Shown here: positions 1 to 33,604 of the stretch, piece by piece
Numbering within the stretch: position 1 is the first letter of the stretch
How the letters are laid out: the number at the start of each line of letters is the position of its first letter
Virus record (IMG/VR): IMGVR_UViG_3300009184_000019
Coordinates: 1-33,604 of that record
Reading direction: 5' to 3' (one strand)
Origin: a virus
Length of the DNA: 33,604 bases
The notes under the pieces: model-generated
Seen by the model: only the letters and a program-made list of their open reading frames with translations
The model's database searches: none
Told to the model about the DNA's origin: nothing
Program-made: the position numbers and the translations under genes

Positions 1-123
1 GGTGGACTGGTAAGAGATATGTGGTTTGATTATCACCCAGACCGCAACCCATGCGAGCATGGGAACTATACATCCAATACTGATGGGTCGGTGTGCGTGC
101 AGTGTTTACAAAATCTTTTTGAC
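1..123. repeat. Direct terminal repeat, left copy
   Basis: Bases 1-123 are identical to 33482-33604. A reading frame continues uninterrupted across the joined ends, so the contig represents a circular or circularly permuted molecule of 33,481 bp. The overlap may be an assembly overlap or real terminal redundancy; the sequence alone cannot separate these. Confidence 0.97.
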
Positions 124-417
124 CAGCACCCAGATTGGGATGGATATGGAGCCAACGCAGTCAATGCAGAAAGTTTTCTGCGAGCCAAGCAGTTTGTCAT
201 GAAGCTGCCTGATGATGTTGAAAAGCCAGAGCTTGTGCCAGAGCCCGATGGTGATGTGGTCATGGTGTGGACAAAAGATGGCCGCCACGTTTGCATTGTT
301 GGGATTGAGCCAACGGGGAGGCTGGTAGTATCCATTTTTAGAATGGGGCATCTTAACCATCTAATTGGCAGCAAGTATGCATTGTACGCATGGTTGCAAG
401 AGGCTTACAGAGAATAA
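1..417 (+). CDS. Hypothetical phage protein with W-DGYGA motif (3' part of a gene crossing the contig join)
   Basis: This is the continuation of the gene that starts at 33452. Joined, it encodes 148 residues starting MTKPDFSDVW. The in-frame ATG at 19 would be only residue 17. In full-length numbering, Cys28, His30, Cys42 and Cys45 could form a small zinc site. Residues 56-63 read WDGYGANA, followed by a PxPDGxVxxxW segment near residue 95. This W-DG-GA/PDG pattern recurs in phage and bacterial proteins of unknown function, some of them near toxin-like genes. It is the second last gene of the rightward accessory block and is followed 12 nt later by an HTH gene. No activity is assigned. Confidence 0.85.
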   Translation, partial: GGLVRDMWFDYHPDRNPCEHGNYTSNTDGSVCVQCLQNLFDQHPDWDGYGANAVNAESFLRAKQFVMKLPDDVEKPELVPEPDGDVVMVWTKDGRHVCIVGIEPTGRLVVSIFRMGHLNHLIGSKYALYAWLQEAYRE

Positions 418-429
418 GGGGGAGAAAGA

Positions 430-621
430 ATGACCCGACCATCCCAGCTAATGATTAAAGAAATAAGGTTGCGTGCTGGCTTAACCCAGAAACAGGCGGC
501 TAAAATCGTCGGCATTACAGTGCGGGCGTGGCAGACTTACGAGGCCAAAAGCGGCAACAGCATGGCCACAATACCAGAGGCGCGTTGGGAATTGTTTTTG
601 CTAAAGATTAAAAACATGTAA
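430..621 (+). CDS. Small XRE-family helix-turn-helix protein
   Basis: A 63-residue protein that is essentially one lambda-repressor-like helix-turn-helix, residues about 8-43, with the typical RxxxGLTQKQAAKxxGIxxRAWQxYE pattern. It probably binds DNA as a small regulator. There is no dimerisation or RecA-cleavable domain, so it is not a CI-type repressor. A GGGGGAG ribosome site lies 5 nt before the ATG. It is the last gene of the rightward block, directly followed by a GC-rich hairpin. Its target is unknown; late-gene control or self-control are both possible. Confidence 0.85.
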   Translation: MTRPSQLMIKEIRLRAGLTQKQAAKIVGITVRAWQTYEAKSGNSMATIPEARWELFLLKIKNM

Positions 622-647
622 CCCCGCAACAGTTTGCTATCGCGGGG
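622..647. terminator. Possible terminator hairpin between convergent blocks
   Basis: Perfect 6-bp inverted repeat CCCCGC/GCGGGG with a 14-nt loop, starting at the last base after the HTH stop codon. It lies between the rightward block (ends 621) and the leftward late block (ends 760). No T-run follows on either strand, so intrinsic termination would be weak. Bases 648-759 contain nothing else recognised. Confidence 0.4.
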
Positions 648-759
648 CTACACGCACCAAGGGAGAACAGTAAAGAGCGTTCAACACGGAGAAGTTGTCG
701 AGCGTCAGGATTTTACCAGTTCTTTTGTAGATTATCTAAATCTTGCAATGCTGTCAATG

Positions 760-1236
760 TTATAATTGGTACGCCAGCAAAGCCACAAGCCCAAGATAAA
801 ACCCAAACAAAACCTCACTGTTTGCGATTGGGTCGTCCGACAAGCTATCCAGCGCCTTCAATTCCTTCATGCGGCGACCAACAAAGTAGATTGAACCCAT
901 TGCCAGGCCATTCAGTGCAAACAAAGCGGTTGAGTTGCTGTACGACCCTAAGAATGGCAGGAAGGCATAGGGCAGGGTAATCAATCCCCCGCGCAAGCTC
1001 ATGAAAAACCATTGCCGCCAGTTACGAACATTCATCCAAGCACCCCAGCCAGGTGTAAATGCCGCCCAGGTGAGGAAAGAGAACGCCCCATAGGCCAGGT
1101 ATTGTTCAGCAATCAAAATGGGTAGCCCCGTCACCAGGGCGACAATCAATCGGTCAGGTTGATTGCCCAGTGTTCCCCTGCCGCGCAGTCGGCTTACAAG
1201 GGCAGTGGCAAAAGGTAGAAGCGGCAGAATGGTCAT
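760..1236 (-). CDS. Multi-pass membrane protein, unknown function
   Basis: A 158-residue protein with about four hydrophobic segments (near residues 30-60, 83-100, 104-120 and 141-158) joined by short basic loops. It is the last gene of the leftward late block, separated from the endolysin by 547 nt of non-coding, hairpin-rich sequence. AAGGTG lies 5 nt before the ATG. Its position next to lysis genes would fit an accessory lysis or membrane-modifying role, but no family motif was recognised. The long leader means that its expression may depend on that non-coding region. Confidence 0.75.
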   Translation of the reverse strand: MTILPLLPFATALVSRLRGRGTLGNQPDRLIVALVTGLPILIAEQYLAYGAFSFLTWAAFTPGWGAWMNVRNWRQWFFMSLRGGLITLPYAFLPFLGSYSNSTALFALNGLAMGSIYFVGRRMKELKALDSLSDDPIANSEVLFGFYLGLVALLAYQL

Positions 1237-1411
1237 GGATGCACCTTAACTTGGTGGAAGGTGGCGCTGTTCCATCGCAGCGGCAATGTTCCAGCACCAC
1301 CTTTCGCAAAACTTGTTAAAAGGTGGGAACTTTTGCTGCGCTATTAACCGCCACTTAGTGCAAACTGTTTTTCAATAGCGTTGCTTTATTGGCGCAACTA
1401 GAAAAAATACA

Positions 1412-1425
1412 CCAAGCGTCCAAAA
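1412..1425. repeat. 14-bp direct repeat, copy 1
   Basis: CCAAGCGTCCAAAA, identical to 1505-1518. The second copy overlaps the closing strand of the 1451-1509 stem (CCCAAG), so copy 1 could compete for pairing with CTTGGG at 1451-1456. Confidence 0.8.
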
Positions 1426-1504
1426 CCAAAAGTCCCCACCTAAAACAAGACTTGGGCATCTATCCAGGAACAGTCCTACCTAGATTGAACAGGAGGAAGA
1501 AAAC

Positions 1505-1518
1505 CCAAGCGTCCAAAA
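1505..1518. repeat. 14-bp direct repeat, copy 2
   Basis: Identical to 1412-1425, within the structured intergenic region. It begins inside the CCCAAG arm of the nested hairpin. Confidence 0.8.
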
Positions 1519-1520
1519 GG

Positions 1521-1558
1521 AATATACATCAAGAAAATCTATAATGCAACAAGGTGGT
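1521..1558. repeat. Imperfect ~38-bp direct repeat, copy 1
   Basis: Starts with an exact 16-mer AATATACATCAAGAAA, then TGCAA and GGTGGT at nearly the same spacing as in copy 2 (1720-1756). GGTGG of this copy forms the outer arm of the 1553-1605 hairpin. Confidence 0.75.
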
Positions 1559-1719
1559 GATAGCCCCGTGAGCAGTTGTTAGAGTCCTCAGTCAGGGCTA
1601 CCACCCACTTTTCCGCCAGTAAATTGCCGCACAGCTAACATCGGGCGAACAAAAACCAACGGCCAAGCGCTCTTGGTAGAGTCTTAAGCGAGGATGACGT
1701 GAGCAGAGCCTCTAAGGTA

Positions 1720-1756
1720 AATATACATCAAGAAAGCTTACTCTGCAAAGGGTGGT
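1720..1756. repeat. Imperfect ~38-bp direct repeat, copy 2
   Basis: Exact 16-mer shared with 1521-1536, followed by TGCAA and GGTGGT with one base less spacing. It is followed directly by a 7-bp hairpin (1758-1774) just beyond the endolysin stop. Confidence 0.75.
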
Positions 1757-1783
1757 CATTTCCAAAATGGAAATATCCACAAT

Positions 1784-2278
1784 CTAAATTAGGCTGCTGG
1801 CTAGACTGTCACATTCTCGCGTGCGGCGATACCAGCCCTTTATAAACTTAGCCATAAGAGGCTTTTTGGCTACCAGGTTGTCATAGTAACCAAGGCGGCT
1901 TGTGCTGTACGCTTGGCGCAAAATAAACGGGGGCTTGTTGACACAGGCGGCAATGGTTTTCTTTCCCACAATACCATCATCAGTTTCACCAACCAGGCGT
2001 TGTAATGTTTTGACCGCCGTGCCGATGCCAGCGTTCACCGCAAAGTCTGTCACCAACAAAGCCAGCCATACGGGCAAGTCATCGCCGCGCACCTTGTTGT
2101 AAAAGTCGCGCTCATAGATTTCTGCCGCCTGCTTGCGGGTCAGGTTCTTAATATCAAGCTGAGGATAGCTCCTCTTGCTAATACCAAGGTTTGTTTCTCC
2201 GCCAGGGTCAAATTCTGAATTAACATACCCACCTTCATGTTCTAGGATGAAGTCGATAATTGGGCTGGGAATTGGCAT
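1784..2278 (-). CDS. Endolysin, GH108-family lysozyme
   Basis: A 164-residue muralytic enzyme that cleaves the peptidoglycan glycan backbone at the end of infection. The N-terminal half carries the GH108 signature: E-H-E-G-G-Y-V at residues 13-19 (Glu15 is the expected catalytic acid), then DPGGETNLGIS and a YERDFYNKVRGDDLP segment. The C-terminal half (from about residue 90) has the putative peptidoglycan-binding part, GxxDDGIVGKKT. No signal peptide is evident, so export would depend on the holin. Its ATG shares one base with the preceding stop (TAATG). Length is normal for the family (about 160-190). Confidence 0.93.
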   Translation of the reverse strand: MPIPSPIIDFILEHEGGYVNSEFDPGGETNLGISKRSYPQLDIKNLTRKQAAEIYERDFYNKVRGDDLPVWLALLVTDFAVNAGIGTAVKTLQRLVGETDDGIVGKKTIAACVNKPPFILRQAYSTSRLGYYDNLVAKKPLMAKFIKGWYRRTRECDSLASSLI

Positions 2279-2415
2279 TACTTTTTCTTCGGTTTGCTTT
2301 TACCAGCTTGGCTTAACGCAATGGCAACCGCCTGCTTTTGTGGCTTTCCCGCCTTCATCTCTGTCCTGATGTTACTGGAAATTGTTTTACTGCTTGAGCC
2401 TTTTTTCAATGGCAT
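2278..2415 (-). CDS. Tiny basic conserved phage protein
   Basis: A 45-residue Lys-rich protein that contains [20 protein letters not shown] and ends in KSKPKKK. This RxEMKAGKPxxQAVAIAL core is seen in small proteins of many phages and has no known function; a nucleic-acid-binding or virion-associated role is only a guess from its charge. The ribosome site is AAGGAG 6 nt before the ATG. It overlaps the endolysin start by one base, so translation of the lysozyme is probably coupled to it. Confidence 0.82.
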
Positions 2416-2425
2416 TTCGTTCTCC

Positions 2426-2584
2426 TTATGAACCTGCTTTGTCTAAAATTTCACCACAATCCATGCATTGGCGTGCAGTTGCCTTTGTAATATTCTTACA
2501 GTCGCTTTTGCTGTAAACCGTGATGATTTTCCAGTGCGGGCAATCTAGCCCTTCTTGCAGTTGATGCGCTACGTTTGCTTGCAT
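2426..2584 (-). CDS. Small putative zinc-binding protein
   Basis: A 52-residue protein with Cys15-Pro-His17 and Cys40-Met-Asp-Cys43-Gly, spaced as in a compact zinc ribbon, plus a lone Cys29. AGGAG lies 7 nt before the ATG. It sits 10 nt upstream of the basic 45-residue gene within the lysis section. No family was recognised; the metal site is inferred only from the Cys/His spacing. Confidence 0.72.
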
Positions 2585-2611
2585 GGCTATTCTCCTAATG
2601 GCTTCCGTTAG

Positions 2612-2821
2612 TTAATCTACAATAACCCAATCTTCCGCCAATAAATCATCGTGTTGTGGCGTATAGGTTTCTGGCTCCAAAAATTCAACGTCAACATAAA
2701 TAACGGGAAATGGGTAATCTTCATCTTCCTTAATAAACAAAAAAGAATCCCATTCCCTGCGCCTAACTTTTTTGCCAGCTTTGAGGGCTTCCAGGGCTTC
2801 TCCGAAGTTCATTTTCTGCAT
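2612..2821 (-). CDS. tad2: DUF2829 / Tad2-like protein, probable anti-Thoeris factor
   Basis: A 69-residue protein with the full Tad2/DUF2829 layout: N-terminal MNFGEALEALKAGKKVRRREW (FxEALxxLKxGKxVxRxxW), a FLFIKEDED strand, and the C-terminal DLLAEDWVIV (D-[LM]-LAEDW). Known Tad2 proteins form tetramers that sequester signalling nucleotides made by Thoeris TIR proteins, which blocks the defence. The start at 2821 is chosen because AAGGAG (2828-2833) lies 6 nt upstream. The longer in-frame start at 2863 lies inside an inverted repeat and adds 14 atypical residues. It is expressed with lysis genes here, which is late for a defence blocker, unless the repeat region upstream carries its own promoter. 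Confidence 0.85.
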   Translation of the reverse strand: MQKMNFGEALEALKAGKKVRRREWDSFLFIKEDEDYPFPVIYVDVEFLEPETYTPQHDDLLAEDWVIVD

Positions 2822-2849
2822 AGCGTGCTCCTTAGTTGACATAGTAGGC

Positions 2850-2871
2850 GGCTTACTTGTCATAGTAAGCC
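2850..2871. promoter_or_regulatory. Inverted repeat upstream of the Tad2-like gene
   Basis: Perfect 8-bp inverted repeat GGCTTACT/AGTAAGCC with a 6-nt loop, 28 nt before the Tad2 start. Around it the pentamer TACTA recurs several times on the minus strand. There is no T-run, so an operator or an mRNA hairpin is more likely than a terminator. Confidence 0.5.
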
Positions 2872-2900
2872 AGTTAGTATGGCTAGTAAATGCCCCGCTG

Positions 2901-3419
2901 TCATTTTACCATCAGGTCAGTCTTTTGCTTGCTACCAATGCTGGAACCGAAATAGTAAGCGACCACAGTGCTTACCATTGAGCTTATAGTACCAATCAAA
3001 ATCATGATAGCATTTTGTGCGCTTTGCGGCATATCCACCACAAATAGCAAATACAAACAAGCGGGAAGTGATGCCATCGTGAAAATGGCAATAGCAATCA
3101 TTTCCCAACTGGTTCGTCCAGCCTGTTGAATTGCCACCTCGCGCGTGCGGGCGCTGGCTTTATCGTCGTAATCCAACTTAGCAGTTTGATAATCAATTTT
3201 GGCCATTTCAATTTTGAAATTGGCTTCAGTATCTTTAATCCTGGCCAAAACATCTGGCGAACCGTTTGTAATTGCAGCTACAAGGCTATCTTCACTAGCG
3301 TTCTCATCACCCAGGATAGACTTCCCCAACATGCTTACCGCTGCGCCCGCTAGTGGGCCACCTAAAGCGGTAGCCAGGGTTGTCGAAACACCCTGCAAAA
3401 CGTCACTTAGAACAGACAT
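2901..3419 (-). CDS. Holin of the GTA-type 3TM family
   Basis: A 172-residue protein resembling the 3TM holins of gene transfer agents. It has a Gly/Ala-rich hydrophobic stretch near residues 17-32, a charged middle that contains KDTEANFKIEMAKID, and two clear C-terminal membrane helices (about residues 105-127 and 135-157) before a short basic tail. Such holins make the membrane lesion that releases the endolysin. The start at 3419 is preferred: GGGGGA lies just before it, while the ATG at 3431 has no ribosome site. It overlaps the upstream gene by 17 nt and lies three genes before the endolysin gene. Confidence 0.82.
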   Translation of the reverse strand: MSVLSDVLQGVSTTLATALGGPLAGAAVSMLGKSILGDENASEDSLVAAITNGSPDVLARIKDTEANFKIEMAKIDYQTAKLDYDDKASARTREVAIQQAGRTSWEMIAIAIFTMASLPACLYLLFVVDMPQSAQNAIMILIGTISSMVSTVVAYYFGSSIGSKQKTDLMVK

Positions 3420-4014
3420 TTTTTCCCCCATGAATCACAACACAATTACGCCAAGGCCGCCAAGGCTTGCCAACATTGGCAACGACACGCTCGGCCAGCT
3501 TCACCGAAATGTTGCGGCGGTCATACTTGGTTTTGTCAAAATCAACCAGCTCGATTAGCTTGCCTTTACGGAATCCGTAAAATTTACCGTTATGTTCAAC
3601 AGCGGTCGTCACAAAACAACCTCCAAAAATGGTCGCTACAAGGTCTTGGAAGGAGTGCGGCTTACGAACATATGCAAACGACCCTGTTTTCTCTGTAAGG
3701 CCTTGTATGAAAGAATTAAGGAACACAACAAATAAAAAGCAAAATTCGATGACACCCCACCACGGATAATTGATTTGCACGTCGAACAAAAAGCCTGATG
3801 CCGTATCAGCAACCCATAGGCAGGACATAATAACAATTATTGCAGCGGGAATACGTTTCCAAATATGAAACGATGGATTGTTTGCAATGCCATACCCCAA
3901 CATTCCCAAAGCCGTTAAAATGCCAAAATAGTTCAGGGCTTCATAATCGCCCTGTTGTAGCAATCCAATAAAGCTTGGCGCAAGAATGCCAGTTATGGCA
4001 ATGGCCATCCACAT
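3403..4014 (-). CDS. Four-helix membrane protein with C-terminal NlpC/YiiX-like domain candidate
   Basis: A 203-residue protein. The first half has about four hydrophobic helices (residues 3-20, 28-45, 54-74 and 85-103). The soluble second half (from about 112) contains YVRKPHSFQDLV, then NGKFYGFRKGKLIEL and finally GKPWRPWRNCVVIHGGK. The order resembles permuted papain-like proteins (NlpC/P60, LRAT, YiiX), in which a nucleophilic Cys follows the strand with the active His. Here Cys is present in RNCVVIH, but the expected SHVxL His is replaced by TTAVEH. Enzyme activity is therefore doubtful. It lies between tiny basic genes and the holin, in the lysis section. Confidence 0.7.
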   Translation of the reverse strand: MWMAIAITGILAPSFIGLLQQGDYEALNYFGILTALGMLGYGIANNPSFHIWKRIPAAIIVIMSCLWVADTASGFLFDVQINYPWWGVIEFCFLFVVFLNSFIQGLTEKTGSFAYVRKPHSFQDLVATIFGGCFVTTAVEHNGKFYGFRKGKLIELVDFDKTKYDRRNISVKLAERVVANVGKPWRPWRNCVVIHGGKNVCSK

Positions 4015-4017
4015 GGA

Positions 4018-4113
4018 TTAACCTTTTTTCGTTCCTGGTTTTTTCATGCCACCGTTCATAGTGACCTTTACAGGCTTGCTAGGCTTTTTAGTGCCGCCAG
4101 TCATTCGTGACAT
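4018..4113 (-). CDS. Tiny Lys-rich protein, 31 residues
   Basis: Encodes MSRMTGGTKKPSKPVKVTMN followed by GGMKKPGTKKG. It ends 3 nt before the four-helix membrane gene and starts 1 nt after the stop of the 27-residue gene (TAATATG), so all three are closely coupled. The repeated G-G-M/T-K-K-P units are similar to small Lys-rich proteins that occur in many phages. No function is known. Confidence 0.65.
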   Translation of the reverse strand: MSRMTGGTKKPSKPVKVTMNGGMKKPGTKKG

Positions 4114-4114
4114 A

Positions 4115-4198
4115 TTAGCACATTTTCTTAGCAGGTTTTGATTTAACGGATTTCATGCCGCTTTTAACCAATGACGCTACTTTTTTCTTGGTTGCCAT
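4115..4198 (-). CDS. Tiny Lys-rich protein, 27 residues
   Basis: Encodes MATKKKVASLVKSGMKSVKS followed by KPAKKMC. A good ribosome site (TAGGAG, about 6 nt before the ATG) and tight packing with both neighbours support it as a real gene. One third of its residues are Lys. No function is known; the C-terminal Cys is unusual for such a peptide. Confidence 0.65.
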   Translation of the reverse strand: MATKKKVASLVKSGMKSVKSKPAKKMC

Positions 4199-4207
4199 AA
4201 TATGCTC

Positions 4208-4576
4208 CTATTGGCTCGTTGTTGGCTCGGATTTATAAATTGCTCCTCGCGCTAATTCTTGCAATCTTACTGCTTTTTTGTCATCAAGTAAAGCCCCCGT
4301 AAGAAAGTACAAATCTATTATGATTAAAAAAATTAGGGCAGATTCCAAAATCCTAATTCGTTGATGAAACTTTTTCATTTCAACATTGTGTTGACGCAAA
4401 AAGCCTTCCTTAGCATCAGTAAACATAACCTTAAGTGATGACTCAAGGTTTTGTATTTCTTTTGTAAATCCAGCAAATTTATCCTCAAGAGATTTCATTC
4501 CGTCTTTAATCCAGTTAGAATTTGCCTCCAAGGACGTTACGCGCTCGCCAATCTCGGTAGATGTTGTTTTAGCCAT
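4208..4576 (-). CDS. Coiled-coil protein with one membrane helix
   Basis: A 122-residue protein. Residues 8-75 have heptad-like Leu/Ile spacing with many charged residues, which indicates a coiled coil, followed by one hydrophobic helix at about 78-95 (ALIFLIIIDLYFLTGALL) and a short charged tail. The N-in or N-out topology is unclear. In the lysis section such a protein could serve as an anti-holin or spanin-like factor. It has no signal peptide or lipobox, and no family was recognised. Confidence 0.7.
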   Translation of the reverse strand: MAKTTSTEIGERVTSLEANSNWIKDGMKSLEDKFAGFTKEIQNLESSLKVMFTDAKEGFLRQHNVEMKKFHQRIRILESALIFLIIIDLYFLTGALLDDKKAVRLQELARGAIYKSEPTTSQ

Positions 4577-4578
4577 GA

Positions 4579-4902
4579 TTAATACTCTGTACCAACGGAA
4601 AAGAATAAATTGCCAACTCCAGCTACTTGCTGAATGGCCAACACAACATTATCCGTCGGAGATTTTGTAAATGCAAATGGTTGTCCAGCGCCAACGGTTT
4701 TACCATTTTGCGGCGTTCCTGAAATTGGGTGTTGAATGGTGGCGGAGGCACTAGATGATGTTGCAATAAAAACAGGGTTTGTGCTTGCATTAACACCTTT
4801 AATAACATTGGCTTGCCGTTCAGATTCCGACAAAACAACGCTTTTTGATGTTGCATCAATAGCAATGGCATAATTCATTGTATTTAAGGGCATATAAGCC
4901 AT
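4579..4902 (-). CDS. Hypothetical small Ala/Ser/Thr-rich protein, possibly virion-associated
   Basis: A 107-residue protein without membrane segments, rich in small residues (ASTNPVFIATSSSASATIQH) and with a beta-type pattern. It ends in NLFFSVGTEY. The ribosome site AAGGAG lies 6 nt before the ATG. Composition resembles small head-decoration or fibre proteins, but its place is between membrane proteins downstream of the tail fibre. The structural role is an inference. Confidence 0.65.
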   Translation of the reverse strand: MAYMPLNTMNYAIAIDATSKSVVLSESERQANVIKGVNASTNPVFIATSSSASATIQHPISGTPQNGKTVGAGQPFAFTKSPTDNVVLAIQQVAGVGNLFFSVGTEY

Positions 4903-4913
4903 TTTTAGCTCCT

Positions 4914-5348
4914 TCAGTTAAGCTGGTTAAAATTAAATGCTAAGTTCAATTTATCCTGTTTGGATTGAACGATTCTTGAAACGATGCCAGATACAAGCAA
5001 GGTTGATACTGAAGCGGTGGCACAAACAAACAATATGATGCTGCCGTACAAAATGCTTAAACTAAAAACACCGCCATTGATAAAGAACAGTATATCTTGA
5101 ATCGTGTCGCGCACAATCTTCCAAGTGAGAATTTGCTTTGACCAATCCGCCAGTTTTTTAGCTACCACCAACACAACAAGCAATGCAATCGCATAGTACC
5201 ATGCCCCGCCCAACACCAAGACTAACCCAGAGAAGAACACCCCTAGGAAGGCGTGGGATAGCTGGTTGGATGCCCAGCCGTACCAGTCGTTGCCCTGGTC
5301 GTCTTGCTGCTCCAGGAACTTAACAATAGTGTCGATGGGGCTTGCCAT
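4914..5348 (-). CDS. Multi-pass membrane protein, possible second holin
   Basis: A 144-residue protein with three to four hydrophobic helices (about residues 33-62, 85-105 and 107-128) and a short polar tail rich in Asn and Gln. The amphipathic N-terminus contains QGNDWYGWASNQLSHAFLGV. Size and topology would fit a holin or a regulator of one, and it is placed between the tail fibre cluster and the lysis genes. A GTA-type holin is already present at 2901-3419, so this may be an accessory. No family motif was recognised. Confidence 0.7.
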   Translation of the reverse strand: MASPIDTIVKFLEQQDDQGNDWYGWASNQLSHAFLGVFFSGLVLVLGGAWYYAIALLVVLVVAKKLADWSKQILTWKIVRDTIQDILFFINGGVFSLSILYGSIILFVCATASVSTLLVSGIVSRIVQSKQDKLNLAFNFNQLN

Positions 5349-5350
5349 GC

Positions 5351-6118
5351 TTAAACCTCAAAAGCTGCCAGGAAAAAATTATCAAGCTGTTGGCTGGTCA
5401 TGCCAAATGCTGCACCAAACAAAGCCGATACCATCGCATCGTCGCGGGGAATAACGGTCATGGCCTTTAGCGTCAGGCGGGCGTTGTTAGCATCCTCCTC
5501 TGGCAGTGTTGATAGTACCGCCTCAATGCCAGCAGGAATGACTTTGTTTTCCAAAAAGTCAGCAGCCGTGGTGTAATCCATCAATTCAGAATTAACCGCT
5601 GCCAAGGCAAATTGCCGCATTGTCAAAACAACATAAGATGCCCGCAAAGGTTTAGGGTCAAAATCAGCTTCATAAGCCAGCACGTCATCAACAGTATTTA
5701 TTGCGGCCAGGTCGGTTTCTGCATTTTCTAAAAATGGGCTTCTAAGCTGATGTGTCCATTGCAGGTTTGGCTGCAGGATTTTTTGACTATCCGCAACCCT
5801 ACTAGCGCCTTCTTTCGCTGCCAGGTCACTGTACTGAAGTAGCGCGTCCCTATCCGCCCTTACAGCTGCCAGCTTATCAATACGCGCCTGTTCCACCGTG
5901 GTTTTGGTAAACACATGCTCTGGCAATGTTTTGCTCCACCCGCTCAAAAACGGCAGGGTGATTGTTTTTGCGGGATAGGTGTAAGAATTACCATTGCGAA
6001 TATCATCCGCCTCTTGCTCTGTAATAGGGATTAACCCTTGAGGCCAGCTTGGCAAGCCGATGGCCTCGCCGTCCATATCATCCCAAATTGCATTTTCTAA
6101 ATTTTTCCAAAGTCCCAT
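5351..6118 (-). CDS. Putative tail-fibre-associated or assembly protein
   Basis: A 255-residue, mainly helical soluble protein. It directly follows the tail fibre gene, in the usual position for a fibre chaperone or a second fibre component. The segment KLAAVRADRDALLQYSDLAA resembles the xxxRDxLLxxSD part of tail-fibre assembly proteins, but the rest is longer than typical chaperones (about 150-200) and not recognised. An AGGAG ribosome site precedes the ATG. It is acidic and ends in a Phe-rich helix that contains FFLAAFEV. Confidence 0.6.
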   Translation of the reverse strand: MGLWKNLENAIWDDMDGEAIGLPSWPQGLIPITEQEADDIRNGNSYTYPAKTITLPFLSGWSKTLPEHVFTKTTVEQARIDKLAAVRADRDALLQYSDLAAKEGASRVADSQKILQPNLQWTHQLRSPFLENAETDLAAINTVDDVLAYEADFDPKPLRASYVVLTMRQFALAAVNSELMDYTTAADFLENKVIPAGIEAVLSTLPEEDANNARLTLKAMTVIPRDDAMVSALFGAAFGMTSQQLDNFFLAAFEV

Positions 6119-6127
6119 AATCTGCTC

Positions 6128-7228
6128 CTATCCTAATTCCGCCCAAGATGATATTCCGCTTCCAGCGGTGACAACATAAGTCGCACCAGGCGGAACAAGA
6201 AAAAATATCGGCATGTATTGTGTGTTTGTTTGGCTTAGTATTGCAGTACCTCCAACGGTAACAACACAACCTGTTGTAGATAAAGCGTTTACAAGCACGG
6301 CTCTATAATAAGGCGTTGTGTTGGTGTAAGTAGTTCCACTTGTTCTTGATGGACCAGTCCAAGTGGTTCCAGCTATTTGCCCTGAAAAGGAACCTGAAAG
6401 AACATAATTTGTGCCGTCATATACCAATACGCACATAACATTATTGATAATTTCACCGCCAACGGTAGCTGTCGTTCCTGTTGAAGTTGGCCTTACAATA
6501 TTTCCTGCACCCACGCCGTTGATGTTGACGGTTGAGTTGGTTGTACTTGTTGCCGATGGCTTAAACACAAACGTAGTCCCAACCCCCCACGATGACCCAA
6601 GTCCAGGAACGGTCAGGGTCAGTGCGTTAGCTGTCCCTCCCGCTGTTCCTCCGTTGTAAACACCTGATAATCCAGCAATAGTTCTTGGTGAAATACTAGG
6701 ATTATTCACACTGGCAAAGCCAAGGGCAAATGCCGTTATGATTCCAGTAATTGCACCAGAATCTAATAATACAGTTACCGTTGTTAAGGTGGTAAATACT
6801 GATGTGGTAATTGTTCCATATAATGTGCTGGAATCTGTAATTCTGATACGACGACCGACTTGCAAGTCTGCTGTTTGATTGCCCAATACGCTAAATGATG
6901 TTGAGCTAATAAACGTCGGTGTTAGTGTGCTGGCAACCCATTCTGTACTGGCAGATGAACCAGCAGGATAATCATTGACATTATCTAATGTCCGCAACAC
7001 TACATCATTAGAATCGCGCACTTCAATTTTGTATGAACCTGTGAGCCATATTTGAGCAAAGCCACTGGAATCCAAAATAACTGGATTAGTGTTTGCAATC
7101 GTTGCCGCACTTGTTGTGTATGTTGCTTTTGGTGTAGTTGTTCCTGCCGCATAAGTATAAATTTTGCCAGATGATAAGGAATTTCCGTTATTATCAATAT
7201 ATGGTGAAGTAAATAGTAAACTGGCCAT
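6128..7228 (-). CDS. Tail fibre with P22-type head-binding or stem N-terminus
   Basis: A 366-residue protein. The first 85 residues follow the common podovirus adaptor pattern: F-x-NGNSLSSGKIYTYAAGTTTPKATYT, NTNPVILDSSGFA.IWL, SYKIEVRDSND and a DNV. This domain ties a fibre to the tail. The remainder is Thr/Gly/Ser-rich and beta-structured (TTTVTVLLDSG, TTNSTVNINGVGAGN) with a possible receptor-binding tip after residue 290 (WTGPSRTSGTTYTNTTPYYR). It lacks the endorhamnosidase of P22 gp9. Its start shares one base with the stop of the ejection-protein gene before it (TAATG). Confidence 0.82.
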   Translation of the reverse strand: MASLLFTSPYIDNNGNSLSSGKIYTYAAGTTTPKATYTTSAATIANTNPVILDSSGFAQIWLTGSYKIEVRDSNDVVLRTLDNVNDYPAGSSASTEWVASTLTPTFISSTSFSVLGNQTADLQVGRRIRITDSSTLYGTITTSVFTTLTTVTVLLDSGAITGIITAFALGFASVNNPSISPRTIAGLSGVYNGGTAGGTANALTLTVPGLGSSWGVGTTFVFKPSATSTTNSTVNINGVGAGNIVRPTSTGTTATVGGEIINNVMCVLVYDGTNYVLSGSFSGQIAGTTWTGPSRTSGTTYTNTTPYYRAVLVNALSTTGCVVTVGGTAILSQTNTQYMPIFFLVPPGATYVVTAGSGISSWAELG

Positions 7229-9030
7229 TATTGCGCTCCACTGTTATTTTGCTGTTGATTGACAACTTGGTTTGCACCAGAAACAACAGCCAAGTTTCTT
7301 AAAATTTTGTTTGCTTCTTCAGGTTTTAATTTCATTATTTCTTTTATAAATTCTGGAAACATTTGAGATGCTGATTCTGCACCTTGTGCCAATCCTGGTA
7401 AATTTTGACCAATACGTTGCGTCAAGGTTTGCCGAACAGTGGGCAAACTGGATTGTGCGGCTATTGCGTCAATAATTTTGTTGGCAGAACCCACTTGGCT
7501 GCTTAACGCTGCAGCGCGAGCAAGCCGTCCTTGGGCAACACCAACTCCCGCACCGATTACTGCTCCTAATGGCCCTAATTGACTTCCCGCCGCCCCACCA
7601 ATAAGAGCAGATGTTGCTCGACCACCAACAGTTGCCAAGAAGTCTTTTCCAACACCAAGTCGTGCGGCCTTTCTAATGGCGAATTGCACTTCTGGCGTAT
7701 AAGAGTTCATTAATCTCTTATTATCTCTTATCGCTATAATTTTGTTTCTAATAAATGAAGCCTCATTTGGCCTTCCTTCTGCTGACGAAATAATGCTTTG
7801 AATATCATCAATTCCAGCTTGAGCTCGATAATCTTTTAATGCTGTTTTGTAATTATCAATAAGCTCTTTATTTCCAACAAGATATTTTTCATTTTCGGGA
7901 TTAAACATTATATCCCGCAATTCACCTTTTAATTCTTGTAATTGCCTACCCTCTGGCGTGTACTTTCTATCAGCCATACTCCAGTATCTTGGTTCTGATA
8001 ATTGACTTGTTAATTGCTTATCGACTTCAATCGCATCATTTAATGTAAAGCCACTTTGAGAAAATTTATCTAGTTTTCTTCCTAATTCTGCGGCGACAGG
8101 CTCCCCTCCGATTTCTTTTGCCCAATCAGAGGTCAATGCAAATGATTTTGCTTTATTAACAAAACGTTGAGATGCGTCGGGGCTAAATGTTAATGGCTGT
8201 GTTACAGCAGTTTCGGGGGCAACCTTGGGTTTTAATCCCAATGCAGCTCTCTGGGTGTTTTCTGATTCCAATGCTGCATCAGCCACTGCTTTTTGCCTGG
8301 TAGCCTCTGCTGTAGCTGTATTTACGGCATTGCGTTCTGCATCAATTTGCGCCTCAATCGGCTTATAACCTTGGGTAACAGAAAGATTCTTAATTTCTTC
8401 TGCTGTTGGTCTTATTGTGCGACCAAGGGCAATATCAGCTTCCTTTGCTAAAACCTGCCCACCACGCAATGCCCCCTGCACAACAGGTGCAGCACCCGCA
8501 ATGTTTGCAACCGCTTCTAAGTTTGCGGCGGTATCAGGAGCATATTGTCGCAATGCTTCCATACCAGCGCCAACAGTTTGTCCAGCAGCACCTAAAACGG
8601 CCTCTGGTGACGTTTTAACGCCAGTTAAAGATTCCACACCTGGCAATAAGTTTGACCGATACGTTCCACCAAGCGCACGCCCAACAGCACTATCTTTAAC
8701 GGATTCAGGGATTGCATTGTAAAGGTACTTTGCCTCTTGCCCGACAATATCATTTACCACACCAGCATATTGGCCAACCTTTTGTACGGCGGCACTAATG
8801 GGGTTTAACCCTTGTCCACGATATTCACCTTCGACCGCTGGTTTGGTATATGGTTGCCACAGTTGTTCCCTTGCGCGAATACGCTCAATTTCAGCCATGC
8901 GCTCATCATATTTTCTGCCAAGGCCTTCTTGAAAGGATTCCTTAGGAACATTCTCAAATGTTAAAACCCTAGATTTGGCATTTTGTGCCTGTTCTTCCAT
9001 AGGGACGTTATCAAAAGTTAAGACTGGCAT
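7228..9030 (-). CDS. Internal virion / DNA ejection protein (gp16-like position)
   Basis: A 600-residue protein, close in size to P22 gp16 (609). It starts with a duplicated motif: LTFDNVP at residues 4-10 and LTFENVP at about 23-29. The middle is helical and charged (residues 215-430), and a Gly/Ala-rich hydrophobic stretch near 470-500 (ALIGGAAGSQLGPLGAVIGA) could insert in a membrane. It ends with an Asn/Gln-rich tail. Proteins of this kind are packaged in the head and leave with the DNA to form a channel through the cell envelope. It is the third of three adjacent ejection-protein genes, overlapping both neighbours by 1 nt. Confidence 0.72.
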   Translation of the reverse strand: MPVLTFDNVPMEEQAQNAKSRVLTFENVPKESFQEGLGRKYDERMAEIERIRAREQLWQPYTKPAVEGEYRGQGLNPISAAVQKVGQYAGVVNDIVGQEAKYLYNAIPESVKDSAVGRALGGTYRSNLLPGVESLTGVKTSPEAVLGAAGQTVGAGMEALRQYAPDTAANLEAVANIAGAAPVVQGALRGGQVLAKEADIALGRTIRPTAEEIKNLSVTQGYKPIEAQIDAERNAVNTATAEATRQKAVADAALESENTQRAALGLKPKVAPETAVTQPLTFSPDASQRFVNKAKSFALTSDWAKEIGGEPVAAELGRKLDKFSQSGFTLNDAIEVDKQLTSQLSEPRYWSMADRKYTPEGRQLQELKGELRDIMFNPENEKYLVGNKELIDNYKTALKDYRAQAGIDDIQSIISSAEGRPNEASFIRNKIIAIRDNKRLMNSYTPEVQFAIRKAARLGVGKDFLATVGGRATSALIGGAAGSQLGPLGAVIGAGVGVAQGRLARAAALSSQVGSANKIIDAIAAQSSLPTVRQTLTQRIGQNLPGLAQGAESASQMFPEFIKEIMKLKPEEANKILRNLAVVSGANQVVNQQQNNSGAQ

Positions 9031-10457
9031 TATAAACCTGCCTCTTGAGGGTCAATGCCAGAATTAAGAAGCATTTCCCTTATTATGTTAGGATTTTGCC
9101 CCCTAGCCACAGCTTTTTTGGCATTAAAAATAGATGCAGCTTTTTCAGCGCTAGATAATGGTGAAACATTAGCTGGTTGTCCCGATGGTTGCGCTGTCTG
9201 ATTTGTGGCGGGCGATGTCGGCTGTCCCGTTGGCTGTTGTTCAGTTCCAAGATTAAATTTTCCATAATCTCGATTAAATGCTGCCTCTTTTTGAGCAACA
9301 ACAACAGGATAAAATTCTTTAATATTTTTAAGATTTTCCACTAATTGAGAAGACTGTTTGGGGTCAAGAGAACCATTTAACGCTTGCAATAATCTATGTT
9401 CTGCTTCTGTCACTTGGCCTAAAGTTGCACCTTGCGCCCGTAATTTTTCCAATTCACTCAAACCAAGTCTTGCTTTAATAGTTTCAAGTGTATTTGCTAA
9501 TGCTCCACCTGCTGAATTTGGTGCCCAACTTGTCGCGGCATAACCCCATCCTGTAGATAAATTGGGATTCTCTTTTATTATGTTTTGCGCCGTATCTATA
9601 AAACCATATAATTGATTAGCATTTGTTCTAAGCTGGTCTAATGATGATTTTGCTTCCCCATATTTTCCAAGTTTTTCAGCGTTTTGCTTCGCTTGAGTTT
9701 GCATAAACTCATTATACGCCTTTACTTCTGGTTGATTCTGATAGAAGCGTTCATATTGTTTAACAGCAGCTTCATTAGCGGCAGCAGTAAGTTGTTGATT
9801 ATAAGCTGGCGGATTCCACTCAGGGACTTTCATTCCTGGTATATTTGGTAATTCACCTTGGGAAGGAGGATTGCCGCCAGGAGAAGGAGGCATTTGAGAA
9901 CCGCCTTGCCCGCCAGGTATATTCATAGGTGGAGGTGGCAATGGCGCACCTTGTCCTCCTGGGGTACTTTCAGGTGGCAATGTAGGAACGCCAGGCTGTT
10001 GCATTGGTGCTGGTTGACCTTGTGGTAATTGTTTTCCAGCTAAAAGAGAAGATGTACTGGCTAAATTCGGGACTTGTCCCGTTAAATTGGCCATTGCTAT
10101 AGCATTTGCATTTTCTCTTTGTAATGCTGGCAATAGGGAACCCAATGGAGATGTGGCTAACCGCAATGCTTGCGCTTGTTGTGCGCCAGATTGAACATCG
10201 GGAGCAAACATAGATGTATCGACACCTAAATTTTGCAAATGCTGCTTTGCTGCATCATAAGTATATTGGTCACCATTAGCTGTTGCAGCACTCAATAATT
10301 GAGATGCGTAAGTGTTTTTCTTAGTTTCTGCATCAATAGCCCCAGTGGTTAGCTGTTGTTGTGCAGCAGCCTTCCTAAGAGCAAAATCTTCTTCTGCCTT
10401 TTGGTAATCGGCATAAGTTTTAATGTTTCCAAAAATGCTTGAAGGGTCAATAGGCAT
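9030..10457 (-). CDS. Internal virion / DNA ejection protein with Pro/Gly/Gln-rich linker
   Basis: A 475-residue protein, similar in size to P22 gp20 (471). Residues 1-140 are helical and rich in Ala and Gln. Residues about 145-210 form a flexible Pro/Gly/Gln-rich linker, followed by a helical domain and a Ser/Thr/Gln tail with SAEKAASIFNAKKAVARGQ. The flexible, extended composition fits a protein that unfolds to pass the tail tube. It starts directly after the stop of the upstream gene. The assignment rests on size, composition and order, not on a diagnostic motif. Confidence 0.68.
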   Translation of the reverse strand: MPIDPSSIFGNIKTYADYQKAEEDFALRKAAAQQQLTTGAIDAETKKNTYASQLLSAATANGDQYTYDAAKQHLQNLGVDTSMFAPDVQSGAQQAQALRLATSPLGSLLPALQRENANAIAMANLTGQVPNLASTSSLLAGKQLPQGQPAPMQQPGVPTLPPESTPGGQGAPLPPPPMNIPGGQGGSQMPPSPGGNPPSQGELPNIPGMKVPEWNPPAYNQQLTAAANEAAVKQYERFYQNQPEVKAYNEFMQTQAKQNAEKLGKYGEAKSSLDQLRTNANQLYGFIDTAQNIIKENPNLSTGWGYAATSWAPNSAGGALANTLETIKARLGLSELEKLRAQGATLGQVTEAEHRLLQALNGSLDPKQSSQLVENLKNIKEFYPVVVAQKEAAFNRDYGKFNLGTEQQPTGQPTSPATNQTAQPSGQPANVSPLSSAEKAASIFNAKKAVARGQNPNIIREMLLNSGIDPQEAGL

Positions 10458-11705
10458 CTATGCTAATCCTAACAAACTGCTAAGGGATGGTACTGCGTTT
10501 GATTTTTGGAAAATCGGCGTTCCATTTGCATTATAGCCAAAGATTTTATTAGCCCCAGACAGGCTTGTTAGGTTAGCCAATGTTCCACCAATAATGTTGG
10601 ATTTTCCAACGGTACTAGCGGCATTTGCCGTGCCAATGTTGGTGAGAGGCTCGCCCATAGCATTGGCAGCAACAAGACCTTTCCCAGCAACGCCAGCCAT
10701 TTGATTGTACAGATTCTGTTTGCGAGCAGTTTCGCGGTCAAATGCTTGTTGGAATGTTGTGGATGCCAACCCTTGTGCATAGTTATTTAGTTCTTTTAAA
10801 GCAGCCCCACTTAAATAACCACCTCTTGCAGAAGCAGAATTAGCCAGTGCGTTTGTTCCTTCTTGCAACTGGAATTTGTAACCAGGGTCATTGGCCAAGT
10901 CAGCAGTCGTAAATGGTGTTGTTAAATCGCCATAACCCGCAGCCCCAGCATTACCACCAATCCCCAATAATTCCGATAGCCGTGTGTTGGCAGCTTGGCC
11001 AGTTGAGGAGTATGGCTGTAATTGCGCCATGTATTGATTCTGATAATTCTCTAATGCCTTGCGAGCGCCTTCATTGGCAGCATAGCTATTAATGCCACCA
11101 GCAAGTTGTAACATCGTGCCAACATTGTTAAAAATTGACCTTCCACCACCCCCAGCAGCACCCGCAACAGCCGCACCAGTATCGGGATTGACCCACGGTG
11201 CAACAGCACCAGCTCCACCAGTAGAATACTTGCCAAGGTCAAAATAATTACCGCCGCCAGGACTAGCAGCATACCCAGCTCCGCCAGTAGCGTATGGACT
11301 GGTAATTCCTAAATAATCACCAACATCACCTAACCCGCTGGTGATGGCGCTTCCAATTCCGCTAATTCCACGTCCAAGCATTGTATCTGCTGCACCAGCT
11401 TTCAAGTCGCTAAGGCCACGTCCTAATGCTGTATCAGCAAGACCATCTGAAAGCATACTGCCGCCATAAGATAACCCACCGCTTAATGCCCCAGATTTCA
11501 ATGCTTGCCCAATGTTTTGACCAGAAGCTAAACTTAATCCACTTCCAAGAGCGCCCGCCCCTAATGCGGTTGCGCCAGCAGCACCCAATCCTAATCCAAG
11601 TCCACTCGATAGTGCCGTTCCAATACCAGGGGCAATAAAACTAGCCGCAACTGGAATAGCAATTTTTGCTATTGGACTCTTAAGTATGTTTGAAAAAAAT
11701 CCCAT
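10458..11705 (-). CDS. DNA transfer / ejection protein
   Basis: A 415-residue protein. Residues 1-180 are Gly/Ala-rich and hydrophobic (AIPVAASFIAPGIGTALSSG), likely membrane-active. Residues 215-330 carry the recognisable DNA-transfer-protein core: YQNQYMAQLQPYSSTGQAA, a LLGIGG element, DPGYKFQLQEGTNAL, ARGGYLSGAALKELNNYAQG and FQQAFDR. This core is shared by many podovirus ejection proteins. In P22-like phages the protein is stored in the capsid and helps the genome cross the periplasm. It is the first of the three ejection genes, after the head-closure genes. Confidence 0.85.
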   Translation of the reverse strand: MGFFSNILKSPIAKIAIPVAASFIAPGIGTALSSGLGLGLGAAGATALGAGALGSGLSLASGQNIGQALKSGALSGGLSYGGSMLSDGLADTALGRGLSDLKAGAADTMLGRGISGIGSAITSGLGDVGDYLGITSPYATGGAGYAASPGGGNYFDLGKYSTGGAGAVAPWVNPDTGAAVAGAAGGGGRSIFNNVGTMLQLAGGINSYAANEGARKALENYQNQYMAQLQPYSSTGQAANTRLSELLGIGGNAGAAGYGDLTTPFTTADLANDPGYKFQLQEGTNALANSASARGGYLSGAALKELNNYAQGLASTTFQQAFDRETARKQNLYNQMAGVAGKGLVAANAMGEPLTNIGTANAASTVGKSNIIGGTLANLTSLSGANKIFGYNANGTPIFQKSNAVPSLSSLLGLA

Positions 11706-11728
11706 TTATTTATTCCCCAAAAACATAA

Positions 11729-12172
11729 TCATGATGCTAATACCAATCCAATAACTGTTACAGGATTAGAAACAGTCGTCCAAGTTGGAACGTAAACGCG
11801 ACTATTTATTTGCGTACACATTCCAGCAGAAGTTCCAAGATTATTTGCTACAGCCCAGCAAACACCATCGCCATTCATGGTCAAGGGAAAGTTCGACGCA
11901 TAAGTAGTGCCAGCAGTTGCCGATGTAGTACCACCAGATGCAGGAGTAACAACAATGTTAAATAGGCAAACATATTTTGATAATTGTGTGTAATAACCCG
12001 TTATCGTTGGACTGCCGACAGTTGTGGTAAGACTTGTAAATGTTGGTAACCAAGATTGACCAGCATCGCCAGTATAAGTTTGATTAAAAAAAGAAATCCA
12101 CTGCAATGGAGCGGTTAAATCTTTATTGCTATTAACAATGTTTTGAGAATTTGGCGGAGGAAATAAACTCAT
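11729..12172 (-). CDS. Hypothetical virion protein between head-closure and ejection genes
   Basis: A 147-residue protein rich in Thr, Ser and Val with beta-strand periodicity; it begins MSLFPPPNSQNIVNSNKDLT and ends VTVIGLVLAS. There is no heptad region, so it does not look like the P22 tail needle gp26, although that gene follows gp10 in P22. It may be a head fibre, a tail knob or a short adhesin. Its ATGA overlaps the stop of the gp10-like gene, which suggests coupled production with the tail machine. Confidence 0.65.
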   Translation of the reverse strand: MSLFPPPNSQNIVNSNKDLTAPLQWISFFNQTYTGDAGQSWLPTFTSLTTTVGSPTITGYYTQLSKYVCLFNIVVTPASGGTTSATAGTTYASNFPLTMNGDGVCWAVANNLGTSAGMCTQINSRVYVPTWTTVSNPVTVIGLVLAS

Positions 12173-13572
12173 TTAAGGTATCCTCCATAAAGAGCAACTT
12201 TAACTGGGTCAGTAATGCGGATTCTGAAAGTCATTTGTTGTGCGATACCAAGCCTGCGAAATTCCACATTTTTGTCGTAATTGCCCGTTGCACCAACAGA
12301 TGTAGTAATCCAATTAGACCACGTTTTTGCGCCATCTTTACTTAACTGCAAGGAAATTAATGGGTTTACACCAGGGGCAGATAGATTGCCAACGCCCACT
12401 TCCATATCGATTACAAGCGTATTATAGCGTATTCTTTTCTGTTCGTCACCTAGGTGTGTAAAAATTCTTTCTCGACACAATACATCACCGTTATCTGTGT
12501 AAGAATCTTCATTCAAAACATAGATATTTCCTGTTTTTCTATCGCCAACTAAAAATTTATTAAATGCGTATGCTCCGCAGCATCCTAAATGCTGTTCAAA
12601 ATTACCTAAGCTATTTAGATAAGCTCTTTCGTGCCACCATCCAGTTGTTAGGTCATAAGCAAGTGTCGTACCCAAACCACCGCCTGTCACTATGTAAAAT
12701 ACTTTACCGTTCCTTTGATAGCTATATGACCGCAAGCTAACAATATCTGGTGCAGCTTGTATCACTCTTTCGATAAAACTAGTTGAAATACGTTGTGGTG
12801 AAAATCCATTAGCCCTGAACACCATACCAGCGCCATTTTTATCCTTTCCAACCCAAAATACAGAATTATCCAGGCTTAAAACTGTATTAGGAGCCAATAC
12901 GCCAACAGCCATAGCCCCACCAGAAATCCTCTGATAGGGAAACTTGCTGCCGCCAGTATTAATCCATATTTCTGTTGTTCTGTCGCCAAATAGCCATAAT
13001 TGGCCAGACGCATTAATGACTTTAGTCAAATTATCTGGGCTTGATTCTGCTGTTGCATAATCCAATGCAGCCCATGTAAACCCATCATAAATGGCAGATT
13101 TATAAAAAGCACCAGTTCCAACGGCAGTTGCGACAAAAAAACCGTCAGAAAAAGTTACACTTCCAACGGCTGGCAAATTGGCGGTAGTAACACGAGCAAA
13201 GGCATTAGTTGTATATGTAAGAATGTAAAGCGATGTTCCGTCGCACAAACATAATTGCGTGGGGCTTTCATCAAATGATACAATGCTACCAGATGTTAAT
13301 AACGTCCCTAGATTTGATGTTGTGCCGTCAGAAAACAATTCATAAATCGTTGTTCCAGATACAACAAAGCATCTTCCATTTGCACTGGTAAATATGCCTC
13401 TTATGGCATTAGTGCTAATTCCGCTAAATAATGTAAGGCCAGGCGTTCCGTACATGGCCGTACTACTGTCAGTCTTAGATTCATTTTTTACAGCATATAG
13501 GTTAATTGACCGTTGTGCATCAAACGGTAGCGATGCTTCTTGATACGATGGTCCAACTAATCCTGTTTTCAT
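12169..13572 (-). CDS. Packaged DNA stabilisation protein, P22 gp10-like
   Basis: A 467-residue protein, nearly the length of P22 gp10 (472). The start has the conserved GPSYQEASLPFDAQRSINLY pattern, followed by YGTPGLTLF and a beta-propeller-like series of repeats with many Gly, aromatic and Asn residues. This head-closure protein adds to the portal ring after packaging and keeps DNA in the capsid while the tail attaches. Its ATG shares one base with the stop of the gp4-like gene, the same order as in P22. Confidence 0.9.
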   Translation of the reverse strand: MKTGLVGPSYQEASLPFDAQRSINLYAVKNESKTDSSTAMYGTPGLTLFSGISTNAIRGIFTSANGRCFVVSGTTIYELFSDGTTSNLGTLLTSGSIVSFDESPTQLCLCDGTSLYILTYTTNAFARVTTANLPAVGSVTFSDGFFVATAVGTGAFYKSAIYDGFTWAALDYATAESSPDNLTKVINASGQLWLFGDRTTEIWINTGGSKFPYQRISGGAMAVGVLAPNTVLSLDNSVFWVGKDKNGAGMVFRANGFSPQRISTSFIERVIQAAPDIVSLRSYSYQRNGKVFYIVTGGGLGTTLAYDLTTGWWHERAYLNSLGNFEQHLGCCGAYAFNKFLVGDRKTGNIYVLNEDSYTDNGDVLCRERIFTHLGDEQKRIRYNTLVIDMEVGVGNLSAPGVNPLISLQLSKDGAKTWSNWITTSVGATGNYDKNVEFRRLGIAQQMTFRIRITDPVKVALYGGYLK

Positions 13573-14270
13573 TAGATATCGCCAGAATAAATGTTGGGTC
13601 GGCCATAAGTTCCGTAATTAGAATCAGTTCCTCTGTTCCTAATAACAGTACGCCGCAAATTTCCTAAAGATTCTTTTGCCAACATAGCCATTGCAGGCGT
13701 TATTGGCTGATTGTAGTCAGGCGATATTTCTAAAGATAAATTGTGAACCATCGCCCTTTTCCATCCAGGTGGAAGTGAAATAACTGTGTCTATTGATGAA
13801 AAACTATTTAGAGGTTTTTCTGATGTTAAAAACAATGTGTAATTTATTGATGGAACTGGGTAAAGACGTATCTGCCCAATAGGATAGCCAGAAACATAAT
13901 TGATAGCGGTAGGTAGACCTAATATGCTTTTATCTTGCAATAAATTATTGTATTCATCAACATTTATTGGTTCCAAAGGATAATCTGTAGTTACTTGTCT
14001 AACATATGCGCTAGTGATTATTGTTGGCAATACGGTATTAAATGTTTGTCCTGTACCAATGTTATATGTTCCAACATTGGAAGTCAGTGTAAAACTTTCT
14101 GTAACCTTGGCAAAGCACAACAAAGAATCGTTAGCCCATGAATCCACCATATCTAACAATGCGTCAAAACCATCGCTTGCTTCACCAGCAGAAGGGGATT
14201 GTCCCTGTGTCAAAACGCCATTTTTCTGTAGTGCTTTTGTGATAACATCACGGATTGTTGTTGTGGTCAT
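13572..14270 (-). CDS. Head completion / DNA stabilisation protein, P22 gp4-like
   Basis: A 232-residue, mainly helical protein. The N-terminus TIRDVITKALQKNGVLTQGQ, then EASDGFDALLDMVDSWANDS, is typical for head-tail connector proteins of the gp4/gp6 type. The middle has LPPGWKRAMVHNLSLEISPDY, also common in this family, and the C-terminus is basic (RRTVIRNRG). In P22 gp4 binds first below the portal and gives a site for gp10. It is longer than P22 gp4 (166). AAGGA precedes the ATG; the gene follows a GC-rich hairpin that separates it from the capsid genes. Confidence 0.85.
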   Translation of the reverse strand: MTTTTIRDVITKALQKNGVLTQGQSPSAGEASDGFDALLDMVDSWANDSLLCFAKVTESFTLTSNVGTYNIGTGQTFNTVLPTIITSAYVRQVTTDYPLEPINVDEYNNLLQDKSILGLPTAINYVSGYPIGQIRLYPVPSINYTLFLTSEKPLNSFSSIDTVISLPPGWKRAMVHNLSLEISPDYNQPITPAMAMLAKESLGNLRRTVIRNRGTDSNYGTYGRPNIYSGDI

Positions 14271-14290
14271 GGATTATCCTTTGCGTTAGA

Positions 14291-14310
14291 ACGGGGGATT
14301 TCTCCCCCGT
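14291..14310 (-). terminator. GC-rich hairpin after capsid genes, possible attenuator
   Basis: Perfect 8-bp inverted repeat ACGGGGGA/TCCCCCGT with a 4-nt loop, between the stop of the 107-residue gene and the gp4-like gene. The minus-strand sequence after it is TTCTAACG, which lacks a proper U-run. Partial termination here would make more capsid protein than tail protein. Confidence 0.5.
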
Positions 14311-14315
14311 CCATA

Positions 14316-14639
14316 TTAACCGCCAATAATGCTTTGAGGCCTACGAGCTTCTGGTGTAAACACTGCAAACAGGTAAGTTCCTGATGCTGGCGTAACACTA
14401 GCAGCCGTTGGGTTCACAAAGGTAATGGCTACCGTATCGTTGGCAGACACACGAGCGGTTGCGATGCTAACACCAGCCACTAGTGATGGTGGGTTTACAA
14501 ACACAATATCGTTTGGACGAACGCCAGGAACGGTAAATGTTTGTTCCGCTGTGGTGATTGTAGCAACGGCCGCTGGGGTTAAACTGGCTTGCAGCATATA
14601 CGACCCAAAGGTGTTTCCTGCTAATACTCCTGATGACAT
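14316..14639 (-). CDS. Small capsid-associated protein, decoration-like
   Basis: A 107-residue Ala/Thr/Val-rich beta protein starting MSSGVLAGNTFGSYMLQASL. It lies immediately downstream of the coat gene, where head decoration or stabilising proteins are often encoded. The start is fixed by AAGGAG 6 nt upstream of the ATG at 14639. The sequence has alternating Val/Thr strands (TFTVPGVRPNDIVFVNPPSL) like the head-associated trimer proteins of several podoviruses. The structural role is inferred from composition and location. Confidence 0.72.
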   Translation of the reverse strand: MSSGVLAGNTFGSYMLQASLTPAAVATITTAEQTFTVPGVRPNDIVFVNPPSLVAGVSIATARVSANDTVAITFVNPTAASVTPASGTYLFAVFTPEARRPQSIIGG

Positions 14640-14697
14640 AGTTGTCTCCTTATAAAAGTTAATGAGGCGGAAGGTTTTATCCCCCCGCCCCACTATA

Positions 14698-15960
14698 TTA
14701 GAACGGCAATTTACATGCCCATTCAGGACGAACGGCGCGGAAACCACCCAAGAAGTCAACACGACATAGCAACTGGTCGGTACGAATATCCGTATCCATC
14801 CAGACCCGAAGGCTAATATCATCGACAGTTTCAACGCTACAGTTATGAGTTCCATCAAAAGTCGGCAAAGGAACCGACACAAAACGGAAAGCAGAACGAT
14901 GGAACGCCAGGCCAGTCTGATAGTTACCAGCAGGAGTTGCACTGCTTGGTTGACCCCAAAGGGTAACAGCAGCGGTAGACTGTGGCAGCGAGTTGACGTT
15001 TTGCAGACCACCAGATGTTGAAGTGTAGATAGCAGGGCTAATCTGTACGCCAGTATAGGCAGTACCAGAGGCCGTGTTATCAGCAGTCACAACAAACTGT
15101 TGCAGGTCAGGGGTAACAACCTTGGTAATGGGGTGAACCATAAACACGTTGGCAATGGTAATAACATCACCAGCTTTCAGGGTTTGACCACTACCACCAG
15201 TAAGCGCAAGGGTGCTAGCACCTTCAACGCTGGTTGTGGTTACCGTAATACTGGCTTTTACCTGAGTACCACGGGAATGGGTTGGAACCAGGTTGTTTTC
15301 CAGGAACGTAAACCCATCGGATTGACCCATGTAACCGTTCTTATATTGAGAAGCAACTTCAGAGCTGCTCTGGAAAAGCCCCTTGCGGGCATTAACAGCA
15401 GAGCGCATACCTTTGCTACCAAGAAGAACATACAGGTTATCATCAGATGGAGCCAAGTTTATTTTGATTTTTTCACGAGCTTGCAAAATCGTGTCGGTAT
15501 CAAAAATGGCAGAACCAGGAATAGCCGAGTCAGAACCAACCGTATTGTACACAGTGTTTTTAGCAGTGTTCAAAAAGTTTGATTCTACATATTGAGCAAT
15601 TGCCGATACTTTCTCATCCAAAACACGGCTCATCCATAGTTTCAACTTCAACTGATTCTGCAATTCAGCAGAAGTCATGTTGGTTGCGACTACGGCACGA
15701 GTGTCCAAGGTTAGGGAACGGCGCTGTTCAACAATATCCTGCTGGGTTGAGGTAATGTTGGCGTTAGTACCAACTGAAAAACGAGCAGGAATGTTAATGT
15801 TAATGGTATCACCAACATTAAAATCGTTGTTAGTTCCAAAAGAACTTGCTGGTTCGACATCAATACTTTTAAGAAATTGCAATTTGTCTGCGAGCATTTT
15901 TGCTCCGACTTTTGCAACAATAGTACCGACATCCTTAATATTACTAGCAGTATTAGCCAT
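14698..15960 (-). CDS. Major coat protein, P22 gp5-like
   Basis: A 420-residue protein, close to P22 gp5 (430). It has the family's features: start near residue 10 with KDVGTIVAKVGAKMLADKLQ, then GDTININIPARFSVG, a NMTSAELQNQLKLK helix (about 110-125), KINLAPSDDNLYVLLGSKGM and a C-terminal LLCRVDFLGGFRAVRPEWAC. It builds the T=7 HK97-fold shell around the scaffold and portal. It follows the scaffold gene by 15 nt. A short hairpin (GGCGG/CCGCC, 14665-14693 region) lies just after its stop. Confidence 0.93.
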   Translation of the reverse strand: MANTASNIKDVGTIVAKVGAKMLADKLQFLKSIDVEPASSFGTNNDFNVGDTININIPARFSVGTNANITSTQQDIVEQRRSLTLDTRAVVATNMTSAELQNQLKLKLWMSRVLDEKVSAIAQYVESNFLNTAKNTVYNTVGSDSAIPGSAIFDTDTILQAREKIKINLAPSDDNLYVLLGSKGMRSAVNARKGLFQSSSEVASQYKNGYMGQSDGFTFLENNLVPTHSRGTQVKASITVTTTSVEGASTLALTGGSGQTLKAGDVITIANVFMVHPITKVVTPDLQQFVVTADNTASGTAYTGVQISPAIYTSTSGGLQNVNSLPQSTAAVTLWGQPSSATPAGNYQTGLAFHRSAFRFVSVPLPTFDGTHNCSVETVDDISLRVWMDTDIRTDQLLCRVDFLGGFRAVRPEWACKLPF

Positions 15961-15975
15961 TAGTGTAACTTTCTA

Positions 15976-16872
15976 TTATTTAGACATTGTCCATTTATAC
16001 AATTCATCAGCAGACATTTTTCCGCTGACATCTCTTGATGACGTTGAACCAACGCCCTTAGCAACATGGGCAGGAGGATTAGGCGCATTAGAGATTTTAT
16101 TTACGGACTGTGCTTTGGGCTGTTGAGCAGTGGCACGTCCAAGTTCAATCGCCGCAAGAGCGGGCGACATTTCTGCCAAATAGTCTAGCTTGCCAGATAT
16201 GGCTAAGTTATAGACTGCCAATGGCAATTTTTCTCCAAGTTCATACATGACTTGTTGAATTTCTGCGGGGAACGAATCAAGCGTTTCCCCATATTCCTTA
16301 AACACTTCTTTAGCGTCTGGAGTATTTTTAACAAATTCTGCTGTGCTCTTTTGAACGCGAGCAAAACTTTCTTGAGCAATTTTAGTTTGTTCTTGTTCAT
16401 ATTGTGATGTTTGTTCACGAACAGAATCTTCTTTCTTAATTTCATACCGAATTTGAGCTTTTAAAAAATCGCCGTAAGTTTCAAATTGGCTTTCTTGCGG
16501 AGCATTTGGGTCAAAACCACTATCGTTTGATTTTGTAACTAATTGTTCTAATTCTGCTAACTTTTGTGATAATTCAGCGTTTTTTTCACGTTCTTTCGCC
16601 ACCAATTTACGCTGCCAACGCAAAGCATTTTTGGCCTTCTTAGGAAATTCAACATCTCCATCGTCACCATCGTCACCATCATCACTGGAATCTTCTTTTT
16701 TTTCTTCCAAACTATTGTCATTGTCGCTTTTTGGGTTTTCATCTTCAGCTGTTGCATTATCTGCAACCACATCTTCTTTTTCTTTAACCTCGGTGCTTGC
16801 TGCATTAGATGCCGCAGTTTCAGCCGTTGCTTCAGCAATTAAAGCGTCAATGTAAGAATTGTCGTTAGTCAT
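15976..16872 (-). CDS. Scaffolding protein, P22 gp8-like
   Basis: A 298-residue protein, near the P22 scaffold (303). It is very acidic in the first 120 residues, with a run of DDGD repeats near residue 80 encoded by a tandem GAT/GAC repeat, then a long charged coiled coil (about 90-190). The C-terminus is shorter and basic-polar, where coat binding is expected. It shapes the procapsid and exits before or during packaging. The start at 16872 is chosen because its ATG overlaps the portal stop (ATGACTAA) and GGAG precedes it. A longer frame to 16941 only reads portal-coding DNA out of phase. Confidence 0.88.
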   Translation of the reverse strand: MTNDNSYIDALIAEATAETAASNAASTEVKEKEDVVADNATAEDENPKSDNDNSLEEKKEDSSDDGDDGDDGDVEFPKKAKNALRWQRKLVAKEREKNAELSQKLAELEQLVTKSNDSGFDPNAPQESQFETYGDFLKAQIRYEIKKEDSVREQTSQYEQEQTKIAQESFARVQKSTAEFVKNTPDAKEVFKEYGETLDSFPAEIQQVMYELGEKLPLAVYNLAISGKLDYLAEMSPALAAIELGRATAQQPKAQSVNKISNAPNPPAHVAKGVGSTSSRDVSGKMSADELYKWTMSK

Positions 16873-19039
16873 AGGTTTGTACTCCAGGATATTCATCGAC
16901 ATGAGTTGTCCGATGATTGGCCATGCTTTCTTGCATACCAATTCCGTGTTGAGGCAAAACTGACGATATCTGCTGTATCGCCGCCATCAAATAATCAAGT
17001 TTTTGACCTTGCGTTTGCAAAGCAATGTTTGCAGCAACTTGCTGTTCTTTTATTTCTAATTCACGCTGTTTTAAAGATAATTCCAATGCTTTAATAGACG
17101 CATCATCTTCATTTTTGCTATTGCTTACAGCTAACTTTGCTTGTTCTATTTGTGATTTAGATTGTATATCCATAGCCCGCAATTGCAATTCAGAATCTTT
17201 ACTTTGCAACTGTTGCTGCAATTCCATGTTCTGTTTCTGCAATTGAGTGATAATTTGTTGCGCCTGTTGCTGTATGGCCATTACTTGCTGCTGGCCAGGT
17301 TGACCTTGCTGTTCGTTTTCATCTTCAATAAGGCCAGGACTTTGCATTTCAATGATGCGTTTCATTCTGGCATATGCTTCATCTGCGCCAGCAATATCAG
17401 AATTTTTTAGCATTAAGTCTGCCATTAAAATTCCAACATTGGGCGCTGATTGCATGAATCTCTGATAAAAATCCGCCGACTCTTGGCGCATTGTTGCGTA
17501 AGAGGAACCCGTTACCACATCAACGCTATATTTCCCCTTTGTTAAGTCAATAACTTCTTCCTGACCAGGAACCATTGCCCCATTAAGGCCAATCTGTTTG
17601 TGGTTGCCTTCTTCGCCAGTGATAAACTCAACCCGTGCCAAGTCGTAAATCTCTGGTATTGCATTGACACATATATTGCCAACCTGTGCGACTGACCTAT
17701 TGCGGTTATCGGTAAAGTGGAATGTTGCGGTATCTCCTTCAATCTTCCTAGCATTGATAGCAATGCCAGATGTTTCATTAGATGCTTGGCCAAGAGATGC
17801 GTTATAAATACCAAGGGCAGATTTAATATCATCAACACTCATGGCTGCCGCTTGTGCAAAACCGCTCGGCAATCCAGGTGGTGATAACCTTGTCGGCATG
17901 TTGGCGGGGTTGCCGTCAATATCCGTCTGTTTATAAATTAACACCGCCGCTTTAGATGGTGAACGCCAATCGTCAATGTTATCCTCAACCGTTCCCTGCG
18001 CCGCCATAATTGGTGCAATCGGTTGCTTGCGTAGCGTTTCGATTTCTAACGACTTGAGGTAGTTGTGCAGCATCTGTGCACCCTTACCCCTGCGAATTAA
18101 ACTGTATAATTCCCGCTTACCATCAATCCACGCTTCCTCACCATAAACAGGCACAATGGGAATATATTTTCCAGGAAACGAGGTTTTTTCTAATACATCC
18201 TGACCAGACAACCAATAACGCTCAACTTTTATTTCGGTAATATCACGCTTTTTTATAAAACCTGGCGATTCCTCATCACCTTCTGAATAGTCACTAATGA
18301 CTTCGCCAAAATCAGAATTGCTTGCTTTTATAGACTTGCGAGTTTTAACAAGTCTAAAGAACTCCGCAACGGTTACATTTTCGTCGCCCTTCTCTGTTTT
18401 TATTTTTCTTTTGGGGCTTGCAAAGTCTGAAGGCGTAAAATCAGGCCAGCGTTCGTTAAATTCATCAACGCTTATTTGTTCCAAAACAGTACAATGCTTT
18501 GCATCGCTTCCATCACTGTAAATGGAATTTTTATCTATAAAGATTGAGAATGGATTGACAACAGGTTTAATGACTAACTGCTGATTAAATGTTCCGTCAT
18601 CACAAAATTCATGGTCGACCCGTATAAAGCCAATAGATGATTTAATGGCAAACAAACCCGCATTGTCGTAAATATTATCGGCACGACTGCGAAACTCAAT
18701 GTTTTTGATTAGCCCCTTAAAGACTTTAGCTACTTCTGAAGAACCCTTTTGGTCGCTGGGGATGACGTTAATGGATGGGGTTTGCATCCGTTGTTCGTTG
18801 GCAACCTGGTGCACGAACTGGGACAGTTTATCCACGGTAATCGCTGCTCTACCCCAACGCCTGCGTTCTGCATAATCTCCCTGTTCCCATTGTGCATCTT
18901 CTGCATCCGATAAAAAGTACAGGTCATCCCTTGCCCTATCATAGATTCCATTCCAATAGCTTGAATCGCGCTGATATAATTCACGCGCCTCTTCGACGAT
19001 ATTTTCTTCTTTTTCGGATTCTTTAATGCGTTCACGCAT
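16865..19039 (-). CDS. Portal protein, P22 gp1-like
   Basis: A 724-residue protein, almost the same as P22 gp1 (725). The N-terminus is helical (EEARELYQRDSSYWNGIYDRARDDL), followed by the family pattern WGRAAITVDKLSQFVHQVANEQRMQTPSINVIP. The core wing/stem region follows, and the C-terminus (about 590-700) is a long Gln-rich helix (QQQAQQIITQLQKQNMELQQ) that fits the P22-type barrel. Twelve copies form the ring at one capsid vertex through which DNA is packaged and ejected. It starts 8 nt after the large terminase stop. Confidence 0.93.
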   Translation of the reverse strand: MRERIKESEKEENIVEEARELYQRDSSYWNGIYDRARDDLYFLSDAEDAQWEQGDYAERRRWGRAAITVDKLSQFVHQVANEQRMQTPSINVIPSDQKGSSEVAKVFKGLIKNIEFRSRADNIYDNAGLFAIKSSIGFIRVDHEFCDDGTFNQQLVIKPVVNPFSIFIDKNSIYSDGSDAKHCTVLEQISVDEFNERWPDFTPSDFASPKRKIKTEKGDENVTVAEFFRLVKTRKSIKASNSDFGEVISDYSEGDEESPGFIKKRDITEIKVERYWLSGQDVLEKTSFPGKYIPIVPVYGEEAWIDGKRELYSLIRRGKGAQMLHNYLKSLEIETLRKQPIAPIMAAQGTVEDNIDDWRSPSKAAVLIYKQTDIDGNPANMPTRLSPPGLPSGFAQAAAMSVDDIKSALGIYNASLGQASNETSGIAINARKIEGDTATFHFTDNRNRSVAQVGNICVNAIPEIYDLARVEFITGEEGNHKQIGLNGAMVPGQEEVIDLTKGKYSVDVVTGSSYATMRQESADFYQRFMQSAPNVGILMADLMLKNSDIAGADEAYARMKRIIEMQSPGLIEDENEQQGQPGQQQVMAIQQQAQQIITQLQKQNMELQQQLQSKDSELQLRAMDIQSKSQIEQAKLAVSNSKNEDDASIKALELSLKQRELEIKEQQVAANIALQTQGQKLDYLMAAIQQISSVLPQHGIGMQESMANHRTTHVDEYPGVQTYD

Positions 19040-19047
19040 AAAACAGC

Positions 19048-20583
19048 CTAATCACTCATAAAGGAAGTGTTGGCCGTTCTTATTCTGACACTAACTGGCA
19101 CAGACTGAACGCCATAAGATTGCGCCTCTGGACGATAACCTGCTGCGAATGTTCTAAATGCGTCTGCGCCGTTAGAAAAGTCATCATGATGCGGTTCATC
19201 ATCCCATCTGGCTTCTTTACTATTCCATTCCCGCCTGTAGTTGTCAAGTGCCTGTATTCCATCAGCACAGTGAACAGCATCAATCCATATTTCCATTAGC
19301 GCTGGCTTACATTTTGTTTCAATATCTAGCCGCTTGTCTTTTGACCTTGGCACGATTCTAATTGGTTTTACGCCCAGCGACTCAAAAATATCTTTAATAG
19401 ACCTGTTGTCTGCGCTAAGTCTGTTATGTTCGCCATCGTGGGGCAAATAGTGCGTGCCGTATGAATAGGGCAATTCTCTAAGAATTTTGGCATATTCTGT
19501 CAAGTCTTTACGCCGCGCTTGAAAGTATCTTATAAAACGCTTCTCTCTGGCTACTTCCTGGAAAAACCATACGGCCATCAAGTCGCGGTTACCCAAATCC
19601 CAAAACGTGTGCACAAGTTCTCGCGGTTCCCAGGGAACATTAACAATCCGCCCATTCTTTCTTAAAAAGGTCATCTGTTCAGAGTAAAACGCGCCTTCCA
19701 TGCTTGCGCTAAATGATTCCTCTGGTGTGCTAGGATATTCCCGCAACATCTTGTCGTTAAGCAATTGGCGTTTCTTGACGTACCAAGCCCGCTGGTCATC
19801 ATCAATTTCTATTCCCTGGCTTTTTAATGAATCAAAGTATTTTTGATTTTCTTCGCTAATTATCGTATTTTCAGTATCAACAGGGTGTAAGCGATACTCT
19901 GAATTTTGCCACCAGGGGAAAAAGTGAAACTTTGGGTCGAGAGGCGATAGTTCAACCTTTTGATATTCCAAGTTCCTGGCCTGTTGCACCAGGTCATAAA
20001 ACATCCCCGATTGCCCTTCAGCAGTTGATTCAACAAATATCTGTTGGCCTAACCCCACGGCGTTAAAAGCCCCTGTGTTAATCTCTAAAGCCTTATCGGG
20101 GAATCGTGCGGATATTTTCCCGTACTCTGAAACATGCAGCTTTTGAAACGTACCAGAGCGCAAGCTAGTTCCTACCACAATGCTGCTGCCGTTAGAAAAC
20201 TCTAACTTGCGCGCGCTGTTTGATACCGCCTTGCGTTCATTCTTAAGCCATTCTGGCAATCTGTCATAAGCAAACTTAACTTTGTTATCAAACAAGTCTG
20301 CGGCCTCTGTAAGACCTTGTGCAATAACACCAGCGGCGTGATTGCTGTTGAACAGGCACGCATCTAACATGTAGATTAGAATGAAAGTGGAAAATCCTAA
20401 TTGCCGCGCCTTCAAAATAACGTTGAAGTAATGAATGTTGTTATAAAGGCATTGTTGCGCCTCATTCATAACAAACTTAACCTCTCGGCCATTGCTATCA
20501 CGAATACAATAAAGATTATTCAGCCTCCATAATCGGTCACCAAGTAATTCTTTAAGTTTTTGAGCGTCTGATTGTGTTGTCAT
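19048..20583 (-). CDS. Terminase large subunit (packaging ATPase-nuclease)
   Basis: A 511-residue motor protein, close to P22 gp2 (499). The ATPase half shows a Walker-A-like KARQLGFST near residues 58-66, a Walker B candidate HVSEYGKI near 150 and a coupling motif FVESTAEG near 183. The nuclease half has FWDLGNRDLMAVWFF (about 332), YLPHDGEHNR and the final HHDDFSNGADAFR (near 478), which supply the metal-binding Asp residues of the RNase H fold. With the small subunit it cuts concatemers and pumps DNA through the portal, probably by the headful mode used by P22. Confidence 0.95.
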   Translation of the reverse strand: MTTQSDAQKLKELLGDRLWRLNNLYCIRDSNGREVKFVMNEAQQCLYNNIHYFNVILKARQLGFSTFILIYMLDACLFNSNHAAGVIAQGLTEAADLFDNKVKFAYDRLPEWLKNERKAVSNSARKLEFSNGSSIVVGTSLRSGTFQKLHVSEYGKISARFPDKALEINTGAFNAVGLGQQIFVESTAEGQSGMFYDLVQQARNLEYQKVELSPLDPKFHFFPWWQNSEYRLHPVDTENTIISEENQKYFDSLKSQGIEIDDDQRAWYVKKRQLLNDKMLREYPSTPEESFSASMEGAFYSEQMTFLRKNGRIVNVPWEPRELVHTFWDLGNRDLMAVWFFQEVAREKRFIRYFQARRKDLTEYAKILRELPYSYGTHYLPHDGEHNRLSADNRSIKDIFESLGVKPIRIVPRSKDKRLDIETKCKPALMEIWIDAVHCADGIQALDNYRREWNSKEARWDDEPHHDDFSNGADAFRTFAAGYRPEAQSYGVQSVPVSVRIRTANTSFMSD

Positions 20584-20626
20584 GCTTGGCCAAAATGTTT
20601 AATAAACAAGTGTGCTGTATTCCATC

Positions 20627-21064
20627 TTATTCTTTATTATCTGAAGTAACTTCTGGCAATCCCTTAGTGCTTCCATCAAGCTGTTCAAGAATTCCTGCAA
20701 TAGTTACGCTATGCTCAATGGCACCACCCTTTGCACCAGTAAGCTCAACCTTGCTTCTATCCGAATAATCCTTAGGAAAACGCGCTGGCATAGACTTAGA
20801 CCAAAGCGGTGAATTAAACTGATTATTGCCTAAATTGTCTTGCGCTGTTTTTTCCCACCAAAATTGACTGTGAGTGACGGCTATTTTCATAGCGTCAGAA
20901 AAGTCTTGTTTAGAATCAATCCATTGGTCTAAAGTTTCTCTTGAAATATCTAGTGTCGAAGCAATCATCGCCTTGCTGTAACCTTGCTTGCCAAGTTCGA
21001 TGACCTGTTCGCAAAATTCCTCTTTATACTTTGTTGGCCTTCCAAAAGGTTTTTTTTCAGTCAT
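20627..21064 (-). CDS. Terminase small subunit
   Basis: A 145-residue protein with an N-terminal DNA-binding HTH: GRPTKYKEEFCEQVIELGKQ, then GYSKAMIASTLDISRETLDQW (residues about 6-50). The middle FSDAMKIAVTHSQFWWEKTAQ plus NLGNNQFNSPLW and ARFPKDYSDRS is a widely shared small-terminase pattern. It recognises the packaging site and activates the large subunit. The ATG at 21064 is preferred: AGAGAGG lies 7 nt before it and the previous stop is 2 nt upstream. An upstream TTG at 21100 would overlap the preceding gene. Confidence 0.92.
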   Translation of the reverse strand: MTEKKPFGRPTKYKEEFCEQVIELGKQGYSKAMIASTLDISRETLDQWIDSKQDFSDAMKIAVTHSQFWWEKTAQDNLGNNQFNSPLWSKSMPARFPKDYSDRSKVELTGAKGGAIEHSVTIAGILEQLDGSTKGLPEVTSDNKE

Positions 21065-21066
21065 GG

Positions 21067-21330
21067 TTAAGCCTCTCTTGGTATACGGTTCATGTCGCAA
21101 TTATTATCCGTTTGATAATAGGCGGCATCACATAAAGAATATACAAACTCTATAAAATCAGCAGATTCAGGGTACTTTTTGTCCGCGTCGAATGTTATCA
21201 TGTTGCCGTGATGCACAGGATTTGCATAGGGGAAACGTTCTTTTAATTTGTTAAGCACATATTCAGGCGAGCGATTAACGTATTCAAAGCCATGCCCATC
21301 AAGCATATAAACAGTGTAGCAAGTCCCCAT
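21067..21330 (-). CDS. Hypothetical protein, first gene of the late block
   Basis: An 87-residue soluble protein beginning MGTCYTVYMLDGHGFEYVNR, with a likely alpha/beta fold (SPEYVLNKLKERFP helix, HHGNMITFDAD strand). GAGGGG lies 6 nt before the ATG. It is the leader gene of the terminase-to-lysis block, 31 nt downstream of a good promoter, and ends 2 nt before the small terminase. A role in packaging or late expression is possible from position only; no family was recognised. Confidence 0.75.
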   Translation of the reverse strand: MGTCYTVYMLDGHGFEYVNRSPEYVLNKLKERFPYANPVHHGNMITFDADKKYPESADFIEFVYSLCDAAYYQTDNNCDMNRIPREA

Positions 21331-21346
21331 TTTAACCCCTCAATCA

Positions 21347-21356
21347 TGTTGCAACA
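21347..21356. promoter_or_regulatory. 10-bp palindrome next to the late promoter
   Basis: TGTTGCAACA is a perfect palindrome 5 bp downstream of the -10 box, at the expected transcription start of the late block. Such a site fits an operator for a small repressor. A related half-site pair occurs at 33013-33039. Confidence 0.4.
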
Positions 21357-21360
21357 ACCT

Positions 21361-21388
21361 ATTTTACCCCATTTAATTTTTTTTTCAA
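21361..21388 (-). promoter_or_regulatory. Putative sigma70-like promoter of the late block
   Basis: On the minus strand TTGAAA (21383-21388) and TAAAAT (21361-21366) are separated by 16 nt. Each box has 5 of 6 consensus bases. It lies in an A/T-rich gap between divergent blocks and points to the leader gene at 21330. Confidence 0.65.
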
Positions 21389-21478
21389 GAATCTGCATTT
21401 TTGTGTTGAAAAACTATGCAAATCATATATTCTAAACATATCAGCACCAAGGCTGATAACAACAAGGGATTAAACACC

Positions 21479-21715
21479 ATGACCGCGCTTCAGTTATTAA
21501 AAAGAAGTTATGATAATGTTCAACCAATTGTTTTTTGGTATGACGTGCAGAATGTTGCACTATCCGATGGCTTAAAAAGCCCGAAGGACGCTATCAGGCT
21601 TTACAAATACGCCCACCGCAAGAGCAAACAGCACCTGCCAGAATTGGCGGACACTTGGCCAGCAAGTGAGCGAATCAAAGCACTTGGCTATGACCCCATG
21701 AACACCAACCAATAA
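21479..21715 (+). CDS. Hypothetical small protein
   Basis: A 78-residue basic, helical protein (MTALQLLKRSYDNVQPIVFW, later LKSPKDAIRLYKYAHRKSKQ). The ATG at 21479 is chosen because AAGGG precedes it in a context (AAGGGATTAAACACCATGACC) that nearly recurs before the gene at 22472. A longer frame from 21416 would run into the promoter region. First gene of the rightward block 21479-23120. No family was recognised. Confidence 0.7.
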   Translation: MTALQLLKRSYDNVQPIVFWYDVQNVALSDGLKSPKDAIRLYKYAHRKSKQHLPELADTWPASERIKALGYDPMNTNQ

Positions 21716-21727
21716 GGATAACCGACC

Positions 21728-22123
21728 ATGACCAACCAATTACCAAGCGACGACAAGTTAATTGAGATAATAAAATCCATTTACCCTTGGGATTACAACC
21801 GAGAGGCTTACGAAAAAATAAACGGGATTTTAGGATTCACCATGACTAAGGAACAACAATATAAAATCTATTGCCTTAATTATGATATTGTTGCGCCCGC
21901 GATAGAAAAAGAGAGAATGGCGGCGATGGGCTTTATACCGACAACCATAGATTGGCTTGAAGCAAACATAGGGAAAAAAGTTGCTATGATTGCCACGGGC
22001 GGCCTTATGGGTGACAACCTAAAAACAGGAACACTCAAGAGGAATGGCGATTGGTACATCGTTATGCCGCCAAGGTGCAGCAAACGCGGTTATTCCCCGT
22101 CAAAATATATCAAAGCCGCCTAA
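21728..22123 (+). CDS. Hypothetical protein
   Basis: A 131-residue soluble protein. The helical N-terminal half contains DKLIEIIKSIYPWDYNREAY. The second half has IGKKVAMIATGGLMGDNLKTGTLKRNGDWYIVMPP, which looks like a small beta-barrel. The AAGGATAACCGACCATGACC ribosome junction is almost repeated before 22148. No recognised motif. Confidence 0.72.
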   Translation: MTNQLPSDDKLIEIIKSIYPWDYNREAYEKINGILGFTMTKEQQYKIYCLNYDIVAPAIEKERMAAMGFIPTTIDWLEANIGKKVAMIATGGLMGDNLKTGTLKRNGDWYIVMPPRCSKRGYSPSKYIKAA

Positions 22124-22147
22124 CACCATCACAAAGGATAACCAACC

Positions 22148-22468
22148 ATGACAAACCTAACCAAAACAACCGAAACCTACCGCATTTGGTGGAGCAAAAC
22201 CGACATGAAGGGCAAACATGCAGCATGTTGCGCGTGGGACTTTGACCAAGGTGAATGGCATCCTGAAACTGATAGTTGCACAAGCGACTATGAAACAGCC
22301 ATGGACGCTTTCAACCAAGAGTTTGAGCTTGAGAAAGAAAAAGAAACGCCTTTTCATATGATTTTGGCCAAAGAGGTTAGCGTGTTTATTTATGACAAAG
22401 ACGATGATGATTGGATTTTTGACTCAAGCGAAATTACGCCTTTTATCACCAAAACCCATAGGGATTAA
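22148..22468 (+). CDS. Hypothetical acidic protein
   Basis: A 106-residue protein, acidic in its second half (FELEKEKETP, YDKDDDDWIFDSSE), with Trp-rich edges (YRIWWSKTDMKG) and a Cys pair (ACCAWDFDQGEW). The layout suggests a small mixed alpha/beta domain. It is read in series with the two genes before it and shares their start context. A protein-inhibitor role is possible from charge only; no family recognised. Confidence 0.7.
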   Translation: MTNLTKTTETYRIWWSKTDMKGKHAACCAWDFDQGEWHPETDSCTSDYETAMDAFNQEFELEKEKETPFHMILAKEVSVFIYDKDDDDWIFDSSEITPFITKTHRD

Positions 22469-22471
22469 ACC

Positions 22472-22651
22472 ATGACCAATTATTTCACCCACAAGCAAAG
22501 CTGGCCAGCAGCTAAGGCCAGGATTGTGGATAACCTTGTTACAATGCAGGCTGTGTTGGCCTTGATTGCCAAGGGCTTTGATTGCCCCCTGGCCGCTGAT
22601 ACCTTGGCCGCGATGGCCAATGTAAACCGTATAACCACACCAAGCCAATAG
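22472..22651 (+). CDS. Hypothetical small protein
   Basis: A 59-residue protein starting MTNYFTHKQSWPAAKARIVD, mostly helical and rich in Ala. It sits 3 nt after the previous stop with GGGATTAAACC before its ATG. The packed position, the repeated start context and good codon use support it. No family was recognised. Confidence 0.65.
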   Translation: MTNYFTHKQSWPAAKARIVDNLVTMQAVLALIAKGFDCPLAADTLAAMANVNRITTPSQ

Positions 22652-22660
22652 GGGGACATT

Positions 22661-22978
22661 ATGGCCGTTTTAACACACCTTACCAGCAATGACCTGTATG
22701 ATTTGGACTATCACGCTGGCCGTGCTGGATTGAGGATTGGCAATTTTGACGCTGTAGACTTGATACAAACCTTGCGCCATTTAGTGCAAGAACTGGACGA
22801 TTTAGAATGGGATAAAGACAAGCTAGAAACAGAGGCCGAGGCTTTGAAAGAAAAAATCGAGGCCTTGCAATCTGAAAATCTGGAATTGTCGGCTGAGCGA
22901 GATAACCTAGAGGACACGGTTATTGAGCTTGAGAAAAAACTGAAAAAACTGGAAAAGGAACAGGCCAATGACCAATAA
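22661..22978 (+). CDS. Coiled-coil protein
   Basis: A 105-residue protein. From about residue 35 it is a continuous charged coiled coil (LEWDKDKLETEAEALKEKIE, then LQSENLELSAERDNLEDTVI), preceded by a short domain with LDYHAGRAGLRIGNFDAVDL. GGGGGA lies before the ATG. The role is unknown; it may act as a dimeric adaptor. Its stop overlaps the next gene's start region by 11 nt. Confidence 0.75.
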   Translation: MAVLTHLTSNDLYDLDYHAGRAGLRIGNFDAVDLIQTLRHLVQELDDLEWDKDKLETEAEALKEKIEALQSENLELSAERDNLEDTVIELEKKLKKLEKEQANDQ

Positions 22979-23120
22979 TTTCAACCTTGCCGATGCAATC
23001 GCCAACATCATCCGCTATAAACTCAATCCTGGCGACATTGATAGCAGCCTAACGGACAGCGAGATTGTTGCCATTCAACACCTGAACGCCGCCTATGGGG
23101 CGCTGATGGCTAACGATTAA
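22968..23120 (+). CDS. Hypothetical small protein, last gene of rightward block
   Basis: A 50-residue helical protein beginning MTNNFNLADAIANIIRYKLN and ending AAYGALMAND. It overlaps the upstream coiled-coil gene by 11 nt; a GGAAAAGG sequence inside that gene serves as ribosome site. It is followed by inverted repeats and a strong terminator. No family recognised. Confidence 0.65.
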   Translation: MTNNFNLADAIANIIRYKLNPGDIDSSLTDSEIVAIQHLNAAYGALMAND

Positions 23121-23146
23121 CCCATTGCCCAGCTGGAGGTGGCATA

Positions 23147-23185
23147 AAACACCAGCGGCTAGTGGTGGATTTTTTACTGGTGTTT
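23147..23185. repeat. 9-bp inverted repeat downstream of rightward block
   Basis: AAACACCAG (23147-23155) and CTGGTGTTT (23177-23185) are exact complements with a 21-nt loop. It lies 26 nt after the last stop and 18 nt before the main terminator stem, and may help to stabilise the mRNA 3' end. Confidence 0.55.
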
Positions 23186-23202
23186 GCATCCATGAACTAG
23201 CA

Positions 23203-23230
23203 GGGGGGGCTTCGGCTCCTCCTTTTTTTT
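23203..23230 (+). terminator. Rho-independent terminator with UUCG tetraloop
   Basis: An 8-bp stem (G7C against GCTCCTCC, with two G-U pairs) closed by a CTTCGG tetraloop and followed by eight T's at 23223-23230. This is a textbook intrinsic terminator for the rightward block ending at 23120. Confidence 0.88.
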
Positions 23231-23234
23231 GCGA

Positions 23235-23375
23235 TTTAATCTGCAATTTAATCTGCAACCCGCAATTTATCCTGCAGTTTAATCTGCAATAAAAATTGTA
23301 AAGCCTTGATAAATAAGATTGTTATTTTGCTTTAATCTGCGATTTGCAGATTTTATCCTGCAGTTTATTTTGCAA
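23235..23375. repeat. 12-mer iteron array with AT-rich core, candidate replication origin
   Basis: Seven copies of a 12-mer TTTAatcTGCAr at 23235-23246, 23247-23258, 23266-23277, 23278-23289, 23331-23342, 23352-23363 and 23364-23375. Adjacent pairs keep a 12-bp period. A 41-bp very AT-rich segment (23290-23330) splits the array 4+3. Iterons plus an AT-rich melting region are the usual design of an initiator-bound origin. The array lies at the 3' end of the replication block, between converging transcripts. No gene is present at 23121-23502. Confidence 0.6.
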
Positions 23376-23397
23376 TGCGACGATCCTGGTGGTCGAT

Positions 23398-23437
23398 TGT
23401 GCTGGGGGTGACCCCCTTGTGCTGGAGGCAACCCCCT
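23398..23437. repeat. Two tandem 20-bp repeats, each a hairpin
   Basis: TGTGCTGGGGGTGACCCCCT is followed directly by TGTGCTGGAGGCAACCCCCT (17 of 20 identical). The first contains the stem GGGGG/CCCCC and the second a weaker version. They lie 66 nt beyond the stop of the leftward replication block and may limit read-through into it or out of it. Confidence 0.6.
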
Positions 23438-23502
23438 ACCCATTTACCGTTTCGCATTTTAAGGGGGGCTACAATCATTTTGCCCCGCGTTTGGTACATC
23501 GC

Positions 23503-24006
23503 CTAGGAAAAATCATCAAGGTACACGTCTTGCCCTGTTTTGTGCGTTGTAGGAGCAGGCCTGATAACTTTGTTGATGTTCTCTGCAATGTAGCGGTCAT
23601 GGCGTGGGTCGCGGGTGTAGTATCGTAGGGTGCTGTCGCTATCCACCCAGGCGGGCTGTTCGCGGCGGTAGAAAATACACTTGGCCTTGACTGCATCACG
23701 CATCCACCCCAGGAAACGGTCGAATTCCAGGAACTGCGGGTTGATGTAATCCTTTGTTTTGGATTCGGCGGTAGCGTACTGGAACCATTGGCTGGCTGCT
23801 GATAGCAGGTCGGACTCTATGCAACCGCTGTGGATTTCGTCTGCCACGGTGCTGGCCTGTTTGATTCTATCCTTCCATTGTTGAACATAATCATAAATCC
23901 AATCGCGGCGATGTTTCTGCTGGTGGCGCATTTCCTCCACCGTCCAGCTGGCATATGGATTGCGGCCGTAGACGTCATATGCTGTGGTCATAGTCGTCGC
24001 TTTCAT
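23503..24006 (-). CDS. Hypothetical protein of the replication block
   Basis: A 167-residue, Trp/Tyr/Arg-rich soluble protein with helical segments (EEMRHQQKHRRDWIYDYVQQ) and a C-terminal RYYTRDPRHDRYIAENINKV. It overlaps the helicase-loader-like gene by about 32 nt. Starts at 24006 (residue 1) and 23991 (residue 6) are both possible; neither has a strong ribosome site. Position suggests a replication or DNA metabolism role; no motif was recognised. Confidence 0.7.
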   Translation of the reverse strand: MKATTMTTAYDVYGRNPYASWTVEEMRHQQKHRRDWIYDYVQQWKDRIKQASTVADEIHSGCIESDLLSAASQWFQYATAESKTKDYINPQFLEFDRFLGWMRDAVKAKCIFYRREQPAWVDSDSTLRYYTRDPRHDRYIAENINKVIRPAPTTHKTGQDVYLDDFS

Positions 24007-24430
24007 GGCTGTTGGTCAAAAGGGCTGGCTGCTCTTGCTGGTACTGCTGCAAGTTTTTCCTGTCCTGTTGGTTTTGCTGAAACTCTTGCAAGGTGTATCT
24101 GCTGCAATAGGTTAAATAATTCCTTTCCTCATCCATAACAAACAGATTTTCCTTAATTTTATTTTCAATGGCGCGAACAGTGTTCCAACATGGCTTAGCA
24201 GGAGGCGGGTCGATAATGTTTATAATATCGGCTGGGGTAGGCATTTTACTATTCCTATCCATGTACCTTCCAAACGCTTCGCAAACAATATCAAACGGAT
24301 ATTTTTCAAGCCTATTAACAAACATAAAACAAGCATCTGCTAGTTGGTCAGGTGTTCTTCCAAAAGTATCCAAAGTGTTAAAACACTGAACGATATATTT
24401 AGCTAATGCCGCTCTATCAGTCCTATTCAT
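23975..24430 (-). CDS. Putative helicase loader (lambda P / G39P N-terminal-like)
   Basis: A 151-residue protein. Its central part, LEKYPFDIVCEAFGRYMDRN then SKMPTPADIINIID, follows the YPxxxVxxAFxxYxxxxxxxPTPADIxxxI pattern of phage helicase-loader and replication proteins, and the C-terminus is Gln-rich. Such proteins recruit the host DnaB helicase to the initiator-bound origin. The start at 24430 overlaps the initiator stop by 8 nt (ATGAATAG). A longer open frame to 24676 merely overlaps the initiator gene and encodes a poly-Gln stretch, so it was not used. Confidence 0.68.
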   Translation of the reverse strand: MNRTDRAALAKYIVQCFNTLDTFGRTPDQLADACFMFVNRLEKYPFDIVCEAFGRYMDRNSKMPTPADIINIIDPPPAKPCWNTVRAIENKIKENLFVMDEERNYLTYCSRYTLQEFQQNQQDRKNLQQYQQEQPALLTNSHESDDYDHSI

Positions 24431-25514
24431 GCCTGTTTGCTTTGAGTTCGATGGTGTTGTCTCGCTCGTCAAGCATTGCGAGTGCTCTTGCTGCTGCTGT
24501 TGCTGCCTCGTATCCTTTTCCTCGGGGCGCTGCAAGCTGTTTGATTGTGTAGTCAGAATCCCATCGCCCTTGGTTAAGCCAGGTTGTAGCGTGGGCAATA
24601 TGCCGTTGCTCTGTTCTTTCTGCTCTAACGAAATTTGCATAGCCTCTAACGCCTCTTTCAATGATTTCATGGCCAACTCCTTTGTTGATTGCCTTAATGT
24701 AAATTTGAAATGCCTCTTGTTTCGAGCCGTCCCTTCTTGGATACAAATTCCAAAAATTCAAAAACTCGTCGGTGTAACCGATTGCTGTGTTCCTTTCCCT
24801 TCCTTTCCCTTCCTTTTCCATTCCCTTCCTTTCCTTTCCTTTCCCTTCCCCCTGTGCGTGCACGTGCGTGCACATGCGTGGCATGTCATCCAGGGTTAAG
24901 CCGTCACGACTAAGGTCTTCAATAAAGGCAACACCTGCGACTGGACGCGCAGAATTGCACGCTCTACAAAGGCATCTCAGGTTAGAAATGGCGTGAGTAC
25001 CCCCCATTGATTGAGGGAATATATGGTCAACTGTTAGGTCTTGTGTGCTTCCACAGCGCACGCATTGGTTTCCGTCTTTTGCAAAAACCAATCCACGAAG
25101 TTTTGGGGTTATGTTCACTCCCCTATCAATGTGAATTGTAGTTAATGTGCGTGCACGTGCGTGCACCAGATATTCATTATCACACGCAGGTAATAATGAT
25201 TTTGCCTCCCGAACGTTAATAACTTGGTGCTTAGAAAATCCAGGTATCCACCCATAAAGCTCTTCATCAATTTCATATTTTTTGATAAATCCATGAGAGT
25301 GCAAAGCCTCTAAAACTGCCTCAAAATCCACGTCATCGAATGGCAAGCAATCTAATTTAATCGCCCTGGGCTTCCACTTGAAACGACCCTCCCTATCGGC
25401 AACAGTCCATAGACCTGCAAAAGCAATTCTAAGGGGTAGCTTTGTGGACTTTTCAGTCTCAAACAATCCCTCATGCCTAAAAAACTCTGGTTTTACCGTT
25501 CTAATTCTGGCCAT
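24423..25514 (-). CDS. O-like replication initiator with an inserted HNH domain
   Basis: A 363-residue protein. Residues 1-110 are the winged-helix N-terminus of phage/plasmid replication proteins (MARIRTVKPEFFRHEGLFET, LPLRIAFAGLWTVADREGRF, GFSKHQVINVREAKSLLP). Residues 139-190 form an HNH nuclease with zinc Cys151/154 and Cys183/186, Asp163-His164 and Asn178. Residues 222-242 are the usual GEGKGKE-type low-complexity linker. From 247 comes the C-terminal FLNFWNLYPRRDGSKQEAFQ domain. Normal family members join the first part directly to the GEGKG linker, so the HNH is an insertion. Direct repeats lie at both edges. Start: ATG 25514, only a GGGG-type ribosome site. Confidence 0.85.
   Translation of the reverse strand: MARIRTVKPEFFRHEGLFETEKSTKLPLRIAFAGLWTVADREGRFKWKPRAIKLDCLPFDDVDFEAVLEALHSHGFIKKYEIDEELYGWIPGFSKHQVINVREAKSLLPACDNEYLVHARARTLTTIHIDRGVNITPKLRGLVFAKDGNQCVRCGSTQDLTVDHIFPQSMGGTHAISNLRCLCRACNSARPVAGVAFIEDLSRDGLTLDDMPRMCTHVHAQGEGKGKERKGMEKEGKGRERNTAIGYTDEFLNFWNLYPRRDGSKQEAFQIYIKAINKGVGHEIIERGVRGYANFVRAERTEQRHIAHATTWLNQGRWDSDYTIKQLAAPRGKGYEAATAAARALAMLDERDNTIELKANRHE
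24787..24852. repeat. Polypurine/polypyrimidine low-complexity tract
   Basis: About 65 bp of TTCCCTTCCTTTCC-type repeats on the plus strand; on the coding strand it gives the Glu/Gly/Lys/Arg linker of the initiator. It directly adjoins the GTGCACGCAC repeats, so it could also take part in origin melting or in replication slippage. Confidence 0.75.
24853..24873. repeat. 21-bp direct repeat, downstream edge of HNH insertion
   Basis: TGTGCGTGCACGTGCGTGCAC followed by no further base of identity; it equals 25146-25166. On the coding strand it is two tandem GTGCACGCAC decamers plus A. Confidence 0.9.
25146..25166. repeat. 21-bp direct repeat, upstream edge of HNH insertion
   Basis: Identical to 24853-24873. 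The first decamer of this copy (25166-25157) and the second decamer of the other (24863-24854) are both read as Val-His-Ala and lie 303 bp apart, an exact codon multiple. Confidence 0.9.
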
Positions 25515-25518
25515 AAAA

Positions 25519-25573
25519 AAACCCCATTAGTGAAAGTGTGCGATTGCGCCACACACCTTCACAAATAGGGTTT
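25519..25573 (-). promoter_or_regulatory. Long leader hairpin before the initiator, attenuator or operator
   Basis: Nested inverted repeats: AAACCC/GGGTTT at the outside (25519-25524, 25568-25573) and GTGAAaGTGTGCG against the matching arm at 25530-25562, with one mismatch and a 3-nt bulge. On the minus strand the 3' arm is followed by a T-run that reaches the initiator start codon at 25514. It has terminator features in an unusual position, 4 nt before an ATG. Confidence 0.6.
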
Positions 25574-25599
25574 CACTGCCGCGCAATAACAGTACATTC

Positions 25600-25627
25600 A
25601 CCATACGCATTTTGCAGGGTAAGTCAA
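25600..25627 (-). promoter_or_regulatory. Putative promoter for the initiator gene
   Basis: TTGACT (25622-25627) and TATGGT (25600-25605) on the minus strand with 16 nt between, in the 121-nt gap after RusA. Transcripts would begin just before the leader hairpin. Confidence 0.45.
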
Positions 25628-25635
25628 TAGCAATT

Positions 25636-26109
25636 CTAAAAAGATTCTAACTTTGCGCCCTTGACGACAATCGAAATATCAAAAGCTTTGCGGTCGTACA
25701 CACACACCTTCACGCATGGCACTTCGCCATAGATTTTCTTGCTGCCACCAGATTCTGTTATCTGGCTATCGTCCTTAAAGACAACAGCATTCATACCGTC
25801 CTCTAAAGCCTTTTGAATGTTCGACAAATCTGGCTTTTTGGTTGGGCGTATATCACCCGCCAGGGCTGCTGCACGTTTCTTAGCTGACCAGCTATCAGGA
25901 ACAGGGAACACGGCCACAAACATTAGCCCCACGTCTATGTCCACTGGCGGCCTATCCTGCATCGCTTGCATTGCCTGCATCATCACCAGGTTTTCATAGC
26001 GCACGGTTTCTTGTGGCGTGTAATGCCTGCCGCTCTTGGTTGAACGGCTGCGCTGCTTACCAAACGGGTGACCAGGCACAACAAAGCTGACTGAAAAAGG
26101 TTTATCCAT
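25636..26109 (-). CDS. rusA: RusA-family Holliday junction resolvase
   Basis: A 157-residue dimeric endonuclease that cuts four-way DNA junctions made during recombination and replication, clearing branches before packaging. The N-terminus VSFVVPGHPFGKQRSRSTKS and the key segment KKPDLSNIQKALEDGMNAVVFKDDSQI (about 94-120), with the family's conserved Asp residues and following Lys, are typical. It is slightly longer than E. coli RusA (120). Its ATG overlaps the upstream stop by 8 nt. Confidence 0.92.
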   Translation of the reverse strand: MDKPFSVSFVVPGHPFGKQRSRSTKSGRHYTPQETVRYENLVMMQAMQAMQDRPPVDIDVGLMFVAVFPVPDSWSAKKRAAALAGDIRPTKKPDLSNIQKALEDGMNAVVFKDDSQITESGGSKKIYGEVPCVKVCVYDRKAFDISIVVKGAKLESF

Positions 26110-26395
26110 TTTTATCCCCCACGGCTAATGTCCATAAAACGTTAAGCCAATCCGCACTACGGTAGTAGTTGCCCTTGTCCACTAGCCAACCAGCTCCCCT
26201 AGCCTTGTGAATAGACAGCCAAACATCGCCTTTTTTTACCCCAGCTTTTCGAGCAAAAGATGCGTAAGTCACGGGTGGCCTACACATCGTGCCATTGCTG
26301 TCAAATGGTTCCAAGCTAAGCGCATATAGCACCTTGGTTGTTGTTGCATCAAACCCAGCGTCTTTAACTAGTCGCCACCATTCTTGCGGTGTCAT
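26102..26395 (-). CDS. Small putative winged-helix protein
   Basis: A 97-residue protein. The segment CRPPVTYASFARKAGVKKGD then VWLSIHKARGAGWLVDKGNY reads like a helix-turn-helix with a short wing; Trp is frequent. It overlaps the HTH gene upstream by 4 nt and RusA by 8 nt, so it belongs to the same transcript. It could be a replication accessory or a regulator. No named family was recognised. Confidence 0.65.
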   Translation of the reverse strand: MTPQEWWRLVKDAGFDATTTKVLYALSLEPFDSNGTMCRPPVTYASFARKAGVKKGDVWLSIHKARGAGWLVDKGNYYRSADWLNVLWTLAVGDKNG

Positions 26396-26814
26396 CGCCG
26401 TACCACCCCAGGGTACTCAATCACAATGTCGCTGCCATCGCGCACCAGCATATCTTGTGTCATCTGATATAAACTTGCCGTTGTGGTCACCTTCCCGTCC
26501 AGTGCATACACACCCTTTTCTACCTCTCGCACCCTATCGCCAAAGGCATTTAGCATTAGACCCAAAATGTCTTTAGTTTTTGGTATTTCACCTTTTGGCT
26601 CACTGCCAACATGGCCATTATAGCGGTAGGCTTCCTTGAAACTTTCTTTTAAAATTTCACCGTTTGACCATTCGATTATTATTTCCTGAATTTCAGGGTT
26701 GGCATACCGCGCCCGCGAACTGTAAGCACGCAACGCTTCTGCCCTAATGTTTAGTTGATTGGCCGCATCAGCAAAGCTAATGCCATGTTTTTTCAAGTAG
26801 CTATCAATGTTCAT
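26392..26814 (-). CDS. Putative helix-turn-helix regulator or replication accessory
   Basis: A 140-residue protein. Residues 3-50 (YLKKHGISFADAANQLNIRA, then EALRAYSSRARYANPEIQEI) resemble the HTH of Cro/YdaS-like proteins, where a helix of the type FADAANQLN precedes a recognition helix. The C-terminal 80 residues have no recognised fold. It overlaps the ribbon-helix-helix gene by 11 nt. The pair at the head of the leftward replication block suggests control of the divergent region 26969-27110. Confidence 0.68.
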   Translation of the reverse strand: MNIDSYLKKHGISFADAANQLNIRAEALRAYSSRARYANPEIQEIIIEWSNGEILKESFKEAYRYNGHVGSEPKGEIPKTKDILGLMLNAFGDRVREVEKGVYALDGKVTTTASLYQMTQDMLVRDGSDIVIEYPGVVRR

Positions 26815-26968
26815 TTTTTTCTGCCTCCGCCATTGCCTTCTTAATCATATGCTGGATTTGCGTTGTCATTGTTCGGCCTTCTTGCCTGGCGTATTTTTGC
26901 AAAAACGCCTTTTGCTCTAAGGTTAGGCGAATGTTTACACATTTGCCGTCAACATGTTCTGTAACCAT
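26804..26968 (-). CDS. Ribbon-helix-helix (Arc/CopG-like) regulator
   Basis: A 54-residue protein. The pattern CVNIRLTLEQKAFLQKYARQ, then EGRTMTTQIQHMIKKAM, is a ribbon-helix-helix: a short strand with alternating residues (VNIRLT), helix A, a turn at EGRT, and helix B. Such proteins dimerise and bind operators with the paired strands, as P22 Arc does. AAGGAG lies 6 nt before the ATG. It is the first gene of the leftward block and faces a divergent promoter region, so self-regulation is likely. Below the size limit of most gene callers. Confidence 0.82.
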   Translation of the reverse strand: MVTEHVDGKCVNIRLTLEQKAFLQKYARQEGRTMTTQIQHMIKKAMAEAEKNEH

Positions 26969-27110
26969 TTTTAACTCCTTTAAGATAAAACACCATATTA
27001 TCTAGCCACATTATATATGCCGCGTCAATAGTTTTTTTATACATTTTTTTATTGACACGGGCTGACAACGGTGCCATCCTCAAACAGTCAACCAACCAGG
27101 GGGAAAACCG
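26969..27110. promoter_or_regulatory. Divergent promoter region between replication and accessory blocks
   Basis: A 142-nt A/T-rich gap. Rightward: TTGACA at 27052-27057 with a weak CATCCT 17 nt later. Leftward: TTGACG (27023-27028) with TAGATA/GATAAT at 18-20 nt and an exact TATAAT at 27010-27015. Ribosome sites are AAGGAG (leftward) and GGGGGAAAA (rightward). It is the probable early control point of the phage; the ribbon-helix-helix protein is the most likely ligand. Confidence 0.5.
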
Positions 27111-27347
27111 ATGACTAACGAAAGCGTCAACATTGTAGCGTGGGTTGCTATGATGGAAAAATGTATTGCTGGCACGCCAAACATTTATAGAAATTGGGCG
27201 GAGGAATTTCAGTTTAGGCAAAATTTACAAGCTAATGACCCAAGTTTTTATAACAAATACATGGAAATTATTAACAGAAGGCAATCAGAGCTTAGCCAAC
27301 TGTTATCACCGCCAAAGTCTAAGGATAAGGAGAAAGCCAATGACTGA
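27111..27347 (+). CDS. Hypothetical protein, first gene of the accessory block
   Basis: A 78-residue helical protein (VAWVAMMEKCIAGTPNIYRN, FQFRQNLQANDPSFYNKYME) with a Lys/Asp tail. GGGGGA precedes its ATG. As the promoter-proximal gene of the rightward block it should be expressed early. No motif was recognised. Confidence 0.72.
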   Translation: MTNESVNIVAWVAMMEKCIAGTPNIYRNWAEEFQFRQNLQANDPSFYNKYMEIINRRQSELSQLLSPPKSKDKEKAND

Positions 27348-27660
27348 ACAATCAAACCGCAAATGGATGAGGGGTTGGGGCAATCAGCCGCAGGTAGTGG
27401 CCTTTGACTCTGATGGAAATAAAATCCCAGGTTGGGAGAAACGTCAATCAGCTGCGCTTATGGGCAAGAGTAAAATGCCAGAGTTAGCATTAACTGCTTC
27501 CTTGCAACGCAGTCTAGATTGGAAGCGCATACAACGTGAGAAACAGGAATCCAAACGCAAGGCCAGGTGGCGCGTGTTTTGGAATTGTTTGCTAGCGGTT
27601 CCAGGTTGTGCTGTGCCCCTGTATGGCGCTTTCAAACTTGCAGAATGGATTATCCGATGA
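27340..27660 (+). CDS. Hypothetical basic protein with C-terminal membrane helix
   Basis: A 106-residue protein. It is basic, with a Trp-rich N-terminus (RKWMRGWGNQPQVVAFDSDG), a charged helix (WKRIQREKQESKRKARWRVF) and one hydrophobic helix at the end (FWNCLLAVPGCAVPLYGAFK). The ATG at 27340 is chosen for AAGGAG 8 nt upstream and an 8-nt overlap with the previous stop. A longer frame from 27166 overlaps the first gene. It may be a tail-anchored membrane protein; function unknown. Confidence 0.7.
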   Translation: MTEQSNRKWMRGWGNQPQVVAFDSDGNKIPGWEKRQSAALMGKSKMPELALTASLQRSLDWKRIQREKQESKRKARWRVFWNCLLAVPGCAVPLYGAFKLAEWIIR

Positions 27661-27965
27661 AACAGCTTAAACCATGCCCGCGTTGTGGTGGAGAAGGCAA
27701 ACTTTTTATTTGTCTTGATATGGTTACTTACAAAATAGAATGTATAAAGTGCCAATACAACACCCTACCTTGGCAAATGTCCAAGTGGGCGGTCACAGAG
27801 TGGAATGAAAACCGCCAGGGATGGGAATATCTAAGCGAAGAAAATTGTAGCATAAGCCGTGTTTTTTTTGTTGGCGTACCCTGGGTGCTTTTGTATTTCT
27901 ACGCAATTGTGTGGAGTATTCTTGAATTTTATAGTTTTGTCGAAGGATGGATTAAAAATGGTTAA
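27657..27965 (+). CDS. Lar-like zinc ribbon with C-terminal membrane segment
   Basis: A 102-residue protein. The first 50 residues fit the Lar restriction-alleviation family: LKPCPRCGGEG with Cys7 and Cys10, then IECIKC with Cys29 and Cys32, and AVTEWNENR, the usual xAxxxWNxR end. The following 40 residues are strongly hydrophobic and aromatic (VFFVGVPWVLLYFYAIVWSI), enough for one or two membrane passes, which Lar proteins normally lack. The Lar family was named for lowering type I restriction; most members are untested. The start ATGA overlaps the prior stop. Confidence 0.78.
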   Translation: MKQLKPCPRCGGEGKLFICLDMVTYKIECIKCQYNTLPWQMSKWAVTEWNENRQGWEYLSEENCSISRVFFVGVPWVLLYFYAIVWSILEFYSFVEGWIKNG

Positions 27966-28137
27966 TTTTATTAAACAATTTTTGTTGCGCCTATTGCCTG
28001 GCTTAATCCTGGGCGTGGTGTTTATCGGTGGCATTGCCGCCATTCCCGATAGCAAGGTCAAGCGGGCGCAAGAAAGCTGGCGCATCTTGGACTATCCAGC
28101 GGAAAACGAAGACTACTACCCACCACAAGATTTTTAG
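27958..28137 (+). CDS. Small membrane-anchored or exported protein
   Basis: A 59-residue protein: a basic start (MVNFIKQFLLR), one hydrophobic helix (LLPGLILGVVFIGGIAAIP), then a polar acidic tail ending NEDYYPPQDF. The helix may be an uncleaved signal anchor, with the tail on the periplasmic side. It overlaps the Lar-like gene by 8 nt. No family was recognised. Confidence 0.7.
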   Translation: MVNFIKQFLLRLLPGLILGVVFIGGIAAIPDSKVKRAQESWRILDYPAENEDYYPPQDF

Positions 28138-28146
28138 GAGAAAACA

Positions 28147-28719
28147 ATGTTTTGGAAAAAGGAAAAAGCGATAGAAAATGCCGCGCCAGAAACAAAAGAA
28201 GTTGTAGATTTAAGTCACAAACCTCAAAGGCGATATCAACTTTCAGAGTTGCAAGAAATTGTAATGGAAAAGTGGGAAATTAAATCCCATGAAGGGAAAT
28301 GTGCCTTTTGCTATGCATTAGTTATCCATGTTTCCAAAACTGCACCAGAAATTTGGGAAAAAGCGCAAGAAATTGCTGATAGTTATAAGGGGGAACAAGT
28401 ATGGAAACCCCGCATTATTGCTAAATTTCGCCTCCGCATAAAATGCTGGGATTTAGAAAGATTGATTGGAACACCATGTTTGACTGACGCAGACATAATA
28501 AGCCATTTTTGCGCTGCGGTTGACGATATGCTGGCAACTGATTGGGCGGCAAATAATGGAAAGCATATAAATCTTTACAAGGCAAAAGAATGCGAATACA
28601 TGGCAAGCGTTTCGTTCGACCAGGTTATTCCTTTGCTTTCCCTTAAAAAAGAATATGGGGAAGAATGGTTTTGGAAGCACTTGTTTAAGGATTACAAGCC
28701 TTTTGTTTGGAAAAATTAA
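28147..28719 (+). CDS. Hypothetical protein
   Basis: A 190-residue soluble protein, rich in Lys, Glu and Trp. It contains EGKCAFCYALVIHVSKTAPE, a CAFC pair, and a helical C-terminus (EEWFWKHLFKDYKPFVWKN). An AGGAG site precedes the ATG. It is the last gene before an internal promoter at 28743. No recognised family; the codon use is more A/T-rich than that of the recombination genes that follow. Confidence 0.72.
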   Translation: MFWKKEKAIENAAPETKEVVDLSHKPQRRYQLSELQEIVMEKWEIKSHEGKCAFCYALVIHVSKTAPEIWEKAQEIADSYKGEQVWKPRIIAKFRLRIKCWDLERLIGTPCLTDADIISHFCAAVDDMLATDWAANNGKHINLYKAKECEYMASVSFDQVIPLLSLKKEYGEEWFWKHLFKDYKPFVWKN

Positions 28720-28742
28720 ATTGACAAATAGAAAAAAAACTG

Positions 28743-28771
28743 TTGACACACGCAATTTTTTCGTGTTAGAT
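28743..28771 (+). promoter_or_regulatory. Putative internal promoter of the recombination genes
   Basis: TTGACA (28743-28748), a perfect -35, is followed after 17 nt by TTAGAT (28766-28771); GATAAG overlaps just downstream. The spacer contains the short inverted repeat ACACG/CGTGT around a T-run, which may be an operator. It lies in the 95-nt gap before the acidic protein gene. Confidence 0.6.
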
Positions 28772-28814
28772 AAGACATATCCACCAAGGATACCACCTAC
28801 CAAGGAGAACTGTT

Positions 28815-29096
28815 ATGGAATATTGGAATTTTTATTACGACGACGAATATGTTGATGAAGACGATATTATAGAAATTAACGCTAAAACCATTGAAGAAGC
28901 TAGCGATATGGCAGACAAAGACTTGCAAATGCGTTGTGAAGAGGAAGGCATTGTTGAGGCATACGAGTGCATTACCTTTGTTAAGCTCAGCACAGAAAGT
29001 GACGACATTTTAGAAACAGTTAAGGGATTCTATGCGGAGTATCAAGATTTTGATTTTGACCGCGACTGTGCTGTGCCTTGGGAATGCAGGGTATAA
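28815..29096 (+). CDS. Strongly acidic small protein
   Basis: A 93-residue protein with about 29 Asp/Glu against 7 Lys/Arg. Aromatic residues alternate with acidic ones at both ends (MEYWNFYYDDEYVDEDDIIE; YAEYQDFDFDRD). AAGGAG lies 7 nt before the ATG, and a promoter with a perfect -35 is about 45 nt upstream. The charge pattern would fit a DNA mimic, as used by several anti-defence proteins, but no family was recognised. The DNA-mimic idea is an inference only. Confidence 0.75.
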   Translation: MEYWNFYYDDEYVDEDDIIEINAKTIEEASDMADKDLQMRCEEEGIVEAYECITFVKLSTESDDILETVKGFYAEYQDFDFDRDCAVPWECRV

Positions 29097-29099
29097 ATC

Positions 29100-30014
29100 A
29101 TGAAAAACTTACAATGGCATATTGACAGGCAGAAAGGTGTAGGCGGCAGTGATGCCGCCGCCGCCCTTGGTTTATCGCACTGGACAACGCCCCTGGAATT
29201 GTACGAACAGAAAATTCAGACGATTACCGAGGATATGGTGCAAGCTGCAACTTGGGAGCAAATGCAGGGCAACGCAATGGAGCCTGTGCTTTTGCAGCAA
29301 TACGCAACCGAGATGCAGATTGAAGTGTTGCAACCGAAAGAGGCAATGGTTCACCCTAAGCACCAGTTTATGCGGTACAACCCAGACGGCATTGTTGAGA
29401 AAGATGGCGTTAGGATTCTGCTGGAACTTAAGACTGCCCGCTGGTCGCGTGATTGGGATACTGTTGGCAGTGATGGAATACCGATGGCGTACCTGGCGCA
29501 GGTGCAACATGGTATGGCGGTTGCTGGCATTGACCTGGCGCACGTTTATGTAAGCATTGGAGGGGCGCGGCCTATCCTTTATGCGGTGGAAGCTGATAAA
29601 GAGGCGCAGCAACAGATTATCGACGTCGAGGCGGTGTTCTGGCAGCATGTTGAGAATCGCGTGCCGCCAGCACCAGTGACTTATGTTGATGCAGCCAATC
29701 TTTACAAGTTTAGCCAAATGGGAACGACTATTGTGGCGGATGATGCTACACTGGCGGCCATGCAACAACTGAAGGCAATCCGTGCGCAACAAAAAGAATT
29801 GAACAGCCATGAGGAATTGTTGGCTGTGCAGGTTCAGGGATTCATTAAGGACAGCGAGGCCTTGGTGGATGCTGAAGGAAAGGTTTTGGCAACATGGAAG
29901 GGGCAAGCTGGTGCAAAGCGCGTCAACAGTGCGCTATTGCGTGAGAAATTCCCCGACATTGCCGAACAAGTGACAACCCAGGGTGAACCCACCCGCAGAT
30001 TTTTGATCAAGTAA
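29100..30014 (+). CDS. YqaJ-type recombination exonuclease
   Basis: A 304-residue protein of the lambda exonuclease/YqaJ nuclease family. It shows RQKGVGGSDAAAALGLSHW near the start, GNAMEPVLLQQYA (about 59-71), the metal-binding NPDGIVEKD, then LLELKTARWSRDW (the D-ExK core) and YLAQVQHGMAVAGIDLAHVY. Such enzymes degrade one strand of a DNA end to expose single-strand tails. The gene is paired with the next, an annealing-protein candidate, 16 nt downstream. It starts 3 nt after the acidic protein gene. Confidence 0.9.
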   Translation: MKNLQWHIDRQKGVGGSDAAAALGLSHWTTPLELYEQKIQTITEDMVQAATWEQMQGNAMEPVLLQQYATEMQIEVLQPKEAMVHPKHQFMRYNPDGIVEKDGVRILLELKTARWSRDWDTVGSDGIPMAYLAQVQHGMAVAGIDLAHVYVSIGGARPILYAVEADKEAQQQIIDVEAVFWQHVENRVPPAPVTYVDAANLYKFSQMGTTIVADDATLAAMQQLKAIRAQQKELNSHEELLAVQVQGFIKDSEALVDAEGKVLATWKGQAGAKRVNSALLREKFPDIAEQVTTQGEPTRRFLIK

Positions 30015-30030
30015 CCGAAAGGAAAACCAA

Positions 30031-30948
30031 ATGACAAACAGCTCACAATTAGAAGTGGTGGCAGCACCGGCAACTATTGAGGCAACACCGATGGAGCTGG
30101 TGGCGCGTTCAGAGATTGATAGCCAAATTGCAACGGCTAAAAGATACCCAAGAAGCATTAAACGCTTTATGGATTCGGCCTTGCAAATGGCAACCTTAAA
30201 CGAAGGTGTTGCCTCATCCTGCATTTATGGCTTGCCGCGCGGTGGTAAGATTATTGAAGGCGCATCAAGTCGTTTCGCGGAGATTATTTTGAACGCATGG
30301 GGTAATGCTAAAGTGGCCGCCAGAGTTATCAGTCAAACAAATAAGTTTGTCGAGGTGCAGGGGATGTGCCATGACTTAGAAACCAACACGGCTATCAGCG
30401 TGGTGGTGACACAACGGATTGCCGATAAATATGGCAAAACTTACAACGACGATATGATTGTGGTGGCGATTAACGCTGCAATCTCTAAGGCTATCCGAAA
30501 CGCTACATTGAAGGTTGTGCCGCAAGCATATTGGCATCCCGTGTTTGAGGAGGCCAGGAAAGTAACAATGGGTGATTCAAAAACCCTTGCCAGCCGCAGG
30601 GGATTGTGCATTGAAACGATGCAAAAGTTTGGCGTTACAGCCGACATGATTCTTAAAAAGTTTGAGCTTAAGGGGATAGAAGATTTGACGCTGGAGCATT
30701 TAACGGCTTTGCGGGCTGTTACATTGTCGATTAAGGATGGCGATACCACCGTTGAGGAAGTGTTCCCCAGTGAGGTTAAAAAGGATGTTGCAGCCAAAGG
30801 CAATGAAGGTCTGAAGGCTGCTCTTGCAAAAGGTCAAAAACTATCGTCTGAAACGCTTGATAAAACATTGCTATTGATAGAAGAAACCTTTGCTGAAGAA
30901 TTTGAAACACCTGCCAGTGAATCACTGGAAAACGGGGAGAATGACTGA
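30031..30948 (+). CDS. Putative single-strand annealing / recombination partner protein
   Basis: A 305-residue protein. Conserved-looking features are YPRSIKRFMDSALQMATLNE, CIYGLPRGGKIIEGASSRFA then EIILNAWGN (about 72-100), and the helix NAAISKAIRNATLKVVPQAY. This LPRGGKxIEGxSxRxAEI pattern occurs in phage proteins placed beside YqaJ-type exonucleases. The location suggests the annealing half of a Red-like two-component recombinase, although the sequence is not plainly RecT, Redbeta or Erf. The C-terminus is acidic, with a 15-bp palindrome in its DNA at 30914-30928. Confidence 0.65.
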   Translation: MTNSSQLEVVAAPATIEATPMELVARSEIDSQIATAKRYPRSIKRFMDSALQMATLNEGVASSCIYGLPRGGKIIEGASSRFAEIILNAWGNAKVAARVISQTNKFVEVQGMCHDLETNTAISVVVTQRIADKYGKTYNDDMIVVAINAAISKAIRNATLKVVPQAYWHPVFEEARKVTMGDSKTLASRRGLCIETMQKFGVTADMILKKFELKGIEDLTLEHLTALRAVTLSIKDGDTTVEEVFPSEVKKDVAAKGNEGLKAALAKGQKLSSETLDKTLLLIEETFAEEFETPASESLENGEND

Positions 30949-31361
30949 TGGGCAAACTTATTCTTGATGCTGAGATACTGGAAAAAACACGCGCAACAAA
31001 GGCCAGGAAAAAATACCACGAAATGCTAGAAGATGCTGTGGCTGAATTTAAGGAAATAGGTGGGAAAAACCAGCCCGATGTCATTAAAAGCGCCACAGAA
31101 TTTATTGACAGCCTTAGCCAACAGACTCTGGCTTCGACAGAATTGCCCACCGTTTCTGTTGAAGGAGAGGGTTGGCATGTTCTGTTTGAATGGTTTCGGC
31201 GAGAAAATGACGGAGTAAGTGTTGTTTTTTCCATCGCTGTTCAGAGGGAAAATTCTCATTTTGCCCTAACGCAATGCGGCGAATCGCCTGGAAAATACAA
31301 CCCAGGAATTGCATGTTTATTAAATAATTTTTTTATGGAAGAAGGACTGACTGATGACTGA
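30948..31361 (+). CDS. Hypothetical protein
   Basis: A 137-residue protein. The N-terminal 45 residues are helical and basic (LEKTRATKARKKYHEMLEDA). The rest has beta-type character (GWHVLFEWFRRENDGVSVVF, SIAVQRENSHFALTQCGESP). The first base of its ATG is the last base of the preceding stop (TGATG). It may be a single-strand DNA handling accessory, from position only. No family recognised. Confidence 0.7.
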   Translation: MGKLILDAEILEKTRATKARKKYHEMLEDAVAEFKEIGGKNQPDVIKSATEFIDSLSQQTLASTELPTVSVEGEGWHVLFEWFRRENDGVSVVFSIAVQRENSHFALTQCGESPGKYNPGIACLLNNFFMEEGLTDD

Positions 31362-31650
31362 TAGCAAAAATTGGAAAAACATCAACGAACCAGAGGATAA
31401 ATTTTTGCAAACCCTGGCGGTCAAAGGCGTTGATTACACCCGCGCAGCCCTGGATTACCAATCCGCAAAAGAGGCGAGGCTACGTTTTTACAACAACACA
31501 CAGCAGACCATCAAAGCCGCCGTTCAGGCGATTGAGGATATTATGCCGTCATCGCACGACCAATGCCCTGAAAATTCCGTGTGTCACCTGTGCGACATTT
31601 TAACTTTGGAACCCAACCTTAAAGCACTGAAAGGACTGATTGATGTTTAA
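31354..31650 (+). CDS. Hypothetical protein with Cys/His cluster
   Basis: A 98-residue helical protein. It has SSHDQCPENSVCHLCDILTL near residues 68-86, with three Cys and two His that might hold zinc. Its start lies in the recurring AAGGACTGACTGATG junction (31341-31356). It overlaps both neighbours by 8 nt. No family recognised. Confidence 0.68.
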   Translation: MTDSKNWKNINEPEDKFLQTLAVKGVDYTRAALDYQSAKEARLRFYNNTQQTIKAAVQAIEDIMPSSHDQCPENSVCHLCDILTLEPNLKALKGLIDV

Positions 31651-31798
31651 GAGCGTTTTTAATGTTTTAGAGGATGTGACTCGCGTGGTTACCGCCCCTG
31701 TAGAAGTTTTGGCTGATATGGCGCAAGTGGTGACAAAGCCAGCGGCAGACGCAGCACAAACGATAGTGGATGAAGTGAAAGGACTGACTGATGACTAA
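31643..31798 (+). CDS. Small amphipathic helical protein
   Basis: A 51-residue protein starting MFKSVFNVLEDVTRVVTAPV, with a repeating Val/Ala pattern (DVTRVVTAPVEVL; MAQVVTKPAADA) that gives an amphipathic helix. It overlaps the previous and next genes by 8 nt each (ATGTTTAA and ATGACTAA) and starts from the repeated AAGGACTGATTGATG junction. It could attach to a membrane surface. No family recognised. Confidence 0.65.
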   Translation: MFKSVFNVLEDVTRVVTAPVEVLADMAQVVTKPAADAAQTIVDEVKGLTDD

Positions 31799-32096
31799 GC
31801 CAGTACGCATCCAGCGCAAGCGCACCAAAGGTTTTAACCTACAAGCCGCCAGCCCCAACGGATTGCCCGTGGTCTATGTTGGCCGCCCGACTAAGTGGGG
31901 GAATCCATACTGCTCTAAAGCTCTTGGTAACTTTGTGGCGGCAAAAATGTTTTTAGAGTGCGCCCTTAATCGCGCGCCACAAAGTTATCTTGACAAGCTT
32001 AGGGGTAAAAACCTGGCTTGCTGGTGTTCGTTGCATGAGCCATGCCACGCCGACGTGCTGCTGGAATTGGCTAATAAGGAGGTGAGTGATGTTTGA
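31791..32096 (+). CDS. DUF4326 protein
   Basis: A 101-residue protein matching DUF4326: VYVGRPTKWGNPYCSKALGN near residues 28-47, then LDKLRGKNLACWCSLHEPCH and ADVLLELAN near 67-95. The CWC...CH part and the WGNP loop are the family's most constant positions. DUF4326 is common in phages and has no proven function; the Cys/His set suggests a metal site. Its ATG overlaps the preceding stop (ATGACTAA) in the repeated junction. Confidence 0.88.
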   Translation: MTKPVRIQRKRTKGFNLQAASPNGLPVVYVGRPTKWGNPYCSKALGNFVAAKMFLECALNRAPQSYLDKLRGKNLACWCSLHEPCHADVLLELANKEVSDV

Positions 32097-32265
32097 TGAT
32101 TACAAAGAATTAGAGAGTATTTTGGATGCAAATGTCGAAAAACTTAAACAGGACATGCTTGTATCCTTAGATAAGTTCTGTTTTTGCGCATCTTTACTAA
32201 GCGCGGCATTCGCAGTAGTTCTTACTATTGCTTTATTTTACTTAAAAGGACTGATTGATGGTTGA
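32089..32265 (+). CDS. Small single-pass membrane protein
   Basis: A 58-residue protein: acidic helical N-terminus (MFDDYKELESILDANVEKLK), then one membrane helix (CASLLSAAFAVVLTIALFYL) and a short tail. GGAGG lies 6 nt before the ATG, inside the DUF4326 gene, with an 8-nt overlap. No family recognised. Confidence 0.68.
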   Translation: MFDDYKELESILDANVEKLKQDMLVSLDKFCFCASLLSAAFAVVLTIALFYLKGLIDG

Positions 32266-32305
32266 ATCGTTGTTTGATAAGGAAAAAACAGGAGGTGAGC
32301 GATGA
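32258..32305 (+). CDS. Possible 15-residue leader peptide
   Basis: MVESLFDKEKTGGER, starting at the fourth copy of the AAGGACTGATTGATG junction and ending 4 nt into the next gene (GATGA). Its length is too short for a confident call. Its likely use is to bring ribosomes to the next start; it may also be a remnant of a lost gene. Confidence 0.4.
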   Translation: MVESLFDKEKTGGER

Positions 32306-32478
32306 CTGAAGAACAGCTACAAGAAATTTGGTGCGAGGTCAATTTTTTATGGGAACAGTACGTTGCCACAAAAGATGAATTGTCTGTTGATGCAATAGCA
32401 TTGCGACAAATGCTGATAGATTCATTTGTGGAAATACTAAGAAAACAAGAGGAAGGAGAATGGAGAGCATGGTTGTAA
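32302..32478 (+). CDS. Hypothetical small acidic helical protein
   Basis: A 58-residue protein, MTEEQLQEIWCEVNFLWEQY and on, helical and acidic, ending EEGEWRAWL. AGGAGG lies 6 nt before its ATG. It overlaps the following membrane gene by 19 nt. No family recognised. Confidence 0.65.
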   Translation: MTEEQLQEIWCEVNFLWEQYVATKDELSVDAIALRQMLIDSFVEILRKQEEGEWRAWL

Positions 32479-33137
32479 AATATAGCATTAGAGTGACAAG
32501 CATTGTCTGGCGACTGATTGCGTCTGTGGTTTTCTTTTGGTCAATTTTTCAGGTGTTATCGTATAAATTTGTTGTTTTAGCCTTTTATGTTGTTGGTTTG
32601 GCATATTTTTCCCATCAAGTTTTATGGTTGTTATGGAAAAGTATCCCGTGCACGAAAACATTAGTTCATAGAAAGGAGACAACGATGGCTAAGTCAAAAA
32701 TTACAGAGCGCGATGGTCAAATCGTTTTTCAGGGGATCGAATATACGGTTGACCAATGGGCAATGAAAAAGAAAGCGGAGGCTGATGTTGAGGCACGCCA
32801 AAAGGAATTGGCGGAACAGCGCAAAAAGCCTGTTTCTATACCAAGCAAAATCAGACTATTTTTGTGGATTGTGATTGCAATTATTACCGCGCCATTTGCT
32901 CTGGTGCTGGCCGTTTCAAGCTGGCTGCAAGACCTTGTGGCGGGTGACCAATGCCCGTGGGAAAAGATGCGTGGGGCTGTGCCAGACCTGACCGACGGTT
33001 TGTCATCAGAGGCAGTTGTTGCAAATTATGCAACAACTGAATCTTGGGGTAGCACGCCAACAGTTGCCTCAACTGCCAGTGAAATTTCACTGGAAACTTT
33101 GACAGCTGCCCCAACAGAGGAGAAGAAGGATGACTAA
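32460..33137 (+). CDS. Membrane protein with strong internal start (possible dual product)
   Basis: A 225-residue reading frame. Residues 1-75 contain two membrane helices (IVWRLIASVVFFWSIFQVLS; VVLAFYVVGLAYFSHQVLWL). Residue 76 is a Met (ATG at 32685) with AAGGAG exactly 6 nt upstream, better than the site of the first start. The second part is a soluble charged region, a third helix (FLWIVIAIITAPFALVLAVS, about 131-152) and a Ser/Thr-rich tail. Either a full and a short (150-residue) form are both made, or two genes fused by loss of a stop. Function unknown. Confidence 0.72.
   Translation: MESMVVKYSIRVTSIVWRLIASVVFFWSIFQVLSYKFVVLAFYVVGLAYFSHQVLWLLWKSIPCTKTLVHRKETTMAKSKITERDGQIVFQGIEYTVDQWAMKKKAEADVEARQKELAEQRKKPVSIPSKIRLFLWIVIAIITAPFALVLAVSSWLQDLVAGDQCPWEKMRGAVPDLTDGLSSEAVVANYATTESWGSTPTVASTASEISLETLTAAPTEEKKDD
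33013..33039. repeat. 11-bp inverted repeat inside a gene
   Basis: CAGTTGTTGCA and TGCAACAACTG are exact complements with a 5-nt spacer. The inner TTGCAACAAC-type sequence recalls the palindrome at the late promoter (21347-21356). Confidence 0.6.
33076..33093. repeat. 18-bp perfect palindrome inside a gene
   Basis: CCAGTGAAATTTCACTGG has no loop. A shorter version, CCAGTGAATCACTGG, lies at 30914-30928, also in the 3' end of a gene and in a matching context (CTG before, AAA after). Confidence 0.7.
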
Positions 33138-33459
33138 AACATACAGAGTTAGCGCGACCTGCTACAGCACATGCGGGCAGATAAGGCAGCACCTGGGACT
33201 TATGGAGTTCGGGGGGTTTGCACGCGGAATAGGGGGAAAAGACTTTGTAACCCCATTTAGGGGAATCGCAAGAAAACTGTGTCTTTCTTTTGATTGGGGA
33301 TATTTTGAAAGCCTTTTGCATAGCATGACACCCCACCCACTTGGTGAAAAAGCTATCGGCAAAATACAAACAGAATTATGGGAACAAGACGAGGAAGGCG
33401 ACAGGATCATCGCAACTTATGTTATTTATAATGTTTCTTATGGAGAAGAAAATGACTAA
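33130..33459 (+). CDS. Hypothetical protein
   Basis: A 109-residue soluble protein. MTKTYRVSATCYSTCGQIRQ is followed by a Gly-rich GFARGIGGKD segment, and the C-terminus has beta character (DRIIATYVIYNVSYGEEND). It overlaps the previous stop by 8 nt (ATGACTAA) and the next start by 8 nt in the same way. No family recognised. Confidence 0.7.
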   Translation: MTKTYRVSATCYSTCGQIRQHLGLMEFGGFARGIGGKDFVTPFRGIARKLCLSFDWGYFESLLHSMTPHPLGEKAIGKIQTELWEQDEEGDRIIATYVIYNVSYGEEND

Positions 33460-33604
33460 GCCAGATTTCAGTGATGTTTGGGGTGGACTGGTAAGAGATA
33501 TGTGGTTTGATTATCACCCAGACCGCAACCCATGCGAGCATGGGAACTATACATCCAATACTGATGGGTCGGTGTGCGTGCAGTGTTTACAAAATCTTTT
33601 TGAC
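33452..33604 (+). CDS. Hypothetical phage protein with W-DGYGA motif (5' part)
   Basis: Start of the gene that continues at 1-417. The ATG at 33452 overlaps the preceding stop by 8 nt (ATGACTAA), with GGAGAAG upstream. The window ends at codon 51, and the frame continues without change at base 124 of the left end, to give 148 residues in total. Confidence 0.88.
   Translation, partial: MTKPDFSDVWGGLVRDMWFDYHPDRNPCEHGNYTSNTDGSVCVQCLQNLFD
33482..33604. repeat. Direct terminal repeat, right copy
   Basis: Identical over 123 bases to 1-123. It marks the point where the contig closes on itself. Confidence 0.97.

Follow-up and report, generated by a model that had tools for sequence, protein, structure and literature searches.

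The 547-bp gene-free gap at positions 1237-1783 appears to hold most of an array of small noncoding RNA genes with which a phage late operon ends; we put the probability of this reading, which rests on sequence comparison, at about 0.8. The window, here and below, means the whole 33,604-nucleotide stretch that was analysed, an IMG/VR record. Comparison with related phages shows on which strand the units lie, which promoter elements precede them, where the predicted start of unit A falls, how the terminal hairpins pair, and that whole modules are exchanged. Two terminal hairpins carry compensatory changes, and conservation jumps at the predicted +1, downstream of a promoter that the relatives retain; both support the structured phage RNA that an initial annotation had proposed in the gap. 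A single large ornate RNA of the GOLLD or ROOL sort, which the annotation had mentioned without claiming membership, was not supported: two minus-strand RNAs, each with a promoter of its own, are predicted within the gap, and a third unit lies at 757-614.

Genome and locus

The window carries an exact 123-bp direct terminal repeat (1-123 = 33482-33604), and the genome is therefore probably complete and circular, or circularly closed, with a length of about 33.5 kb (about 33,481 bp). It encodes a P22-type portal (E 5e-139) and a P22-type coat protein (E 1e-25); the phage is a P22-like podovirus. The late genes lie on the minus strand, with lysozyme last, and the early genes on the plus strand, and both converge near position 620. 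The initial annotation had placed the gap exactly. It is flanked by minus-strand ORFs at 760-1236 and 1784-2278, and the longest ORF inside it has at most 51 aa. A family search with ORF 760-1236 gave no match. A second gene-poor region, at 22979-23503, contains TTTAATCTGCAA-type iterons and, at about 23204, GGGGGGGCTTCGGCTCCTCC, which resembles a strong terminator and leads into a run of Ts; a replication-initiation/HNH gene (24423-25514) is nearby, and this region is likely the replication origin. The features of the array and its surroundings, all on the minus strand, are as follows, in minus-strand 5' to 3' order.

1784-2278, minus: lysozyme GH108 (Pfam PF05838, E 2e-24), the last gene ahead of the array
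1752-1780, minus: hairpin directly 3' of the lysozyme stop codon (inverted repeat I6), kept in L007 and L008
1720-1748, minus: predicted unit B promoter, TTGCAG-N17-TATATT; the same element precedes unit B in L007 and L008
1551-1713, minus: unit B RNA, predicted 163 nt, with a 5' hairpin, a middle hairpin and a 3' terminal hairpin (fold -56.8 kcal/mol)
1556-1605, minus: unit B terminal hairpin, 11 bp + 4 bp, with the conserved loop CUAACAACU
1521-1549, minus: predicted unit A promoter, TTGCAT-N17-TATATT
1254-1514, minus: unit A RNA, predicted about 260 nt (109-126 nt in relatives), starting GGACGCUUGGG at +1
1451-1509, minus: unit A 5' domain, with closing stem CUUGGG/CCCAAG and the pyrimidine tract UUUUCUUCCUCC
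1321-1441, minus: extra domain within unit A, with a 15-bp closing stem and a second, promoterless GGACGCUUGG start (1421)
1259-1303, minus: unit A terminal hairpin, 17 pairs
760-1236, minus: small membrane (holin-like) ORF; by tblastn, L009/L002 are the only close relatives that also have it after the array
729-757, minus: predicted unit D promoter, TTGACA-N17-TAATCT
614-722, minus: unit D, predicted small RNA of about 109 nt with an intrinsic terminator (655-614) at its 3' end

Module exchange among related phages

Lysozyme searches of IMG/VR yielded related contigs whose lysozyme is 75-93% identical. Together they represent six independent genomes, in addition to the window, that have the region intact: L007 (= L005, L006, L011), L008, L009 (= L002), L010, L012 (= L015) and L013 (= L014). 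In all seven, the stretch after lysozyme is noncoding and is built from modules that differ between genomes.

Window: B-A (extended)-ORF-D
L008: B-A-D
L007: C-B-D
L013: C/B hybrid-A-D
L009: A-ORF
L010 and L012: A only

The 5' part of the window's unit B recurs in L007 and L008, and its 3' part in L008 and L013. In five of the seven genomes (L007, L008, L010, L012 and L013) the ORF that follows the array runs in the opposite direction, and there is no same-strand ORF. A leader, a riboswitch or an RNA like put of HK022 would have nothing to act on in these five relatives, and the RNAs themselves are thus probably the product.

Predicted promoters and RNA starts

The pattern TTGCAN-N17-TANANT occurs twice in the 33.6-kb window against about 0.2 matches expected. 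Both matches are in the gap on the minus strand, just ahead of the predicted starts of units B and A, and in the loci of the relatives the pattern is found exclusively in front of units. A simple consensus scanner did not rank these two promoters high, because the -35 box is TTGCAT, a mediocre box with 3/6 matches to consensus, rather than TTGACA.

Upstream of unit A the six genomes match in essentially the promoter elements only. Of 50 upstream bases, the columns that agree are TTGCA, TA.A.T, a single base of the spacer and two bases at the distal edge. The 11 invariant bases GGACGCTTGGG begin at +1, which lies seven bases past the -10 box; the predicted +1 of unit B has the same spacing. Between L009 and L013 the identity is 51% over the 35-base promoter and 97% over the RNA. 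The upstream context of unit A varies: in L009, L010 and L012 it is the lysozyme C-terminus, and in the window, L008 and L013 it is the hairpin of unit B. This pattern of conservation around +1 is what should be expected of an independently transcribed RNA gene. In L009, L010 and L012 (at 4493, 2322 and 4493, respectively) the -35 box of unit A (TTGCAT or TTGCAC) doubles as the end of lysozyme (Leu-His-Pro-stop), so that promoter and gene overlap.

Folding and strand

On the minus strand the gap folds to -200.5 kcal/mol, compared with -158.8 kcal/mol for shuffles (z -6.5); the value for the plus strand is -160.4 kcal/mol (z -3.5). In 200-nt tiles the gap is moderately unusual (best z -3.3) and other regions of the genome score lower, so folding energy alone is no proof of RNA and we relied on comparative evidence. 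The orientation is fixed by the stems, because their G-U wobble pairs on the minus strand are C-A mismatches on the plus strand and are tolerated by one strand only.

The hairpins at 1258-1303, 1451-1509, 1553-1605 and 1683-1716 that the initial annotation had listed are present and match domains of the predicted RNAs. The repeats it described were also found: CCAAGCGTCCAAAA at 1412 and 1505, AATATACATCAAGAAA at about 1521 and 1720, each then followed by TGCAA and GGTGGT, and CGTGAGCAG at 1567 and 1698. Their interpretation as recurring RNA motifs stands in part, since the 16-mer plus TGCAA is minus-strand promoter sequence.

Conservation of pairing in the terminal hairpins

Covariation among related phages was seen in the terminal hairpins of units A and B. 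In unit A, all 17 pairs are standard (100%) in five genomes, and three pairs are changed on both sides. For each of three measures (paired cells, cells changed on both sides, covariation score), only 3 of 500 shuffles came up to the observed value, and none of the slid controls did. With five sequences only, the remaining two measures, namely pairs changed on both sides and further pair types, did not rise above shuffles, which restricts the claim. Compensatory changes were also looked for in the highly conserved 5' domain of unit A, and none was found. Covariation is limited because the genomes are few and many of the seven that carry the array are near-identical in its conserved parts.

Between the window and L013, the unit B terminal hairpin has both sides changed in 6 of its 15 pairs and one side in a further pair; no pair is broken, and the loop CUAACAACU is kept. 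A null model that places substitutions gives about 6e-5 for this compensation, a value that holds for pairs aligned by hand, as the MAFFT alignment misplaces gaps there. Both end hairpins of unit B (1567-1594 and 1670-1706) contain GACUCUAmCAA together with CUGCUCACG, circularly permuted between the two: the strands form a terminal loop in one and an internal loop in the other. These strands may be a recurrent RNA motif.

The covariance model R1 matches the window at 1421-1254 (E 6e-15), aligning it from the second GGACGCUUGG start through the terminal hairpin of unit A. The extra domain of about 120 nt at 1321-1441, an inverted repeat (I4) with 93% complementarity, is missing from L008 and L009. 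The extended unit A looks like a fusion of two units.

Unit D, kept in L007, L008 and L013, ends in a terminator with a 19-bp stem followed by TTTTT. It is the only unit with a U-tract terminator; units A, B and C have none. Set against the features of phage-encoded small RNAs, the array thus shows separate promoters and a conserved RNA start, together with compensated secondary structure in the terminal hairpins of A and B only.

Searches for homologues and host

The window and seven relatives had no match in Rfam 15 at gathering score, and positions 1100-1900 had none up to E 10; the region accordingly matches neither GOLLD nor ROOL nor any other family there. No tRNA was found in the window. 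Searching the gap and unit D against phages by blastn gave marginal matches of at most 38 bases to Streptococcus phages, which we took as chance, and neither the L013 region against phages nor positions 600-1783 against plasmids gave a match. Exact-pattern scans of IMG/VR with unit A, B and D motifs returned the same clade and chance matches only (L373 included); the 14-mer alone is non-specific, with at least 119 matches. With model R1, neither about 1 Mb of loci of lysozyme relatives nor 385 genomes from the class of the Alphaproteobacteria MAG behind L193 yielded a new match; that class was guessed as the host's, so the second negative carries little weight. Among genomes, an Alphaproteobacteria MAG has the nearest lysozyme (59%), which is weak evidence on the host, and a search with the portal protein gave no close relative. 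Within what was searched, the units have no homologue outside the clade. Crude duplex scoring of the units against phage translation starts gave pairing no better than that of shuffled RNAs.

Comparison with known phage RNAs

Within the literature searched, the Pas sRNAs of lambdoid prophages (PasA-D; also STnc100, AgvB, AsxR and Esr41) come nearest in setting: they lie next to a holin/lysozyme operon, vary between phages and spread by recombination (PMC13192938). The Pas genes are not in tandem and each has an intrinsic terminator with a U-tract, whereas the array units stand head to tail and A-C have none; the 3' stem-loop plus U-tract of Pas-type Hfq-dependent sRNAs is found in unit D only, not in A or B. 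GOLLD and ROOL are structured noncoding RNAs encoded by phages (PMC12286853). They are single large RNAs, often near tRNA islands, unlike the several small RNAs of the array, which lies in a window without tRNA and matches neither model. The P22 sar and sas small RNAs come from a P22-type phage and pair with the phage genes ant and sieB (PMC12197685); the array, in contrast, is not antisense to any credible ORF and has no phage target above chance.

Alternative explanations

The position of the array directly downstream of lysozyme on the same strand, and the intrinsic terminator at the end of unit D, would fit a late-operon 3' UTR whose hairpins stabilise or end the lysozyme mRNA. Such a UTR does not account for the repeated internal promoters or for unit A hairpins that lack U-tracts, and a terminator does not need loops and an RNA start conserved in sequence; we regard this explanation as improbable. 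Nor do we give much weight to a cis-acting leader or antitermination RNA like put of HK022, made from a promoter and modifying RNA polymerase or regulating the downstream gene. The put RNAs are about 70 nt with two stem-loops, and putL lies directly downstream of an early promoter (PMC9378689); the array shares with them a structured RNA just past a promoter, from +1 onwards and without its own terminator. Put acts in cis at early promoters, whereas the array stands at the end of the late operon rather than at the start of an operon, has several unlike units in tandem, and in five of the seven genomes is followed by convergent genes.

Palindromes that act as DNA and not as RNA, for instance REP- or MITE-like repeats, packaging sites or sites of protein binding, would be in keeping with modules that come and go, with the repeats that they have in common and with the nested insertion in the window, bounded by inverted repeats. 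Against this stand the G-U pairs kept for one strand, the conservation that sets in at the predicted +1, downstream of a retained promoter, and the single orientation of all units, and we hold it to be very unlikely. RNA anti-CRISPRs (Racrs), decoys that mimic host CRISPR repeats, would be a possible function of an array with the same anatomy rather than a different anatomy. They are small, promoter-proximal, phage-encoded and solitary (PMC10651486), short promoter-driven RNAs like the array units, and cassette exchange is consistent with an arms race; the array units are longer and multi-domain, CRISPR-repeat mimicry is the Racr hallmark, and the units have no Rfam match of any kind. That the array consists of Racrs is a faint prospect.

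Proposed function and significance

The array of small RNA genes is thus the reading we prefer. On this reading, a sigma70-type promoter on the minus strand drives each unit, and the host RNA polymerase would transcribe the units separately from the late operon. The product of each would be a compact RNA in which a 5' domain is followed by a strong terminal hairpin. Related phages gain, lose, swap and fuse the units. The RNAs would probably act in trans. We tentatively favour, at somewhat less than even odds, a mechanism in which exposed conserved segments bind host or competitor-phage RNA; candidates are the UUCUUCCUCC tract of unit A and the CUAACAACU loop of unit B. The tract UUUUCUUCCUCC, exposed in unit A of L008, L009, L013 and the window, is complementary to the Shine-Dalgarno sequence. 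Our second choice would be that the RNAs serve as decoys or in anti-defence by binding a host protein. That units turn over rapidly suggests roles directed at the host or at competitors.

Accounts of phage small RNAs usually treat them singly, and most concern phages of enteric bacteria. We found no description of an array form in the limited literature searched. It is a rather doubtful but possible extension that the locus is of an undescribed kind, in which interchangeable promoter-plus-RNA cassettes, passed on by module exchange, make up a trans-acting repertoire against hosts or competitors; if true, the cassette array would be the RNA counterpart of anti-defence gene islands. The array offers defined RNA ends and loops for testing, in phages with no cultured close relative in the collections searched. 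A tandem set of separately promoted, structurally conserved RNAs, swapped as modules, would demonstrate that RNA genes are maintained and exchanged by phages in the same way as anti-defence genes.
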